From: Clostridia bacterium
GTDB taxonomy: Bacteria > Bacillota > Clostridia > Oscillospirales > Acutalibacteraceae
NCBI GenBank assembly: GCA_017521425.1
Contig: JAFXCQ010000016.1
Coordinates: 124,001-188,000, forward strand
DNA length: 64,000 nucleotides
Direction of reading: 5' to 3'
Part shown: piece after piece, positions 1 through 64,000 of the stretch
Layout: each line of letters begins with the position of its first letter
How positions within the stretch are numbered: the first letter of the stretch is position 1
Notes under the pieces: model-generated
The model's input: only the letters and a program-made list of their open reading frames with translations
What the model was told of the DNA's origin: nothing
The model's database searches: none
Made by a program: the position numbers and the translations under genes

Positions 1-1754
1 ACTGGGGTGCAGAAAATGAACGCGTACCTGGTCTTCTTGCAGGTCAGAACCTTGAAATGCCGACTTCAAACGGTGAAGGTAACAGAGAAATTGCAGAAGC
101 AGTTCGTGACGGCAGAATTTCTGAAGAACAACTCAACGAAATGGTTGACGGTGTTTTAGATGTTATCTTTAAAGCAAAAGAAGTATTAGGTGAACATACA
201 TATAACGAAGCAGAGCACCACGAATTTGCAAGAAAAGTTGCTCAGGATTCAATGGTACTCTTAAAGAACGAAGAAGACATTCTTCCTCTTAGTAAAGATA
301 AAAAATATGCAGTTATCGGTCAGATGGCTAAAAAGCCTCGTCATCAGGGTGCAGGTAGCTCACTTGTTAATCCTATTAAACTCGATAACGCATTCGACAC
401 AATGTTTGACCGTGGCATAAATATTACTTATGCACCGGGCTACGCTCTTACAAAGAAAGAAGCAAAAAATAAAACTCAGGATGCTTACATAAACGAAGCA
501 GTTGTTGCTGCTAAAAATGCAGATATTGCATTAGTTTTCGTTGGTCTTACAGATGTATTTGAATCAGAAGGCTTTGACAGAAGTCACTTAAGAATCCCAC
601 CAGAGCACGTAGCACTTATTGAAGCAGTTAAAAATGTAAACAGTAATGTTGTTTTAGTTTTAGCTGGTGGTGCAGTAGTAGAAATGCCTTGGGAAGACAA
701 TGCAAAAGCAATTCTTCATAGCTTCTTAGGTGGTGAAGCAGGCGGCAGTGCAGTTGTTGACCTTCTCTTTGGTGATGTTAACCCATCTGGTAAGCTTGCT
801 GAAACATATCCTTACGCACTTGAGGATACACCTTGCTACGATTACTTCCCTGGTAATACAACAACAGTTGAATACAGAGAGGGTATTTATATCGGTTACC
901 GTTATTACGATACAGCTAAAAAGCAGGTTCGTTACCCATTCGGCTACGGTCTTTCTTACACCAAATTTGAGTATAGTGATATTTCTGTTTCAAATGATGA
1001 TATTAAAGACACAGACACTATTACAGTTAAATTTAAAATTAAGAATACAGGCGATAAAGACGGTGCAGAAATTGCTCAGGTTTATGTTTCTAAAGAAGAA
1101 AGTAAAATCTTTAGAGCAGAAAAAGAATTAAGAGGCTTCAAGAAGGTTTACTTAAAAGCAGGCGAAGAAAAAGAGGTTGAGATTGAGCTTTCAAAGAGAG
1201 CATTCGCATTCTATAATGTAGAAATTCACGACTGGCACGTTGAAAGTGGTAAATATAATATTCTTGTTGGTGCATCTTCAAGAAATATTCTTCTTAGTGC
1301 TTCTATAAATGTAGCTTCTACCTGCGACAAAGAAGTGCCGGATATGAAAGCTATGTATCCTGCATATGCCGCTGCAGATGTTAAGAATATTACAGACGAA
1401 CAATTTGAGAAGCTTCTTGGTTTCCCGATTCCTCAGAAGGATGTTATTTGTTACCCTAACCTTACAATTGCAAATACTCTTGAAGATTCTTGTCAGGGTA
1501 AAAATGGTAAAAAGATTGTTGGTCTTATAGCTAAAATCCTTGGTACTGATAATATGGCTTATGCTATTGCAGTACAGACACCGGTTAAGAACTTTATTTC
1601 AATGTCAATGGGTGTGTTCAGTCCAAAAATGGCAGGCAGACTTCTTGATATTCTCAACGATAAGGAGCCATTAACCTGGGGTATTGTTAAGCTTATTGTT
1701 AAGGCGTTACCAAGTGTAATTAAAGGTTTACCAGAATTACTTAATAATATCTGA
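1..1754 (+). CDS. Glycoside hydrolase family 3 (beta-glucosidase type), 5' truncated by window edge
   Basis: The reading frame is open from base 3 and starts WGAENERVPGLLAGQNLEMP, the stretch that follows the catalytic Asp of GH3 (SDW motif). The first two bases, ac, would complete a GAC Asp codon, so the window seems cut inside the nucleophile codon; an ATG at 57 is only an internal Met. The rest shows the GH3 C-terminal domain (LLKNEEDILPL, conserved ESEGFDR segment, GEAGG, FGDVNPSGKL), then FGYGLSYTKFEY opening a fibronectin-III-like domain, then an extra tail of about 130 residues ending at LLNNI. No secretion signal is visible because the N-terminus is missing. It probably removes beta-linked glucose or related sugars from oligosaccharides; substrate is not deducible. 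A strong hairpin lies downstream. Confidence 0.9.
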   Translation, partial: WGAENERVPGLLAGQNLEMPTSNGEGNREIAEAVRDGRISEEQLNEMVDGVLDVIFKAKEVLGEHTYNEAEHHEFARKVAQDSMVLLKNEEDILPLSKDKKYAVIGQMAKKPRHQGAGSSLVNPIKLDNAFDTMFDRGINITYAPGYALTKKEAKNKTQDAYINEAVVAAKNADIALVFVGLTDVFESEGFDRSHLRIPPEHVALIEAVKNVNSNVVLVLAGGAVVEMPWEDNAKAILHSFLGGEAGGSAVVDLLFGDVNPSGKLAETYPYALEDTPCYDYFPGNTTTVEYREGIYIGYRYYDTAKKQVRYPFGYGLSYTKFEYSDISVSNDDIKDTDTITVKFKIKNTGDKDGAEIAQVYVSKEESKIFRAEKELRGFKKVYLKAGEEKEVEIELSKRAFAFYNVEIHDWHVESGKYNILVGASSRNILLSASINVASTCDKEVPDMKAMYPAYAAADVKNITDEQFEKLLGFPIPQKDVICYPNLTIANTLEDSCQGKNGKKIVGLIAKILGTDNMAYAIAVQTPVKNFISMSMGVFSPKMAGRLLDILNDKEPLTWGIVKLIVKALPSVIKGLPELLNNI

Positions 1755-1761
1755 TTGCTAC

Positions 1762-1845
1762 TTTTTGCGCACAAGTCATTTTTTCACCCACTCAGCGTAC
1801 CTTTGTACGCGGTCGGGGTGAAGAAAAAGCCTTCTGCATCAAAAA
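1762..1845. repeat. 84-bp palindromic repeat, solitary copy
   Basis: Same element as the tandem array at 9943-10273: TTTTTGCGCACAAG at one end and CTTCTGCATCAAAAA at the other, with inner arms TTTTTTCACCC and GGGGTGAAGAAAAA. The apical stem here is GCGTAC-cttt-GTACGC, whereas the array copies have GTAT-cttt-ATAC, so the apex changes but stays paired. Short ORFs across it are translations of the repeat, not genes. Confidence 0.8.
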
Positions 1846-1862
1846 TAAGTCACAATAATAAA

Positions 1863-1892
1863 ATTGGCGATGTGTTTTTACACATCGCCAAT
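1863..1892. terminator. Bidirectional intrinsic terminator
   Basis: Perfect 13-bp inverted repeat (ATTGGCGATGTGT, loop tttt, complement) followed by a T-rich tract, between the GH3 gene and a convergent minus-strand gene. Confidence 0.8.
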
Positions 1893-1897
1893 AATTT

Positions 1898-2785
1898 TTA
1901 CATTCCCATCATTTCTTGCATAAAGCCTTTTTTCTTCTTTGCTTTTGGTTTATAAATTGGTGGGTTTTTAAGTCTCATTTTAGCACCTTTACTTCTTGGT
2001 GAAGAAAGATATTTAATAATTTCAGTAACCGGCTCTCTCATAACATCGCCAAAGTAACTTTCAGCATTAGGTAAAAGGTCAGGGTTTTCGCTGAGAATTG
2101 TACCTAAAATTGTAACACCGATAAGACTTTGTGTGTCGTTTGTACCATCGTCATAAATCTCGTTAAGAATGTTAAAGAGCTTACGCATTTTTTGTTTGTC
2201 ATTCTGGCGGATTGTTTCTTCAATGAATTTGTTACCGTGAGTTACAAAGAATTCTTCTGGAAGAAATTCGCCGTATTCGGTAATATTATTTTTATACTCT
2301 TCTTTTAATTCAGGGTAGATACTACCCATTTTGTTACCTAAAGTAACTGCATCAAAATACTGAACACCATTTTTTGCTTTTGACTTTGAAACCGGTGTAG
2401 GCATTTTTACATTACCACGCAAATCGTGTTTTGATTTGAATGTGTTTAAAAGAGATTCGGTAAATTCCTCGTAGATATATGATAAATCTTTTTCTTCATA
2501 TTCTTCTAACTCAAGAAGAGAGAGAGAAATTCGTTTCATATCGTCATCAGGAGTATCCTCTTCGTCAACGGTTGCACAGTGTAAAGCAAGCTGATTTTTC
2601 TTGAATACAATTCTGATTCTGCCTTTTTCACCTGTATAACTGATATAAGATGAATTATTTTCTTTGAAAACGGGTGCTTCAGGAGGTCTTACACCATCAG
2701 GGTAAACAACCTTAAAGCCTAATTCTTTTGTAGTGCTTTCTAAACCTTTTATAATAAGATTTAAAGCGTTATCGAGTTCAAGCAT
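1898..2785 (-). CDS. Uncharacterised cytoplasmic protein
   Basis: I do not recognise this 295-residue protein. The start is taken at MLELDNALNL because GAGAGG lies 6 bases upstream; a longer frame to 2815 lacks a ribosome site. The N-terminal half has beta-strand-like stretches (YISYTGEKGRIRIVFKKNQL), then an acidic EDTPDDD segment. The C-terminal half is helical, with a FLPEEFFVTHGNKF segment. The protein ends in a basic, Met-rich tail (KPKAKKKKGFMQEMMGM). No membrane segment or signal peptide is seen. It lies downstream of tex on the same strand but has its own good promoter, so co-transcription is optional. A regulatory or nucleic-acid role is possible but unsupported. Confidence 0.7.
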   Translation of the reverse strand: MLELDNALNLIIKGLESTTKELGFKVVYPDGVRPPEAPVFKENNSSYISYTGEKGRIRIVFKKNQLALHCATVDEEDTPDDDMKRISLSLLELEEYEEKDLSYIYEEFTESLLNTFKSKHDLRGNVKMPTPVSKSKAKNGVQYFDAVTLGNKMGSIYPELKEEYKNNITEYGEFLPEEFFVTHGNKFIEETIRQNDKQKMRKLFNILNEIYDDGTNDTQSLIGVTILGTILSENPDLLPNAESYFGDVMREPVTEIIKYLSSPRSKGAKMRLKNPPIYKPKAKKKKGFMQEMMGM

Positions 2786-2832
2786 TTTATTACCTCTCAA
2801 ATATTTAAAATACAAATTTTAATTCAAAGATA

Positions 2833-2861
2833 AGTATATCATAACTTTGAATGTTTGTCAC
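2833..2861 (-). promoter_or_regulatory. Promoter for the 1898-2785 gene
   Basis: On the minus strand: GTGACA, 17-base spacer, TATACT, about 45 bases upstream of the start codon. Confidence 0.55.
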
Positions 2862-2864
2862 TAC

Positions 2865-5018
2865 TTATTGCTCAACTTCTTTCATTGTAAGAGAAATTCT
2901 CTTTTTAGGAACATCAACCGACATAACCTTAACTTTTACAATATCGCCAACTTTTAATACTTCAGAAGGGTGCTTGATATATCTGTCACAAATCTGTGAT
3001 ATATGAACAAGACCGTCCTGATGTACCGCAATATCGACAAATACACCAAAGTCAATAACATTTCTTACTGTGCCTGTTAAAATCATACCTTCTTTAAGGT
3101 CGTTCATATCCATAACATCAGTTCTCAACATTGGCTTTGGCAATTCATCACGAATATCTCTGCCGGGTTTTTCGAGTTCACCGATAATATCTATAAGAGT
3201 TGGTGTACCCGTGCCACATTCTGTTGCAACTTTTTCAAGACCGTAGTTTTCTACCTTTTGTCTTAAACCATCTGCACCATTTTTAGTTGCATCTTTTTCT
3301 GAATATTCAAAAAGAGCAAGAAGTTTTTTAGCAACATCGTAAGATTCAGGGTGAACACCAGTGTTATCAAGTGGAGTTTTACCATTAGGGATTCTCAAGA
3401 AGCCTGCACATTGTAAAAATGCTTTAGGTCCTAAGCCTTTAACCTTCTTTAAATCTGTTCTGCTCTTGAAACCGTTGTTTTCTTCACGGAATGCAACAAT
3501 ATTTTTAGCAGTTGCAGAAGATACACCGGCAATATATTTTAAAAGTGAAACAGATGCAGTGTTTAAATCAACACCAACAGAGTTAACGCAATCTTCAACA
3601 ACACCTGTAAGTGATTCGTTAAGTCTTGCCGGTGGAACATCGTGCTGATATTGACCAACGCCAATGCTTTTTGGTTCAATTTTAACAAGTTCTGAAAGTG
3701 GGTCTTGAAGTCGTCTTGCAATAGAAACTGCAGAACGTACTGAAACGTCAAAATCAGGGAATTCTTCTGCGCCTAATTTTGAAGCAGAGTAAACAGAAGC
3801 ACCTGCTTCGTTTACTACCATATAAGTAACAGGGCGAGAAGATTTTTTGATTGTATCTGCAACGAAAATTTCAGCTTCTTTACTTGCAGTACCATTACCT
3901 ACAGAAATACAGTCAATTTCATATTTATCAATAAGACCTAAAACTGTTTTTTCAGATTCCGCAATTTTAGATTGTGGTGGGGTAGGGTAAATAACACCAG
4001 TAAAGAGAACCTTACTGTTACCGTCAACAATTGCAAGCTTACAGCCTGTTCTGTAAGCAGGGTCAACTGCCAAAACAGTTTTATTTTTTATAGGTGGTTG
4101 CATAAGCAATGGCTTTAAGTTGCTACCGAACATTTTAATTGCCTGTTCGTCTGCTTTTTCAGTCAAGTTGCTTCTTGTTTCTCTTTCAAGAGATGGGAAT
4201 ATAAGACGAGTATAGCTGTCTTTTACACTTTCTTTACAAAAATCTGTTGAAGAACTGCCTTCTGTAATGAAAAGGTTATTTAAAATTTTAATAGCTTCAT
4301 CTTCGTTTATTTCAATTGAAACTTTTAAAAATTCTTCATTTTCACCACGATTTATTGCTAAAATTCTGTGGCTTGGAATTTTCTTGACTGCTTCAGAATA
4401 ATCGTAATACATTGAGTAAACGCTGTCTTCTTCTTTTTTTGCGAGTGAACGGACAACACCAGTTTTGTCAATAAGCTCTTTTAAAAGCTTTCTTGCTTCT
4501 GCAGAGTCAGAAATAATTTCTGCAATAATGTCAGAAGCACCCTGTAAAGCATCCTCTACAGTTTCAACGCCTTTTTCTGCGTCAACATAATCCTTTGCAA
4601 TTTCGTTTAAATCTACACCCTTTAAGGTGAAACCGAAAAGTAAATCTGCAAGTGGCTCTAATCCTTTTTCTTTAGCAACAGAAGCTCTTGTTTTACGTTT
4701 TTGCTTATATGGTCTGTAAATATCTTCAACTTCTGCTAATGTAATTGCTTTAGAAATAGCTTCCTGCAATTCTTCGGTCATTTTACCTTGTTCTTCAATA
4801 GAATTAGTAACTTCTTCTTTTCTTTTTTCAAGGTTTCTTATATATGTGAGTCTGTCAAAAATATCTCTTAACTTCTGGTCATCACAAGAACCGTGCATTT
4901 CTTTTCTGTAACGTGCAATAAACGGAATAGTGTTACCATCATCAATTAAATTTATGACATTTGTAATGTGCATTTCGCTCATTGAAAATTCTTGACTTAA
5001 TTGTTTTACAATATCCAA
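2865..5018 (-). CDS. tex: Tex-family RNA-binding transcription accessory protein
   Basis: 717 residues, full length for Tex. Order: N-terminal helical region, RNase H-like (YqgF-like) core around residues 320-450 (AVDPAYRTGCKLAIVDG), helix-hairpin-helix region (GVGQYQHDV and KVKGLGPKAFLQCAGF), and a C-terminal S1 domain from about residue 640 (GTVRNVIDFGVFVDI, DGLVHISQICD). Translation begins at TTG: GGATG lies upstream and no ATG fits. Tex binds nucleic acid and acts in transcription quality control; in other bacteria it affects toxin expression or stress survival. A minus-strand TATAAT with an upstream TG (5057-5062) is the probable promoter, placed back to back with clpB. Confidence 0.95.
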   Translation of the reverse strand: MDIVKQLSQEFSMSEMHITNVINLIDDGNTIPFIARYRKEMHGSCDDQKLRDIFDRLTYIRNLEKRKEEVTNSIEEQGKMTEELQEAISKAITLAEVEDIYRPYKQKRKTRASVAKEKGLEPLADLLFGFTLKGVDLNEIAKDYVDAEKGVETVEDALQGASDIIAEIISDSAEARKLLKELIDKTGVVRSLAKKEEDSVYSMYYDYSEAVKKIPSHRILAINRGENEEFLKVSIEINEDEAIKILNNLFITEGSSSTDFCKESVKDSYTRLIFPSLERETRSNLTEKADEQAIKMFGSNLKPLLMQPPIKNKTVLAVDPAYRTGCKLAIVDGNSKVLFTGVIYPTPPQSKIAESEKTVLGLIDKYEIDCISVGNGTASKEAEIFVADTIKKSSRPVTYMVVNEAGASVYSASKLGAEEFPDFDVSVRSAVSIARRLQDPLSELVKIEPKSIGVGQYQHDVPPARLNESLTGVVEDCVNSVGVDLNTASVSLLKYIAGVSSATAKNIVAFREENNGFKSRTDLKKVKGLGPKAFLQCAGFLRIPNGKTPLDNTGVHPESYDVAKKLLALFEYSEKDATKNGADGLRQKVENYGLEKVATECGTGTPTLIDIIGELEKPGRDIRDELPKPMLRTDVMDMNDLKEGMILTGTVRNVIDFGVFVDIAVHQDGLVHISQICDRYIKHPSEVLKVGDIVKVKVMSVDVPKKRISLTMKEVEQ

Positions 5019-5099
5019 AATAATACATCCTTTTCTAACAAATAATATACCTTGATATTATATCATAATTGCAAGGAAAAATAAAGCAAAATCTTGCAA

Positions 5100-5126
5100 T
5101 TAGCACTCTTGTTTTGTGAGTGCTAA
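5100..5126 (+). promoter_or_regulatory. CIRCE operator (HrcA binding site)
   Basis: Perfect TTAGCACTC-N9-GAGTGCTAA, 130 bases before clpB. CIRCE is bound by the heat-shock repressor HrcA. A weak promoter may follow at 5151-5180 (TTAACA, 18 bases, TATATA). No hrcA gene is in the window. Confidence 0.95.
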
Positions 5127-5255
5127 TTTTAACAGTTTGTTCATATTTTGTTAACAAAAAAGAAAATAAGAGGGTATATACTCGTATTTGTAAAGAAATT
5201 TTACAGGAGTTATATAACATAAATTATTTGGTAAAATATTGGAAGGAGTGATCTT

Positions 5256-7838
5256 ATGAATTTTCAAAAATTTACACAAAAAAGTATTGAAGCAATAAAT
5301 TCTGCACAAAGTATTGCAACAGAGCATGGCAATCAGGAAATAACTGAGCTTCATTTGTTTTGTGCTTTGCTTAAGCAAGAAAATGGTTTAATAGGCGGTC
5401 TTATTCAAAAGATTACGCCTCAGTTTAATTCGCTTTTAGCAGAAATAGAAAACGCTATCAACACTTTACCTAAAGTAAGCGGAACAAGTCAGAAATATAT
5501 TTCTAATGATTTGAATTTAGCATTAGAAGAAGCAGAAAAGCAAGCAAATTATATGAAAGATAGTTTTGTTTCTGTTGAACATATTATGCTCGGTATTTTT
5601 GAGTACCGGGAAGCAAAAATTAAAGAACTTTTCAAGAAATACAATATAACTAAAAACGATTTTCTTAAAGTTTTAAAGGATGTAAGGGGTAACAGTAGTG
5701 TTACAAGCGAAAATCCTGAAGAAACTTATGATGTTCTTAAAAAATATGGTAGAGATTTAGTTGAGCTTGCGAGAGAAAGAAAATTAGACCCTGTTATTGG
5801 TCGTGACGAAGAAATTCGTAATGTAATAAGAATTCTTTCGAGAAAAACTAAAAATAATCCGTGTCTTATTGGTGAGCCAGGTGTTGGTAAATCTGCTATT
5901 GCAGAAGGACTTGCTTTAAGAATTGTAAAAGAAGATGTGCCTGATAATTTGAAGAATAAATCCATTTTCTCACTTGATATGGGTGCTTTAATTGCCGGTG
6001 CAAAATATCGTGGCGAGTTTGAAGAACGCTTAAAAGCAGTTTTAAATGAGGTACAGAAAAGTGAAGGACAGATTATTCTTTTTATTGATGAATTGCATTT
6101 AATAGTTGGTGCAGGTAAAACAGATGGTGCTATGGATGCAGGTAATCTTTTAAAACCACTTTTAGCACGTGGAGAATTGCATTGTATAGGTGCTACGACG
6201 CTTAATGAATACCGAATGTATATAGAAAAAGACGCCGCCTTAGAAAGACGCTTTCAACCTGTTTTGGTAGCAGAGCCAACTGTAGAAGATACCATTTCAA
6301 TTCTTCGCGGTTTAAAAGAGCGTTATGAGGTTTACCATGGTGTAAAAATTCAGGATGGTGCTTTAATTTCTGCAGCTACACTTTCTAACAGATATATAAG
6401 TGATAGATTTTTACCTGATAAGGCAATAGATTTAGTTGATGAAGCGTGTGCTTTAATAAAAACCGAAATGAACTCTATGCCAACTGAGCTTGATGAAATA
6501 TCTCATAAAATAATGCAGCTTGAAATTGAAGAAGCGGCACTTAAAAAAGAAACAGATAAATTGTCACAGGATCATCTTAGTGATATAAGAAAAGAACTTT
6601 CTGATTTAAGAGATATTTTTAATGAGATGAAGCTTAAATGGGAAAATGAAAAAGACTCAATAAATAAAGTTCAGAAAATCCGTGAAGAGATTGAAGCAGT
6701 AAATGCAGAAATTGAAAAAGCACAGAGTAATTATGACTTAACAAAAGCGGCAGAGCTTAAATATGGAAAGCTTCCTGCTCTTCAGAAGGAATTGGAAGAG
6801 TGTGAAAATTTTGTTGAGAATGTAAACAAAAACACTCTTTTAAGAGATAAGGTAACGGATGACGAAATTGCAAGAATTGTAGCACGCTGGACTGGTATAC
6901 CTGTTTCAAAATTAGCTTTAAGTGAACGTGATAAGGTTCTTAATTTAAGTGACATTCTTCACAAAAGGGTAGTAGGACAGGATGAAGCAGTTACAAAAAT
7001 CAGTGATGCAATTCTTCGTTCGAGAGCAGGCATCAAAGACCCTAAAAGACCAATAGGTTCGTTCTTATTCTTAGGTCCTACTGGTGTTGGTAAAACAGAA
7101 CTTGCAAAGGCTCTGGCAGAAGCTTTGTTTGATGATGAACACGCTATGATAAGAATTGATATGAGTGAATATATGGAAAAACACTCAGTTTCTCGTCTTA
7201 TTGGTGCACCTCCTGGATATATCGGCTTTGATGAAGGTGGGCAGTTAACTGAGGCAGTAAGAAGAAAGCCGTATACAGTTCTTCTTTTTGATGAGGTTGA
7301 AAAGGCACACACAGATGTATTCAACATTCTTTTACAAGTGCTTGATGATGGTAGAATTACAGATAGTCAGGGCAGAACAGTGGACTTTAAAAATACAATT
7401 ATAATTCTCACGTCAAATTTAGGTTCTGAATTTTTACTTTCAGGAATTAGCGACAATGGTGATATTAAAGACGAAGCCAGAGAAAATGTAATGACGCTTT
7501 TAAAACGCTCATTCCGACCAGAATTTTTGAATAGACTTGATGAGATTGTGCTTTATAAGCCACTTTCAAAAGAAAATATTTTAGGTATAACTGAGCTTTT
7601 AATTGCTGATTTAAGAAAACGTATTGAGCAAAAGCAATTAAAACTTACAGTTACAGAAAAAGCAAAAGAATATATTGCAGAAGAAGGTTACGACCCCGCA
7701 TTCGGTGCAAGGCCATTAAAGCGTTTTGTTCAATCGGCAGTTGAAACTCTTATTGCAAGAAAAATTATTTCAGAAAATCTTGAGCCGGAAACTGAAATTA
7801 AGGTTGATTTTGACGGTACAAGTCTTATAATAGTATAA
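5256..7838 (+). CDS. clpB: ClpB disaggregase (Hsp100 AAA+ chaperone)
   Basis: 860 residues, matching ClpB length. The Clp_N repeat domain covers about residues 1-145. NBD1 follows with Walker A GEPGVGKS near 206 and [13 protein letters not shown] coiled-coil middle domain (about 400-525, rich in E/K/L) separates ClpB from ClpA and ClpC. NBD2 has GPTGVGKT near 606, and the C-terminal domain has [11 protein letters not shown]. ClpB pulls polypeptides out of aggregates together with DnaK/DnaJ. Ribosome site GGAAGGAG lies just upstream. It is followed 31 bases later by htpG, so CIRCE at 5100 probably controls both. ClpB in many Firmicutes is CtsR-regulated; here the visible site is HrcA's. Confidence 0.97.
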
Positions 7839-7869
7839 GTAAAATATTTAAACCAAGGAGCATTTTAAA

Positions 7870-9756
7870 ATGAGGAAAAAGCAATTTAAAGCAGAAAGTA
7901 AAAAACTTATGGATATGATGATTAACTCAATCTATACCCATAAAGAAGTATTTATTCGTGAAATTATTTCAAATGCGAGTGATGCACTTGATAAGTTGTA
8001 TTTCAAGTCGCTTACAGATTCATCTGTCGGTCTTAATAAAGATGATTTCTGCATTCGTTTATCAGTAAATAAAAATGACAGAACACTTACTATCGCAGAT
8101 AATGGTTGCGGTATGACTGAAGATGAATTAGAAAACAACTTAGGTACTATTGCAAAAAGTGGTTCATTAGCTTTTAAAACAGAGAATGAACAAAATGAAG
8201 ATGTTGATATTATCGGTCAGTTTGGTGTAGGCTTCTATTCTGCATTTATGGTAAGCGACTGTGTAACAGTTGAAAGTAAAGCATTCGGTAGCGATAAAGC
8301 ATATCGTTGGGTATCAACAGGTGCAGACGGTTATACAATTGAAGAATGTGAAAAGGATTCATTTGGTACAGTTATTACATTAAAACTTAAAGAGGATACT
8401 GAAGAAGATAATTACAGCAGTTATCTTGAAACATATAAAATCGAATCACTCGTTAAAAAATATTCAGACTACATCCGTCATCCTATTAAGATGTATGTTG
8501 AAACAAAAGAGTTAAAAGAGGGTACTGAAAACGAATATGAAACAGTAATTACCGACAAAACTCTTAATAGCCGTGTGCCAATCTGGAAGAAAAATAAAAA
8601 CGAAGTAACTGATGAAGATTACAATAATTTTTATAGTGAAAAATTCTATGATTATGAAGCACCTGCTAAAGTAATTCATTCAAAAACAGAGGGTAATGCA
8701 ACTTACAGTGCTCTTATGTTTATTCCAAAACACGCACCATTTGACTATTATTCAAAGGATTTTGAAAAAGGCTTACAGCTTTATTCAAAAGGTGTTTTAA
8801 TTATGGAAAAATGCAAGGACTTACTTCCTGATTATTTCAGCTTTGTAAAAGGTCTTGTGGATTCCGAGGATTTATCTTTAAACATCTCACGCGAAATGCT
8901 TCAGCACGATGCACAATTAAAGCTTATTGCAAAAACAATTGAAAAGAAAATTAAGTCTGAACTCGAAAAAATGCTTAACAACGAAAGAGAAGCTTATGAA
9001 GAATTTTTCAAAACCTTCGGTATGCAGATTAAGTTCGGTATTTATAACAGTTATGGAATGAATAAAGATAATCTTAAGGATTTGGTTTTGTTCTGGTCTT
9101 CAAGAGACAAGTCTTTAGTTTCACTCAAAGAATATGTATCAAGACTTAAAGATGGTCAGGAAAAAATCTACTATGCTTGTGGCGAAACAATTGAAAAAAT
9201 TGAAATGTTACCACAGACAGAGGCAGTTAAAGACAAGGGCTTTGAAATTCTTTATCTTACAGAATATGTTGATGAATTTACAGTTAAAATGCTTCATGAG
9301 TATGACGGTAAAGAATTCCAGAATATTTGTGATGAAAAGCTTGATTTAGATACAGAGGATGAAAGAAAAGCACTCGATGAAAAAAATGAAAGTGATAAAG
9401 ATATGCTTTCATTTATTAAAGATGCTTTGAATGGAGATGTATCTGAAGTCCGTTACACAAACAACCTTAAAAATTACGCGGTTTGCCTTACAAGTGAAGG
9501 TAATTTATCACTTGAAATGGAAAAAGTTTTAAACTCAATGCCAAGTAACGAGCAAAAGGTTAAAGCAGAAATTGCACTTGAAATAAATGCAAATCACGAG
9601 TTGGCAGAAAAGCTTAAATCGCTTTATGAAAATGATAAAGATACACTTAAAAATTACGCAAAACTTCTTTATGCGCAAGGTTGTCTTATTAGTGGTGTTT
9701 CTGTAAAAGACCCAGCAGAATTAAGCAGTCTGATAGTTGATTTAATGATAAAATAA
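7870..9756 (+). CDS. htpG: HtpG, bacterial Hsp90 chaperone
   Basis: 628 residues, normal for HtpG. The N-terminal GHKL ATPase domain shows the expected motifs in order: IREIISNASDALDKL, DNGCGMT, the lid, and GQFGVGFYSAFMV. The middle domain carries LNISREMLQHD, the region holding the catalytic Arg. A C-terminal dimerisation domain follows. HtpG is an ATP-dependent cytosolic chaperone. The gene has a clear AAGGAG site and no obvious promoter in the 31 bases after clpB, so it is read as the second gene of a heat-shock operon. Confidence 0.97.
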   Translation: MRKKQFKAESKKLMDMMINSIYTHKEVFIREIISNASDALDKLYFKSLTDSSVGLNKDDFCIRLSVNKNDRTLTIADNGCGMTEDELENNLGTIAKSGSLAFKTENEQNEDVDIIGQFGVGFYSAFMVSDCVTVESKAFGSDKAYRWVSTGADGYTIEECEKDSFGTVITLKLKEDTEEDNYSSYLETYKIESLVKKYSDYIRHPIKMYVETKELKEGTENEYETVITDKTLNSRVPIWKKNKNEVTDEDYNNFYSEKFYDYEAPAKVIHSKTEGNATYSALMFIPKHAPFDYYSKDFEKGLQLYSKGVLIMEKCKDLLPDYFSFVKGLVDSEDLSLNISREMLQHDAQLKLIAKTIEKKIKSELEKMLNNEREAYEEFFKTFGMQIKFGIYNSYGMNKDNLKDLVLFWSSRDKSLVSLKEYVSRLKDGQEKIYYACGETIEKIEMLPQTEAVKDKGFEILYLTEYVDEFTVKMLHEYDGKEFQNICDEKLDLDTEDERKALDEKNESDKDMLSFIKDALNGDVSEVRYTNNLKNYAVCLTSEGNLSLEMEKVLNSMPSNEQKVKAEIALEINANHELAEKLKSLYENDKDTLKNYAKLLYAQGCLISGVSVKDPAELSSLIVDLMIK

Positions 9757-9814
9757 CTTAAAAATTTAATAAAAAATTAAAATTGTTAACAATTTGTTCA
9801 CAATTACACAAGAA

Positions 9815-9843
9815 TTGCAACAAAATGATTTGTTATATAATAT
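9815..9843 (+). promoter_or_regulatory. Promoter for a short intergenic transcript
   Basis: TTGCAA, 17 bases, TAATAT (an overlapping perfect TATAAT sits at 9836-9841). No gene follows; the only downstream signal is a terminator about 55 bases on. Upstream lies TTGTTAACAA (9783-9792). Confidence 0.5.
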
Positions 9844-9847
9844 ATAG

Positions 9848-9920
9848 ACATTAAGGTTGCTTAACCTAACCAAACATTTTCTCTTTCCAAGAAAGACCCG
9901 TCATAGTGACGGGTTTTTTC
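9848..9920 (+). ncRNA. Candidate small RNA of about 70 nt
   Basis: Bounded by the promoter at 9815-9843 and a textbook intrinsic terminator at 9896-9920. Contains a small AGGTT-gctt-AACCT hairpin near the 5' end and a pyrimidine-rich middle (TTTTCTCTTTCC). No ribosome site or ORF. Could also be an untranslated leftover of an old gene. Confidence 0.4.
9896..9920 (+). terminator. Intrinsic terminator
   Basis: ACCCGTCA-tag-TGACGGGT followed by TTTTTTC. Confidence 0.85.
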
Positions 9921-9942
9921 TTTTTCCTTTTCTTTTTTCTGA

Positions 9943-10273
9943 TTTTTGCGCACAAGACATTTTTTCACCCGCTCGCAGTATCTTTATACAGCTTCGGGGT
10001 GAAGAAAAAGCCTTCTGCATCAAAAATCAGAAAAAAGGTTGAAATTTTGCGCACAAGTCGTTTTTTCACTTGCTCGCAGTATCTTAATACATCTTAAGAA
10101 TGAAGAAAAAGTCTTCTGCATCAAAAAACAGGAAAAAGGTTGAAGTTTTGCGCATAAGACATTTTTTCACCCGCTCGTAGTATCTTTATACAGCTTCGGG
10201 GTGAAGAAAAAGCCTTCTGCATCAAAAATCAGAAAAAAGGTTGAAGTTTTGCGCATAAGACATTTTTTCACCC
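9943..10273. repeat. Tandem array of palindromic 84-bp repeats (3 full copies plus a truncated one)
   Basis: Full copies at 9943-10026, 10045-10128 and 10146-10228 and a truncated copy at 10247-10273, with a period of about 101 bp. The 17-18-base linkers are also nearly identical (ends AAAAAGGTTGAA). Each copy can fold end to end: TTTTGCGCACAAG against CTTCTGCATCAAAA, TTTTTTCACCC against GGGGTGAAGAAAAA, apex GTAT-ctt(t/a)-ATAC. The second copy has diverged in both arms. Another copy lies at 1762-1845. The 9757-10340 gap holds only this array, the small-RNA candidate and a promoter. Confidence 0.9.
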
Positions 10274-10287
10274 AACAAAAATTACTC

Positions 10288-10315
10288 TTGTAAAATTTAT
10301 ATATTTATGTATAAT
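10288..10315 (+). promoter_or_regulatory. Promoter of the NSS symporter
   Basis: TTGTAA, 16-base spacer, TATAAT; about 35 bases before the start codon. Confidence 0.65.
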
Positions 10316-10349
10316 ATTGTAGTTAAATAAAAAAGGAATGGTAAATATT

Positions 10350-11705
10350 ATGGCAGAAAAAAGAAGCACCTTTTCAGGTAAATTAGGTTTTGTTCTCGCT
10401 ACTGCGGGTTCTGCGGTTGGTCTTGGCAATATCTGGCGTTTCCCATATCTCGCGGCAAAATATGGTGGTGGAATATTTTTACTCGTCTATATTATTTTAG
10501 CACTCACTTTTGGTTTTGCTCTTATGTGTGCAGAAATTGCAATAGGCAGAAAAACAGGTGTGAGTGCAATTGAAGCGTTTGGCAAACTCAATAAAAAGTT
10601 TAAATTTGTTGGTTGGCTTTGCTCGATAGTTCCAATTATAATTCTCCCGTACTATTCTGTTATCGGCGGTTGGATTATTAAATATTGCACTGTATTTATA
10701 ACAGGCAATATTACATCTGCTGCAACAGACGGATTTTTTGATTCATTTATTTCGGCACCGGCAGAACCACTTTTATGGTTTGCAATTTATATCGGACTTA
10801 CCGCACTGGTTGTGCTTTTAGGTGTTGAAAAAGGTATTGAAAAAGTAAGTAAAATTATGATGCCTGTACTTGTTGTACTCACAATATTTATTGCAGGTTA
10901 CGCAATGTTTATGCCGGGGGCTTTAGAGGGTGTTAAGTTTTATATAATGCCTGATTTTTCAAAATTCTCTGCAACAACTGTTCTTGCGGCAATGGGTCAG
11001 CTTTTCTACTCAATGTCACTTGCTATGGGTATTATGATTACTTACGGTTCATATATGAAAAAAGATGTAAGTCTTGAAGGCTCTGTAAAACAGATTGAAC
11101 TTTTTGACACCGGTATTGCGTTTTTAGCGGGTCTTATGATTATCCCTGCTGTTTTCGCTTTCTCTGGTGGTGATGAGAGTGCATTGGGCAAAGGTCCCGG
11201 ACTTATGTTTGTTACACTTCCAAAAGTATTTGAAAGTATGGCAGGCGGTACAATAGTAGGTTTATTATTCTTTATATTGGTGCTTTTTGCTGCACTCACA
11301 TCTTCAATTTCACTTATGGAAACAGTTGTTTCTATTGTAAAAGATAAAACAGGTCTTTCGAGAAACAAGACTTTACTTATAGTTTTAATAGGTTCTGTTA
11401 TTTTAGGTACACTTTCTGCCCTTGGTTATGGCACTTTAAAAGATATTAAAATTATAGGAATGGCTTTTCTTGATTTCTTTGACTTTATAAGTAACAGTGT
11501 TTTAATGCCAATTGTTGCATTTTTAACTTGTATTTTTGTTGGTTACATTATAAAACCTGATATGTTTATTGAAGAAATTGAACTCACCGGTAAATTCAAG
11601 AGAAAAAAGCTTTTCTTAATTGTAATAAAATATTTCGCACCAATCTGCATTGTTTTAATTCTCATTTCATCAGTTCTTGATGCACTTGGTATTGTGAAGA
11701 TTTAA
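10350..11705 (+). CDS. Neurotransmitter:sodium symporter (NSS/LeuT family) transporter
   Basis: About 451 residues with 11 or so hydrophobic segments. The first segment carries the family hallmark GSAVGLGNIWRFPY, which lines the Na+/substrate site in LeuT, and KYGGG follows. Bacterial NSS proteins import amino acids or related amines with sodium; substrate cannot be read from sequence. I place the start at the second ATG (MAEKRSTF) because the AAGGA site is only 1-2 bases from the first ATG at 10338. It has its own promoter and terminator and no functional neighbours. Confidence 0.9.
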   Translation: MAEKRSTFSGKLGFVLATAGSAVGLGNIWRFPYLAAKYGGGIFLLVYIILALTFGFALMCAEIAIGRKTGVSAIEAFGKLNKKFKFVGWLCSIVPIIILPYYSVIGGWIIKYCTVFITGNITSAATDGFFDSFISAPAEPLLWFAIYIGLTALVVLLGVEKGIEKVSKIMMPVLVVLTIFIAGYAMFMPGALEGVKFYIMPDFSKFSATTVLAAMGQLFYSMSLAMGIMITYGSYMKKDVSLEGSVKQIELFDTGIAFLAGLMIIPAVFAFSGGDESALGKGPGLMFVTLPKVFESMAGGTIVGLLFFILVLFAALTSSISLMETVVSIVKDKTGLSRNKTLLIVLIGSVILGTLSALGYGTLKDIKIIGMAFLDFFDFISNSVLMPIVAFLTCIFVGYIIKPDMFIEEIELTGKFKRKKLFLIVIKYFAPICIVLILISSVLDALGIVKI

Positions 11706-11734
11706 TTCGTAAATACGTAATTCGGAATTGAAAG

Positions 11735-11747
11735 AACTGCGTTGGCA
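11735..11747. repeat. Fragment of a dispersed intergenic repeat
   Basis: TTCGGAA followed shortly by AACTGCGTTGGCA; the same string occurs inverted at 16237-16255 in the palindromic element after the ABC genes. Confidence 0.5.
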
Positions 11748-11766
11748 TTGTAAATTAAAAAAACAA

Positions 11767-11825
11767 CTCCCACTATGGTAGGGGCAGACCTGTGGTCGCC
11801 CGCAGTAGTGGGAGAATTTTTTTAT
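11767..11825 (+). terminator. Intrinsic terminator with nested GC-rich hairpin
   Basis: CTCCCACTA pairs with TAGTGGGAG, followed by AATTTTTTT. The loop holds a second hairpin, GGGC-a-GACC-tgt-GGTC-GCCC, of a type recognisable as a mobile intergenic module in many bacterial genomes. Confidence 0.75.
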
Positions 11826-11832
11826 TATAGAA

Positions 11833-12057
11833 TCAATCTTCCGGGATTGAGTGTGGAGTATTTGTAAATCCTAAAATATAATCAGCAGAAACATTGTAAA
11901 ATTTACAAAGAGTAATTAAATGTCTTATGGGCATTTCGTTTTCGGCTGTTTCGTATCTGCTATATACTTTTTGATTTGTATTTAAAATTTTAGCAACTTC
12001 TGTTTGTGTTAAGTCATTATCTTCTCTTAAATCACGTATTCTTTGAACGTACTGCAT
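11833..12057 (-). CDS. Small XRE-family helix-turn-helix regulator
   Basis: 74 residues, essentially only the HTH: IRDLREDNDLTQTEVAKIL, then NTNQKVYSRYETAENEMPIR, then LCKFYNVSADYILGF. This is the canonical Cro/C1 order with recognition helix near residues 25-40. The start is set at MQYVQRIRDL because AGGAG precedes it by 10 bases. It is divergent from the ABC exporter operon. A 17-bp direct repeat in the intervening region overlaps a plus-strand promoter, so this protein is a plausible repressor of the exporter and of itself. No ligand or peptide-sensing domain is present. Confidence 0.9.
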   Translation of the reverse strand: MQYVQRIRDLREDNDLTQTEVAKILNTNQKVYSRYETAENEMPIRHLITLCKFYNVSADYILGFTNTPHSIPED

Positions 12058-12099
12058 AGTAAAACAACTCCTATGTACTATTTGAATGGAGTTTAACAT

Positions 12100-12145
12100 A
12101 CTACTAATTTGGGGTATTGACTTTACTACTTATTTGGGGTAAAAT
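12100..12145 (+). promoter_or_regulatory. Promoter overlapped by a 17-bp direct repeat (putative operator)
   Basis: TTGACT (12117-12122), 17-base spacer, TAAAAT (12140-12145). ACTACTAATTTGGGGTA at 12100-12116 and ACTACTTATTTGGGGTA at 12125-12141 differ at one base and lie 25 bp apart, one before the -35 and one inside the spacer. This is a typical repressor arrangement; the adjacent XRE protein is the natural candidate. Confidence 0.6.
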
Positions 12146-12200
12146 GTGGGTTATCAAATTCAATGTTTTGAAATTTTGAAAAAATCCGACTTCTTGACTA

Positions 12201-12229
12201 TTGACAAATTATGGTAAGTGTGTTATTGT
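12201..12229 (+). promoter_or_regulatory. Main promoter of the leader peptide/ABC operon
   Basis: Consensus TTGACA, 17-base spacer, TATTGT; about 40 bases before the ribosome site of the leader ORF. Confidence 0.75.
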
Positions 12230-12278
12230 GAAAAAACATTCGAATGTAAAAATAAATTTATGAAAGGAGTTGGACATA

Positions 12279-12353
12279 ATGATGAATTATATGGTTATAG
12301 GTAAAACAGAAAAAATGAACTATCCGGTTGTTGTGTCCATATTCTGCTCGTAA
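12279..12353 (+). CDS. 24-residue leader peptide upstream of ABC exporter
   Basis: Starts at ATG-ATG after AAAGGAG with a 9-base gap; the peptide begins MMNYMVIGK and ends VVVSIFCS. The stop codon is followed within 34 bases by an intrinsic terminator and then by two ABC exporter genes. This matches the layout of bmrB before bmrCD in Bacillus subtilis, where ribosome stalling in a leader ORF disrupts the terminator. Bases AACTATCCGG inside the ORF (12318-12327) can pair with CCGGAAAGTT of the terminator's left arm (12389-12398), 9 of 10 bases, giving an antiterminator. TGGACA (12271-12276) and TGTCCA (12334-12339) can form a competing hairpin. A secreted peptide is the alternative, but it has no leader or protease site. 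Confidence 0.7.
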   Translation: MMNYMVIGKTEKMNYPVVVSIFCS

Positions 12354-12386
12354 GTAGTAAAGACATATTATATTTATAGTATTATT

Positions 12387-12424
12387 CCCCGGAAAGTTAA
12401 AACTTTTCGGGGGTTTTTGTTTTT
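12387..12424 (+). terminator. Attenuator terminator before the ABC genes
   Basis: CCCCGGAAAGT-taaa-ACTTTTCGGGG (one G-U pair) followed by TTTTTGTTTTT. It sits between the leader ORF and the exporter genes rather than at an operon end, so it must be read through for exporter expression. Confidence 0.85.
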
Positions 12425-12477
12425 ACTGCTTGAGCAGGATTTTGGGGAATTAGCAACTTCCGGAAATGGAGGTACTA

Positions 12478-14304
12478 ATGAAAGGGAAAAATTCAATTAA
12501 AAAGAAAGGAAAAAACTCGACTTTTAAAGATATTATTTATGGGTTGAAAATCCTTAACAAATATAGCAAAGGACTTGTGCTGACAAGGATAATTGCGATG
12601 TTTGGTTTTTGGTTTTTTACTGGTTTTATTGAAGAAATACTATTTTTGAAATATCTTTTAAATGCACTTGAAAATGGTTCTTCATTCAGCGAGTTTGTTA
12701 AGATTTGCTTGTGCTTTTTAGGTTTATCAATTCTTGGTAAATTTTTATTAAATTATTTTGATTATCTTACTTGCGTAAAACATAAAGTGTTTTATAAAAA
12801 GATGAACGAAAAAATATTTCAAAAAGCGAAAGACCTTGATATGGATTGCTTTTATAATCCGGAATTTTTTGATAAATACAAAAGAGCAACCGAAGTTATA
12901 ACAGATAATCATTTTGATGATTTTGCTTATGCTTTTTCTTGTGTTGTGGTAGGTGGTTTTACAGGAATATTTCTTGTATCTTATGTTGTTTCAGTTGACC
13001 CCAAAATGTTATTGTTGCTTTTAACCGGCGTAGTAGTCGTTGCATTTGAAGGTGTGAAAAGTAAATTAAATATAAATAAAGATAAAGAAATGACTGTTCA
13101 CAAACGTTCTAAGGCGTATATAAAAAGAACCATTTATTTAAGAGAATTTTCAAAGGATATGCGAACATCAGGGGTTTACGGTGTTCTTCATAAAAGATTT
13201 GAAGATGCAGTAAATAAAAACAGAGAAATAATAAAAAAATATGGTTACAAAATTGCTCTGTTAGAGATGATGACAGGACTTTTTGGTATGGCTCTTCCTG
13301 TTGCAACATCTTATGCTTATGCAACATATCGCTATGTTGTAAAAAGGAATCTTGCACTTTCAGATTTTTCTGTAATTGTTACAGCTATGAATAACTTGAA
13401 AGATGTTGTAAATGATTTAAGTGATGGTATTTCTACTGTTAAAAGGGAATCTATGTATTTTAAAAATCTTGCAGAGTTTTTAGAATATGAAAATAAGGTT
13501 GTAAATGGAACAAAAACAGCAGATGAATTTAAAACACTCGAATTTAAAAATGTTAAGTTTACATATCCTGAAGCAAAAGAACCGACACTCAAAAACTTTG
13601 ACTTTAAATTAGAAAAAGGTCAGACAGTTGCGGTAGTTGGTGAAAACGGTGCAGGTAAATCTACATTTATAAAATTACTTTTAAGATTTTATGATGTTGA
13701 TAGCGGTGAAATTCTATATAATGGTGTTAATATCAAAGAGTATGATATTGACTCTTTAAGAAAAAGGGTTTCAACAGTTTTTCAGGACTACAAAGTGTTT
13801 GCTCTTTCAGTTGCAGAAAATGTTCTGTGTAAAGAAATTACTACAAACGAAGAATTTCTGAAAGCAGTTGAAGCTATGAAAAATAGTGGTGCTTACGATT
13901 TTGTAGAGAATTTACCTGAAAAAGAAAACACAATTATTACCCGTGAGTTTGACGAAAAAGGTGTTGGACTTTCTGGCGGCGAACAACAAAAATTAGCGGT
14001 TGCAAGGGTATTTGCAAGTAATACAGATTTAGCAATTCTTGACGAGCCATCATCAGCATTTGACCCTGTCGCAGAGTATAAGATGTACGAAAATCTTATA
14101 GAAGCCACAAAAGATAAAACTGTAATTTACATTTCTCACAGGCTTTCTTCAGCGGTGCTTTCAGATAATATATTTGTTATATCTGATGGTACAGTAAAAG
14201 AAAGCGGTAACCATAAAGAACTTATGGAATTAAATGGGCTTTACAGTAATATGTTTACACTTCAGGCAGAAAGCTATAAAAATTCTGAAAGGAGTGTGAG
14301 CTGA
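12478..14304 (+). CDS. ABC exporter half-transporter A (membrane domain + ATPase)
   Basis: 608 residues: N-terminal six-helix exporter domain (about 35-320), then an ATPase with Walker A GENGAGKST near 387, Q-loop VFQDYKVFA, signature GLSGGEQQKLAVARVF, Walker B LAILDEPSSAFDP and H-loop ISHRLSS. No C39 peptidase domain is present. GGAGG lies 5 bases before the chosen ATG; the ATG at 12466 overlaps that site. It abuts a second half-transporter with 1 base between, indicating a heterodimer. Heterodimeric exporters of this type commonly expel drugs, lipids or peptides. Unlike many such pairs, neither subunit has lost its catalytic Glu. Expression is probably controlled by the leader ORF and terminator upstream. 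Confidence 0.93.
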   Translation: MKGKNSIKKKGKNSTFKDIIYGLKILNKYSKGLVLTRIIAMFGFWFFTGFIEEILFLKYLLNALENGSSFSEFVKICLCFLGLSILGKFLLNYFDYLTCVKHKVFYKKMNEKIFQKAKDLDMDCFYNPEFFDKYKRATEVITDNHFDDFAYAFSCVVVGGFTGIFLVSYVVSVDPKMLLLLLTGVVVVAFEGVKSKLNINKDKEMTVHKRSKAYIKRTIYLREFSKDMRTSGVYGVLHKRFEDAVNKNREIIKKYGYKIALLEMMTGLFGMALPVATSYAYATYRYVVKRNLALSDFSVIVTAMNNLKDVVNDLSDGISTVKRESMYFKNLAEFLEYENKVVNGTKTADEFKTLEFKNVKFTYPEAKEPTLKNFDFKLEKGQTVAVVGENGAGKSTFIKLLLRFYDVDSGEILYNGVNIKEYDIDSLRKRVSTVFQDYKVFALSVAENVLCKEITTNEEFLKAVEAMKNSGAYDFVENLPEKENTIITREFDEKGVGLSGGEQQKLAVARVFASNTDLAILDEPSSAFDPVAEYKMYENLIEATKDKTVIYISHRLSSAVLSDNIFVISDGTVKESGNHKELMELNGLYSNMFTLQAESYKNSERSVS

Positions 14305-14305
14305 T

Positions 14306-16114
14306 ATGAAAAAAACAAATAATACTAAAACAAATCACAGCACAATATCTAACGTATTTTATCTTTTAAAAGTTATGTTTAAAATTTCACCATGGCTTGT
14401 TATCGGTGAAATTATAATGCATACATTATGTACCTTGCCGGGTAGGATAGTGTCAATAATAGGTCTTAAATATGTTATAGATGAAGTTGCCAATGGTGGC
14501 GATCCTAAAAAAATATTGTTAGGTATCGGTCTGATATTAGGTGTATTGGTGTTCGGTGAAACTGTCAACGCTTTATTTTTTGAATTGTTTGTACATAGGG
14601 AACGAGAAAAACTTGATTTAAAACTTCAGTCAAGACTTTATGAAAAAGCAGCTTCAATAGATATGGCGAAATATGATAGCCCTGAATATTATGCTGATTT
14701 CATTTTGTCAATTGAAAACTCATCAGATAATATCCGTTATATGTTAAATACTGTTAAGAGTTATGTTGGTGAAGTCATTGCATTTTTGACTATAGCATCA
14801 ATTCTTTTAACTATTGATCCCGTGGCACTTGTTGTCGTGGTTTTGGTAACGCTGATTTGTTTACCAATAAATAAATACGCAAGTAAGTTGCTTTATGAAT
14901 ATCGCGAAAAAAGAACAGAATTGCATCGAAAAGGCGATTATTTTGCAAGGGTGTTTTATCTTCCTGAATATGCAGGAGAAATAAGAATTAGTAAAATTTC
15001 GACACTTTTAACTGACAGATTTAATAAGCAAGCAGATGTAATTGTTGAAAATGAGAAAAAATATAAAATGAAACTGAATTCATTGTGGTTTTTTGAAAGT
15101 GCAACAATTTATAATGTAGCCTTTATGCTTGTTCTTCCTGTTTACTTCGGGTATAAAATACTTGTTGAAAACGAACTGACAATAGGTGGTTTTGTTGCTA
15201 CCTTTAATGGTGTAATGCAAGTTGGTTCGAGTTTAATGTATATAATTGTTCATGCGGTAAAACAGTTTTCTGAACGCTCAAAGATGATAGATAAACAAAG
15301 AGAATTTTTAGCAACACAAAACGAAATTCTTGACGGTGAGCATATTGCAGAATGTAAAGAGCCCGAAACAATTTCAGTTGAAAATATTAAATTCTCTTAT
15401 GAGGGTAACGAAAAAGACTCTTTAGACGGTGTTTCATTCGAGATTAAACCTTACGAAAAGATTGCACTGGTCGGGTTTAATGGTGCAGGAAAAACCACGC
15501 TTACAAATCTTCTTTTAAGGCTTTATGATGTCAAAGATGGTAGTATTAAAATCGGAGGTAGAGATATAAGAGAAGAAACTGTTTCTTCACACAGAAATCG
15601 TTTTGCGGCAGTTTTTCAGGATTTTCAGATTTTCTCTGCAACTGTAGGCGAAAATGTTGCTTTAAGTAAAGATTACGACGAAAAAAGAGTTTTAGAAGCA
15701 CTAAAACTTGCAGATTTTACAAAAGAATTGCCACAAGGAACAGAAACTATTCTTTTAAAAGAATTTGATGAAAATGGCTTAATGCTTTCTGGTGGTGAAC
15801 AACAAAAAATCGCTATTGCAAGAGTGTTTTATAAAAACTGCCCTTACATAATTCTTGATGAACCATCTGCAAATCTTGACCCGATTTCAGAATATGAACT
15901 CAACAAAAATATAATGAATTCTGCAAAAGAAAAGACAGTAATTATTATTTCTCACAGACTTTCAACAACTGTTAATGCAGACAGAATTATAATGCTTGAA
16001 AACGGTAAGGTTGCAGAAATCGGTAGTCACGAAGAGTTAATGAACAAAAATGGTGACTATGCTTATATGTTTAATTTGCAAGCGGAGAAATACACAAAAA
16101 GCGCTGAGTGCTGA
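14306..16114 (+). CDS. ABC exporter half-transporter B (membrane domain + ATPase)
   Basis: 602 residues with the same layout as its neighbour: exporter membrane domain (about 25-320), Walker A GFNGAGKTT near 389, VFQDFQIFS, signature LSGGEQQKIAIARVF, Walker B YIILDEPSANLDP, and ISHRLST. The ribosome site GGAGTG overlaps the end of the upstream gene and the stop-start gap is a single base, so the two are translationally coupled. The partner and likely multidrug or peptide export role are inferred from family and from the attenuator-like leader. The gene ends inside a palindromic intergenic element. Confidence 0.93.
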   Translation: MKKTNNTKTNHSTISNVFYLLKVMFKISPWLVIGEIIMHTLCTLPGRIVSIIGLKYVIDEVANGGDPKKILLGIGLILGVLVFGETVNALFFELFVHREREKLDLKLQSRLYEKAASIDMAKYDSPEYYADFILSIENSSDNIRYMLNTVKSYVGEVIAFLTIASILLTIDPVALVVVVLVTLICLPINKYASKLLYEYREKRTELHRKGDYFARVFYLPEYAGEIRISKISTLLTDRFNKQADVIVENEKKYKMKLNSLWFFESATIYNVAFMLVLPVYFGYKILVENELTIGGFVATFNGVMQVGSSLMYIIVHAVKQFSERSKMIDKQREFLATQNEILDGEHIAECKEPETISVENIKFSYEGNEKDSLDGVSFEIKPYEKIALVGFNGAGKTTLTNLLLRLYDVKDGSIKIGGRDIREETVSSHRNRFAAVFQDFQIFSATVGENVALSKDYDEKRVLEALKLADFTKELPQGTETILLKEFDENGLMLSGGEQQKIAIARVFYKNCPYIILDEPSANLDPISEYELNKNIMNSAKEKTVIIISHRLSTTVNADRIIMLENGKVAEIGSHEELMNKNGDYAYMFNLQAEKYTKSAEC

Positions 16115-16260
16115 ATTTCGGAAGTCCTGCGGACTTGATTATAATTATTATTTAATAAAAACAAAAAGTTCTATCTTTTTTAGTTTACAAAAAACTTTAA
16201 ATGATAGAACTTATCTTTTTGTTATTCAATTATAATTGCCAACGCAGTTCCGAAATTTTC
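16113..16260. repeat. Large imperfect palindrome (about 150 bp) after the ABC genes
   Basis: The ends ATTTCGGAA and TTCCGAAAT are inverted. Further in, TTATAATTATT faces AATTATAATT, AACAAAAAG faces CTTTTTGTT, and AAGTTCTATC (16166-16175) faces GATAGAACTT (16203-16212). The whole can form one long stem, so it also serves as a terminator. It looks like a decayed miniature inverted-repeat element; part of it recurs at 11721-11747. Confidence 0.6.
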
Positions 16261-16291
16261 AATTTTCAACTTTCAATTTTCAATTATTATT

Positions 16292-16306
16292 GCGTCGCAG
16301 ACCCTT
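16292..16306. repeat. Dispersed intergenic repeat, copy 1
   Basis: GCGTCGCAGACCCTT preceded by an AT-rich TTATTATT; an identical 15-mer lies at 20120-20134. Both are at gene ends next to low-complexity CAATTTTC runs. Confidence 0.5.
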
Positions 16307-16335
16307 AACTCATCACTCAGCACTTAACTATAATA

Positions 16336-16791
16336 TTAACTCAAAATATATAATAATGATAAAATCAGCATTTCATCTGCCTTTTCTTCTGTAAGCAGTA
16401 AAATTAAAGATAATATCAACGCTTTGTCGCTGTCAAGATTTAAGTCATTGAGAATACTTTTTACATTATCTTTTTGTGTAGAGTGTTGTTTTGGTGTTTG
16501 TTTTTTACTTTGAGTTTCTTTATAATCTCTGTGGGTATTTTGTTCCGTTTCACTTTCTTCAAAATGCGAGGAAGTTGAAGCAAAATTTTTTAATTCATCA
16601 AGGTAATCATTGGGCATTTTTACTCTGTTAACATTCTGCGGAAAATTTTGCTTTGTAGGTGGGGAGTGATATTGTTCTTTTTCTTCATTCATTTCATCTA
16701 CAACAGTTTTTGCTCTTTTCTGCATTTCGTTTACACGCTTTATTGCATCGTTCTGCATCTTCATTATTTCATTATAAGAATACTCTGCCAT
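16336..16791 (-). CDS. Unknown protein, third gene of a small operon
   Basis: 151 residues, not recognised. The N-terminal 50 residues look like a charged coiled coil (DAIKRVNEMQKRAKTVVDEM). A low-complexity Q/T/S/K-rich linker covers about 50-105. The C-terminal 40 residues are strongly helical and Leu-rich (SDKALILSLILLL, DEMLILSLLYILS), possibly an amphipathic or membrane-associating helix pair. Start ATG has AAAGGA 10 bases upstream and lies 1 base after the preceding stop. The neighbouring gene has the same design: disordered linker plus a Leu-rich helical end. This suggests one complex, possibly sporulation or envelope related, but nothing proves that. Confidence 0.75.
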   Translation of the reverse strand: MAEYSYNEIMKMQNDAIKRVNEMQKRAKTVVDEMNEEKEQYHSPPTKQNFPQNVNRVKMPNDYLDELKNFASTSSHFEESETEQNTHRDYKETQSKKQTPKQHSTQKDNVKSILNDLNLDSDKALILSLILLLTEEKADEMLILSLLYILS

Positions 16792-16792
16792 A

Positions 16793-17173
16793 TTACATTA
16801 GTCCTTTTTCTTTAAGTAAGGGAATTATAGATAAAAGTTTAATGAATTTTATTGATTCGTCTGCTTTTCGTTGTCTTTCTTTTGAAAGTAATGGTTTTAA
16901 AGCGTAAATAAAATCTTCTCGGTCATCGTGAGAATTAAGTTGAGAAAGAAGCGGTAAAAGTGCGCTGAATTGTGACATATCAGGTAGCCCTAAAGAACTT
17001 AAATCGGGGAAAGGTGTAGATGAATTGTTTGATGTTTTAGGTTCTTCGGGCGGTTTAGTGTTTTCGTTGTTAGTGTTATTACCACCCAAAATTGAGTTTG
17101 CCATATTTTTTAAATTATTTATATCCTCGCTTGAAAGTGATGAAAGAATGCTACCTATATCAAGATCAGCCAT
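16793..17173 (-). CDS. Unknown protein, second gene of a small operon
   Basis: 126 residues. N-terminal helix (DIGSILSSLSSEDINNLKNM), then an N/T/P-rich linker, then a conserved-looking C-terminal block beginning DREDFIYALKPLLSKERQRK and continuing IKFIKLLSIIPLLKEKG. I recall similar C-terminal blocks in uncharacterised Clostridia proteins but know no function. The start is at MADLDIG: this ATG overlaps the last codons of the upstream gene by 8 bases, with GGTGGTGAT as ribosome site, so translation is coupled. Confidence 0.75.
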   Translation of the reverse strand: MADLDIGSILSSLSSEDINNLKNMANSILGGNNTNNENTKPPEEPKTSNNSSTPFPDLSSLGLPDMSQFSALLPLLSQLNSHDDREDFIYALKPLLSKERQRKADESIKFIKLLSIIPLLKEKGLM

Positions 17174-17375
17174 TAAAATCACCACCGGTTAATTTTTTAA
17201 ATAACTGTTTTGCCAAGTCGCTGTTTAACAATTCCTTTGTTTTATTTTCGTCTGATAGAACTTCTTTTAATTTTTCGGTCTGACTTTCTGTTAAATTTTC
17301 ATTTATAAAGTCTTTAAGAGAATCATTTGTTTTTACATTCTCAATATTCATCTTGCTTTTTTCATTGTTAAACAT
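17166..17375 (-). CDS. Unknown small acidic protein, first gene of a small operon
   Basis: 69 residues, charged and helical (SLKDFINENLTESQTEKLKE), no cysteines, no membrane segment. The start is at MFNNEKS, with AAAGGGTGAT upstream; a GTG three codons earlier lies in that site. Its 3' end overlaps the next gene. Function unknown. The spacing to the divergent phosphodiesterase gene is 70 bases and holds the promoters of both. Confidence 0.7.
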   Translation of the reverse strand: MFNNEKSKMNIENVKTNDSLKDFINENLTESQTEKLKEVLSDENKTKELLNSDLAKQLFKKLTGGDFNG

Positions 17376-17445
17376 TGAAATCACCCTTTAAATGCAATAT
17401 AATTATACAGTAGTAAAATTTATGAAAAGTGACGGTGAATTATGA

Positions 17446-17916
17446 ATGAGAATAATTGTGCTTTCAGATTCTCACAAGCATATTGCAAATATTGTGGAAG
17501 CAATAAGTAATGAGCCAACAGCCGAAATAGTTTATTTTTTAGGTGACGGTACTTATGAAATGGATGAGGTAAGAGAAATTTTCAAAGATAAGATGTTTAT
17601 TACTGTAAGGGGTAACTGCGATTTTATAGATACAGTACCACTTTGTGATATAAGAAGTGTTGACACTTGCAAAATCTATGCTTCGCACGGAGCGGTTGAA
17701 AATGTGAAATATTCTTTTGCAGGTATAAAAAGCGAAGCAATAAACAATGGTTGCAATATAGCACTTTTCGGTCACACACACCAGAAATATTATAGTTTTG
17801 AAGATGGACTGCATCTTTTTAACCCCGGTAGCATAAAAGAGGGGAACTACGGAGTAATAGATATTATGGAAAATGGTATTATGTGTTTTCATAAAAATTT
17901 ATTCGAGATAAAATAA
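17446..17916 (+). CDS. YfcE/MJ0936-type metallophosphoesterase
   Basis: 156 residues, family length. Metal-ligand motifs occur in the expected order: DSH (residues 7-9), GDG, GNCD, SHG and GHTH near the C-terminus, then NPGS. These enzymes are small Mn2+-dependent phosphodiesterases acting on artificial or nucleotide substrates; physiological substrate unknown. It stands alone, divergent from the three-gene unknown operon. A second paralogue is at 28383-28925. Confidence 0.9.
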   Translation: MRIIVLSDSHKHIANIVEAISNEPTAEIVYFLGDGTYEMDEVREIFKDKMFITVRGNCDFIDTVPLCDIRSVDTCKIYASHGAVENVKYSFAGIKSEAINNGCNIALFGHTHQKYYSFEDGLHLFNPGSIKEGNYGVIDIMENGIMCFHKNLFEIK

Positions 17917-17938
17917 GTATATTTGTATTGTTATTTTA

Positions 17939-17967
17939 TTGACATTCAAAATGGTAAATGTTAAAAT
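17939..17967 (+). promoter_or_regulatory. Promoter of the DUF5058 membrane pair
   Basis: TTGACA, 17-base spacer, TAAAAT; about 35 bases before the start codon. Confidence 0.75.
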
Positions 17968-18004
17968 ACCCTTATGTTTACAATTTTTGTTAAGGAGCGT
18001 TTAT

Positions 18005-18760
18005 ATGGATTTTCGTCAAAACGGATTTATGTATGCATTAGGCTTTATTGTCGTTGCATTCGTAATCGTTCAATCAGCATTCTTTATTAGAAAAGCGTGG
18101 AAACGTGCTAAAGAATTAGGCATTGATAGTAGTGTGCTTAAAACAACTGTTACTTCGAGTGCGTTGTTTACAGTTGCACCTGCAATTGCAATTTTAGCAA
18201 CAGTTATTGTTCTTTCAAAGGCTTTAGGTCTTGTTCTCCCTTGGATAAGACTTTCCGTTATTGGTAATTTAGCTTATGAATCTACCGCTGCAAGTGCAGT
18301 TTTAGGTAATCTTAATCAGGCTATTACTGACAAGGGTGACTTTTCAACTGTTGCGTGGGTTATGACAATTGGTAGTTGTCTTCCACTTGTGCTTATGCCA
18401 ATTCTCTGTAAAAAACTTCACAGTAAAATCGGTGGTGCTTTAAGCGGCGACAGTAAAGTTGGTAAATTAGGTGACTACATATCTGCAGCTGCTTTTATAG
18501 GTATTATTACCGCTTTTGTTGCTACATCTATAAATGGTAAATCAAGTGATGGTAAAACTGATGGTGGTTTCCTTTCAATTGCTGTTCTTATAGTTGCAGT
18601 TCTTCTTTACTTACTTCTTGAAACAATCGCGACTAAATTCAATTTAAAGAAGTTTGAACCATTCGTTATGCCACTTGCAATGTTCGGTGCTATGGGTGCT
18701 GCGGTATTACTTACATCTGTTTTACCGGCAGAACTTGTAACACACAGTTGGTTTAATTAA
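18005..18760 (+). CDS. DUF5058 family membrane protein
   Basis: 251 residues, mostly hydrophobic, with about seven membrane segments (first at FMYALGFIVVAFVIVQSAFF). I recognise it as DUF5058, an uncharacterised family usually paired with a second integral membrane protein. The start is MDFRQNGF with AAGGAG upstream; the longer frame reads back through the promoter. The next gene starts 17 bases after its stop. The pair most likely forms a two-subunit transporter; substrate unknown. Confidence 0.85.
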   Translation: MDFRQNGFMYALGFIVVAFVIVQSAFFIRKAWKRAKELGIDSSVLKTTVTSSALFTVAPAIAILATVIVLSKALGLVLPWIRLSVIGNLAYESTAASAVLGNLNQAITDKGDFSTVAWVMTIGSCLPLVLMPILCKKLHSKIGGALSGDSKVGKLGDYISAAAFIGIITAFVATSINGKSSDGKTDGGFLSIAVLIVAVLLYLLLETIATKFNLKKFEPFVMPLAMFGAMGAAVLLTSVLPAELVTHSWFN

Positions 18761-18777
18761 GAAAGGGGTGCTGTAAA

Positions 18778-19449
18778 ATGAAAAAGACTTATTACGATAA
18801 AGTTCACACTTGGGGCAGAATCTGGAGTGTTACAGCTCTTGCAGTTCTTTTCTCTGTACCTCTTGCAATTTCTGTTTATTATAACGCTTGGCCTGAAATG
18901 AGCAGTTTATTTTCTGCACTTTTAAAGGTTATACCTATTTTCTGGATTTCAGCAGTTGTTGAAGTTATTACTTACACCCCAATGCTCGGTGCCGGTGGTA
19001 CATACTTAAGTTTCGTTACAGGTAACATTACAAACCTTAAACTTCCTTGCGGTGTTAATGCAATGAAATCTGCAAATGTAAAAGCAAACTCAGAAGAAGG
19101 TGAAGTAATTTCTACTATTGCTATTGGTGTTTCAGCTATTGTAACAACAGTTATTATTGCAGTTGGTGTTTTAGCTTTTGCTCCATTCCTTGGAAAACTT
19201 ACTGACCCCGACTCAATTTTAGCACCTGCATTTGACAGAGTTACTCCTGCACTTTTTGGTGCACTTTTAGCGTCATATCTTCGTAAATACTGGAGGATTT
19301 CTGTTCTTCCTTTATTTGTAGGTTGTGTTGTTCTTGTGTTTTCACCAACACTTGGTGCCGGTACACTTCTCTTTGTTACAATTATTGTAAGCATTCTTGG
19401 TGTATTTGCTCTTTCAAAATTCAATCTTCTTGAATCAAAGAAAAAATGA
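18778..19449 (+). CDS. Integral membrane partner of the DUF5058 protein
   Basis: 223 residues with six or so membrane segments and a conserved-looking loop (EVITYTPMLGAGG, then TYLSFVTGNITNLKLPCG) that resembles a re-entrant substrate-binding stretch. AAAGGGGTG ribosome site. Gene order and spacing make it the second subunit of the DUF5058 unit. A long antisense frame exists but has no ribosome site. A strong terminator follows. Confidence 0.8.
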   Translation: MKKTYYDKVHTWGRIWSVTALAVLFSVPLAISVYYNAWPEMSSLFSALLKVIPIFWISAVVEVITYTPMLGAGGTYLSFVTGNITNLKLPCGVNAMKSANVKANSEEGEVISTIAIGVSAIVTTVIIAVGVLAFAPFLGKLTDPDSILAPAFDRVTPALFGALLASYLRKYWRISVLPLFVGCVVLVFSPTLGAGTLLFVTIIVSILGVFALSKFNLLESKKK

Positions 19450-19485
19450 GCTTTAGTTGCAAGTTGCAAGTATAATAAAAAATAC

Positions 19486-19532
19486 ATCCTATCATTTGAA
19501 GTCGGTTTTGACTTGAAATGATAGGATTTTTG
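19486..19532 (+). terminator. Intrinsic terminator
   Basis: ATCCTATCATTT and its perfect complement with an extra AAGTC/GACTT pairing inside, followed by TTTTT. Confidence 0.85.
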
Positions 19533-19558
19533 ATTGTTCTTATAAGTGTGTTAAAATA

Positions 19559-19587
19559 TTGACAATCTTTTTTGTTTGGGGTATAAT
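19559..19587 (+). promoter_or_regulatory. Consensus promoter
   Basis: TTGACA, 17-base spacer, TATAAT, the closest match to consensus in the window. It lies only about 20 bases before the next start codon, so the mRNA leader is very short. Confidence 0.85.
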
Positions 19588-19608
19588 GATTACAGGGAGG
19601 GATTGTAT

Positions 19609-20025
19609 ATGGCAAAAAATGAGAGAGTTATAAAAGCAAGAGTTTCTGCAAAAAGAATTATAAATTATAACAGAATATTTATGTTTATGCAGGTTTTGTT
19701 TATAATGTTGAGTTTATTATTTAATTTTGTTTTAGATGATTCAGCAGTTGCTTTTACCTTCTTCTTCCATACCGCTCTGTTTATATTTTATAATATTTAC
19801 ACAGGACACATAGGTGATAAATATTTTGATGCTGTTGATAAATATCATAGTGTTTATGATGAAATACATCATAGCAGACATTTAAAGCTAACAATACAAC
19901 TATATAAATTGGCTAAGGCTAATAACGATGTTGTTATGGTCGAATTGATAACTCAAAAGGTAACTAAATTGGTTATTTTCTTTGTTCATCTTGCAACAAT
20001 GTTAATGTTGGTACCGGTGGAGTAG
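19609..20025 (+). CDS. Unknown small membrane protein
   Basis: 138 residues. Basic N-terminus, two adjacent membrane segments (FMFMQVLFIMLSLLFNFVL, then FTFFFHTALFIFYNIY), a charged cytoplasmic stretch (YHSVYDEIHHSRHLK), and a hydrophobic C-terminal helix. Start at MAKNERV with GGGAGG directly upstream. No recognisable family. A perfect promoter and a terminator make it a single-gene unit. Confidence 0.75.
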   Translation: MAKNERVIKARVSAKRIINYNRIFMFMQVLFIMLSLLFNFVLDDSAVAFTFFFHTALFIFYNIYTGHIGDKYFDAVDKYHSVYDEIHHSRHLKLTIQLYKLAKANNDVVMVELITQKVTKLVIFFVHLATMLMLVPVE

Positions 20026-20059
20026 TAATTTTAGTGATTCTAATTCAATATAAAACGAA

Positions 20060-20105
20060 ACTACATTCTCTCATTTACTCCAAATGAAAGAATGTAGTTG
20101 TTTTT
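20060..20105. terminator. Intrinsic terminator between convergent genes
   Basis: ACTACATTCT-c-TCATTT pairs with AAATGA-a-AGAATGTAGT, then TGTTTTT. Confidence 0.8.
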
Positions 20106-20119
20106 ATAATATTATAATT

Positions 20120-20134
20120 GCGTCGCAGACCCTT
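20120..20134. repeat. Dispersed intergenic repeat, copy 2
   Basis: Identical 15-mer GCGTCGCAGACCCTT as at 16292-16306. Confidence 0.5.
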
Positions 20135-20151
20135 CAATTCCGAAATCCGAA

Positions 20152-21324
20152 TTATCCTCTAACGACTTTGTCAATCACCGCTTGTTCTTTAACCGCTTTC
20201 GCAACTTCGTAAGCGATTGTTTTGTCGAGTGCAGATGGAATTATATTTTCTTCGTTTAACTCGTTTTCAGGAATATGCTCTGCGAGTGCTTTTGCAGCGG
20301 CAAGTTTCATATTCTCTGTAATTTTTGTAGCATTTGCGTCAAGCGCACCACGGAAAATACCGGGGAAAACAAGAACATTGTTAATCTGATTAGGGAAATC
20401 AGAACGGCCAGTACCGACAATTCTTGCACCCGCATTTTTTGCTTTTTCAGGCATAATTTCAGGTGTCGGGTTAGCCATAGCAAAAACTATGGAATCGTTG
20501 TTCATAGCTTTAACCATTTCTTCGCTTAATATATTCGGTGCAGAAACACCAATAAATACATCTGCATTTTTTATAGCAACAGAAAGATCGCCTTTTAAAT
20601 TTTCTTTATTTGTAATTTTAGCAAGAGCAATTCTTTCTTCGCCCAAAGAAATGTCGCTTTCTTCAATAATGCCTTTTTTATCAACAAGCACCATATTTTT
20701 TGCACCTGCAGAAATAAGCATTTTAGAAATAGCAGTACCTGCCGCACCTAAACCATTCACAACAATTTTTGCAGTTTCGATATCTTTTTTTACAACCTTC
20801 AATGCATTGAGAAGTGCTGCAAGAACAACAACTGCAGTACCGTGCTGGTCATCGTGAAAAATAGGTATATCACAACATTCGTTTAACTTCTTTTCAATTT
20901 CAAAACATCTTGGTGCAGAAATATCTTCTAAATTTATTCCGCCAAAACTACCTGAAATTAAGGAAATAGTTTTTACAATTTCGTCTGTGTCCTTTGATTT
21001 AACACAAAGAGGGAACGCGTCAACATCTGCGAATGCTTTAAAGAGAGCGCATTTACCTTCCATAACCGGCATACCAGCTTCAGGACCTATATCACCAAGA
21101 CCTAAAACTGCGGTACCGTCAGTTATAACTGCAACAAGATTATTTCTTCTCGTTAACTCAAAAGATTTGTTGACGTCCTTCTCAATTTCAAGACACGCTT
21201 CTGCAACACCGGGGGTGTAAGCTAAAGACATATCTTCTCTTGTTTCAATCGGGCAACGGGTAACTACTTCTATTTTACCGTTCCACTCGTAGTGCTTTTT
21301 TAAAGATTCTTTTCTTATATCCAT
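20152..21324 (-). CDS. Malic enzyme (NAD(P)-dependent, oxaloacetate-decarboxylating)
   Basis: 390 residues, the short bacterial form. Motifs: SLAYTPGVAEAC, DGTAVLGLGDIGPEAGMPVM, EDISAPRCF, HDDQHGTA and a Rossmann GLGAAGTAI. It converts malate to pyruvate and CO2 with reduction of NAD(P). No phosphotransacetylase-like extension. Translation starts 1 base after the prfB stop and has no good ribosome site of its own, so it is coupled to prfB. Cofactor preference cannot be decided. Confidence 0.95.
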   Translation of the reverse strand: MDIRKESLKKHYEWNGKIEVVTRCPIETREDMSLAYTPGVAEACLEIEKDVNKSFELTRRNNLVAVITDGTAVLGLGDIGPEAGMPVMEGKCALFKAFADVDAFPLCVKSKDTDEIVKTISLISGSFGGINLEDISAPRCFEIEKKLNECCDIPIFHDDQHGTAVVVLAALLNALKVVKKDIETAKIVVNGLGAAGTAISKMLISAGAKNMVLVDKKGIIEESDISLGEERIALAKITNKENLKGDLSVAIKNADVFIGVSAPNILSEEMVKAMNNDSIVFAMANPTPEIMPEKAKNAGARIVGTGRSDFPNQINNVLVFPGIFRGALDANATKITENMKLAAAKALAEHIPENELNEENIIPSALDKTIAYEVAKAVKEQAVIDKVVRG

Positions 21325-21325
21325 T

Positions 21326-22432
21326 TTATTTGTTCGCCTGTGCTTTTAAATATGCGTTAATGAAACCGTCAATATCGCCGTCCATAACTGCGTTTATATT
21401 ACCATTTTCAAAGTTTGTTCTGTGGTCTTTTGCGAGAGTGTAAGGCATAAATACATAAGAACGAATCTGGCTGCCCCATGCAATTTCTTTCTGAATACCT
21501 TTAATATCACTGATTTTGTCAAGGTGTTCTCTTTCTTTGATTTCAATAAGCTTTGATTTGAGCATACGCATAGCAACTTCTCTGTTCTGGTGCTGACTTC
21601 TTTCAACCTGACAAGAGCATACAATACCTGTAGGAATATGAGTAAGACGAACAGCAGATGAAGTTTTGTTAACCTTCTGACCACCTGCACCTGATGAACG
21701 GTAAACGTCCATTTTAATATCTTCGGGTGCGATGTCAACTTCGATTGTGTCATCAATTTCAGGCATAACTTCCAATGAAGCAAATGAAGTGTGTCTTCTG
21801 CCTGAAGCATCAAAAGGTGAAACACGAACAAGACGGTGAATACCGCTTTCGCTTTTCATATAACCATAAGCATTTTCGCCTTCAATAAGAATAACTGCAG
21901 ATTTAAGACCTGCTTCATCGCCATCAAGATAGTCGAGTGTAGAAACTTTGAAACCGTGTCTTTCACCCCAACGGTTATACATTCTGAAAAGCATTTGCGC
22001 CCAATCCTGTGCTTCGGTACCACCTGCGCCTGCGTGGAATGTAAGAATAGCATTATTGCCATCGTATTCTCCTGTAAGAAGTGTAGAGAGTGTCATTGCA
22101 TCAAGTTGGCTTATGAAAGCATCGACACTCGAGCGGCATTCATCAAATAATGATTCGTCTTCTTCTTCGTTTGCTAAATCAATTAAAGTGAGAGTATCAT
22201 CAAATACTGCTTTAAGGTCATCGTAAGCCTTGATTTTATTTTTTAAGGTAGCAGTTCTCTGAACAATTTTCTGTGAATTCTGAACATCATCCCAGAAACC
22301 GTCCTGAGCGCTTTGTTCTTCTAATTCTTTTACTTCTTCTGCCATTGCTTTAAGTCCTAAAGCTTCTGCTAAATCTGTGAGTTTATCTTCGTAAGATGAT
22401 AATTCCAAGTTTAATTCTTCAAATTGAAGCAT
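21326..22432 (-). CDS. prfB: Peptide chain release factor 2
   Basis: 368 residues. SPF (in VRVSPFDASGRRH) is the RF2 tripeptide that reads UGA/UAA, and SGAGGQKVNK holds the catalytic GGQ. The start MLQFEELNLE has AAAGGA 9 bases upstream. The usual in-frame UGA and +1 programmed frameshift near codon 25 are absent: the frame reads straight through DLAEALGLKAM. So autoregulation by frameshifting does not operate here. A promoter lies at 22485-22513. Confidence 0.96.
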   Translation of the reverse strand: MLQFEELNLELSSYEDKLTDLAEALGLKAMAEEVKELEEQSAQDGFWDDVQNSQKIVQRTATLKNKIKAYDDLKAVFDDTLTLIDLANEEEDESLFDECRSSVDAFISQLDAMTLSTLLTGEYDGNNAILTFHAGAGGTEAQDWAQMLFRMYNRWGERHGFKVSTLDYLDGDEAGLKSAVILIEGENAYGYMKSESGIHRLVRVSPFDASGRRHTSFASLEVMPEIDDTIEVDIAPEDIKMDVYRSSGAGGQKVNKTSSAVRLTHIPTGIVCSCQVERSQHQNREVAMRMLKSKLIEIKEREHLDKISDIKGIQKEIAWGSQIRSYVFMPYTLAKDHRTNFENGNINAVMDGDIDGFINAYLKAQANK

Positions 22433-22484
22433 ATTAAAAAATCCTTTCAAGAAAATAATTTGAAACATATTTTACCAAATACAT

Positions 22485-22513
22485 ATTATACCCAAAAAAG
22501 TGCAAGTTGTAAA
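22485..22513 (-). promoter_or_regulatory. Promoter of prfB-malic enzyme
   Basis: Minus strand: TTTACA, 17-base spacer, TATAAT. Confidence 0.65.
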
Positions 22514-22578
22514 GATGTAGATTGAAATTTGTAAAGATATAGATTAAAATTATTATAATAATAAATATATAATAATAC

Positions 22579-22607
22579 TTGCAAAAAATATTGTAATGTG
22601 TTAATAT
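22579..22607 (+). promoter_or_regulatory. Promoter of the ileS T-box transcript
   Basis: TTGCAA, 17-base spacer, TAATAT, just before the T-box leader. Confidence 0.65.
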
Positions 22608-22613
22608 ACTTTC

Positions 22614-22846
22614 TGTATGAAAGGCATTGACGAAGACAGTAGGCTTTTTGCAAAAATCTCAAAGCGAACCGGGGGCGGTGTAAGCCCGGTAGATTTAAAA
22701 GGCTGAAAATCACTTCTGAGCTGAAAGACTGAAATTGCAGTAAGTCTTTACGGAAACTCACCGTTATAGGAGTGGCGTATGTCAGTACGTAGTAATAAAG
22801 GTGGTTGCAAGTTACACTTGTCCTGTTATTACAGGGCAGGTTTTTT
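22614..22846 (+). promoter_or_regulatory. T-box riboswitch (isoleucine)
   Basis: The leader has stem I (GACGAAGACAGTAGG facing ATCACTTC), an AGCGAACCGGGGGC/GTAAGCCCGG upper part, and a specifier loop with ATC (22709-22711) followed by A: an Ile codon in the expected place. AAAGGTGGTTGC near 22797-22808 is a divergent T-box; its TGGT matches the ACCA end of tRNA-Ile. The terminator CTTGTCCTGT-tatt-ACAGGGCAGG plus TTTTTT is at 22817-22846. Uncharged tRNA-Ile should allow read-through into ileS. Confidence 0.9.
22817..22846 (+). terminator. T-box terminator
   Basis: 10-bp stem with two G-U pairs followed by six T; mutually exclusive with the T-box antiterminator. Confidence 0.8.
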
Positions 22847-22881
22847 ATTTTCCCACGAATATATTTTATGGAGGTATCAGA

Positions 22882-25800
22882 ATGTACGACCCAATTTCAC
22901 CAAATGTGAATTTTGTTGAACAAGAAAAACAAATTGAAAAATTCTGGCGCGACCAAAAAATCTTTGAAAAAAGTATTGAAGACAGAAAGAACGGAACACC
23001 TTATGTCTTTTATGATGGTCCACCAACAGCAAATGGTAAGCCACACATCGGTCACGTTTTAACACGTGTTATTAAAGATATGATTCCACGTTACCGTACA
23101 ATGAAAGGTTGTATGGTTCCGAGAAAAGCCGGTTGGGATACTCACGGACTTCCTGTTGAACTTGAAGTTGAAAAACTTTTAGGTCTTGACGGTAAAGAAC
23201 AGATAGAAGAATATGGTCTTGAGCCATTTATTGGTCACTGTAAAGAAAGCGTGTGGAAATATAAAGGTATGTGGGAAGATTTCTCACGTACAGTTGGTTT
23301 CTGGGCGGATATGGAAGACCCTTATGTAACTTATCACAATGACTTTATTGAGTCAGAATGGTGGGCGCTCAAGAAGATTTACGAAAAAAATCTTCTTTAT
23401 AAGGGCTTTAAAATTGTTCCTTATTGCCCTCGTTGCGGTACACCACTTTCTTCACACGAAGTTGCACAAGGTTATAAAACAGTAAAAGAACGTTCAGCAG
23501 TAGTTCGTTTCAAAGTAGCCGATGAAGATGCATATTTCCTTGCATGGACTACTACACCTTGGACACTTCCTTCAAACGTAGCACTTTGCGTAAACCCTGC
23601 TGATACATACTGCAAAGTTAAAGCGGCTGACGGCTTTACTTACTATATGGCAGAAGCACTTCTTGATAAAGTTTTAGGCAAGCTTAAAACAGAAGAAACT
23701 GAAGCTTACGAAATAATCGAAACAATGAAAGGTGCCGACCTCGAACATAAAGAATATGTTCCACTTTTTGATTATGTAAAACCACTTTGTGACAAGCAGA
23801 ACAAAAAAGGTTTCTTTATTACAACTGACAGTTATGTTACTATGTCAGACGGTACCGGTATTGTTCACATTGCGCCTGCATTCGGTGAAGATGACGCAAA
23901 AGTTGGTAGAAAGTACGACTTACCATTTGTGCAGTTAGTTGATGGTGCTGGTTTAATGGCAGAGCCAACTCCTTATGTTGGTACTTTCGTTAAAGATGCA
24001 GACAAATTAGTTTTAGTTGACCTTGAAAAAGCAGGACTTCTTTTTGATGCACCGAAATTTGAACACGAATATCCACACTGCTGGAGATGTTCAACACCTC
24101 TTATTTACTATGCAAGAGAATCCTGGTTCATCAAGATGACAGAAGTAAGAGAAGACTTGATTAAAAATAACAACACAATCAACTGGATTCCTGAAAGCAT
24201 TGGTAAAGGTCGTTTTGGCGACTGGTTAGAAAATGTTCAGGACTGGGGTATTTCACGTAACAGATATTGGGGTACACCTCTCAACATCTGGGAATGTGAA
24301 TGCGGTTGTCGTCATTCAATCGGCTCTATTGAAGAATTAAAATCAATGAGTGATAATTGCCCTGACGATATAGAACTTCACAGACCATTTATTGATGCAG
24401 TTACAATCAAATGTCCCGATTGCGGTAAAGAAATGCATCGTGTACCTGAAGTTATTGACTGTTGGTTTGACAGTGGTGCAATGCCATTTGCACAACACCA
24501 CTATCCTTTTGAAAATAAAGAATTATTTGAAGCACAATTCCCTGCAGATTTTATTTCTGAAGCAGTTGACCAAACAAGAGGTTGGTTCTATTCACTTCTT
24601 GCAATTTCAACTCTTATTTTCAATAAAGCACCTTATAAAAATGTTATCGTTTTAGGTCACGTACAAGATGAAAACGGTCAGAAAATGAGTAAATCAAAGG
24701 GTAACGCGGTTGACCCGTTTGATGCACTTGAAAGTTATGGCGCAGACGCAATACGCTGGTATTTCTACACAAACTCTGCCCCTTGGCTCCCTAACCGTTT
24801 CTACGGTAAAACAGTTGTTGAAGGTCAGAGAAAGTTTATGGGTACTCTTTGGAATACTTACGCTTTCTATGTGCTTTATGCAAATATTGATAAGTTTGAC
24901 CCGACTAAATACAATTTAGAAGATTGCAAACTTACAGTAATGGATAAATGGCTTCTTTCAAAACTTTACTCGATGGTTAAAGCGGTTGATGATAACCTTG
25001 CTAACTATAAAATTCCAGAAGCAGCAAAAGCACTTCAGGAATTCACAGATGAAATGAGTAACTGGTATGTTCGTCGTGGCAGAGAAAGATATTGGGTTCA
25101 GGGCGAAACAGATGATAAGACTGCTGCTTATATGACACTTTACACAGCACTTACTGTTACTGCAAAAACTGCTGCTCCGATGATTCCGTTTATGGCAGAA
25201 GCAATTTACAGAAACCTTGTTTGTAATGTAGATAAAACTGCTCCTGAAAGTGTTCACCTTTGTGACTTCCCTGTAGTACGTGAAGACCTTATTGACAAGG
25301 AACTCGAAAAGAATATGGATGAAGTAGTTGACATTGTTGTTCTTGGTCGTGCAGCAAGAAACGGCTCTAACTTAAAGAACAGACAACCACTTAACACAAT
25401 GTATGTAAACTGTGATAAAAAGGTTGAGGGCTACTTTATTGATATTATCCGTGAAGAGCTTAATATTAAAAATGTTGACTTTGACGCAGATGCCTCTTCA
25501 TTCGTTTCATATACATTTAAACCACAATTAAAGACATTAGGTCCGAAATACGGTAAACAATTAGGCGAAATCAGAACTGCTTTAGCAGAACTTCCAAGTG
25601 ATGCTAAACAGACACTTGATTCTGAGGGTAAACTTGTTCTCAATTTAGCAAGTGGTACAGTTGAACTTTCTGCAGAAGATGTTCTTATTGACACAGTTCA
25701 GAAAGAGGGCGTGTTCACAGTTTCAGATAAAGGTGTTACTGTTGCACTTGATACAGAACTTACAGAAGAACTTATTGAGGAAGGTTTTGTAAAAGAACTT

Positions 25801-26025
25801 ATCAGTAAGATTCAGACAATGAGAAAAGATTCTGATTTCAATGTTACAGACCATATAAATGTAACACTTTCCGGCAATAAGAAAATTGAAGATATTGCAC
25901 TTAAAAATAAAGATGCTATTGCTACAATCGTTCTTGCAGACTCAATCACAGCAGGTGATACAGTAAGCGCAAAAGAATGGGATATCAATGGCGAAAACGT
26001 TGCAATTTCAGTAGAAAGAGTATAA
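22882..26025 (+). CDS. ileS: Isoleucyl-tRNA synthetase, long (eukaryote-like) type
   Basis: 1047 residues; HIGH at 55-58 and KMSKS near 601-605, an editing domain between, and a long C-terminal region. The length and sequence style (YDGPPTANGKPHIGH, WDTHGLPVE, WFYSLL) fit the second IleRS type, which tends to be less sensitive to mupirocin, rather than the usual bacterial type of about 930 residues. The start is MYDPISPNV with GGAGG upstream; a longer frame runs through the T-box terminator. A terminator follows at 26036. Confidence 0.96.
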   Translation: MYDPISPNVNFVEQEKQIEKFWRDQKIFEKSIEDRKNGTPYVFYDGPPTANGKPHIGHVLTRVIKDMIPRYRTMKGCMVPRKAGWDTHGLPVELEVEKLLGLDGKEQIEEYGLEPFIGHCKESVWKYKGMWEDFSRTVGFWADMEDPYVTYHNDFIESEWWALKKIYEKNLLYKGFKIVPYCPRCGTPLSSHEVAQGYKTVKERSAVVRFKVADEDAYFLAWTTTPWTLPSNVALCVNPADTYCKVKAADGFTYYMAEALLDKVLGKLKTEETEAYEIIETMKGADLEHKEYVPLFDYVKPLCDKQNKKGFFITTDSYVTMSDGTGIVHIAPAFGEDDAKVGRKYDLPFVQLVDGAGLMAEPTPYVGTFVKDADKLVLVDLEKAGLLFDAPKFEHEYPHCWRCSTPLIYYARESWFIKMTEVREDLIKNNNTINWIPESIGKGRFGDWLENVQDWGISRNRYWGTPLNIWECECGCRHSIGSIEELKSMSDNCPDDIELHRPFIDAVTIKCPDCGKEMHRVPEVIDCWFDSGAMPFAQHHYPFENKELFEAQFPADFISEAVDQTRGWFYSLLAISTLIFNKAPYKNVIVLGHVQDENGQKMSKSKGNAVDPFDALESYGADAIRWYFYTNSAPWLPNRFYGKTVVEGQRKFMGTLWNTYAFYVLYANIDKFDPTKYNLEDCKLTVMDKWLLSKLYSMVKAVDDNLANYKIPEAAKALQEFTDEMSNWYVRRGRERYWVQGETDDKTAAYMTLYTALTVTAKTAAPMIPFMAEAIYRNLVCNVDKTAPESVHLCDFPVVREDLIDKELEKNMDEVVDIVVLGRAARNGSNLKNRQPLNTMYVNCDKKVEGYFIDIIREELNIKNVDFDADASSFVSYTFKPQLKTLGPKYGKQLGEIRTALAELPSDAKQTLDSEGKLVLNLASGTVELSAEDVLIDTVQKEGVFTVSDKGVTVALDTELTEELIEEGFVKELISKIQTMRKDSDFNVTDHINVTLSGNKKIEDIALKNKDAIATIVLADSITAGDTVSAKEWDINGENVAISVERV

Positions 26026-26035
26026 AAAAACAAAA

Positions 26036-26067
26036 CTCCTGATAGTGAAAACTATCGGGAGCTTTTT
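26036..26067 (+). terminator. Intrinsic terminator of ileS
   Basis: CTCCTGATAGT-gaaa-ACTATCGGGAG, then CTTTTT. Confidence 0.85.
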
Positions 26068-26123
26068 GTTAGTGAAGAAGTAAGAGTGAAGAGGTGAATG
26101 TGTTGAGAGGTAGCATATTTTAC

Positions 26124-26154
26124 ACACCCCCGAATATAAATAAAGGGGGGGTGT
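26124..26154 (+). promoter_or_regulatory. Hairpin sequestering the ribosome site of the M14 peptidase gene
   Basis: ACACCCCC (26124-26131) pairs perfectly with GGGGGTGT (26147-26154), burying the G-rich ribosome site just before the ATG at 26159. No T-tract follows, so it is not a terminator. Confidence 0.5.
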
Positions 26155-26158
26155 TTAT

Positions 26159-27436
26159 ATGAAAATATTAAAACTTGGCAACAGAGGGACTGATGTTTTC
26201 ATTCTGCAACTTGCACTTAACAGGGCGGGGTACTTAAATGAAGAACCGGACGGGATATTTGGTAATCGGACACAAAACGGAGTTTTACGCTTTCAGGGTG
26301 AAAAGAATTTAAAACAAGACGGAGTTGTGGGTGTGCGCACGTGGAATGCGTTAACACCATATTTAAAAGGGTATAAAATACACAGGGTTGTTCGTGGTGA
26401 TACTTTGTGGAAAATCTCACAAAATCATAACACGAGTGTTAATTCAATTCTTATCGCAAATCCCAATATTAACCCTGAAAATTTAAGAGTTGATTCAAAT
26501 ATAGTTATACCGTTAGGGTTTCCTGTTGTACCAACAAATATACCTTATACATATCAGTTGGTTTCATTTATCATAGAGGGGTTAGAGGTTCGTTACCCGT
26601 TTTTAAGTGGTGGTGTAATAGGTCAGAGTGTAATGGGTAAAAATATTCCGTTTGTAAAGATAGGTAGAGGTCAGACTGAATTATTTTATAATGCATCGCA
26701 CCACGCAAATGAATGGCTTACAACGCCTGTTCTTCTAAAATTTCTTGAGGAATATTCTGAAAGTTACGCAACCGGTGACGATATTTTTAATACAAGTGCA
26801 AGAGAACTCTATAACAAAGCATCTTTATATATTGTGCCGGTTGTTAATCCTGATGGTGTGGATTTAGTTAATGGTGTTGTGCCGAATGGTAAATTTTTGA
26901 GTGCAGCACAGAATTTAGCGGGTAATTACCCGAATATACCATATCCAAACGGGTGGAAAGCAAATATAAATGGTGTTGATTTGAATTTACAATACCCCGC
27001 AAATTGGGAGAAAGCAAGAGAAATTAAATTTTCACAAGGCTTTACGATTCCCGGTCCGAGAGATTTTGTTGGTAATGCACCTTTGACAGAACCCGAAGCG
27101 AGAGCGGTGTATAATTTCACAAGAAATCATGATTTCAGACTTACTCTTTCTTATCATAGTCAGGGTGAAATTATTTATTGGAAATATCTTGATTACGAGC
27201 CGGATAATTCAAGACGAATTGCTGAATATTTTGGTGAAGTAAGTGGTTACGCAGTAGAAGAAACACCATATTCCTCTGGTTTTGCAGGTTATAAAGACTG
27301 GTTTATTGAAACTTATAACCGACCCGGTTACACAATAGAAATAGGTATAGGAATGAGTCCTTTACCACTTTCACAGTTTTCGGAAATTTATAAGGATAAC
27401 ATAGGTATTCTTGTTGGTGGTATTACTGAAATATAA
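26159..27436 (+). CDS. M14 gamma-D-glutamyl-L-diamino acid endopeptidase with PG-binding and LysM domains
   Basis: 425 residues. Peptidoglycan_binding_1 repeat (LKLGNRGTDVFILQLAL, DGIFGNRT) at 1-65, LysM (VVRGDTLWKISQNHNTSV) at about 78-120, then a zinc carboxypeptidase domain: HxxE in HHANEW near 181, NPDGVDL, zinc His in SYHSQG near 331, catalytic Glu in TIEIG near 393. It cuts the gamma-D-Glu bond of peptidoglycan stem peptides. Similar enzymes act in sporulation. No classical signal peptide is evident. Its ribosome site lies in a hairpin. Confidence 0.93.
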   Translation: MKILKLGNRGTDVFILQLALNRAGYLNEEPDGIFGNRTQNGVLRFQGEKNLKQDGVVGVRTWNALTPYLKGYKIHRVVRGDTLWKISQNHNTSVNSILIANPNINPENLRVDSNIVIPLGFPVVPTNIPYTYQLVSFIIEGLEVRYPFLSGGVIGQSVMGKNIPFVKIGRGQTELFYNASHHANEWLTTPVLLKFLEEYSESYATGDDIFNTSARELYNKASLYIVPVVNPDGVDLVNGVVPNGKFLSAAQNLAGNYPNIPYPNGWKANINGVDLNLQYPANWEKAREIKFSQGFTIPGPRDFVGNAPLTEPEARAVYNFTRNHDFRLTLSYHSQGEIIYWKYLDYEPDNSRRIAEYFGEVSGYAVEETPYSSGFAGYKDWFIETYNRPGYTIEIGIGMSPLPLSQFSEIYKDNIGILVGGITEI

Positions 27437-27438
27437 AA

Positions 27439-27480
27439 AAGAACTGACTTAAAATTTTTGAGAATTTTAAGTCAGTTCTT
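27439..27480. terminator. Bidirectional terminator between convergent genes
   Basis: Perfect 18-bp stem starting AAGAACTGACTTAAAATT, loop tttgag; T-rich on one side, A-rich on the other. Confidence 0.85.
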
Positions 27481-27486
27481 CAATTT

Positions 27487-28263
27487 TTACTTTACGCCAC
27501 CATAAATGTCACTTTCAATATAGTCAACATCCAACATTCTGCAGAAGTTGAGTGAGAAAAGGTCGTTTGCAGTCCAGAGACCAACTTTTAAGCCTTTATC
27601 GTGGAATTCTTTAACCATTTCTTTTGTGGCAACTTTGTAATCTGCATCAATGTCAAAACCATAGTCGAAGCATCTTCTGTAATCGCCGCAGTTTTTGCCG
27701 TAAGTGAGCATAATGTTAAGTTCAGGGAATGCTTCGTGTGCTTTTATAAGATTGTCAAATTCAAATGACTGAAGTGAGCATTTAGATAAATCATATTTCT
27801 CTTTTGCCATGGTGAAAAGGTCGTTGATTTGCTCATCGGTCCATTCGCCTTTGAGTTCGATAAAGCAAATCATATTACCTTGTCTGCAGATATCTAAATA
27901 TCTTTCAAAAGTGCAAATGTAGCAAACTTCTTTTGATTTATCGTTGTAAATAGGTTTCTGTGTAAGTTCAACATAGGTGGAGTCTGCAACGAGTAATTCT
28001 GTGCCATCATTGAATTTAACTTCATCATTATGGTTCACAACGAAAACTCCGTCTTTTGTAATTCTTACATCTGTTTCAATACCACCTGAACCATTTTCTA
28101 TCGCACTTAAAAAAGCTGCTTCGGTGTTACCGGGTTGTTTCGCACTGTGTCCACGGTGAGCAATCATACAAATATCTTTATGTTTCTTTTCGTTTGATTT
28201 GTGAATTCCGAAAAGCGCTGCAGCACCTGCTGCCGCTGCTATAACCAATGCTTTTCTTTTCAT
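27487..28263 (-). CDS. Membrane-anchored glycerophosphodiester phosphodiesterase
   Basis: 258 residues. An N-terminal basic and hydrophobic segment (MKRKALVIAAAAGAAALFG) forms a signal anchor. The GDPD fold follows with AHRGHS, NTEAAF, GIETDVRITKDG, FIELKG and GLWTAND. It hydrolyses glycerophosphodiesters to glycerol-3-phosphate and an alcohol, probably at the outer face of the membrane. Start at MKRK with AAAGGAG; the frame to 28287 has no ribosome site. Confidence 0.92.
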   Translation of the reverse strand: MKRKALVIAAAAGAAALFGIHKSNEKKHKDICMIAHRGHSAKQPGNTEAAFLSAIENGSGGIETDVRITKDGVFVVNHNDEVKFNDGTELLVADSTYVELTQKPIYNDKSKEVCYICTFERYLDICRQGNMICFIELKGEWTDEQINDLFTMAKEKYDLSKCSLQSFEFDNLIKAHEAFPELNIMLTYGKNCGDYRRCFDYGFDIDADYKVATKEMVKEFHDKGLKVGLWTANDLFSLNFCRMLDVDYIESDIYGGVK

Positions 28264-28323
28264 AATTTTTCTCCTTTTGTTTTGCAAAATTTACTGTTAC
28301 AATAATATCACTCTCAATTTGTA

Positions 28324-28352
28324 TTGTCAATAATGTCATTTTATGTTAAAAT
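28324..28352 (+). promoter_or_regulatory. Promoter of the second YfcE-type gene
   Basis: TTGTCA, 17-base spacer, TAAAAT. Confidence 0.65.
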
Positions 28353-28382
28353 TAAAAAAAGTACAAATTCAAAGGTGATTTT

Positions 28383-28925
28383 ATGACGATTCTTATTGCA
28401 TCAGATATTCACGGTTCGCTTAAGTATTGCAATAAATTAGTTGAGCAATATAAAAAAGAAAATTGTGATAAACTTATTCTTTTGGGTGATATTTTATACC
28501 ACGGGCCACGTAACGATTTACCTGAAGAATATAACCCTAAAGGCGTAATACAATTACTGAATTCTATGAGTGATGAAATTCTTACTGTTCGTGGAAACTG
28601 TGAAGCAGAAGTTGATGATATGGTTCTTGATTTTAATGTATTGGCAGAGTATGCAATTCTTTATATAAAAAATAGACTTGTTTTTCTTACTCATGGTCAT
28701 AAATTTAACCCGCAGAATATGCCGAAATTAAAAAAAGGGGATATACTTTTCAATGGACACACTCATATAAGTAAAATTGAAGAAATCGGTGATGTTTTAT
28801 ATGTAAATCCCGGTTCTGTTTCGATACCTAAAGAAAATACAGAAAGAGGGTATATCGTTCTTACAGAAGAAAGTATTACACATAAAAATCTTGATGGTGA
28901 AGTTTTGAAAAAATATAATCTTTAA
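28383..28925 (+). CDS. YfcE-type phosphodiesterase (metallophosphoesterase)
   Basis: 180 residues. Ligand motifs: SDIHG, GDILYHGPRN, RGNCEAE, THGH and NGHTH, then NPGSVSIP. The GDxLYHGPRN loop and length are those of Escherichia coli YfcE itself, closer than the 17446 paralogue. It is a Mn2+-dependent phosphodiesterase of unknown physiological substrate. Single-gene unit with promoter and terminator. Confidence 0.92.
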   Translation: MTILIASDIHGSLKYCNKLVEQYKKENCDKLILLGDILYHGPRNDLPEEYNPKGVIQLLNSMSDEILTVRGNCEAEVDDMVLDFNVLAEYAILYIKNRLVFLTHGHKFNPQNMPKLKKGDILFNGHTHISKIEEIGDVLYVNPGSVSIPKENTERGYIVLTEESITHKNLDGEVLKKYNL

Positions 28926-28927
28926 TG

Positions 28928-28968
28928 AAAAATAACTTGTTACGAAATTTTCGCAACAAGTTATTTTT
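28928..28968 (+). terminator. Intrinsic terminator
   Basis: AAAAATAACTTGTT pairs with AACAAGTTATTTTT, with CGAAA/TTTCG pairing inside, followed by CTTTTTT. Confidence 0.8.
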
Positions 28969-29088
28969 CTTTTTTAATATTCTGAATAAGAAATATGCAA
29001 CACGATGTATTATATTTTACAATTTTAATTATTTTTGGGGAATGTTGAACATATTTTAGGGTGTTTTGTAGAATATTGTCAAAATATA

Positions 29089-29117
29089 TTGACTTGTATT
29101 GGAAAATATGTTTAAAT
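29089..29117 (+). promoter_or_regulatory. Promoter of the chemoreceptor gene
   Basis: TTGACT, 17-base spacer, TTAAAT. A motility-sigma (TAAA-N15-GCCGATAA) promoter was looked for and not seen. Confidence 0.5.
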
Positions 29118-29187
29118 TGTAGAGTGTATAGTAGTATATACATATTGGGTTATATTATGTTTGGTTATATTTTAAGGAGGAAACTTT

Positions 29188-31173
29188 ATGAAAAAGAAAA
29201 AACCAGAAAGACAAAGAAGTATCGGCTACGTAATGGCGCGTATGTCGTTTATTATGGTTATTGTCGGTATGGTGTGGATTTCTATGATTTCTATTGCATC
29301 TAACTTTATTGCAACCAAAAATGTTGTTTCCAGGGAGTTGCTTAGTGTAGTTACAACTGCAGCGAGAAGTGTACAGTGGGAATTACAGTCTTATGTTAAT
29401 TTAGCAGAAGCATTCGCCACTGATTCATATCTTTTATCGGATGATTATTCTGCGGCAGAGAAGCAAGCGCACATTACCGAAAAAGCTACTGCACATGGTT
29501 TAGTTGGTGGCGATATGCTTGACACAAGTGGTGTTGGTTTGGACGGAACAAATTACAGTTCATCTGAATCATTTAAAGAAGCGTTAAACGGTAAAGTGTT
29601 TATTTCTGCACCTACAGATACGGGTAATGGCACAAAAATGATGTTTATTGCTGCTCCTATATGGGCAAATGGTGTTGAAGGTTCTGACGTTGTAGGTGTT
29701 ATTTATCTCATACCTTCGCCAACAGTTTTAGATGATATTGTAAAATCAATAAAATCAAGTGATAGTGGTATAACTAATATTCTCGATAGCACAGGCGCTG
29801 TTATTGCTACATCAAAAGTAGCAGAAGAAGGTGCTGAAGAAGATGTTACTGCAGGTGCAAGTGAAGCTGAAATGGCTACATATATGGAACTTAATTCACG
29901 TATGATTTCCGGTGAAACCGGTTCTGAAACTTATGATTTTGCGGGTGTTTCTTATTTTACCGCTTATTCACCGATCGTAGGTACATCTGGTTGGTCAATT
30001 GCAGTTACTTCACCTTATGCTGATTTCCTCAGTAGTGTTGCTACTGTTTCACTTGTAATTTTTGTATGCGTTATCGTTATTGGTCTTCTTGCACTTTATA
30101 TCGCAAACAGACTCGGTAAGAAAATCGGTGGACCAATGAGTATCTGTACTGCTATCATCAATGGTATTGGTATTGGTGATTTCAGCAAAGAAGTACCTGT
30201 TGTTAAAAGAAAAGACGAAACAAGACTTCTTGCAGAAGCAACAGCTAAAGCAATCAACGAATTAAAAGAAATAGTTTATGATGTTACACGTGTTCTTGAA
30301 GCAGTTGCAGATGGTGATTTGACTGTTGATGTTGACGAAAAATCAGAAATGTATGTGGGCGATTATCAACGTATTTATGAGTCACTCACAAGCATTAAAA
30401 CAAGTCTTCAGGCTACAATGGAACAAATTGATGTTGCGGCAGAACAAGTTACATCAGGTTCAGAACAAGTTTCAATTGGTGCTTCTAACCTTTCAGAAGG
30501 TTCAACTGGTCAGGCTTCTTCAGTTGCTCAATTAGCATCAAATATCCGTACAATTGCAGATTTAATCAATGCAAACGCAGATGATGCTGCAAATGCTAAC
30601 AACTTAACTAACGAAGCAGGTGTCGCTATGGGCGATGCAACTGTATCTATGGAAAGTTTAGTTACAGCTATGAATGAAATTGCTGACCTTTCTGAAGAAA
30701 TTAAAAAGATTAACAAAACAATCGAAGATATTGCATTCCAGACAAATATTCTTGCACTTAATGCGGCGGTTGAAGCAGCAAGAGCAGGTGCAGCAGGTAA
30801 AGGTTTTGCAGTTGTTGCTGATGAGGTAAGAAACCTTGCAGGTAAATCACAAGAGGCAGCAAAGAGTACAACAGCTCTTATCGAAAATACAGTTCTTGCG
30901 ATTGAAAAAGGTACAGACCTTGTTAATGATGTTGCAAAGAAAATGACAGACGTTGCAGCTTCTGCCGGTGCTGTTGCTCAGATTAACGGTAAGATTTCAG
31001 AAGAAAGTAAAAACACCGCACTTTCTATTAACGAAATTACAATTGGTATTGACCAGATTTCAAATATCGTTCAGAATAACTCCGCTACATCACAGCAATC
31101 TGCGGCAGCGGCTGAAGAGCTTGCGGGTCAGGCTAACACACTTAAAAATCTTATTGAAGCATTCAAATATTGA
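29188..31173 (+). CDS. Methyl-accepting chemotaxis protein
   Basis: 661 residues: membrane helix about 14-36, extracellular Cache-like sensor about 37-280 ([38 protein letters not shown]), membrane helix about 281-303, HAMP, then a cytoplasmic signalling coiled coil with the hairpin tip [20 protein letters not shown]. The Cache type binds small ligands such as amino acids. No che or flagellar genes are nearby, so it is an orphan receptor feeding a CheA elsewhere. Confidence 0.95.
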
Positions 31174-31179
31174 TTTTCA

Positions 31180-31220
31180 AAAAACAGAGTCGGTAGGTTC
31201 ACACTACCGACTCTGTTTTT
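31180..31220. terminator. Bidirectional terminator between convergent genes
   Basis: Perfect 17-bp stem AAAAACAGAGTCGGTAG with loop gttcaca; overlaps the end of the ClpX-like gene. Confidence 0.85.
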
Positions 31221-32704
31221 ATTGAATTGTATGGAATGTAGTTTTTTCTGATTATTAAAATTTGTTTTTGAATCATTTTTTTTGCATCTCGCACGAGACA
31301 GCTTTTATAAAGACTGTAGTAGGCTTTAAACTCCCTGCGGTGGTCGGATGAGCCCTTTTCTGCCACTTCGCTCATTATCTGGTCAAAGATAGACTGTGTG
31401 CGTGTTAAATCACCCGCTGTATCGGAGACCTCTGCTAATTTTGTGAAGGAGGATAAGTGGTAATCTTTTTCAGGAAGCTGGTCTAAGGTGTATTGCGTAC
31501 AGGTTAAAAGAAAGTAATAAAGTTTCATTTCTTCCTGGGGTGTTATGTCAGAGGTAAAATTCATTAGATAGTTTACATAGGCGTATGCTTCGGCGGGAGT
31601 GGTTACGAAGTCGTAAAAGGATTCATCACATTCCTCAGCTGCTTCTTCGACTTCGGTAGTTATGATTTTGTCAAGTCCTTTTATTTTGCGTAATTTAGAA
31701 TGGTAGTATATCGGGGTGAGTGTGTCGTTTTTTACAGATAAAGTAACACTCGAGATGGTTGTGTCTTTGTCGATATCGACAAAAGCTTGGTTTAATGCAT
31801 TCTGCAATATTGTACCGACTGCTCTCGCACCGGTGTTAAGCTCGGTACACATTTCTGCAATTTTTTCACAGGCACTCACATCAATTTTTAAATTTACCCC
31901 CGAAACTTTAAAAAGGTGTGAATATTTTTCAATATAGGAGGCTTTCGGTGATTGTAAGAGAAAGCAGAAATCTTCCTTTGAGAGAGGCGGAATGTAGTGT
32001 ATTTCTCCTATTCTGCCTAAAAGCTCCGCGTTAAATCCGTAGCTTTTTATATCATCTAAAGTAGCATACTTTAAATATTCGCTTTCATTTTCGGTTACAG
32101 TGTTGTTGATAAAACCGATTGTGTTTCTGCCCTTCATTCGTTTTTTTATCATATCCTCAAGACCATCAAATGCCCCTGAGAAGATGAAGAGCATTTTGCT
32201 TGTGTCAATAAAATCTGTTCTGCCACTTCCTAAATCGCACGAGAGACCTTTACCTTCAATTACTTGTAATAGGTTAAATTGTGGGTTTGAAATCTCACCA
32301 TCTCTGAATTTCATTTTACAGAACTCATCAATTATTACTATACTGCTATTGAATTTTTCAACGTCAGTGCAGGCTTGCTTTGCGAGATTGAAAAGCTGAC
32401 TCAAGGTAGTGCCCTTGTATCCTTCAGGACTTAATGCACTGGAGTCGATTGTGAATACATTAAGCCCTGCAGCATCAGCTAACGATTTTATTAAGTGAGA
32501 TTTACCGCCACCGGTTCGTGCTAATACCAACATTGAGCAGATAGGGAGCGAATCAGGTGATATTCCAGCTTCTATAGCGCAGAGTTTTCTTAAATGAAGG
32601 CTTATGAGTGAAGCTAATTTATTTAAGGTTTCCTTTTGAGTTTCAAGAGGAACTATTTTATTTTGTGCTTTTTTTATGAGCAAATCTTTTGGAATGTACT
32701 TCAT
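31199..32704 (-). CDS. Divergent ClpX-like AAA+ ATPase with a C-terminal helical domain
   Basis: 501 residues. AAA+ core: Walker A ARTGGGKS at 62-69 (ClpX has GPTGxGKT), SALSPEGYKGTT, Walker B SIVIIDEF at 121-128, LFIFSGAFDGLEDMIKKR, arginine segment LLGRIGEI, sensor 2 LNTGARAVGTIL. That order is ClpX/HslU-like, but the ClpX zinc-binding domain is absent. Residues about 370-501 are an extra helical domain resembling the small protein encoded just upstream. This extra part recalls the all-alpha domain of VirD4-type conjugation ATPases (pattern SIFDQIM, then FKAYYSLYK). Function unknown; a mobile-element unfoldase is possible. The start has a GAAAGGAGCG site. Confidence 0.75.
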   Translation of the reverse strand: MKYIPKDLLIKKAQNKIVPLETQKETLNKLASLISLHLRKLCAIEAGISPDSLPICSMLVLARTGGGKSHLIKSLADAAGLNVFTIDSSALSPEGYKGTTLSQLFNLAKQACTDVEKFNSSIVIIDEFCKMKFRDGEISNPQFNLLQVIEGKGLSCDLGSGRTDFIDTSKMLFIFSGAFDGLEDMIKKRMKGRNTIGFINNTVTENESEYLKYATLDDIKSYGFNAELLGRIGEIHYIPPLSKEDFCFLLQSPKASYIEKYSHLFKVSGVNLKIDVSACEKIAEMCTELNTGARAVGTILQNALNQAFVDIDKDTTISSVTLSVKNDTLTPIYYHSKLRKIKGLDKIITTEVEEAAEECDESFYDFVTTPAEAYAYVNYLMNFTSDITPQEEMKLYYFLLTCTQYTLDQLPEKDYHLSSFTKLAEVSDTAGDLTRTQSIFDQIMSEVAEKGSSDHRREFKAYYSLYKSCLVRDAKKMIQKQILIIRKNYIPYNSIKTESVV

Positions 32705-32736
32705 AAATTTCGCTCCTTTCTTTGTTTGGTGTGAAT

Positions 32737-33216
32737 TTAATATATTGGAGGATGATAATTTTCAACAATTTTCCAGAAATGCTTTTCTATAACCTTTCCG
32801 GAATTTTCATCGCGCAATTCTAAAAATTCCTTATAAAATTTTCTTGTAGTCTGGTGTTTACTTAAATATGCTTTTTGAAGAGTTTCTTTTATAAATTGGT
32901 CGTAGAGTGGTTCGTCGTAGGAAGCATCGTTTATAAGAAATGCTGCAAGTAACCCAAGAGTCTGTAAATTATGGTTAGCTTTATTATAAAAGTCTTTTAA
33001 ATAATTAAGCGAAGTCTGTAAAAAGCAGAAAAGAAGTTTTTCTTCATTGGGAGGAATTTCTTTCAACAAGCTTATAAGGTGATTTGTGAATTTGTTAATA
33101 TCATCTTCGGTTTGTATGAATTCAGCAAAAGGGATTTTGTAGGTTGCTTCGTAAATTTCGGTTGGCGAAGCTTGTTTTGCTGTTATAATGGTTTCTAATG
33201 AATATAGGTTTTTCAT
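32737..33216 (-). CDS. Unknown helical protein paired with the ClpX-like ATPase
   Basis: 159 residues, all-helical by eye, no signal or membrane segment. The stretch EEKLLFCFLQTSLNYLKDFY, then LQTLGLLAAFL, then PLYDQFIKET, then TTRKFYKEFLEL can be laid on the C-terminal domain of the neighbouring 501-residue ATPase (EEMKLYYFLLTCTQYTLDQL, FTKLAEVS, SIFDQIMSE, EFKAYYSLY). Both resemble the all-alpha domain of TraG/VirD4 coupling proteins of Firmicutes elements. The gap to the ATPase gene is 32 bases. Ribosome site AAAAGGAGC. An adaptor for the ATPase is a reasonable guess. Confidence 0.65.
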   Translation of the reverse strand: MKNLYSLETIITAKQASPTEIYEATYKIPFAEFIQTEDDINKFTNHLISLLKEIPPNEEKLLFCFLQTSLNYLKDFYNKANHNLQTLGLLAAFLINDASYDEPLYDQFIKETLQKAYLSKHQTTRKFYKEFLELRDENSGKVIEKHFWKIVENYHPPIY

Positions 33217-33248
33217 ATTTACTGCTCCTTTTCGTTTCGCTTTATATT

Positions 33249-33268
33249 GCCCATCTCTCCGGATGGGC
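33249..33268 (-). promoter_or_regulatory. Hairpin directly after micro-ORF 2
   Basis: RNA sense: GCCCATC-cggaga-GATGGGC, 7-bp stem starting at the base after the UAA stop. Same stem length, loop length and position as the hairpin at 33347-33366, with paired substitutions. Confidence 0.75.
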
Positions 33269-33304
33269 TTATACCAGCAGAAGAAGTTTCTTTGTGTTTG
33301 TCAT
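33269..33304 (-). CDS. Micro-ORF 2 (11 codons, ends KLLLLV)
   Basis: MTNTKKLLLLV then UAA. Preceded by AAAGGGG with an 8-base gap. The last six codons (AAA CTT CTT CTG CTG GTA) and stop are identical to micro-ORF 1, and a hairpin follows directly. Four consecutive Leu codons recall leucine-operon leader peptides. It may be a regulatory leader for the two genes downstream. Confidence 0.55.
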   Translation of the reverse strand: MTNTKKLLLLV

Positions 33305-33346
33305 TTTCAGTACCCCTTTCTTATTGTTTGTATTCTTTTTGTTGTC

Positions 33347-33366
33347 GCCCACATCTCTGTGTGGGC
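33347..33366 (-). promoter_or_regulatory. Hairpin directly after micro-ORF 1
   Basis: RNA sense: GCCCACA-cagaga-TGTGGGC. Relative to the other copy, inner stem pairs ACA/TGT replace ATC/GAT, so pairing is kept while sequence changes. No T-tract. Confidence 0.75.
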
Positions 33367-33402
33367 TTATACCAGCAGAAGAAGTTTTGTTGTATTTTTC
33401 AT
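33367..33402 (-). CDS. Micro-ORF 1 (11 codons, ends KLLLLV)
   Basis: MKNTTKLLLLV then UAA. Preceded by AAAGGAGC with an 8-base gap to the ATG. Near-duplicate of micro-ORF 2, 98 bases upstream in the same transcript. The ribosome site and first codons also resemble the start of the real gene at 33216 (MKN). It lies about 40 bases after the promoter at 33449-33476. Confidence 0.55.
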   Translation of the reverse strand: MKNTTKLLLLV

Positions 33403-33448
33403 TTTGTTTTGCTCCTTTCGTTTTGGTTTTCTGTTTCTTTCTGTCTTT

Positions 33449-33476
33449 ACTATACCACACATTTTTCCAAAGTCAA
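33449..33476 (-). promoter_or_regulatory. Promoter of the micro-ORF/ClpX-like operon
   Basis: Minus strand: TTGACT, 16-base spacer, TATAGT. The resulting mRNA leader of about 225 bases carries both micro-ORFs and hairpins. The 33217-33559 gap holds only this leader and the divergent promoter. Confidence 0.65.
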
Positions 33477-33502
33477 AGAAACGTCACAACGAAATAGTCA
33501 TA

Positions 33503-33531
33503 TTGACAATAGTTGGTAAATATAGTATTAT
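33503..33531 (+). promoter_or_regulatory. Divergent promoter of the 33560 gene
   Basis: TTGACA, 17-base spacer, TATTAT, about 30 bases before the start codon and 27 bp from the opposite-facing promoter. Confidence 0.7.
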
Positions 33532-33559
33532 GTTTACAGAAAATTGAAAGGGGAAAATT

Positions 33560-34279
33560 ATGACAAATATTGAAAAATATAAGGCTTTAAAGGATGAAAG
33601 CAAAAAATATCAGGACCTCATAGAAAATCTCAAAAACCAGGTTTATGGCTACAATGTTTACTTAACTCATATTGCAGTGCGTGGTTTTCCTGAATATTCG
33701 TTTAAAGAAGATTCAAAGGAATTTAAAGTTATAAATAAATTTGTTGATAAAATAATTGGTTATTATAAATCATTTGACGAAAGTGTTTCGTCTGTATTTT
33801 CACGTGAATTTACAGAAAAAGATTCTGTTACCATCAAAAATATGCTTTATGTGATTATCGGTTTTTTAATGAGTGAATGTCGTAAAGAGGATTACACTTT
33901 TTTAGGTGTAATAAAGCTTTTAAAGACCTTTATGGGTTCAACTTCAAAAGAAAATGTCCACGATAAAACCAAAAGCGTGTTTTACAGGATATGGAAAGGT
34001 ATGTCAGATAAAAGTAAAAAAGCTATGCCTGATATATTGAACAATGCTTTTAATGACTTATATGAAAATTTTGACTATAACTATCTTTCAGAAATAGCAG
34101 ATGGTCTTTGGTATTGTATTCGTTTTTATCTTTACGATAATAATTTAGAATACACAGGCGACCCATTTATGATGATGGCAACAAATGATTTAATATTGGA
34201 AATTTCAGAAAGACTTTCTAATATACAACAAAATAAAAAGTCGCATAAATCCCGATTGGAGCGTGATTTATGTGATTGA
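33560..34279 (+). CDS. Unknown cytoplasmic protein of accessory island
   Basis: 239 residues, not recognised. It starts with a short coiled coil (KYKALKDESKKYQDLIENL), then alternating helical segments rich in Phe, Tyr and Lys (KNMLYVIIGFLMSECRKEDY, YRIWKGMSDKSKKAMPDI). No signal or membrane segment. A GAAAGGGG ribosome site precedes the ATG. The next gene's ribosome site and start lie within its last codons. The AT-rich, aromatic-heavy composition differs from the housekeeping genes and fits an accessory or mobile origin. Confidence 0.75.
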   Translation: MTNIEKYKALKDESKKYQDLIENLKNQVYGYNVYLTHIAVRGFPEYSFKEDSKEFKVINKFVDKIIGYYKSFDESVSSVFSREFTEKDSVTIKNMLYVIIGFLMSECRKEDYTFLGVIKLLKTFMGSTSKENVHDKTKSVFYRIWKGMSDKSKKAMPDILNNAFNDLYENFDYNYLSEIADGLWYCIRFYLYDNNLEYTGDPFMMMATNDLILEISERLSNIQQNKKSHKSRLERDLCD

Positions 34280-35324
34280 TAATACTGAATATAGCATCTG
34301 GCGTGATAATTTTTTAGGCGTTTTCCGTGCAATTTCCACCGATGATGATTTTAAAAAGTTAGCATCGTTTTACCCATATAATGGCTATACATTCAATAAA
34401 TGTAAGCAAAGAAAAAACAATCTTTTAAGAAGCGGTAACAGGAATATATATTTAGATGATTTATATGCATTATCTCGTTATTCTGATAAAACTCCCGATA
34501 ATTTGTTATTGGGTCACAATAATATTGCGTTCTTTTGGTCGGAATTATCCGGTGAAAATCTATTTGAAAAAGAGTGTATTGAAAAAATAGTTGAAGCACT
34601 TAAAAGTGATAAAAATTACAGAACTATTTATATACCAAAGGAAATAGAAGATTTCTTATATTATTCAAAATCAGTAATTTTTGAAGTGAATAATAAAAAA
34701 ATAAGAAAACCAATTTTTAATATAAGCGATAATTCGCTTGATTTTAAAACAACCGGTGAAACAGAGTATTGTTATAATCCGCACCTTTTTTATGGCGGAG
34801 ATGTTTACGATATTTTCTGCGATTATGTTGATGATTTAAGCGAAGACGATTTTCCCGGGTTTGAAAAAGAAAAGGTTGAAAAATTTATTGAAACAATAGG
34901 AGTTTATCTTGATACAGGTAAAGCGGAAGCCCAAAAGACAGATAAAGATATTGATTTCAGAATTAAAAACTGGGTGTGTAACTGCACGATGTGGCTCTTG
35001 CTTTCTTATATTGGTGACACTTGCGAAAGACAAGGCGAAAGTGTAGAATATTATTTAAAAAGTCACAACGAAGTAATTGCTTTTATGTTAAAACTTTTCG
35101 TTTTTGGTACTGAAGTTATTAAACAAAAGAGAATTACAGATGAAGTGACAAATGAAAAAAAGAGGATAAGATATTCTGCATTTTTAAGTTGTTCAAATGA
35201 AAAACTTGATGTTCAAAACGAAGATTTTGATTTTTATGATTATGACTTTGAATATAAAACGGCAAGTATATCTGATATGCAAAAATCCTCTTTGTCGGAA
35301 ATTCTCGACTACGAATTAAGGTGA
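34272..35324 (+). CDS. Unknown protein with possible N-terminal HTH
   Basis: About 350 residues. I set the start at GTG 34272 because GGAG lies 10 bases upstream; the GTG at 34263 is too close to it. The gene overlaps its predecessor by 8 bases. Residues about 25-95 (FKKLASFYPYNG, NIYLDDLYALSRYSDKTPDN, LLLG) look like the second half of an XRE-type DNA-binding domain, where the strings usually read as helix 4-5 and LLG. The rest is acidic with Asp/Tyr-rich ends (DFYDYDFEY) and no known domain. It ends 6 bases before the GH78 gene. Confidence 0.65.
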   Translation: MIDNTEYSIWRDNFLGVFRAISTDDDFKKLASFYPYNGYTFNKCKQRKNNLLRSGNRNIYLDDLYALSRYSDKTPDNLLLGHNNIAFFWSELSGENLFEKECIEKIVEALKSDKNYRTIYIPKEIEDFLYYSKSVIFEVNNKKIRKPIFNISDNSLDFKTTGETEYCYNPHLFYGGDVYDIFCDYVDDLSEDDFPGFEKEKVEKFIETIGVYLDTGKAEAQKTDKDIDFRIKNWVCNCTMWLLLSYIGDTCERQGESVEYYLKSHNEVIAFMLKLFVFGTEVIKQKRITDEVTNEKKRIRYSAFLSCSNEKLDVQNEDFDFYDYDFEYKTASISDMQKSSLSEILDYELR

Positions 35325-35330
35325 TTTATT

Positions 35331-37574
35331 ATGAATAATTATAATTTTACAGGTAAGTGGATTGCGGCTACAGCTTCTTTGGAAGACAGATTTGCACCAC
35401 TTTTTAAAAAGAATTTTAAAATAGAAAAGTCGGTGAAAACTGCCACACTTTATATTTGCGGTTTAGGATTTTTTGAAGCGAAAATCAATGGTGTTTTGCC
35501 TGATGATAGTGTATTAAATCCAACGCATTCTCAATATAGCAGTACAATATATTACAGGGCTTTTGATGTTACTGCTCTTTTAAGAGAAAATGAAAATGAA
35601 ATTACTGTTGAGCTTGGCAACAGTTTTTATAATGAGCCGACAACTGTGTGGAACTGGCAGATTGCGTCGTGGAGAAATACTCCAAGGTTAATTTTAGATT
35701 TGGTTATTGAGTACACCGATAATACAACTGAAATAATAAAAAGTGATGAAAGCTTTAAAGTTGCAACTAATGGTATTATTACAAAAAACAGTATTTATTG
35801 TGGCGAAACTCACGATATGAGAAATACTGATTTAGTATTTAAAGATGTAATTTTAGCCCAAGCACCAACAGGAAAACTCACTTTACAAGAAGCCGAGCCT
35901 ATAAGAAGAATTAAAGAGTATAAAGTAAAAGAAATTAAAAAAATGAGCGATGGCTCTTATATAGTGACTGCACCTGAAATGATTACAGGTTGGGCTAAAA
36001 TAAGATTTGATGTTCCCAAAGATACAGAAATTACTGTTACATATATGGAGCAGTTAAAAAAAGATGGTACATTTCAAAAAATAGGTAAAGGCGAAGGTCA
36101 CGATGGTAACTGGTGGCCTGAAAACTACATTCAGCACGATACATTTATAAGTAATGGCGAAGAATGTTTCTTTGAGCCGAAATTCAGTTATAAAGGCTTT
36201 AAATATATCGAAATTGCAGGTTGTTCTCAAAACATAACAAGTGATGATATTGTTCTTTACAAGGTAGCAAATGATGTAGACTTTATAAGTGAATTTAACT
36301 GTTCGAATCAACTTATTAACGATTTACACGCACTTATGCACAGAACGATTCTTAATAACCTCCAGGGTAAACCAACAGACACACCTGTCTGGGAAAAGAA
36401 TGGTTGGCTCGGTGACCTTAACTGTGGTCTTACATCTATGATGTACAATTTTGATTTAAAACTGTTTTTAGAGAGTTTTACCACAACGATGAACGATTGT
36501 TTTAATGAGTTTAATTCGGTGCCTGTTATGGTACCGAGTGCAAACTGGGGTTGGCAGAATTCACCTGTATGGAATACCGCTTTTGTGTTTACTGCTGAAG
36601 CACTTTTGCGTTTTTGCGACCATAAAGAATTTGTAAAAAGTATATACGAAAATCTCGTTAAATTTAGCAAAAATCAGATTGAGGCACTGAGAGAGAATGA
36701 GTGGGTATGGGGTACTAAAGGTCTTGCAGACTGGGTTGCTCCTGTGAATAGCGAAAATGAAGAAGTTGACCCGAATACCTCTGAGGGTGCAGAAATCTGT
36801 GGTACGGGCTTTGTTTACAAAATGCTCGAAAGTATGCTTTATATTTCAGACATTCTTGAAATTAAAGAAAATGATGAATTGTTTAAGAATGCAAGAGAAA
36901 ATATTTATAAAGCATTTAATGAAAAATTCTTTAATAAAGAAAAGAATATTTATGAAACTACATTCTGGGAACAAAGAGGTAAAAGACAGAAATATCGTCA
37001 GACCTCAAATTTAATTCCGTTATCATTTGGTTTAGTTCCAGAAGAATATAAAAATGCAGTATTTTCTAATCTTGTAAATGATATTAAATCTAAAGATTAT
37101 CACCTTGACACAGGTTGCATTGGTACAAAATTTATTTTACCCGTTTTACTTGATAATGGCGAAATGACTACTGCCTACAAGGTTTTAACCGCGACTACAT
37201 ACCCGAGCTGGGGGCATTGGCTCACATCTGGTGACGACTCTGCCTGGGAGAGCTGGGAAACAACAACCCGCTCAAAAGACCATTATTTTCTTGCTACTTA
37301 TGATGAAATTTTGTTTTCACACTTTGCAGGTATTTGCGATATAGAAAACGGATTTTTAACATTTACAATTAAACCGATTTTGGATTGCGGTTTGGATTTT
37401 GTGAATTGTAAAATTAAAACTCCACAAGGTATTTTAAAAGTTGAATGGAATAAAGACGAAAACAATTCTTTCAAAGTGAATATTACAATACCTGAAAAAT
37501 CAAAAGTAGATATTATATTAAAAGAAAAAGTAAACACTACCGTAACCGGTGGGACTTATAGTTGGGAAGTGTAA
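35331..37574 (+). CDS. GH78-type alpha-L-rhamnosidase
   Basis: 747 residues. N-terminal beta-sandwich with the rhamnosidase N-domain signature (YICGLGFFEAKINGVLPDD, LNPTHSQYSSTIYYRAFDV), then a second sandwich, an (alpha/alpha)6 barrel with TDTPVWEKNGWLGDLNCG near residue 348 holding a conserved catalytic Glu region, and a C-terminal beta domain. GH78 enzymes release terminal alpha-L-rhamnose from plant or microbial glycans. No signal peptide, so cytoplasmic. The ribosome site AAGGTG overlaps the end of the upstream unknown gene. Confidence 0.88.
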   Translation: MNNYNFTGKWIAATASLEDRFAPLFKKNFKIEKSVKTATLYICGLGFFEAKINGVLPDDSVLNPTHSQYSSTIYYRAFDVTALLRENENEITVELGNSFYNEPTTVWNWQIASWRNTPRLILDLVIEYTDNTTEIIKSDESFKVATNGIITKNSIYCGETHDMRNTDLVFKDVILAQAPTGKLTLQEAEPIRRIKEYKVKEIKKMSDGSYIVTAPEMITGWAKIRFDVPKDTEITVTYMEQLKKDGTFQKIGKGEGHDGNWWPENYIQHDTFISNGEECFFEPKFSYKGFKYIEIAGCSQNITSDDIVLYKVANDVDFISEFNCSNQLINDLHALMHRTILNNLQGKPTDTPVWEKNGWLGDLNCGLTSMMYNFDLKLFLESFTTTMNDCFNEFNSVPVMVPSANWGWQNSPVWNTAFVFTAEALLRFCDHKEFVKSIYENLVKFSKNQIEALRENEWVWGTKGLADWVAPVNSENEEVDPNTSEGAEICGTGFVYKMLESMLYISDILEIKENDELFKNARENIYKAFNEKFFNKEKNIYETTFWEQRGKRQKYRQTSNLIPLSFGLVPEEYKNAVFSNLVNDIKSKDYHLDTGCIGTKFILPVLLDNGEMTTAYKVLTATTYPSWGHWLTSGDDSAWESWETTTRSKDHYFLATYDEILFSHFAGICDIENGFLTFTIKPILDCGLDFVNCKIKTPQGILKVEWNKDENNSFKVNITIPEKSKVDIILKEKVNTTVTGGTYSWEV

Positions 37575-37577
37575 AAA

Positions 37578-37805
37578 ATGAAAGTTGCAATTTGTGATGA
37601 TATGAATGAAATTGTTCTTGAACTTTCTGAGTATATAGAACAATACTTTTTAACCCACAACTATAATCTGACACTTTTTAAATTTAACAGTGGAAAAGAA
37701 CTGATAGAAAAATATATACCGGAATATGAAAATTTGAATGAAACTCTCGGTAAAGAATTCAGAGAGTGGGAGGCAGTCGAAAGGTCTTTATATATGTTAA
37801 AATAA
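37578..37805 (+). pseudogene. Truncated response-regulator receiver domain
   Basis: 75 codons. MKVAICDDMNEIVLELSEYI with the DD acidic pair matches the start of AgrA/LytTR-type receivers, and FKFNSGKELIEKY continues that match. Then similarity stops at about residue 48, before the phosphorylated Asp and Lys. The last 25 residues (NETLGKEFREWEAVERSLYM) are unrelated. No LytTR domain or histidine kinase is nearby. It is read here as a remnant whose 3' part was lost; it lies 3 bases after the GH78 stop and has no strong ribosome site. Confidence 0.55.
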
Positions 37806-37810
37806 AATTT

Positions 37811-37852
37811 GCTCCACAGATAATTTTTCGAAAATTATCTGTGGAGCTATTT
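37811..37852. terminator. Bidirectional terminator between convergent genes
   Basis: Perfect 17-bp stem GCTCCACAGATAATTTT, loop tcg, followed by TATTTTTAT. Confidence 0.85.
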
Positions 37853-40003
37853 TTATATTTCTTCAAACAAAATCAATTCAGAAATCATAGAGGAATTTAA
37901 AGTTATCAAAATTCCGTTATTTATAGCAGAAACACCTGAAGTGTTAAAGGATGCTCTGTCATTATCTAATGTGACTTTATAGTTTTTGTCTGCACGCACA
38001 CCTTTTGGTTTTATGACAATAGAATTACCGTTGTTGTTTTCGGTTGAAAATACAGTAATAGCACCTTTGGTTTTATCAGGTGTGGCAATTTCTAAAACTG
38101 TAAATCCATTTTTATGTGCCATATCAGTTTCGGGTGTGTGGTGGAAAATTAAGCAATCAGGGAGTATTGGTCTTATAAAGTCTTTGTAAATATCTGTACT
38201 GTGCTTTACAAATTCTAAAATATTTTCGTTTATTTTTGTAGCCATTGGAACAATTACATTTAAAGACATATGACCGAGCATAGTGTTTCTTAACTGTAAA
38301 TCAAGTGAGCCGTGCTCGTGGCAACCCATTCCCGCAAAAAGTCTGTCAACTCTTTCGGGTGGCAGGCACATTGTCATTCCATTTGTAATGTAAATAGATT
38401 TTGGTGCTCTCTGGCAATCAGAAACCCAGGTATGATTGAAATATTTCATCTGACCTAAATCACAACGACCACCGCCACCTGCACAGTTTTCAAAAATAAC
38501 ATTTGGGAATTTCTTTTTTAAATTCTCGTACATTTTATAAACTCTGTAAAAATGCTTAATAGTAAGGCATTCTTTTACACCTGTGCCTGTATCACGCATA
38601 TTAAAGTAATCACGGAAAGAAGTGTTGTAATCTACCCTTAATAAATCTAATTTATATTCAGTTATAACTCTCTCAAGTTCAGTTTCGCACCACATAGCTG
38701 CTTCTTCATTTGTGAAATCTATAAATTTGTCGGTTTGTTCGCCCAGAGTGTTTTTGGCTCTCCATTCGGGGCTTTCTTTAAATTGTGGGCAAAGCTTACC
38801 GAGTGATTCAATATCCATCCAAAGACCGAATTTTAACCCTTTTTCGTGGCAGTAGTCTGCAATTTCTGCAATGCCATTAGGGTATAAATCTTTATCTGGC
38901 ACATTAAGTCCGTTGTAGTTTCCCCATTCTGTCTGCTCACCTTTAGGGCACACCCAACCTGCATCAATTATAAAGATTTCGCCACCCATTTTTTGGAATT
39001 GGTCTATGTAATCTTTACAGATTTTTTCGCCCATATCAAGGTGCTCTGCACCCATTCCGCAACCAATTAAAAGGTTTACAGGGTTGTTTTCAGTCATATT
39101 TAAAACAGATTTTCTTATATGTGCGTGTAATTCGTTTATAGCTTCGTCAAGGTCACCCCCAACTAACCCCATCTGAATTTCAGGCGACTTAAAGGTTTCG
39201 TGTGGGGCAATTGTGAATAATGGCTTGTGACCTGTAATTTCTGCTTTGAATGAAAGGTGACAGTCGGTGTTATTTTGTCCATTCAAATCAAATGTAAATC
39301 GACAACCACCGCTAAAGCTAAACTCTGAAACCCATATTTTACCTGTAACATTGTTTCTTATAAATACTACTGGTTGACGGAATCGGTCACGGTTAAATCT
39401 TGTATCAATTGAAGTAGTAACTGCACTTAACTTGTGCCAGTTAAAAAGCCCCTCTTCACCCCATTTGTCACTATCAAAATAACCTATAGAATAAATTTCA
39501 TCTGTGGGAATAGTAGAAGAATAACACTTATCTCTGTCAAATGTTTCAAGTCCACCGGCAATAAGACTTAATCTGCTTAAATTCAAATTATTATCTGAAA
39601 GATTTTCAATTTCTAAATATCTTGAAAATATATTTGTACCATCTAAAGATGTGTGAATTTTTATGTTAATTGGCTTAATATTGCTCTTTAAAGTCAGAAT
39701 ACTTTTAATACTGTCTTCATTTTTAATCGTTTCAAAATCAACGAGTTCTAAATCAAAATCAACACTCTGACCATCAATTTCAATATTAAAAGCGAATGGC
39801 TCGCTAAAATTATTTTTATTAAGTCTTGTTGGAAAACTCATTAAAACATTTAAAGGGTAGCCCGCACTATTGTAACCGCTTGAAAGTAATGCACCATTAT
39901 AAAAAGTTTCTTCGTAAACTAAAGTACCGCTTCGGTAACAAATAACTTGTTCGCGTTCGGTTTTGTTTAGCGAAATATTAAAAAAATCGTGATTTGACTG
40001 CAT
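37853..40003 (-). CDS. GH36-type alpha-galactosidase-like glycosidase
   Basis: 716 residues. N-terminal beta-supersandwich, central barrel and C-terminal beta domain. Barrel motifs: IIDAGWVCP, LKFGLWMDIESLG, LLRVDYN near 458 (nucleophile Asp of the GH36/GH27 clan), FENCAGGGGRCDLG and HTWVSDCQ near 528 (acid/base Asp). In classical GH36 the first motif is KWDMN; here RVDYN, so substrate may differ from simple alpha-galactosides. Start at MQSNHDFF with AAAGGGGTG. No signal peptide. Convergent with the GH78 gene. Confidence 0.87.
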   Translation of the reverse strand: MQSNHDFFNISLNKTEREQVICYRSGTLVYEETFYNGALLSSGYNSAGYPLNVLMSFPTRLNKNNFSEPFAFNIEIDGQSVDFDLELVDFETIKNEDSIKSILTLKSNIKPINIKIHTSLDGTNIFSRYLEIENLSDNNLNLSRLSLIAGGLETFDRDKCYSSTIPTDEIYSIGYFDSDKWGEEGLFNWHKLSAVTTSIDTRFNRDRFRQPVVFIRNNVTGKIWVSEFSFSGGCRFTFDLNGQNNTDCHLSFKAEITGHKPLFTIAPHETFKSPEIQMGLVGGDLDEAINELHAHIRKSVLNMTENNPVNLLIGCGMGAEHLDMGEKICKDYIDQFQKMGGEIFIIDAGWVCPKGEQTEWGNYNGLNVPDKDLYPNGIAEIADYCHEKGLKFGLWMDIESLGKLCPQFKESPEWRAKNTLGEQTDKFIDFTNEEAAMWCETELERVITEYKLDLLRVDYNTSFRDYFNMRDTGTGVKECLTIKHFYRVYKMYENLKKKFPNVIFENCAGGGGRCDLGQMKYFNHTWVSDCQRAPKSIYITNGMTMCLPPERVDRLFAGMGCHEHGSLDLQLRNTMLGHMSLNVIVPMATKINENILEFVKHSTDIYKDFIRPILPDCLIFHHTPETDMAHKNGFTVLEIATPDKTKGAITVFSTENNNGNSIVIKPKGVRADKNYKVTLDNDRASFNTSGVSAINNGILITLNSSMISELILFEEI

Positions 40004-40063
40004 AAAAAACACCCCTTTGGTTCTTTTCAGTATACCAAATAAAAGCTTTTAAATCAATCGTAA

Positions 40064-40092
40064 TTGACACATATATTTAAAAATGATATCAT
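40064..40092 (+). promoter_or_regulatory. Promoter of the AKR-GH92 operon
   Basis: TTGACA, 17-base spacer, TATCAT; about 30 bases before the start. Confidence 0.7.
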
Positions 40093-40124
40093 AAATTTAT
40101 TGATGGATTTTTGGAGGATTTGTT

Positions 40125-41303
40125 ATGAATTACCGTAAAGACAAAAATGGCAACGATTTATCACTTTTAGGCTTTGGGTGTATGCGTTTCCAGAAGAAAA
40201 TGGGCAGAATAAATATGGAGCTTTGCGAGAAGCAGATTATGAATGCGTATAACAATGGCGTCAATTATTTTGATACTGCATTCATTTACCCGGGTAGTGA
40301 GAGTGCAATAGGTGAAGTGTTTGAGAAAAATAATATAAGAGATAAAATATATATTGCGACAAAATTGCCACCACAACTTATGGTGAATATTGATGTTTTA
40401 GAGAAACTATTTAAAGAACAACTTAAAAGACTCAGGACGGATTATATCGACTTTTATTTAATGCACATGATGAGTGATATTAAAGTTTGGGAACGTCTTA
40501 AAAGTATTGGAATTGAAAAGTGGATTGAAGATAAAAAGGCAAGCGGTGAAATAAGAAATATTGGTTTTTCATACCATGGTAATACAGAAAAATTTTGCGA
40601 AATTATTGATGCTTACGATTGGGATATGACACTTATTCAATATAATTATCTTGATGAGCATAGTCAGGCAGGCAGAAAAGGATTGGAGTACGCTCATAGT
40701 AAAGGTATTCCTGTTATGATTATGGAGCCACTCCGTGGAGGAAAACTCGTTAATAATTTACCGGATGAAGCAAAAGAAATATTTAAAAAACACGAGGTTC
40801 AGCACACCCCTGCACAGTGGGCTTTTAAGTGGCTTTTCAGTCAGGAAGAAGTAACAACAGTGCTTTCCGGTATGAATTCAGAAGAAATGGTTGCCGATAA
40901 CATAAATACGGCATCTGTAACAAAAATCGGAGAAATAACCGAAGTAGACGAAAAAATGCTCAAAGGTGTAGTGAGGGCAATAAACCACAAAATGAAAGTT
41001 GGTTGCACCGGTTGCGGTTACTGTATGCCTTGTCCGCAGAATATAAATATAAGCGGTACATTTTCTGCATATAATACACACTTTACAGGTAATAAATTCT
41101 TAGGGTTTAAAGAATATTTAAGGGCAACGGCTTTTAGTGGTAGTAACCCTGCTTCTGCTTGTATAAATTGCGGTAAATGTGAAAGCCATTGTCCACAGGC
41201 TATAGAAATAAGAAAAGAACTTAAAAATGCAGTTGATACATTAGAAACTCCAATGTATAAAACTGCAAGTAGAGTAATTAAAAAATTTAGTAGTAAAAAA
41301 TAA
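40125..41303 (+). CDS. Aldo/keto reductase with C-terminal 4Fe-4S domain
   Basis: 392 residues. AKR barrel at 1-275: GFGCMRF, DTAFIYPGSE (Asp and Tyr of the tetrad), ATKLP (Lys), YLMHMMS (His), IMEPLRGGKL. The C-terminal part has two Cys clusters, CTGCGYCMPCP and CINCGKCESHCP, able to bind 4Fe-4S clusters. This fusion is widespread in anaerobic Clostridia; it reduces a carbonyl, perhaps a sugar derivative, with electrons from a ferredoxin or NAD(P)H. The GH92 gene follows 30 bases later, suggesting a shared transcript. Confidence 0.92.
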   Translation: MNYRKDKNGNDLSLLGFGCMRFQKKMGRINMELCEKQIMNAYNNGVNYFDTAFIYPGSESAIGEVFEKNNIRDKIYIATKLPPQLMVNIDVLEKLFKEQLKRLRTDYIDFYLMHMMSDIKVWERLKSIGIEKWIEDKKASGEIRNIGFSYHGNTEKFCEIIDAYDWDMTLIQYNYLDEHSQAGRKGLEYAHSKGIPVMIMEPLRGGKLVNNLPDEAKEIFKKHEVQHTPAQWAFKWLFSQEEVTTVLSGMNSEEMVADNINTASVTKIGEITEVDEKMLKGVVRAINHKMKVGCTGCGYCMPCPQNINISGTFSAYNTHFTGNKFLGFKEYLRATAFSGSNPASACINCGKCESHCPQAIEIRKELKNAVDTLETPMYKTASRVIKKFSSKK

Positions 41304-41333
41304 AAAGTTATTATCAGAAATTCAGGTGGTTTT

Positions 41334-43583
41334 ATGAGTAAAGCAAAATATGTAGATACTTCAATCGGTACCGTTGCAGAAGAAGACAGCATTGAGGAAT
41401 GTCACGGTGGCGGTAAAACCTACCCCGGTGTATCAGTTCCCGGTGGTATGGTTCAACTTTCTCCCGATACTGTTACAGGTGGTGATAATGGTAACGGTTA
41501 TAACTATTGCCACAATACAATAGAAGGTTTCAGTTTCAACCATATGAGTGGTATTGGTTGGTATGGTGATTTAGGAAATCTTCAGATTATGCCTGTTACA
41601 GGTGAAACTGACTTAAGAAGTGGCAGTAATGAACACGTAGAGTTTAAAAAAGGTACAAAAGGCTGGAAGTCAGAGTTTTCTCACGATAGCGAAGTAACAG
41701 AAGCCGGTTACTATGCAGTAAAATTAGACCGTTATAATATTTTAGCAGAAGCAACTGCAAATGTTCACACCGGTATGTTAAGGTTTACATATCCTCAAAA
41801 CGAAAACGCAAGAATTATAATGAATTTTTCTCGCAGAATAGGTGGTAAAGCAGATTTTGAGGAAATAAAAATAGTTAATGAAAATACCATTGAGGGTAAA
41901 ATTATATGCACCCCAAAAGGCGGTGGCTTCGGTCACGGTCACGGTAAAATCTTTTACGATTTTTATTTTACCTGCGAATTGTCACGAAAACCTTTAAAGA
42001 TGCAATTCTTTTCAAATGAAGAAATGCAAAGTGAAAATTTACAAGAATTCAGTCATGAAGATGTTGGCTTGATTCTTGATTATGGCGATTCTGTTGCAGA
42101 ACCAATAATTTTAAAATGTGGTATTTCTTATACAAGTCTTGAAGGTGCAAGAAAAAATCTTAAGGCGGAAATGACCGACTTTGATTTTGAACTTCAAAGA
42201 AAAAAAGCCTGCGATTTATGGGAAGAGGCATTCAGTATTGTAGATGTTGAAGGCAGTAACGAAACAGATTTAAAACTTTTTTACACCTGTCTTTATCATG
42301 TGCTTTTAGACCCAAGAGTTTCTGCAGATGTTGATGGTAGATTTTCTTTGAATGGTGAAATTATAAAAGATGACAGTTATATTCACCGCACAGTTTTCAG
42401 CGGTTGGGATGTTTACAGAAGTGAATTTCCGCTTCTCTCAATTATCCGACCTGACATTGTAAATGATGAAGTTAATTCTCTTTTAAAAATTGCAGAAGTG
42501 AACAATTCATCTTTCCCTCGTTGGGAACTTTTAGGAATAAATGCTGGTTGTATGGTTGGCGACCCCGGAGCTATAGTTGTTGCTGACGCATATCTTAAAA
42601 ATATCAGAAATTATGATGCACAGAAGGCTTACGATATAATTGTTGCTTCAACAAAAGGGGAAAAGGAATTGTTTAATAAAAAATTCCACACAATAAGACC
42701 TGAGTGTGAACAATACTTAAAAGAAGCCTTCGTTCCTGATGAATTAAGTGACACTTTGGAATATTTACTTGCAGATTACACAATGTACCTTTTCAGTAAA
42801 GAAAAAGGTGATGAAGAAAACGCAGAGTACTTTTTAAATCGTGCGAAAAGCTATAAAGATAATTATAATAAGGAACTCGGCTTTTTAGCACCACGAAAAG
42901 CGAATGGCGAATTTGTTTTTGAAGAAAACGAGTACGATGATGACGGATGTGTTGAAAGTAATATTTTTCAACAATCCTGGTTTGTGCCTTATGATGTAAA
43001 AGGGCTTTTTGAGTTGTTTGGCTATGAAAGAGCGCTCGTGCTGTTAGAAAGATTTTTTGAAAAAGCAGATTTTGGCAGATTATGGAATGATGACTACAAC
43101 CACTCAAATGAGCCTTGTCATAATATTACCCATTATTTCGATGTTTTTGGACTTGCACACCGTACACAGTACTGGACAAGAAGGGTGCAAAAAGAATCCT
43201 ACAGAACCGGTGCTTACGGCTTTTGTGGTAACGAAGATGTTGGTCAGCTTTCTGCGTGGTATGTTCTGTCAGGTTTAGGTTTTGCTCAGGTTTGCCCAGG
43301 GCAACAGGATTATTTTATTAACACTCCTTTATTTAAAAAGGCTACTGTTAAATTAAATAAAAAATATCACACTTGCGAAAATGGTGACACATTTACAGTT
43401 GAGTGCGACAAAGACCCACTTGAATATCCATATATCAGCAAAATGGAATTTAACGGAAATTTGATAAAAAGACCGTATTTGTCATATTTTGAAATAACAT
43501 CAGGTGGTACATTGAAATTTGAACTTTCAAAAGAGCCAGTAACAGATTATTTTGAGAAAGTGGTAAAAAACTTTTTAGAATAA
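41334..43583 (+). CDS. GH92 alpha-mannosidase
   Basis: 749 residues, family length. N-terminal sandwich motif TSIGT then GGKTYPGVSVPGGMVQLSPD, GFSFNHMSGIGWYG, barrel motif HRTVFSGWDVYRSEFPL, and the C-terminal YGFCGNEDVGQLSAWYVLSG, LGFAQVCPG block containing the Glu and Asp residues typical of the Ca2+-dependent inverting mannosidases. GH92 trims alpha-1,2-, 1,3-, 1,4- or 1,6-mannose from N-glycans or yeast mannan. No signal peptide, so it probably acts on imported oligosaccharides. AGGTGG ribosome site. Confidence 0.93.
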   Translation: MSKAKYVDTSIGTVAEEDSIEECHGGGKTYPGVSVPGGMVQLSPDTVTGGDNGNGYNYCHNTIEGFSFNHMSGIGWYGDLGNLQIMPVTGETDLRSGSNEHVEFKKGTKGWKSEFSHDSEVTEAGYYAVKLDRYNILAEATANVHTGMLRFTYPQNENARIIMNFSRRIGGKADFEEIKIVNENTIEGKIICTPKGGGFGHGHGKIFYDFYFTCELSRKPLKMQFFSNEEMQSENLQEFSHEDVGLILDYGDSVAEPIILKCGISYTSLEGARKNLKAEMTDFDFELQRKKACDLWEEAFSIVDVEGSNETDLKLFYTCLYHVLLDPRVSADVDGRFSLNGEIIKDDSYIHRTVFSGWDVYRSEFPLLSIIRPDIVNDEVNSLLKIAEVNNSSFPRWELLGINAGCMVGDPGAIVVADAYLKNIRNYDAQKAYDIIVASTKGEKELFNKKFHTIRPECEQYLKEAFVPDELSDTLEYLLADYTMYLFSKEKGDEENAEYFLNRAKSYKDNYNKELGFLAPRKANGEFVFEENEYDDDGCVESNIFQQSWFVPYDVKGLFELFGYERALVLLERFFEKADFGRLWNDDYNHSNEPCHNITHYFDVFGLAHRTQYWTRRVQKESYRTGAYGFCGNEDVGQLSAWYVLSGLGFAQVCPGQQDYFINTPLFKKATVKLNKKYHTCENGDTFTVECDKDPLEYPYISKMEFNGNLIKRPYLSYFEITSGGTLKFELSKEPVTDYFEKVVKNFLE

Positions 43584-43587
43584 AATC

Positions 43588-43627
43588 GACAAAGTCGGAG
43601 TGATAAAACACCCCGACTTTGTCTTTT
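43588..43627 (+). terminator. Intrinsic terminator
   Basis: GACAAAGTCGG pairs with CCGACTTTGTC around a small inner stem, then TTTT. Confidence 0.75.
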
Positions 43628-43658
43628 AATTCTCCCTTGGGGTTTTCGCCCCGTTATC

Positions 43659-43883
43659 TTATACAGCTTTGATAAGTAGAACTATCGCCGCTATAACAAG
43701 ACCTAATGGTAAAAAGAGTATTGCTCCGCCTGCAACGAAGAGAAGTACCACTAAAAGCGGTAAAGCAATAACGAATAAAATTACTGCAATTATTTTTGCA
43801 ACACCCCAGGTGATTTTGAATGCTAACTTAATAGCATAAAAGAAAAGCGCCAAAGTAGCTATGCTTACTAAAATTTCTAACAT
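43659..43883 (-). CDS. Small hydrophobic membrane protein
   Basis: 74 residues, nearly all hydrophobic: two to three membrane helices (LEILVSIATLALFFYAIKLA, IIAVILFVIALPLLVVLLFV, FLPLGLVIAAIVLLI). Start at MLEILVS with GGAGTG 7 bases upstream; the longer frame to 43946 lacks a ribosome site. No family recognised. It may be an envelope stress or phage-shock-like small protein, but nothing in the sequence shows that. Confidence 0.65.
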   Translation of the reverse strand: MLEILVSIATLALFFYAIKLAFKITWGVAKIIAVILFVIALPLLVVLLFVAGGAILFLPLGLVIAAIVLLIKAV

Positions 43884-44031
43884 TTTCTTCACTCCTTCGG
43901 TTGAGAAAATTTTTGTTGTTTTTGTTTTGCAACTCCCTCGTTGCATTTTTATATTATAATATTTTTTGAAATAAGTGAATTACAATAACTGCAAATTACA
44001 ATACCAGAATATGACAAAAAGTGCAAAAAAT

Positions 44032-44063
44032 AAAGGGAAAGCTTAAATTTCAGCTTTCCCTTT
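44032..44063 (-). terminator. Terminator of the XRE gene
   Basis: GCTTTCCCTTT/AAAGGGAAAGC stem overlapping the stop codon; on the minus strand it is followed by ATTTTTTG. Confidence 0.7.
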
Positions 44064-44552
44064 TATCTCGTTATATTTTTCTAAATTTATTTTTCCGTCT
44101 GCTAACATTCTTTCAACCCAAAGTTGTAAGGTTTCAACTGTTATAGAAATTCGCTCTAACTCCTGTTGAATGAAAACAAAATCTTTTATTTCATCATCGT
44201 CAATATTTCCGTCAGCAGTAATTTCAATAAGTCTTTCCTGACTTTTTTTCATAGAATTAAGTGAAGAAAGCATTTCTAAAACAATCTGTGCTAAATCTTT
44301 TGTTTTAATTTCCGGAACATATTTCTGCCCGATTTCACACATTTTTGAACAATAGTGGTTACAAAGTGCCGGTTCTTTATAAATTTCGGAAAGTAAAATT
44401 ACTTCTTCAGGGTGAATATTAAATTTACCGTTTTCAATTCTTTCAAGTCTTTCATAAGTCAAAACCTGATTTCTTTTACTTGCTTCGTCACAGACTTCTT
44501 CTCTTGTTAAATCTCTCTTTTTTCGTAATTCTTTATAAATTGTGTCAGCCAT
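44043..44552 (-). CDS. XRE-family regulator with C-terminal helical domain
   Basis: 169 residues. N-terminal Cro/C1 HTH (IYKELRKKRDLTREEVCDEA, LTYERLERIENGKFNIHPEE, LLSEIYKEP), then a Cys-containing stretch (ALCNHYCSKMCEIGQ) and a C-terminal amphipathic helical region (about 80-169). Three Cys in CNHYCSKMC could bind metal, though this is only a guess. Start has GGAGAGAG upstream. It lies back to back with the receiver/GPH operon, whose promoter it could control. Confidence 0.85.
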   Translation of the reverse strand: MADTIYKELRKKRDLTREEVCDEASKRNQVLTYERLERIENGKFNIHPEEVILLSEIYKEPALCNHYCSKMCEIGQKYVPEIKTKDLAQIVLEMLSSLNSMKKSQERLIEITADGNIDDDEIKDFVFIQQELERISITVETLQLWVERMLADGKINLEKYNEIKGKAEI

Positions 44553-44623
44553 TTTCTCTCTCCAGTTATTGATTATAGTTTTATAATATCATTAAACAGG
44601 AATTAAATCAATAATTTATTATA

Positions 44624-44652
44624 TTGAAATTGTTGCAATGAAATGATATAAT
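44624..44652 (+). promoter_or_regulatory. Promoter of the receiver-GPH operon
   Basis: TTGAAA, 17-base spacer, TATAAT. Confidence 0.75.
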
Positions 44653-44679
44653 TAAACAAAATGTTGAAAGGGAATAGTT

Positions 44680-44979
44680 ATGAGACTTTTTGTTGACGAC
44701 ACAAGAGAATTTCCTAATGGTTACCAATGTTGTAGAGATGCAAATACTGCAATTTTAATGCTTTCAGCAATGAAATTTGAACATATTTCTTTAGATTATA
44801 GTTTAGGTAAAGACAGAAAAACAGGGCTTGATATTCTTATATGGATGAAAGAGCATGATGTTTTTGTACCTGAAATAAATATTCACAGTAACAATATAAA
44901 GGGAATAGAAAAAATGAGAAAATACTGTGATGAAAATTTCCCCGATAGCAAAATTACAGAATATACATTACCAAAATAA
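44680..44979 (+). CDS. Cyclic-phosphate-processing receiver-like (cREC) protein
   Basis: 99 residues. LFVDDTREFPNGYQCCRDAN then ISLDYSLGKDRKTGLDIL and INIHSNNIKGIEKM match the stand-alone receiver-like family thought to process cyclic phosphate ends of nucleotides or RNA in conflict systems. It keeps the acidic DD pair and the central Asp (LDYSLG) of a receiver. It is not a typical response regulator, having no output domain. The GPH symporter gene starts 12 bases later, an unexpected partner. Confidence 0.75.
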   Translation: MRLFVDDTREFPNGYQCCRDANTAILMLSAMKFEHISLDYSLGKDRKTGLDILIWMKEHDVFVPEINIHSNNIKGIEKMRKYCDENFPDSKITEYTLPK

Positions 44980-44991
44980 TGAGGTGAATTT

Positions 44992-47139
44992 ATGTCGGCA
45001 TTGATTGAAAAAGCTAAATCTACAATAGGTTTAGCAAAAAAGTATTGGCACGAGCCACCAAAAGGAAATTATATTTCTTATAAAGAAATTGCATCGTTGA
45101 GTGGTGCGGGTTTTGGTGTTTATTGGGCAACTCTTTTACCTATGGTAATAGGTCTTAATGCGTCAAATTTCCTTGTCGGTGCTTGTATTGGTCTAAAACC
45201 GGTGGATTTACAAATAATGCTTAATGTTGCGAATATTATTGGTATTCCTTTAGGTATTTTTCGTAGTTGGTATTACGACAACCATAATTTGAAAGGCGGT
45301 AAATTTCTGCCCTTTATACAAATGTCGGTAGTACCAATGGTGCTTGTTTCTACTGTTTTTGTGTGGTTGCCTTATGAAAGTTTCAGTTATATTGTGAAAG
45401 CGGTAGTTGTTGAAATAATGTACCTTCTTTTAAATGTTTTTTTATGCTTTTATAATGAAGGGTATACATATTTTCAACAGATAATAACCCCTGATGCTCA
45501 AGAAAGAACTAATGTAATGAGTATTTCACAGGTTATATATTCATTAGCGCCAACAATTACAAACTTATTTATTCCACTTATTGCAGGTCTTACCTGGGGA
45601 CTTAATAATATCTGGACTTACAGAGTTATTTACCCAATTTTTACAGTAATCGGTATGTTTATAAGTTTATTTTTCTTTTCAAAGTGTAAAGAAAGACTTG
45701 TTCTGCCAAAGAAAAAATTAGAGCCGGTAAGAATGTTTGATGCTATAAGAGAAGTAGCGAAAAATAAATATTATTGGATTATTCAGTCTGCAAACTGGGT
45801 TACTTTTTTAGAGGGTGGCTACGGAGTTATTTTAGGTTGGTCTTTTGTTTACGCATTCTCAGGTAAATACGAGGCAACCTTGGGTCTTGCCAATACGGTT
45901 ATTGGTAATGCGGCGCTCTGGTCTATGCTTTCAGCACCATTTGTAATTAAGAAAATCGGTAAGAGAAATTTACTTATTCTTGCAAATGCTATAAATGTTT
46001 TTGTGATTTTATCGCTTTATTTTGTTTACGATAATTTGATTTTAATTTGCGTTATCTGGTATATAAATACTTTTGTAAATACATATTGGAATATTGTTCA
46101 GCACAATATAAGTGCTGATATGCGTGATTATCACCAATGGAAAACAGGTGTAAGAGTTGACGGACTTTTCGGACCACTCGGTATGATTGGTACATTTATC
46201 GGTTTCTTTACAGGTATGTTTTACCCTGCAGTTTATGAAAAAATGGGGCTTTTAGACGATTATAACGTTCTTTATGATGATAATATGAGAAATAATCTGT
46301 TTGAGGTTTTAATTGTTTTTTCTGCTCTCGGTGCATTTTTGAATCTGGTGCCGTTCTTGTTTTACAATCTTACTGAAAATAAACACAGAGCGTATGTTGA
46401 TGTGCTTAAAATACGCGCAATGTTTGAAAACTACTCTTTGGGTGTTTTAGAAGATGATGAATTAAAAGATGTAATGGGTATAATTTTACAAGCGAAAGAA
46501 CTCTTTGGGAAACAGCCTGTTTCTTTAGATAAAACAAAACTAAAGCTCGCAAGAAAAATGAGCAAAAAATCTACTGATGAAAAGCTTTTGAGAAAGCAAG
46601 CAATAAAAGCAGCTAAAAAAGAGCTTGAAGAAATTAAAGAAATGAATCTTGCAATTCAAAGGGCAGATATTATAATGCAGGATTTAGAAAAATTTACAAC
46701 AGAAGCGGGTATAAATAGAATTGCAAATGCAAAACAAGATGCATCACAAGGCAATACGTTTGTTTACGATGATGCTAAAAAATTGTTAAAAATAGCAAAA
46801 AAACTGCCTAAATCAAATGAGGTAGAGAAAGAAATCCGTGAAGATGAAATTAAACGCGCAAGAGTAAAAAAGGAAGCCCTCGCTCTTGTGAAAAAATATG
46901 GTAAAGAAAATATTTCAGAGCCAAATCTTCAGGAAAAAGAAGAAATTTTAAACAGAGAAGCTAAAAGCTTTAAAGAGAGTATGAAGCAAAGAAAAGATTT
47001 AAGAGCATATCTTAAAAAAGAGTCAATCTATTTAAGAGTGACTAAGCCATATAGAAATGCAGATAATTTAATAAAGCAATCAGAAAATTATACTCACTAT
47101 GAAGAATTGGTTGAAAAGTATAAAACGTTATCAATATAA
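44992..47139 (+). CDS. GPH-family sugar:cation symporter with long C-terminal tail
   Basis: 715 residues. MFS_2-type GPH transporter with about 12 membrane helices in residues 35-465 (FGVYWATLLPMVIGL, DNHNLKGGKFLPFIQ, QERTNVMSISQVIYSLAP, DYHQWKTGVRVDG). GPH symporters import glycosides or oligosaccharides with Na+ or H+. The last 230 residues are a charged helical extension rich in Lys/Glu (ARKMSKKSTDEKLLRKQAIK), much longer than in MelB; it lacks the PTS IIA domain seen in some relatives such as LacS. Likely importer for substrates of the nearby GH enzymes. GAGGTG ribosome site. Confidence 0.9.
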   Translation: MSALIEKAKSTIGLAKKYWHEPPKGNYISYKEIASLSGAGFGVYWATLLPMVIGLNASNFLVGACIGLKPVDLQIMLNVANIIGIPLGIFRSWYYDNHNLKGGKFLPFIQMSVVPMVLVSTVFVWLPYESFSYIVKAVVVEIMYLLLNVFLCFYNEGYTYFQQIITPDAQERTNVMSISQVIYSLAPTITNLFIPLIAGLTWGLNNIWTYRVIYPIFTVIGMFISLFFFSKCKERLVLPKKKLEPVRMFDAIREVAKNKYYWIIQSANWVTFLEGGYGVILGWSFVYAFSGKYEATLGLANTVIGNAALWSMLSAPFVIKKIGKRNLLILANAINVFVILSLYFVYDNLILICVIWYINTFVNTYWNIVQHNISADMRDYHQWKTGVRVDGLFGPLGMIGTFIGFFTGMFYPAVYEKMGLLDDYNVLYDDNMRNNLFEVLIVFSALGAFLNLVPFLFYNLTENKHRAYVDVLKIRAMFENYSLGVLEDDELKDVMGIILQAKELFGKQPVSLDKTKLKLARKMSKKSTDEKLLRKQAIKAAKKELEEIKEMNLAIQRADIIMQDLEKFTTEAGINRIANAKQDASQGNTFVYDDAKKLLKIAKKLPKSNEVEKEIREDEIKRARVKKEALALVKKYGKENISEPNLQEKEEILNREAKSFKESMKQRKDLRAYLKKESIYLRVTKPYRNADNLIKQSENYTHYEELVEKYKTLSI

Positions 47140-47143
47140 AAAC

Positions 47144-47178
47144 AATCCGCACAAATTTATTTTGTGCGGATTATTTTT
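47144..47178. terminator. Intrinsic terminator between convergent genes
   Basis: AATCCGCACAAA, loop tttat, TTTGTGCGGATT, then ATTTTTAT. Confidence 0.8.
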
Positions 47179-48340
47179 ATATTTGTTCTAACATATATTG
47201 TTTAACATCTTCTAATTTGCTTTTTTCCCATTCGCCCTTGTCAGCTTCCTCTGCAAGTGGGCAAATTATATAAAAATCAAGAGTTTCACCAGGCACTCTG
47301 CCTGTTCTTAAAGGTTCTTTAAAATGCTCCTGCCATTCTTCTTCAGTCGCATTTTTAAATCTTTGTGGGTTTAAATAAGTCATTTGCCTTTTTGTTGCAG
47401 AAACTAAAACTTTTGCAGAAAGTGGTGCTAATAAATTATATTCTTCTTCATTAACGTCAACGAAAATTCGTGGTAATTCCGCTTTTACAATATGCTCGTC
47501 GCCGCGAACAATTTTTAAGCCCATCGGCTCGAATGTAAATTCGGTTTCTGTAAAATTGAGTTTTACTAAAAGACCGAGTTCCGTGTTGAATTGTGAACGT
47601 TGATAATCTGTGTCAAATATAAAGTTACCTAATGAATAAAAAATAATTTTATCACCGACAGTTTCATAGTTCATTGGTACGTGTGGATGGTGTGCTACAA
47701 CAATATCGGCACCCATTTCTAAAAATTTGTGGTAGCGTTCCCTTGTGTAAGGTGATGGGAGTGGGGTGAATTCTTCGCCCGCGTGTGCAACAACAATGCA
47801 CCAACGACATTTTGATTTTATATCATCAATAGATTTCTGTATAGCATCTAAATCACTCCAACTATAACAACCCGGAGTGTTTTCATCAGCTTTTCTGCAA
47901 GCACGCTGGTAACCGACACCGAACATACCAATTCCACCTGCTTCATCTAAAATAACAGGCTTTCTTGCTTCTTCTATATTCATTCCCGCACCAATAGTTT
48001 GTGCATTTTCTTGTTTTGCAAATTCTAAGGTTCTTCTTATGCCATATTCCTTTGCATCCATTATATGATTGTTGCAGATATTCCATATATCTGATTTCAT
48101 ATTTCTTAAAACTTTCAGCGCTTTCGGGTCAATGGTGTGAAGCAGTTGCTGAACACCATCTTTAGTAGTGTTTTGCTCAACCTCTGCAACAGGTCCTTCA
48201 ACATTAGTTATAACGTGGTCTGCACTGTGAAGAAAATCTAAAACTTCAGAAGAAATTAAATTTTCATCATCCCATTTGCCATACATATAACGGTCAAACC
48301 CAATGTCACCTGTAAAAACCAAAGACGTTTTTTCTTTCAT
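47177..48340 (-). CDS. CapA/PgsA-like metallophosphatase
   Basis: 387 residues. Calcineurin-like PGA_cap motifs: FTGDIGFDR, NVEGPVAE, ICNNHIMDA, VVAHAGEE and VVAHHPHVP, then FYSLGNFIFD. The family takes its name from CapA/PgsA of poly-gamma-glutamate synthesis, but members without a signal or membrane anchor, like this one, occur far from capsule genes and their substrate is unknown. It overlaps the upstream SGNH gene by ATGA, so translation is coupled. The pair may process an acylated or phosphorylated saccharide. Confidence 0.88.
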   Translation of the reverse strand: MKEKTSLVFTGDIGFDRYMYGKWDDENLISSEVLDFLHSADHVITNVEGPVAEVEQNTTKDGVQQLLHTIDPKALKVLRNMKSDIWNICNNHIMDAKEYGIRRTLEFAKQENAQTIGAGMNIEEARKPVILDEAGGIGMFGVGYQRACRKADENTPGCYSWSDLDAIQKSIDDIKSKCRWCIVVAHAGEEFTPLPSPYTRERYHKFLEMGADIVVAHHPHVPMNYETVGDKIIFYSLGNFIFDTDYQRSQFNTELGLLVKLNFTETEFTFEPMGLKIVRGDEHIVKAELPRIFVDVNEEEYNLLAPLSAKVLVSATKRQMTYLNPQRFKNATEEEWQEHFKEPLRTGRVPGETLDFYIICPLAEEADKGEWEKSKLEDVKQYMLEQI

Positions 48341-48966
48341 ATTATTTCTTCAACTGCCTTTTGTAATTCTTCTTTAATTATTTGATGGCCTGCAGAAGTC
48401 GGATGAATTCCATCAACAGACCAGTATCTTGTATCTCCATCAGAAGATGCATTATCAAATATATCCTGAAGTGGAACGAATTTTAAATTGTATTGTTCTG
48501 CAACTTGTTTGGAAATTACTGCAAGTTTTCTCACTTCGCAGTTGAATTGTTCCCACAAATTGTTTGTAGCTGAACCCTTCAAAACAAATGGTTCTAAAAT
48601 TATGATTTCAATTTCAGGTAAAGCTTCTTTAATTTCTTCAATAAGCATATTGTAAATTTTATTGAATTTCTGGGGTGTAACACCACAACCTTGAGTAAGC
48701 TCGTGAGAAACATCATTCACTCCGATAAGAATTGACATATAATCGGGTTTTAGATTTATTATATCTTCTTTTATTCTTGCATAAACATCTGTAATTCTGT
48801 CACCGCTTTTACCACGGTTAATAAACTTGATTTCGCCTTTTCTGTTCTTTTCAATGTCGGAAGCTAAAAGGAGAGCGTAGCCACACCCTAAACCGAAATT
48901 ATCCTGATTTTCGTCATCTCTGTTAGCATCAGTTATTGAGTCGCCCTGAAATAAAAAAGTTTTCAT
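48337..48966 (-). CDS. SGNH/GDSL-family hydrolase
   Basis: 209 residues. Block I GDSIT (Ser nucleophile), block II GKSGDR, block III GVND, block V DGIHPTSAGH (Asp and His). This is the set for a Ser-Asp-His esterase of the carbohydrate esterase or lysophospholipase L1 type, often deacetylating xylan or other glycans. No signal peptide, so intracellular deacetylation of imported sugars is plausible. Ribosome site GGTGAT. It is the first gene of a two-gene operon with CapA-like gene. Confidence 0.92.
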   Translation of the reverse strand: MKTFLFQGDSITDANRDDENQDNFGLGCGYALLLASDIEKNRKGEIKFINRGKSGDRITDVYARIKEDIINLKPDYMSILIGVNDVSHELTQGCGVTPQKFNKIYNMLIEEIKEALPEIEIIILEPFVLKGSATNNLWEQFNCEVRKLAVISKQVAEQYNLKFVPLQDIFDNASSDGDTRYWSVDGIHPTSAGHQIIKEELQKAVEEII

Positions 48967-49078
48967 AAATAATCACCGTAAATTATTTTATCACATTATA
49001 AAACTCTTTTCAATATTACACTTGTAAAGTGATATCTAATAATGTTATATTATCTATATAATTCACGGAGGTGTTTTT

Positions 49079-50245
49079 ATGTTTGATTATTCTTTTTTTG
49101 ATGAGATTTATGATAGAAGTAATACAAGTGCAATAAAATATACAAGTCTGCCAATAGCAGAAAAAATGCCTGTTATTCCAATGTGGATAGCAGATATGGA
49201 TTTTAAATCTTCACCGGCAATTACAGAAGCGTTAAAAAAAGTCGCAGACCACGGAATTTATGGGTACGGCGAAATTGATGATGAATATAAGGAACTTGTT
49301 ACAGATTGGTATAATCGCAGAATGAACTGGAAAATTGAAAAAGATGAACTTCTGACAATGCCCGGTGTTATGTTCGGTGTTACAATGGCTATAAGAGCAT
49401 TAACAAAGGAAAATGATGCAGTATTGATTTGTCAACCTGTTTATTATCCTTTTGAGAATGTTGTTTTAAATAATAACCGTAAACTCGTGGTAAATGAACT
49501 CGTTCTGAATAATGGCAGATATGAAATTGATTTCAACGATTTTGAAGAGAAAATCGTTAAAGAAAATGTAAAAGTCTTTTTATTCTGCTCACCGCATAAT
49601 CCTGTAGCAAGAGTGTGGGAAAAATCAGAACTTACTAAAATTGCAGAAATATGTTTAAGACATAATGTTTATATAATCTCAGATGAAATTCATTCGGATT
49701 TTATATATGAAGGGTCAGAGCATATTCCTTTTTCAATGCTTTCAGAAGAGATTAAAATGAGAACAGTAACTTGTGTTGCACCATCAAAGACATTTAATAT
49801 AGCGGGTATTCAGGCATCAAATATGATAGTTCCTGACGACAAATTGCGTGAGAAAATATTAAAAGAACGTACCTCTACTTGCTACCATCATCTTAATATT
49901 ATGTCAATTGAGGCAACAAAAGCAGCTTATAAAGATTCTGAAGAATGGCTCGACGGCTTACTGAAATATTTAAAAAGAAATGTTGAAATTCTGCAAAAAG
50001 CATTTCCTGAAGATTATAAAGTTACAGCGCTTAAGATGGACGGAACATATCTTGCGTGGCTTGATTGCAGAAAGTTAAATTTAAGTGCAGATGAACTCGA
50101 TGATTTATTTTTGAAAAAAGCGGGTGTATGGCTTCATAACGGTACTACATTTGGTAAGGGCGGCGAAGGCTTTATGAGAATGAATATTGCTTGTCCTTCA
50201 TCTGTTTTGGAAGAAGCGGTAAAACGAATAAAATCAGTATTATAA
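49079..50245 (+). CDS. MalY/PatB-family PLP-dependent C-S lyase or aminotransferase
   Basis: 388 residues. Fold-type I PLP motifs: WIADMDFKSSPAI, GIYGYGEIDDEY, CSPHNPVARVWEKSEL, ISDEIHSDFIY and APSKTFNIAGIQASNM with the PLP Lys near 237. MalY/PatB enzymes cleave cystathionine or cysteine to pyruvate, ammonia and a thiol. The family has replaced G by A in the NP(V/T)G motif here (NPVARVW). GGAGGTG ribosome site. Single-gene unit. Confidence 0.92.
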   Translation: MFDYSFFDEIYDRSNTSAIKYTSLPIAEKMPVIPMWIADMDFKSSPAITEALKKVADHGIYGYGEIDDEYKELVTDWYNRRMNWKIEKDELLTMPGVMFGVTMAIRALTKENDAVLICQPVYYPFENVVLNNNRKLVVNELVLNNGRYEIDFNDFEEKIVKENVKVFLFCSPHNPVARVWEKSELTKIAEICLRHNVYIISDEIHSDFIYEGSEHIPFSMLSEEIKMRTVTCVAPSKTFNIAGIQASNMIVPDDKLREKILKERTSTCYHHLNIMSIEATKAAYKDSEEWLDGLLKYLKRNVEILQKAFPEDYKVTALKMDGTYLAWLDCRKLNLSADELDDLFLKKAGVWLHNGTTFGKGGEGFMRMNIACPSSVLEEAVKRIKSVL

Positions 50246-50367
50246 ATTTAGCGTGAGAGGGACATAATTAGTACACCTATTGTGATATGATAGATTTGTA
50301 GCGATTCCTGAATTGCGATTTACACAGAATCATTTTTCTGAAAAAGTGTATTAGGGAGCGATGAAAT

Positions 50368-51759
50368 ATGGAACAGCATTATAAAGAAAAACTGGACAAG
50401 TTGGCGCTTGATGTTATCAACCTTTCGAGAAATACGCTTCTGGTAAATCTGAGATTTCTCGATATGGCTTTGAGTCGTTTTCAGTATTTTACGTGTAATG
50501 AATCGACTTACCTTACAAATGGCGAGTTTTTACTGTTTAATCCACAACATGTGTTAAAAAGCTATAAGGATGAGAGTGAAGCTCCGGTAAGAGATTACTT
50601 ACATATTGTTATGCATTGTGTTTTCAGACATATGTTCATGAATCCTACACTCAACAGACCTTTGTGGGATTTAGCGTGTGATATAGCGGTTGAAAATGTT
50701 ATAAACGACCTTTATTTAAAGCAGGTGGATAGCAAAAGAGCAAAAATGCAACAGGCAAAACTGGGCAAGATTAAATCAGAAGTTAAAATTCTTACCGCTG
50801 AAAAGATTTATAATTATATTAAAGAAAACTTAAGTGAACTTGAAGCGGCAGAGCTTCGTGGGTATTTTTATGCTGATAATCACGAAGTATGGTATATGAC
50901 TGATGGCGAGATTGAAGAAAAATTTGGCTTAGCACCTATTTATAATGACAATGACTCTGACAATCCTGAGAGAAGCGATGGTAATGAAGATAAAAGCGTA
51001 AGTAATAGTCAGGGGAGCAAAAGAAGTGAACTTGACAAGATGTGGCAAGAGATTTCTGAAAGAATGATGACGGATCTTGAAACCTTTTCGAAAGAACAAG
51101 GTGATAAGGCGGGCGGACTTATGCAAAATCTAAAAGAAGTTAATCGTGAAAAATACGACTATACCGCATTTTTAAGGAAGTTTGCTGTGTTAGGGGAAAC
51201 AATGAAAGTCAATGATGATGAATTTGACTATATCTTTTATACATACGGTTTAAAACTTTACGAAAATCTGCCACTTGTTGAACCGCTTGAGTATAAAGAT
51301 GTTAAAAAAATCAGAGAGTTTGTTATTGCAATTGATACTTCGGGTTCTACTTCGGGTGATTTGGTTCAGACATTTGTGCAGAAGACTTATAATGTACTTA
51401 AAAGTACTGAAAGTTTTTTCAGTAGAATAAATCTTCACATTATTCAATGCGATGCCGAGATTCAGGAACACGTTAAAATAACTACACAAGAAGAATTTGA
51501 TGATTATTTAAAGACTATGAAAATCAAGGGTCTTGGTGGTACAGATTTCAGACCGGTGTTCGATAAAGTAAATCAACTTATTGTGAATAAGGAGTTTACA
51601 AACCTTAAAGGGCTTATTTACTTTACTGACGGATATGGTGAGTTTCCGAAACAAAAACCTGACTACGATACTGCATTTGTTTTTATTGATGATGAGTACA
51701 ACAATCCGGACGTACCACCATGGGCAATAAAATTAGTTTTACAGAAGGATGAGATATAA
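50368..51759 (+). CDS. VWA-like protein with degenerate metallopeptidase domain (DUF2201 type)
   Basis: 463 residues. The N-terminal domain corresponds to the putative metallopeptidase part of DUF2201, but the usual HExxH reads HIVMH (near 78-82) and so lacks the catalytic Glu; a later His in FRHMF is kept. An acidic, low-complexity linker (DNDSDNPERSDGNEDKSVSN) covers about 190-225. The C-terminal VWA-like domain has an intact metal site: DTSGSTSGD near 323, GLGGTDFRPVF and FTDGYGE. Such proteins pair with MoxR ATPases; one is encoded two genes downstream. GGGAGCG ribosome site. Confidence 0.88.
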   Translation: MEQHYKEKLDKLALDVINLSRNTLLVNLRFLDMALSRFQYFTCNESTYLTNGEFLLFNPQHVLKSYKDESEAPVRDYLHIVMHCVFRHMFMNPTLNRPLWDLACDIAVENVINDLYLKQVDSKRAKMQQAKLGKIKSEVKILTAEKIYNYIKENLSELEAAELRGYFYADNHEVWYMTDGEIEEKFGLAPIYNDNDSDNPERSDGNEDKSVSNSQGSKRSELDKMWQEISERMMTDLETFSKEQGDKAGGLMQNLKEVNREKYDYTAFLRKFAVLGETMKVNDDEFDYIFYTYGLKLYENLPLVEPLEYKDVKKIREFVIAIDTSGSTSGDLVQTFVQKTYNVLKSTESFFSRINLHIIQCDAEIQEHVKITTQEEFDDYLKTMKIKGLGGTDFRPVFDKVNQLIVNKEFTNLKGLIYFTDGYGEFPKQKPDYDTAFVFIDDEYNNPDVPPWAIKLVLQKDEI

Positions 51760-51765
51760 ATTACT

Positions 51766-52854
51766 GTGAGCGATAAAGATTTAGTAATTATAAATAATAA
51801 GGTTATGTGCTACAGGGGAAATGATGAAAATATCGTTGTCCCGCAGGGTGTAACCTGTATTAGTGAAGATGCGTTTTATAACTGTGTAAGTATTAAATCA
51901 ATTACTTTGCCTGAAACTGTTACAGAAATTAAAGTTCTCGCCTTTTGTGGTTGTAAAAATCTTAAAGGAATAAATCTTCCAGATAAAATTACAACAATAA
52001 ATTACAGTACCTTTAATGCTTGCTACAGTTTAGAAAAAGTAGTGCTTCCATACGATTTAAGGTTGATATGTTTAAATGCATTTTGTGATTGTAAAAAATT
52101 AAAACATATAATTTTACCGGAAAATATTACAAGTTTTAAATTCAGTTCATTAAAAGTGATATGGGACTATTTCACCGGAACAGAACATGCAGTAGCAATT
52201 AAATGTTCATTTCTGAAGCAGTATTTCCATTTTGTAAAAGAAGAAACAGAATTAAAAAGAAAAATTAAAGTGAGCAAGAAAAATATAGTAAAATTTGCTA
52301 TTGAACTTGATGATGCGGAAATTGTAAAAAACTTGTTTTCACTTTATAAAAAAATCCAATTAGATGAGTTGGATGCTTTTTTAAGTGAAGCGGAAAATTC
52401 AGTTTCTGTTCGTGCATTTCTTCTGGAATACAAGAATTCAAAATATTCTGTTGCAGAGCAAGAGGATTTCTGGAACCTTGAAGCAGAAAAATCGTTGGGG
52501 TTAAAAGAAAGAAGTATTTCGGATTGGAAAAAGATTTTTTGCTTTTATGTGAAAGACGGAACTGCTATAATAACTAAATATAAGTCATTGGAAAGTGTAG
52601 TAGAAGTTCCTGAAAAAATTGGTAAATATGTAGTTACCGGAATTTCAGAAAAGGCTTTTTCGGCTTATGCACCACGACTTACGGATAAAGAAAAAATAAG
52701 CAGAAAAAAATTAGAACACATTACATTGCCGGTAACTATAAATAAAATAGCAGAAGATGCATTTTTCGGATGTACACTACTCACTTTTCATAGTGAAGGA
52801 AATGATTATATAGAGCAATACGCAAAGAAACATAATATTCCAATAGAAAAATAA
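51766..52854 (+). CDS. Leucine-rich repeat (BspA/LRR_5-type) protein, short
   Basis: 362 residues. Translation starts at GTG, supported by alignment of its first 30 residues with the larger paralogue at 54403. LRR_5 repeats (VVPQGVTCISEDAFYNC, ITLPETVTEIKVLAFCGC) occupy about 20-130. A helical, ankyrin-like middle domain (KNIVKFAIELDDAEIVKNLF, then DELDAFLSE, VSVRAFLLEYKN) lies at about 160-230, and more LRR at 270-362. No signal peptide: unlike surface BspA proteins it is cytoplasmic. It starts 6 bases after the VWA stop and probably serves the MoxR-VWA machine as a binding module. Confidence 0.82.
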   Translation: MSDKDLVIINNKVMCYRGNDENIVVPQGVTCISEDAFYNCVSIKSITLPETVTEIKVLAFCGCKNLKGINLPDKITTINYSTFNACYSLEKVVLPYDLRLICLNAFCDCKKLKHIILPENITSFKFSSLKVIWDYFTGTEHAVAIKCSFLKQYFHFVKEETELKRKIKVSKKNIVKFAIELDDAEIVKNLFSLYKKIQLDELDAFLSEAENSVSVRAFLLEYKNSKYSVAEQEDFWNLEAEKSLGLKERSISDWKKIFCFYVKDGTAIITKYKSLESVVEVPEKIGKYVVTGISEKAFSAYAPRLTDKEKISRKKLEHITLPVTINKIAEDAFFGCTLLTFHSEGNDYIEQYAKKHNIPIEK

Positions 52855-52871
52855 ATTTCAGGGGGTTAACC

Positions 52872-54383
52872 ATGAACATCAAAGAAGCAAAAATTGAAAT
52901 TCAAAATGCTATGAAGGCATATTTTACAAAGGATAAATTTGGTAATTACGTTATACCAATTGAGCGTCAGCGTCCTGTTTTCTTAATGGGTGCACCGGGT
53001 ATTGGTAAAACTGCAATTATGGAGCAGGTAGCGTCAGAGCTTGGTGTAAGTCTTGTTACTTACTCAATGACTCACCACACAAGGCAGTCGGCTATCGGTC
53101 TTCCGTTTATAGAAAGAAAAACTTATGGTGGCAAAGAGTACGACGTTTCAGAATATACAATGTCAGAAATTATTGCATCTGTTTACGATATGATTGAAAA
53201 AACAGGTAAAGATGAAGGCATTCTTTTTCTTGATGAAGTAAACTGTGTTTCTGAAACCCTTGCACCTGCAATGCTTCAGTTTTTACAATACAAAATTTTC
53301 GGCAGACACAGAGTACCTGACGGATGGATTGTTGTAACTGCTGGTAACCCACCTGAATACAACAACTCCGTTCGTGAATTCGATATTGTTACGTGGGACA
53401 GGCTTAAAAGAATTGATGTTGAACCTGATTTTGAAGTGTGGAAAGAGTATGCATATAAAAAAGGTGTTCACGCTTCAATTGTTACATATCTTGATATTAA
53501 AAAAAGTGATTTTTATAAAATAGAAACCACGGTTGACGGCAAAAGTTTCGTTACTGCTCGTGGCTGGTCAGATTTATCAGATATGATCCACCTTTATGAG
53601 CAGAATGACATTAAAGTAACAGAAAAATTTATTGCGCAGTATATTCAGAATAAAAAAATAGCAAAAAGCTTTGCTAACTATTATGATTTATTTAATAAAT
53701 ATAAATCTGATTATCAGATTGATACAATTCTTAACGGTAAAGCAGGCGACGGAATAAAAGCACGAGCTAAAAATGCGAAATTTGATGAGCGCTTCAGTTT
53801 ACTTGGTCTTTTACTTGATGGAGTAACTGTAGAACTTCGTGAAGTCTGTGGTAAAGAACTTTCATTAACAGAACTTCTTAACGCATTGAAAGTAGTTAAA
53901 ATTAACCTTTCAAAACCTGATGCGGAAGTGAATTCTGTTTTGAGAAATCAAATTGCGAACTATGAGAAACAGATTTCTGTTGGTAAATCTGCTTCAAGTC
54001 TTTCTTCTGAAGATGAACTGAAATTGCGTTCTACAATTTTTACTTTGGAAGAGATTGTGACTGTAATTGCAGAAAAAGAACCACATGATAACACTAAAGC
54101 ATTTCTTTTGATTAAAGAGTTTTTTGATAATCAGAGAACTGAACTTAAAAAGAAAGCAGATTCTACAGGTGAAAAACTTTCTAATGTGTTTAAGTTCTGT
54201 GAAGAAGTTTTCGGCGAAGGACAAGAAATGCTTATTCTCGTAACTGAGCTTACCATAAGTTACTATGGTTCTCATTTTATAAGCCGTTATGGTTGTAAAG
54301 AATATTTTGACCACAACAAAGAACTTCTTTTCTATGAAAGACAAAAAGAAATTATAACAGAACTCGAAAAATTGGATTTGTAA
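52872..54383 (+). CDS. MoxR-family AAA+ ATPase
   Basis: 503 residues. Walker A GAPGIGKT at 40-47, HTRQSAIGLP, Walker B ILFLDEVNCV near 117, AGNPPEYNNSVREFD (sensor 1), arginine DRLKRIDVEPDFEVW, then a long helical C-terminal region (about 250-503). MoxR ATPases act as chaperones that remodel or activate a target together with a VWA-domain partner through a metal-dependent contact; such a partner is at 50368. GGGGG ribosome site. The gene lies between the two LRR genes, making a four-gene unit. Confidence 0.9.
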   Translation: MNIKEAKIEIQNAMKAYFTKDKFGNYVIPIERQRPVFLMGAPGIGKTAIMEQVASELGVSLVTYSMTHHTRQSAIGLPFIERKTYGGKEYDVSEYTMSEIIASVYDMIEKTGKDEGILFLDEVNCVSETLAPAMLQFLQYKIFGRHRVPDGWIVVTAGNPPEYNNSVREFDIVTWDRLKRIDVEPDFEVWKEYAYKKGVHASIVTYLDIKKSDFYKIETTVDGKSFVTARGWSDLSDMIHLYEQNDIKVTEKFIAQYIQNKKIAKSFANYYDLFNKYKSDYQIDTILNGKAGDGIKARAKNAKFDERFSLLGLLLDGVTVELREVCGKELSLTELLNALKVVKINLSKPDAEVNSVLRNQIANYEKQISVGKSASSLSSEDELKLRSTIFTLEEIVTVIAEKEPHDNTKAFLLIKEFFDNQRTELKKKADSTGEKLSNVFKFCEEVFGEGQEMLILVTELTISYYGSHFISRYGCKEYFDHNKELLFYERQKEIITELEKLDL

Positions 54384-54402
54384 TTTTTAAATGGAGATTA
54401 TA

Positions 54403-56898
54403 ATGGCTGATTCTAAAGATTTTTTAATTGAAAATGGTGTATTAAAAAGATATAAAGGTAAATCAAAAAATGTGGTTGTACCGGAGGGTGTAACTGCTAT
54501 AGGTAAGCGTGCCTTTTCAAATAAGCAATTTATTGAAAGTGTCATAATACCCGAGGGTGTTATCGTTATAAAAACTGAAGCATTTGTTTTTTGTGATAAT
54601 TTGAAGCACGTGCTTCTTCCGGATACGCTTAAAACAATATCTGAAGGTGCATTTAGTAACTGTTTTTCGCTTGAAAGTATTGAAATACCCGACGATGTAG
54701 ATGTGATAGGTAGAGGAGCGTTTCATCGTTGCGGTGCATTGAAAAATATAAAATTTCCCGAAAAACTTAAAGAAATAGGATTTCGTGTGTTTTTTTCTAC
54801 CGAATGGGAAATGAAAAACCAAGATGAGTTTATTATAATAAATTCAATACTTTACAAATACAATGGTAATAAACCTGATGTAATTATACCCGAAGGGGTT
54901 ACTGTTATAAGTGCGGGTGCTTTTGACAACTCGGGTCTTACCGCTGTAACAATACCTGATTCTGTGAAAATCATTAAAGATTATGCTTTCTGTAGCTGCA
55001 GAAAACTTAGTAGTATTGTTATACCGGAAGGTGTAACCGAAATTTCAGAAAGTGCGTTTTATAATTGTGAAAAATTGAAAGAGATATTTTTACCGCAAAG
55101 TCTTGTGAATTTAGGTTACGATGTTTTTGGTGGTTGTAAATCTTTAGAAAGATTTGTTTTTTACGGAAAAATTGAAAAATTTCGTGGCAGTACACTTGAG
55201 TTGTTCTGGAATGAGTATTCAAAAAGAGCGAATAAGGCAGTGATTATGTATTCATTGTTATCGCAATATTTTGACTTTATTAAAACGGAGAAAAGTGTAA
55301 TTTCCAAAATAAAAGCAAATAAAAAACTTGTGATTGACTACGCAATTAAATATGATAACGCAGAAGTTATAGAAAGACTTTTTTCTCTGTTTAAAGATAT
55401 TTCATTTGATGAACTTAATGAATATATAGAAAAAAGTAAAAGTGTGGTTGCTGTAAGTGCATTTTTAATTGAATATAAATCAAAACATTTTTCTTCGAAA
55501 AAACAAGCGTTTATAGAAAATGACAGAATAGAAAAAGATTTTGGACTTAAAGAGAAAACTCTTGCAGATTGGAAACGTGAGTTCGGATTTGTAGTGAAAA
55601 ATGATGAAATTTACATAACGAGTTGTAAACTTGATTTTGAAACGGTTGTAATACCGGGTAGAATTGGCAAAAGACAAGTTGCAGGCGTTTCTGCAAAGGC
55701 TTTTTCAGGGAATAAAACAGTTAAAAGTGTTATTTTGCCTGAAGGAATGAAAAGTATAGGTGAATATGCTTTTTTCGATTGCGAAAATTTAGAAAATGTT
55801 TATTTACCTGACACAATAACCGAGGTTGCTTGTGCAGCGTTTAAATGGTCTTCAAAGTTGAAAAATATAAAACTACCTGACTCACTTGAGTATTTGGGCG
55901 AATGGGCTTTTGGTGGTTGTTGGGAAATTGAAGAAATAATTATTCCGTCAGGTGTAACAAAAATATTAAGCAATGCTTTTTATGGTTGTTCGAAATTAAA
56001 AAAAGTTGTTATGTCAGATAATGTTACCGAACTTGGTGAACAGGCATTTTGTGATTGTGAAAAACTTAAATATATGACAATTTCAAAAAATATTGAAACT
56101 GTTGGAAAAAGTGCGTTTTTCGGAACAGAGTGGCTGGATTCTTTAAAAGACGATTTTATAATTCCGGGTTCAGCACTTTATAAATATCGGGGGAAAGATA
56201 AAAAAGTAATAATTCCAGATGGTGTTAAAAGTATAAGTTTCGGTGCGTTTGAAGCAAATGAGTTTATTGAAGAGGTTGTAATTCCTGAAAGTGTAATAAG
56301 TGTTGATGGTTGGGCTTTTGCTAATTGTAAAAACTTAAAAAAAGTGAAAATTCCATCTACACTTGAAAGAGTTAAAAGAAATGTTTTTGAAGGTACGGAA
56401 TTTCTTCAAAACAATAAAGAGGAAATTATTGTTTTTGGAAAAGTGCTTTACAAATATTTGTGCAACGGCACCCATGCGGAAGTTCCGGAAGGGGTTACTT
56501 GTATTGCACCATTTGCATTTGATTTTAAAGGGAATAAAATAGAAAGTGTTACTTTGCCGAAAACTTTAAAAACAATTGAAGAAAATGCGTTCTCGGGGTG
56601 TTATAAACTTAAAAGAATAACTATTCCTGACGGGGTTTCGTTTATTGGTTACGCCGCATTCCGCTATTGTGAAAACTTAAATGAAATAACAATTCCTGAA
56701 TCGGTGGAGTTTATTGAAAGTGAAGCATTTACACATTGTAAAAATCTAAAAAAAGCAATATTTCTTGGTGAACCGGATTTAGAGGAGTATTGGCAATTCT
56801 CAAAGTGTAATAAGGAACTTGTTATTTATACTCCGAAAAACTCTAAACTTATAAATCTTGCAAAAAGATATAAAACTGCAGTTCAGGAATCAGAGTGA
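54403..56898 (+). CDS. Leucine-rich repeat (BspA/LRR_5-type) protein, long
   Basis: 831 residues. The start is MADSKDFL with GGAG six bases upstream; the ATG at 54391 overlaps that site. LRR_5 blocks at about 20-265 and 405-815 (repeated VIIPEGVTxI..AFxxC, e.g. SIVIPEGVTEISESAFYNC) flank a helical, ankyrin-like insert (NKKLVIDYAIKYDNAEVIER, DELNEYIEK, VAVSAFLIEYKS). The same insert occurs in the 51766 protein. No signal, no LPXTG, no dockerin. Only a terminator follows, so it closes the operon. The LRR arrays may recognise the substrate remodelled by the MoxR-VWA pair. Confidence 0.85.
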   Translation: MADSKDFLIENGVLKRYKGKSKNVVVPEGVTAIGKRAFSNKQFIESVIIPEGVIVIKTEAFVFCDNLKHVLLPDTLKTISEGAFSNCFSLESIEIPDDVDVIGRGAFHRCGALKNIKFPEKLKEIGFRVFFSTEWEMKNQDEFIIINSILYKYNGNKPDVIIPEGVTVISAGAFDNSGLTAVTIPDSVKIIKDYAFCSCRKLSSIVIPEGVTEISESAFYNCEKLKEIFLPQSLVNLGYDVFGGCKSLERFVFYGKIEKFRGSTLELFWNEYSKRANKAVIMYSLLSQYFDFIKTEKSVISKIKANKKLVIDYAIKYDNAEVIERLFSLFKDISFDELNEYIEKSKSVVAVSAFLIEYKSKHFSSKKQAFIENDRIEKDFGLKEKTLADWKREFGFVVKNDEIYITSCKLDFETVVIPGRIGKRQVAGVSAKAFSGNKTVKSVILPEGMKSIGEYAFFDCENLENVYLPDTITEVACAAFKWSSKLKNIKLPDSLEYLGEWAFGGCWEIEEIIIPSGVTKILSNAFYGCSKLKKVVMSDNVTELGEQAFCDCEKLKYMTISKNIETVGKSAFFGTEWLDSLKDDFIIPGSALYKYRGKDKKVIIPDGVKSISFGAFEANEFIEEVVIPESVISVDGWAFANCKNLKKVKIPSTLERVKRNVFEGTEFLQNNKEEIIVFGKVLYKYLCNGTHAEVPEGVTCIAPFAFDFKGNKIESVTLPKTLKTIEENAFSGCYKLKRITIPDGVSFIGYAAFRYCENLNEITIPESVEFIESEAFTHCKNLKKAIFLGEPDLEEYWQFSKCNKELVIYTPKNSKLINLAKRYKTAVQESE

Positions 56899-56930
56899 AT
56901 ATGCCTGAATGAAATCAGTGAACAGAAGAA

Positions 56931-57003
56931 AAAACAACTACATTTTTCGTGTTTGAATTTGGTTTTATAACCAATCAAAAATGAAGAAGTAGTTGTTTTA
57001 TTT
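56931..57003. terminator. Terminator between convergent operons
   Basis: AAAACAACTAC pairs with GTAGTTGTTTT, with a smaller GGTT/AACC stem inside; followed by ATTTTG. Confidence 0.7.
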
Positions 57004-57735
57004 TGTTTTCGCATTTTGTTGTTTGTTGTTTGATTTTTTCTTTTTAGCAATCGCACAAGTAAGGCAAATTACATCTGAAGCACCTGCAATAAGCAAGGTT
57101 TTTGCACATTCGTCTAAAGTAGCACCTGTTGTTTTTATATCATCACAAAGCAAAATTCTTTTATCAAGAATATCAATTTCGGGGTTGGGTGAAAACACAC
57201 CTAAAAGATTACCTTTTCTTAAATTTTCGTCAAGAAAATGCTGGTCACCTGTTTCGTGATTTTTACAAAGCAATTCTTCGCAAGGTAATTCTAAAATATC
57301 GCACATTTTTCGTGTGAGTAGCTCCGCCTGATTAAATCCGCGTTCTTTTTGCTTTTTTCTGTGCATTGGAACAAAGGTTACTAAATCCCCAGAATATTCT
57401 AAAAGATTGTTAATATAACATTTTGCCATTTGCTCAGCTAAAATGTCAGCGACTTCAGTCTTTTTGCGGAATTTCAGAAGCTTTATAGAATTTGCCGCAG
57501 TACCCTCATAATAAAGTGGTGCAGAAACAGCCTCGTAATATGACTTATGATTTTTACAGACACAATCTTCTTTACTGTATCCGCATTTAAAACATATTTC
57601 ACCACTTATTTCGTGAAGATTATCCTCACAGCTTCTGCAGATTTCTTCATTGTGTTTTATAACACCAGTACAATATCTGCATCTGTTGGGGAATAAAAAT
57701 GCAACTAAAAAGTCTTTTAATTCGTGTATATCCAT
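56998..57735 (-). CDS. comF: ComF family phosphoribosyltransferase-like protein
   Basis: 245 residues. N-terminal zinc-finger region (CRYC, CRSC, CFKCGYSKEDCVC) and C-terminal phosphoribosyltransferase fold with PRPP loop LLCDDIKTTGATL. ComF assists single-strand DNA handling during natural transformation in Bacillus and interacts with a helicase; in others its role is unsettled. Its ATG overlaps the stop codon of recD2 by one base (TAATG), so the two are coupled. Lys/Asn-rich tail at the C-terminus. Confidence 0.92.
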   Translation of the reverse strand: MDIHELKDFLVAFLFPNRCRYCTGVIKHNEEICRSCEDNLHEISGEICFKCGYSKEDCVCKNHKSYYEAVSAPLYYEGTAANSIKLLKFRKKTEVADILAEQMAKCYINNLLEYSGDLVTFVPMHRKKQKERGFNQAELLTRKMCDILELPCEELLCKNHETGDQHFLDENLRKGNLLGVFSPNPEIDILDKRILLCDDIKTTGATLDECAKTLLIAGASDVICLTCAIAKKKKSNNKQQNAKTK

Positions 57736-59936
57736 TAAAATTCAGCCTTTAAAAAGTGAGATAATGCTGAGTAACGCTTAGATTTTCTGTCATTTGCAGT
57801 CATACTGTAAACTAAATCGGCAGAGCCTACTGTGATTAACATATCCTTAGCTCTTGTAACTGCGGTGTATAAAAGGTTGCGGTATGAAAGCTCAGACACA
57901 ACACCGATTACAGGCATTACAACTGCTTTGAATTCACTACCCTGACTTTTATGTACTGTTATTGCGTACGATAAGTCAAGTTCGCTTAAATTTTCGGCGG
58001 CAATTTCGGCAATGCGTCCGTCAAAATTTATTGTGACAAGTCCGTTTTGTGTATTGATTTTTTCTAAAATTCCAATATCACCATTAAAAATTCCGTTGCC
58101 CTTTTCGTCTTCGCTTTCCCACTCAATATTATAATTGTTTTTAGTTTGCATTACCTTGTCACCTTCGCGGAATAACTGCCCTGCAACAACTAATTCGTGT
58201 TTGTTATCATCTTGTGGGTTTAAAACACTTTGAAGAATTTTGTTTAAGTTTACAGTGCCGGTTTCACCTTTTTTTGAGGGGCAGATTACCTGAATATCTG
58301 AAAGAGGGTCCCAACCATATGCTTTTTTTAGTCTTACCGCACAAAGCTCGGCAACAGTTTCTGCTGCTAAATATGGCGACTGTCTTTCCATGTGGAAAAA
58401 GTCTTTGTTGTCGTTTTTTAAGTCAGGCATTTCGCCACGCACAATTTTGTGGGCATTACTTACTATTTTACTTTCCATAGCCTGACGGAAAACTTTGTTA
58501 AGTTCAATAACAGGCAGCACCTCTGCCTTAATTAAATCGTGTAAAACATTACCGGCACCTACTGGTGGTAACTGGTCAGAGTCACCAACTAAAATAAGTC
58601 TGCAACCTAAAGGTAGTGCATCTAAAAGACTTGCAAAGAGAGAAATATCCACCATTGAAAGCTCGTCTAAAATAAGCGCGTTGCAATCGAGTGGATTTTT
58701 AGTGTCACGCCTGAAAACAGGGCGGTCATCTTCGTCCCACTCAACCTCTAAAAGTCTGTGAATAGTCTTTGCTTCTCTGCCAGTTAATTCAGTCATTCTT
58801 TTTGCCGCTCTGCCGGTAGGCGCTGCAAGAGCAATATCAAGCTGTTGCTTTTCAAATACTTTTATAATGCCTTTTATAGCAGTAGTTTTACCAGTACCAG
58901 GACCACCTGTTAAAATCAAAAGTCCTTTGTTTGCGGCGGTGGCAATTGCCATTCTCTGTAATTCTTCATATTTAATATCATTTTCGTATTCAATATCATC
59001 AATAGTCTGCGCTAAGGTGCTCATTCTCGGTGGCGGGAATTTTGCAACAACACCCATTCTCTCTGCAATTCGTTTTTCATCCCTATAAGAGGTTGGTAAG
59101 AATATGTATTCAGCACCGTCTATTATATGTACCTTTAATTGTGCAACTGATACCAATGAATCAATTATGATGTCAATAGTATCCTCATTTGTAGAAAGTA
59201 AATCTGCACACGGTTTTAAGAGCTTTTCTCTCGGAATGCAGGTGTGACCACGAGAATTACGATTGTGTCGCATAACGTGAAGAATACCTTCTTTTATTCT
59301 GCATTCAGGTACAGGCTTTTGTTCTAATTTTTCTTCAATAGCAACTGCTTTTTCAAAAGAAACACCGATACCTAATGAGCAAAGACAATACGGATTTTCT
59401 TTAACCATTTCAACTGCATCAATGCCTAATTTTTTATATATACGAACACATTCGTTAGGTGATAAGCCATATTTTTCAAGAGCTAACATAACAGTTCTCA
59501 TTGCATATTGCTTTTTGAATTCTTCGCCGATGTTTTTTGCCTGTTCGAGAGAAATACCTTTTAATTGTGCAAGTCTTTCGGGTTCGTTTTCAATAACATT
59601 AAGTGTGTCTGCGCCGAAGGTTTCAACAATTGAAAGCGCTTTTTTAGGACCTACACCTCTTATAACACCTGACGAAAGATATTTTATAATTTGTTCACTT
59701 GTTTCAGGCAAAGCCCTTGTAAATGAGGTGACCTTTAACTGTCTGCCAAAGGTGGGGTGCATAACAAAATTACCGGTGAGTGAAACAGTTTCACCGGCAG
59801 AAATTCCAGGCATAACACCAACTGCGGTAAATAATTCATCTTCAGCCGAGAAATCAAGAACAGTAAAACCATTCTGGTCATTCTGGAAAGTAATTTCTTC
59901 AACTACACCGGTTATAGTTTCTTCTTGTAATTCCAC
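57735..59936 (-). CDS. recD2: RecD2-type ATP-dependent DNA helicase
   Basis: 733 residues. N-terminal OB-like and helix-hairpin-helix region (GVIRGVGPKKALSIVETFG, ALEKYGLSPNEC), then SF1B helicase domains: Walker A GGPGTGKTT near 342, ILDELSMVD, GDSDQLPPVGAGNVL, and C-terminal AITVHKSQGSEF and YTAVTRAKD. RecD2 is a 5'-3' helicase linked to repair and replication fork tolerance in bacteria without RecBC. The start is GTG at 59936: GGAGG lies 8 bases upstream and abuts the alternative GTG at 59945. Confidence 0.95.
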   Translation of the reverse strand: MELQEETITGVVEEITFQNDQNGFTVLDFSAEDELFTAVGVMPGISAGETVSLTGNFVMHPTFGRQLKVTSFTRALPETSEQIIKYLSSGVIRGVGPKKALSIVETFGADTLNVIENEPERLAQLKGISLEQAKNIGEEFKKQYAMRTVMLALEKYGLSPNECVRIYKKLGIDAVEMVKENPYCLCSLGIGVSFEKAVAIEEKLEQKPVPECRIKEGILHVMRHNRNSRGHTCIPREKLLKPCADLLSTNEDTIDIIIDSLVSVAQLKVHIIDGAEYIFLPTSYRDEKRIAERMGVVAKFPPPRMSTLAQTIDDIEYENDIKYEELQRMAIATAANKGLLILTGGPGTGKTTAIKGIIKVFEKQQLDIALAAPTGRAAKRMTELTGREAKTIHRLLEVEWDEDDRPVFRRDTKNPLDCNALILDELSMVDISLFASLLDALPLGCRLILVGDSDQLPPVGAGNVLHDLIKAEVLPVIELNKVFRQAMESKIVSNAHKIVRGEMPDLKNDNKDFFHMERQSPYLAAETVAELCAVRLKKAYGWDPLSDIQVICPSKKGETGTVNLNKILQSVLNPQDDNKHELVVAGQLFREGDKVMQTKNNYNIEWESEDEKGNGIFNGDIGILEKINTQNGLVTINFDGRIAEIAAENLSELDLSYAITVHKSQGSEFKAVVMPVIGVVSELSYRNLLYTAVTRAKDMLITVGSADLVYSMTANDRKSKRYSALSHFLKAEF

Positions 59937-60025
59937 CTTTGTCACCTCCGTAAATAAATGTTGAACTCATTTTATCATAAAATAAAAAAATATGCGATAA
60001 TTTTTTCAGAAATTTTATAAATAAA

Positions 60026-60054
60026 TTGAAAAAGGGATGTTGTTATGATAAAAT
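60026..60054 (+). promoter_or_regulatory. Promoter of the GH2 operon
   Basis: TTGAAA, 17-base spacer, TAAAAT, inside a longer frame that was rejected as coding. Confidence 0.65.
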
Positions 60055-60091
60055 GGATTCAATATTAAAAATCAGTGGGATTGGTGACACT

Positions 60092-63000
60092 ATGAAGTAC
60101 TTAATCAACAAAACAAATCACTGTGATTTTAAAACAATTGCAGTAAACAGATTAGACCCCCGTGCATATTTTATTGCACATAAGAAAAAAGCGGATGCTA
60201 AAAAAATTGACTATAATTTTGAAAGATATCAGAGCGACATTGTTACTGTGCTTTCAGGCGAATGGGATTTTAAATATTATAAGAAAAAATCTAAACTTCC
60301 TGAAAAATTAGACACAAGCAAAATTGCTTTTGATAAAATAAATGTACCTTGTACCTGGCAGAGAACAGGCTATGACAATCCTGCATACATAAACTGCCCA
60401 TATACATTTGACCCTGTTTATTTAGGGCTTCCTGAAAAACAAGGTGTTACTCCACCAGAGCTTCCAGAAGATTTTTCTTGTGGTGTTTACAGAAAAAATG
60501 TAAATGTGGAAGATATAAACAAAAACTTTATTATCACATTTTTAGGTATTGCGGCTTCAGTTGACCTTTATGTAAACGGTCAGTATGTTGGTTACGGTGA
60601 GGGCTCACACAACTCTTATGAATTTGATATTACAAAATATTTAGTTTTGGGCGACAATGAAATTGTTGCAGTAGTTTTCCGTTGGACAAATGGTTCATAT
60701 CTTGAAGCACAGGATATGTTCAGAGAAAACGGTATTTTCCGTGATGTTCTTCTTCACACTTACGATAAAACTTATATTTACGATTACGAAGCAATTGCGA
60801 CTAAAAAAGGCGATAAATATAATCTTAATATTAAAGCCGATATTAAAGGCGATTTAAAAAATAAAAAAGTAGAAATCGCTTTAATGGATGGCAAAACTAT
60901 TGTTGCAACGGAAACAGTTGACGCAGAAAAAATAACAGAGGTTACTTTTAAAAATCTCAAAGTTGATGAGTGGAGTGCAGAAATTCCAAGACTTTACGAG
61001 CTTTACATAACTCTTGTTGATGGTAAAAAAGAGGTTATGACAATCCGTTCATACACAGGCTTCAAAGATATTAAAATCAAAAATGCAGTATTCTATTTCA
61101 ATGGTAAAAAAGTTAAACTTAAGGGTGTAAACCACCACGATACCCACGAAACAAAAGGTTACTGTATGAATTATGATGATTTACTTAAAGATATTCTTCT
61201 TATGAAAGAATACAATGTAAACTGTGTACGTACTTCACACTACCCACCAGACCCGCATTTCCTTGAGCTTTGCGACCATTATGGTCTTTATGTTGTTGAC
61301 GAAGCAGATATTGAAACTCACGGTCTTTACCATTTAGGTTGTGAAGGTACTGCTATAAGTAATGATATTAAATGGGCAAAGCATTATATGGACAGAGTAA
61401 GAAGAATGTATTACCGTGACAGAAACCATGCTGCTATTACTATGTGGTCTTTAGGCAACGAGGCAGAGGGTTACAAATGTCAGGATAAATGCTACAAGAT
61501 GCTTAAGGAAATCGGAACAGAAATCCCTGTTCATTACGAAAGCGTTTGCAGAACTAAACGTCAGCACTACGATGTTTACTCTGAAATGTACACTCATCCA
61601 GACGATTTAATTAAAGTAAGAGATGGTAAACGCGGTAAATCATACAAAGAAGTACCATTCTATTTATGTGAATATGCTCACGCGATGGGTGTAGGACCTG
61701 GTTCATTAGAAGAGTATTTTGATATCTTTATGTCACACGATATCTTTATGGGCGGTTGTATCTGGGAATGGGCAGACCACTCTGTAAAACACGACAAGAA
61801 AAAAGATGGCTTTAAATATGAGTATACTTACGGTGGTGACCACGGTGAAAAATTACACGATGGTAACTTCTGTGTAGATGGTCTTTTCTACCCTGACAGA
61901 ACACCACACACAGGTGCACTTCAGATGAAAAATGTTTATCGTCCATTAAGAGTTAAACAATTCAAGAACAACAAGCTTACAATTACTAACACAAATCGTT
62001 TCAAAGCTTCAAGTGGAATTGAAGTTTACTGGGAACTTCAGGAAAATGGTGTTGTAGCTTCTTGTGGCTCATTCTTAACAGACATTGAGGCACAGAAAGA
62101 TGCTGCTTACACACTCGATTTACCAAAAGTAAATAAGGATAAAAATGTTTATCTTAATGTTACATATCTTGATGGCGATTTTGAGATTGCAAAAGAGCAA
62201 CTCCAGCTTAACAAAGCAGATTTCGATTTACCAAAGCTTACAAGTGGTAAAATGTCAATTGCTTCAAATGATGATATTTTAACTGTTAAATTTGAGAATG
62301 GTAGCATTGAATTTTCTGAAACAACAGGCGAAATGTTAAGCTATAAGAGAAATGGCGTAAGTATTTTAAATAAAGTACCTGTTTCACACAAAGGCTTCTT
62401 ACTTAATATTTCAAGAGCATATCTTGATAACGATGCTGACAAAATGCTCGCTATGTGGAAGAAAGAAAAAATAGCAGAACCCAAAATTGAAATAAATGAT
62501 ATAAGTGCAGAAATTAAATCAGGCATTGCAACTGTTTCTGAATTTATAACAATTTATGGCGAAAAAGAACCATTGTTTGATGCTCATATTCTCTACATTA
62601 TCGGCGGTAACGGTGTTGTTGATATAGAGGTTGCTATAAAGAGAACAGTAGAGGGCGAAGCTTTAATAACAGCTGTTCCAAGAATTGGTTTTACAGTTGA
62701 ATTAGATAAAAAATTCAATAAATTTGAGTATTTCGGACGCGGTGACAGAGAATGTCTTTGTGACTTCAAAGCACAATCTTTCGTTGGTCTTTATGAAAGC
62801 ACAGTAGCTGAAAGTCACGAGCCATATATCCGTCCGCAAGACAACTCTAACCATTGCGATACAAAATATGTAAAACTTATGAGTGACAGTGGTGAAGAAG
62901 TGCTTATTTATTCAGATAAAGACTTTACATTCAATATTCACAACTACTCACAGGAAACATTGTCTAAAGCAAAACACAGAGAAGATATAGTTGACGAAAA

Positions 63001-63145
63001 GACAACATTTGTAACTCTCGATGGCTTCACAAGAGGTGCGGGCTCAAATTCTTGTGGCCCGGAATCACTTCCGCAATACACAATTGATTTATCTAAAGAA
63101 CTTACATTTAACTTTGTTATTGTACCAAGCAAAAAAGAGGGTTAA
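60092..63145 (+). CDS. lacZ: GH2 beta-galactosidase, LacZ type
   Basis: 1017 residues, close to E. coli LacZ. Sandwich domain with NVPCTWQRTGYDNPAYINC, jelly roll, then TIM barrel: KGVNHHDTHETKGY, ARG-like RTSHYPPDPHFLELCDHYGL, WSLGNEAEG with acid/base Glu near 455, YLCEYAHAMG with nucleophile Glu near 527. A C-terminal Bgal_small_N domain follows. It hydrolyses terminal beta-galactosides, or related beta-glycosides. No signal peptide. The start is MKYLINKTNH, because the promoter lies within the longer frame. The following gene starts 3 bases after its stop. Confidence 0.93.
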   Translation: MKYLINKTNHCDFKTIAVNRLDPRAYFIAHKKKADAKKIDYNFERYQSDIVTVLSGEWDFKYYKKKSKLPEKLDTSKIAFDKINVPCTWQRTGYDNPAYINCPYTFDPVYLGLPEKQGVTPPELPEDFSCGVYRKNVNVEDINKNFIITFLGIAASVDLYVNGQYVGYGEGSHNSYEFDITKYLVLGDNEIVAVVFRWTNGSYLEAQDMFRENGIFRDVLLHTYDKTYIYDYEAIATKKGDKYNLNIKADIKGDLKNKKVEIALMDGKTIVATETVDAEKITEVTFKNLKVDEWSAEIPRLYELYITLVDGKKEVMTIRSYTGFKDIKIKNAVFYFNGKKVKLKGVNHHDTHETKGYCMNYDDLLKDILLMKEYNVNCVRTSHYPPDPHFLELCDHYGLYVVDEADIETHGLYHLGCEGTAISNDIKWAKHYMDRVRRMYYRDRNHAAITMWSLGNEAEGYKCQDKCYKMLKEIGTEIPVHYESVCRTKRQHYDVYSEMYTHPDDLIKVRDGKRGKSYKEVPFYLCEYAHAMGVGPGSLEEYFDIFMSHDIFMGGCIWEWADHSVKHDKKKDGFKYEYTYGGDHGEKLHDGNFCVDGLFYPDRTPHTGALQMKNVYRPLRVKQFKNNKLTITNTNRFKASSGIEVYWELQENGVVASCGSFLTDIEAQKDAAYTLDLPKVNKDKNVYLNVTYLDGDFEIAKEQLQLNKADFDLPKLTSGKMSIASNDDILTVKFENGSIEFSETTGEMLSYKRNGVSILNKVPVSHKGFLLNISRAYLDNDADKMLAMWKKEKIAEPKIEINDISAEIKSGIATVSEFITIYGEKEPLFDAHILYIIGGNGVVDIEVAIKRTVEGEALITAVPRIGFTVELDKKFNKFEYFGRGDRECLCDFKAQSFVGLYESTVAESHEPYIRPQDNSNHCDTKYVKLMSDSGEEVLIYSDKDFTFNIHNYSQETLSKAKHREDIVDEKTTFVTLDGFTRGAGSNSCGPESLPQYTIDLSKELTFNFVIVPSKKEG

Positions 63146-63148
63146 GCT

Positions 63149-64000
63149 ATGGCGATGTTAGAATATATAAAACACTCTTCTCAATGTGAAAATTACAATA
63201 AAATTCTCACGTTGAGAGAAAAAAGCGAGAAAGATGAAAAAGCGCTACATATAAGCTGTGTTATCGGTGAAGAAATTATAGCTTGTGGTAGCCTTTTGGA
63301 AATCGAAAAAGGTATTTTTGAAATTTACGGTTTATTTGTAAAAGACCATTATAATATGAATGGTCTTGGTACAAATATCGTTAAGAGCTTCAAAGAAAAA
63401 GCAAAAGAAATGGGTGCAACTGAAATATTCGCAAATGCACAGGTTTCTACTATTCGTTTTTTTGAAAAGAATGGTTTTGCAGTTGATGGGGTATCATTCC
63501 CGCAAGGTGACGACCGTTTTGTAAAATGCTCATATCAGTTTGTTTTTGATGATGCAAGCTGGGTATCTTTTGGTGGCGAAAAAGATGCTGTAATTGCCCG
63601 TAAAGACTTTTTTGTTGATACTGTAAAAGAAACTTATCTTTATGCCTCGGGACTTGGTTTCTGTGAAATTTATATAAACGGAAAGAAGGTTTCAGACCGA
63701 CTTTTAGCACCTGCGTGGACTAACTATGTTTCAGTTGATTCAAAAACAATGTCTTACCCGATTTTTGATAAAATGACTAATAGAATTCTTTATGAGAAGT
63801 TAGATATAACATCATTTTTAAAAGAAGGTAAAAACACAATTGTTTTTCATATTGGTGGCGGTTGGTTCTGTCAATATGAAAGCATTGGTGAACTCGCACC
63901 CCATTATGGCGATATAATGCTTTGCTTTAAAATTATGCAGGGTGAAAGACAGATTGCCGAAAGTGATGACAGGGTAAAATATATAAAGTCTTATGTCAGA
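63149..64000 (+). CDS. GNAT acetyltransferase fused to rhamnosidase N-domain, 3' truncated by window edge
   Basis: The frame stays open from ATG 63149 to the last base (284 codons). Residues 1 to about 125 form a GNAT domain: EIYGLFVKDHYNMNGLGTNI holds the acetyl-CoA loop and STIRFFEKNGFAVDG is the usual C-terminal motif. From about 130 the sequence becomes a beta-sandwich with AYLYASGLGFCEIYINGKKV-like pattern (YLYASGLGFCEIYINGKKV, RLLAPAWTNY) typical of the GH78 N-domain. The catalytic barrel would lie outside the window. It directly follows lacZ, so both probably work on one glycan. It has only GAGGG as a ribosome site. Confidence 0.8.
   Translation, partial: MAMLEYIKHSSQCENYNKILTLREKSEKDEKALHISCVIGEEIIACGSLLEIEKGIFEIYGLFVKDHYNMNGLGTNIVKSFKEKAKEMGATEIFANAQVSTIRFFEKNGFAVDGVSFPQGDDRFVKCSYQFVFDDASWVSFGGEKDAVIARKDFFVDTVKETYLYASGLGFCEIYINGKKVSDRLLAPAWTNYVSVDSKTMSYPIFDKMTNRILYEKLDITSFLKEGKNTIVFHIGGGWFCQYESIGELAPHYGDIMLCFKIMQGERQIAESDDRVKYIKSYVR

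Follow-up and report, generated by a model that had tools for sequence, protein, structure and literature searches.

The ClpX-like operon on the minus strand of the 64,000-nucleotide stretch of Clostridia bacterium DNA analysed here (the window) is preceded by a leader built from repeated modules, each comprising a micro-ORF and a hairpin at a fixed distance from a rare codon pair. We propose with moderate confidence that this leader is a modular cis-acting element that controls the operon through translation. Comparison between genomes supports the hairpin, the coding character of the micro-ORFs, the fixed spacing, the rare codon pair and the link to the operon, and we infer the pause, the effect on the operon and any signal. 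The leader has been found so far in part of one genus, and it looks like a variant of leader-ORF control that has not been described before.

The leader begins with promoter-like hexamers on the minus strand (33449..33476), with a -35 element TTGACT at 33476-33471, a spacer of 16 nt and a -10 element TATAGT at 33454-33449, which together match the consensus at 10 of 12 positions; a TG stands ahead of the second hexamer. The block aligns among the six genomes that carry the leader, and the arrangement is kept in all of them, with a promoter scan returning TTGACT, 16 nt and then TATAGT or TATATT in each. The first unit, also on the minus strand, contains a Shine-Dalgarno-like AAAGGAG (33412..33418) and a micro-ORF (33367..33402) that runs from an ATG at 33402 to a TAA at 33369-33367 and encodes MKNTTKLLLLV* with a CTG-CTG codon pair. 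Directly 3' of the TAA lies a 7-bp hairpin (33347..33366), in which the arms GCCCACA and TGTGGGC flank the loop CAGAGA and which folds alone at -11.1 kcal/mol. The second unit repeats this design on the same strand, with a Shine-Dalgarno-like AAAGGGG (33313..33319), a micro-ORF encoding MTNTKKLLLLV* and again containing CTG-CTG (33269..33304; ATG at 33304, TAA at 33271-33269) and a 7-bp hairpin of -11.2 kcal/mol folded alone (33249..33268; arms GCCCATC and GATGGGC, loop CGGAGA). The units score 94.0 and 86.0 bits, respectively, against a covariance model (R1) that was itself built from them. Another Shine-Dalgarno-like sequence, AAGGAG (33225..33230, minus strand), serves the first gene of the operon. 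The first-pass annotation of this DNA had described a promoter and two units with ribosome site, ORF, TAA and 7-bp hairpin, and we recovered each at the same positions and on the minus strand. Its claim that the coding ends are identical was borne out by the 22-mer CTTCTTCTGCTGGTATAAGCCC: a search of the window with up to 3 mismatches allowed found one exact copy in each unit and no other, against 0 occurrences in 100 shuffles; no further copy at up to 3 mismatches was found in the 2.35-Mb genome of origin. The region 33200-33452 folds with a z-score of -2.78, and none of 200 shuffles was equally stable. Between this promoter and a divergent one, a stretch at 33482-33509 (TTGTCAAYATGACTA...TGTGAC) that includes the -35 element of the divergent promoter is kept in all six genomes and may include an operator.

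Model R1 was built from eight units and run on 22 genomes of the same genus, including the genome of origin. Ten hairpin units scored above 80 bits, eight of them the units that built the model, and these ten are distributed over 6 of the 22 genomes, with two units each in the genome of origin (G000), G006, G010 and G013 and one each in G005 and G015. It had been argued beforehand that the ORF-hairpin unit should recur in other genomes with synonymous and compensatory changes, and both the recurrence and the two patterns are present. At E <=0.1, R1 gave some match in 10 of the 22 genomes, and the other six matches scored 25-28 bits; those in G002, G012, G014, G019 and on contig 394 of G013 were left out of the unit counts, and the sixth is the third ORF of G010, which contains CTA-CTG-CTG and lacks a hairpin. 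In that genome (L062 8848-9091), three micro-ORFs follow one another, the second being one of three units without a stop codon and reading in frame into the hairpin-less third; this array represents copies gained and decaying.

Searches beyond the genus returned little. A second model, R2, was built from all ten units and matched the genome of origin alone among 349 family and 345 order genomes, with 12 candidates scored per genome and the order sample including family members. The same genome was the only one of the 349 family genomes with the operon's ATPase at E 1e-50, and a profile of the first operon gene found in those 349 genomes only the genome of origin and one weak match of 44 positions. 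An exact 19-mer was located on one contig in the genome collection, from an Oscillospiraceae MAG, and this contig agrees with that of G006 in length and in the position of the match. A 16-mer occurred in 16 viral stretches, none of which scored as a unit. A viral origin was rejected, as none of five viral stretches with a peptide pattern encodes a relative of the ATPase, and a mobile element was rejected on the grounds that the compared genomes have neighbouring genes in common. No Rfam family matched the leader above its gathering score, and the three matches at E <=5 were far below theirs; the layout was also not found among the listed titles and opening parts of abstracts of open-licence literature, in agreement with the first-pass annotation, which knew of no described family. 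A different leader, of the T-box type, lies elsewhere in the window (22618-22828, plus strand, 105.5 bits). It closely precedes an ORF of 1047 aa that begins at 22882 and, judged by its first part, putatively encodes an isoleucyl-tRNA synthetase.

Three units, the two in the window and one in a relative, encode KLLLLV, and the other 7 of 10 carry NKHLLV or NKHLLA, so that KLLLLV, initially described for both window units, is not a general motif. The six NKHLLV-type units (MTNINLNKHLLV and close variants) share the conserved peptide NINLNKHLLV and differ in codons 4-12 only synonymously. Third codon positions were variable at 6 of 11 sites and the other positions at 2 of 22 (Fisher p 0.008), in a test limited to six related units that were grouped after inspection, with the three KLLLLV units left out. 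The same positional test gave p 0.98 for the other two frames and p 0.017 when the G015 unit was added. The micro-ORFs therefore look translated from their pattern of substitution, as had been expected of the tandem micro-ORFs. An alternative raised earlier, that the units are remnants of truncated signal peptides, agrees poorly with mostly synonymous change and a hairpin held at a fixed distance, which are unlike decay. The stop codon, which had been counted as part of the unit, is absent from 3 of 10 units, where AAA or TTA replaces TAA while the peptide and the hairpin are kept. Models that need termination before the hairpin fail for these three units because the stop codon is missing there.

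The CTG-CTG pair is present in 10 of 10 hairpin units. Among 72 ORFs of at least 200 codons, which were picked mechanically from the window and the loci of five relatives and include some that are mutually homologous, none of 254 Leu-Leu pairs was encoded by CTG-CTG. CTG accounts for 1.4-7.1% of Leu codons depending on the source (2.9% of 1563 in the 33 ORFs of the window), and the genome of origin has one tRNA-Leu(CAG) gene among 36 tRNA matches. All ten units place the stem 6 nt after CTGCTG. As judged from these sequences, the conserved core of the module is CTG-CTG, the 6-nt gap and the hairpin, and not KLLLLV or the stop codon. By a published figure (PMC4833913), some 12 nt of mRNA beyond the codon under translation lie within the ribosome. 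On that footing a ribosome standing on the first CTG would cover 3 nt of the stem, one on the second CTG 6 nt and one at the stop position the full 5' arm of 7 nt, and the hairpin would thus enter the ribosome during reading of the rare codon pair.

Pairing in the stem is standard in 69 of 70 pair cells across the ten units, and in the second G013 unit, which holds the one broken cell, a one-base bulge restores seven pairs. Both sides change in 4 of the 7 pairs; the outermost pair, for example, is GC in eight units and CG in both G013 units. The first-pass annotation had observed that the stem changes between the two window units are paired, and the ten units extend this compensatory pattern. 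Their covariation score of 0.546 was reached by 0 of 500 shuffles, in a test that is inflated by the relatedness of the units, and it fell to 0.117 or less when the partner column was slid by 1-3 positions. Coarser measures were unremarkable, with double-changed pairs matched by 46 of 500 shuffles and pair types by 416 of 500. In G006 and likewise in G010, the two units of the genome differ at one and the same stem pair, with GC in the first case and AU in the second, which suggests repeated change at this position. The consensus fold of the ten units is a single helix. Because of the compensatory changes, we consider that the hairpin is real and under selection. A pseudoknot between UCUG and a loop CAGA, placed by eye, was rejected, since the loops AAAAAG, AGAAAA and CTAAGA break or weaken the pairing.

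The leader had been described as preceding a ClpX-like operon; this association holds and is shared by several members of the genus, with the correction that the adjoining gene encodes a 159-aa protein and the ATPase gene stands second. The first gene (32737..33216, minus strand) encodes a protein without a Pfam or NCBIfam family match; its predicted structure is all-helical (pLDDT 80.7), and a fold search found nothing similar in the PDB at E <=0.001. This protein shares ancestry with the C-terminal domain of the ATPase encoded next (residues 349-491 of 501, 25% identity, also by reverse search), which suggests that it may be a partner or adaptor derived from a duplicated ATPase C-terminal domain. 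The second gene (31199..32704, minus strand) encodes a 501-aa AAA+ ATPase with an extra C-terminal domain, and ClpX structures are its closest PDB matches. Its scores are far below the NCBIfam cut-offs for the ClpX equivalogs (148.6 bits versus 359 and 128.8 versus 370.75), and the cysteine-rich stretch at the N terminus of the genome's own ClpX, presumably a zinc domain, is missing from it. All five ATPase orthologues have the tripeptide IGF where the genome's own ClpX has LGF (placed by eye), in what is presumably the ClpP-binding loop. We conclude that the predicted ATPase is a ClpX-like paralogue and not ClpX itself. Its orthologues, at >=62% identity (at least 62%), occur in 5 of the 22 genus genomes, and in the sixth unit-bearing genome, G013, the contig ends within the leader. 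Contig 7 of G010 (L026 1405-3027, plus strand) encodes another ClpX-like paralogue, which is 31% identical, contains LGF and has a comparable extension at its C terminus; the unit model found no match on this contig. The window ATPase was matched in 70 plasmid and 126 phage records, every one covering <80% of the query, and by PHROG families of unknown function (best E 8.5e-29). A defence system was rejected, the top PADLOC match having only E 0.034. The block beside the ATPase gene (ORFs beginning MKRKAL.. and MTILIASDIHG.. and a chemotaxis receptor ORF) is inverted in G005, and apparently in G015, relative to G000, G006 and G010, based on comparison of L063 9959-15137 and L064 212-3247 with window positions 27487-32704.

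Two genes diverge from the operon on the plus strand. The nearer encodes a 239-aa protein (33560..34279; predicted model pLDDT 60.9) and occurs in exactly those 6 of 22 genus genomes that carry the units. It is adjoined by a gene for a 353-aa protein (34263..35324) that belongs to no Pfam or NCBIfam family. The start of the 239-aa protein, MTNIEKYK, and its ribosome site resemble the micro-ORF start MTNINLNK, a resemblance due to common origin or chance.

A pattern scan of the six leaders, of which that of G013 is cut by a contig end, found no intrinsic terminator on the leader strand; one terminator-like site was detected in G010, on the opposite strand. Neither window hairpin is followed by a T-run or forms a terminator-like site, as had been reported of the T-tract. 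The idea of an attenuator responding to leucine starvation was abandoned, since the searches turned up neither the terminator nor the leucine-related genes that it requires. A search for the RNA-binding domain of Rho gave a match in 9 of 14 control genomes and none in the genome of origin (97% complete), and Rho-dependent control was rejected for that genome on this basis. Pairing of CTGCTGG with the start region of the first gene was unexceptional, with 104-233 of 300 shuffles pairing as low in five genomes, and single-sequence folds left the ribosome site of the first gene partly open (mean unpaired 0.26-0.88); the minimum-energy fold of the leader in the window does pair CTGCTGG with the start of the first gene. 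In the ten-unit consensus, the pattern scan and folds of whole leaders taken singly, we found no conserved alternative fold, terminator or hidden start site that would relay the leader's state. A frameshift from one unit to the next was also rejected, as the units share no alternative frame that stays open or leads in frame to the following start.

Control through translation, as we propose it, would operate on one transcript bearing one or two copies of the module, or three when the degenerate one is included. Each module would supply a ribosome site, an ATG, a micro-ORF of 11-12 codons ending in CTG-CTG and a Val or Ala codon, and the 7-bp hairpin. Ribosomes would load on every module and slow at CTG-CTG as the hairpin begins to enter the ribosome, and in moving to the next codon, a stop in 7 of 10 units, the ribosome would melt the hairpin. 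The speed of this passage would set the number of ribosomes that continue or re-initiate towards the first operon gene, and it would also set ribosome coverage of the 5' leader. The simplest candidate signal would be the supply of charged tRNA-Leu(CAG). A more specific version, which we offer tentatively, is a translational timer cassette of a rare codon pair and a hairpin at 6 nt, in which the pause would read the supply of Leu-CAG tRNA and set expression of the ClpX-type unfoldase, and copy number would tune the response, without a terminator, Rho or sequestration of a start site.

The foremost alternative to control by ribosome traffic is that the letters of CTGCTGG serve as an RNA-binding site. 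Together with the hairpin they would then form an RNA element to which a protein or a small RNA binds, for example in autoregulation by an operon product, and the frame would be a loading device or incidental. CTGCTGG could indeed be conserved as RNA letters instead of codons, since it is invariant in 10 of 10 units while upstream synonymous sites vary, and both the retention of the hairpin in units that lost the stop codon and the tandem copies, which suit a binding array, are consistent with such an element. We nevertheless consider it unlikely. RNA binding alone leaves the synonymous pattern and the conserved NINLNKHLLV unexplained, the loop sequence varies (CAGAGA, CGGAGA, CTAAGA, AAAAAG and AGAAAA), and the third ORF of G010 retains CTG-CTG without any hairpin.

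Less likely again is a functional micro-peptide, acting either as a nascent chain that stalls the ribosome or as a C-terminal -LLV or -LLA tag for the ClpX-like ATPase. The peptide is conserved with synonymous change, and its C terminus is LLV or LLA in 7 of 10 units. A precedent for stalling is the six-residue MsrDL, which stalls at UAA with the ribosome covering the first half of a hairpin, as described in the available extract of the report (PMC10314930). However, the KLLLLV and NKHLLV versions are unlike one another, 3 of 10 products are extended and have no LLV end, and a free tag needs no hairpin at a fixed distance. G005, with its one unit among the extended ones, contradicts a degron peptide, and we rejected that candidate.

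We give still less credence to plain ribosome loading and re-initiation that raise translation of the first gene without sensing, with hairpins that stabilise the mRNA or block run-through. Leader genes that boost translation over short distances have been proposed for many bacteria, according to the part of the source at hand (PMC4833913), and the extended ORFs of the stop-less units end 2 nt (G005) and 13 nt (G006) ahead of the ATG of the first gene. The distances from the last micro-ORF to the gene in G000, G015 and G010 are 52, 55 and 37 nt, respectively, which exceed the short distances proposed in that part of PMC4833913, and re-initiation leaves CTG-CTG and the exact 6-nt gap unexplained. 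It is highly improbable that the stem is a palindromic operator in the DNA or that the units are a functionless repeat in decay. Pointing that way are a stem that forms a DNA palindrome downstream of the promoter and tandem copies in variable number, but an operator would keep its letters and here the arms change in compensated fashion, and decay would not preserve frame, spacing and pairing over six genomes.

The leader that we interpret as translational control resembles leu, trp and his leader-peptide attenuation in its short leader ORF, clustered codons for one amino acid and hairpin close behind, all ahead of the first gene. Rare Leu codons also occur in the leu leader of E. coli. The present leader differs from these systems in having no terminator on the leader strand, no leucine genes downstream, tandem units and a dispensable stop. 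The RNAs of type III toxin-antitoxin systems such as ToxIN likewise have RNA repeats in tandem, followed by a gene that is transcribed from the same promoter. Here, by contrast, no toxin family was found among the proteins searched, and the units are 92-98 nt long and coding-looking, unlike the short non-coding repeats of those systems. The erm leaders have very short ORFs, which occur in pairs upstream of ermA, ermD and ermB as far as the available text states (PMC8274638), and stalling there is believed to rearrange hairpins at the start of the resistance gene, an arrangement not evident in the folds of the present leader. MsrDL shares coverage of the first half of a hairpin by a ribosome stalled at UAA, with the difference that its hairpin belongs to an intrinsic terminator, according to the same extract (PMC10314930), and no terminator-like site was found on the leader strand here. 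Both also differ in their targets, which here is a ClpX-like operon, and in that the copies here are repeats of one module. The uof-fur system has an upstream ORF with multiple rare codons, the decoding of which is coupled to the downstream gene (PMC11550727); it involves other codons and genes, and neither a hairpin module nor copies in tandem are described in the excerpted text of that report.

Leader peptides are usually recognised through terminators or through the genes that they control. Neither clue exists here, and it is comparison alone that reveals the leader. Because the codon pair, gap, hairpin, stop codon and copy number can be varied separately, it offers a clean test system. If the pause model holds, a compact and copyable cassette of codon choice and a hairpin would tie translation speed to the expression of a specialised ClpX-type unfoldase.
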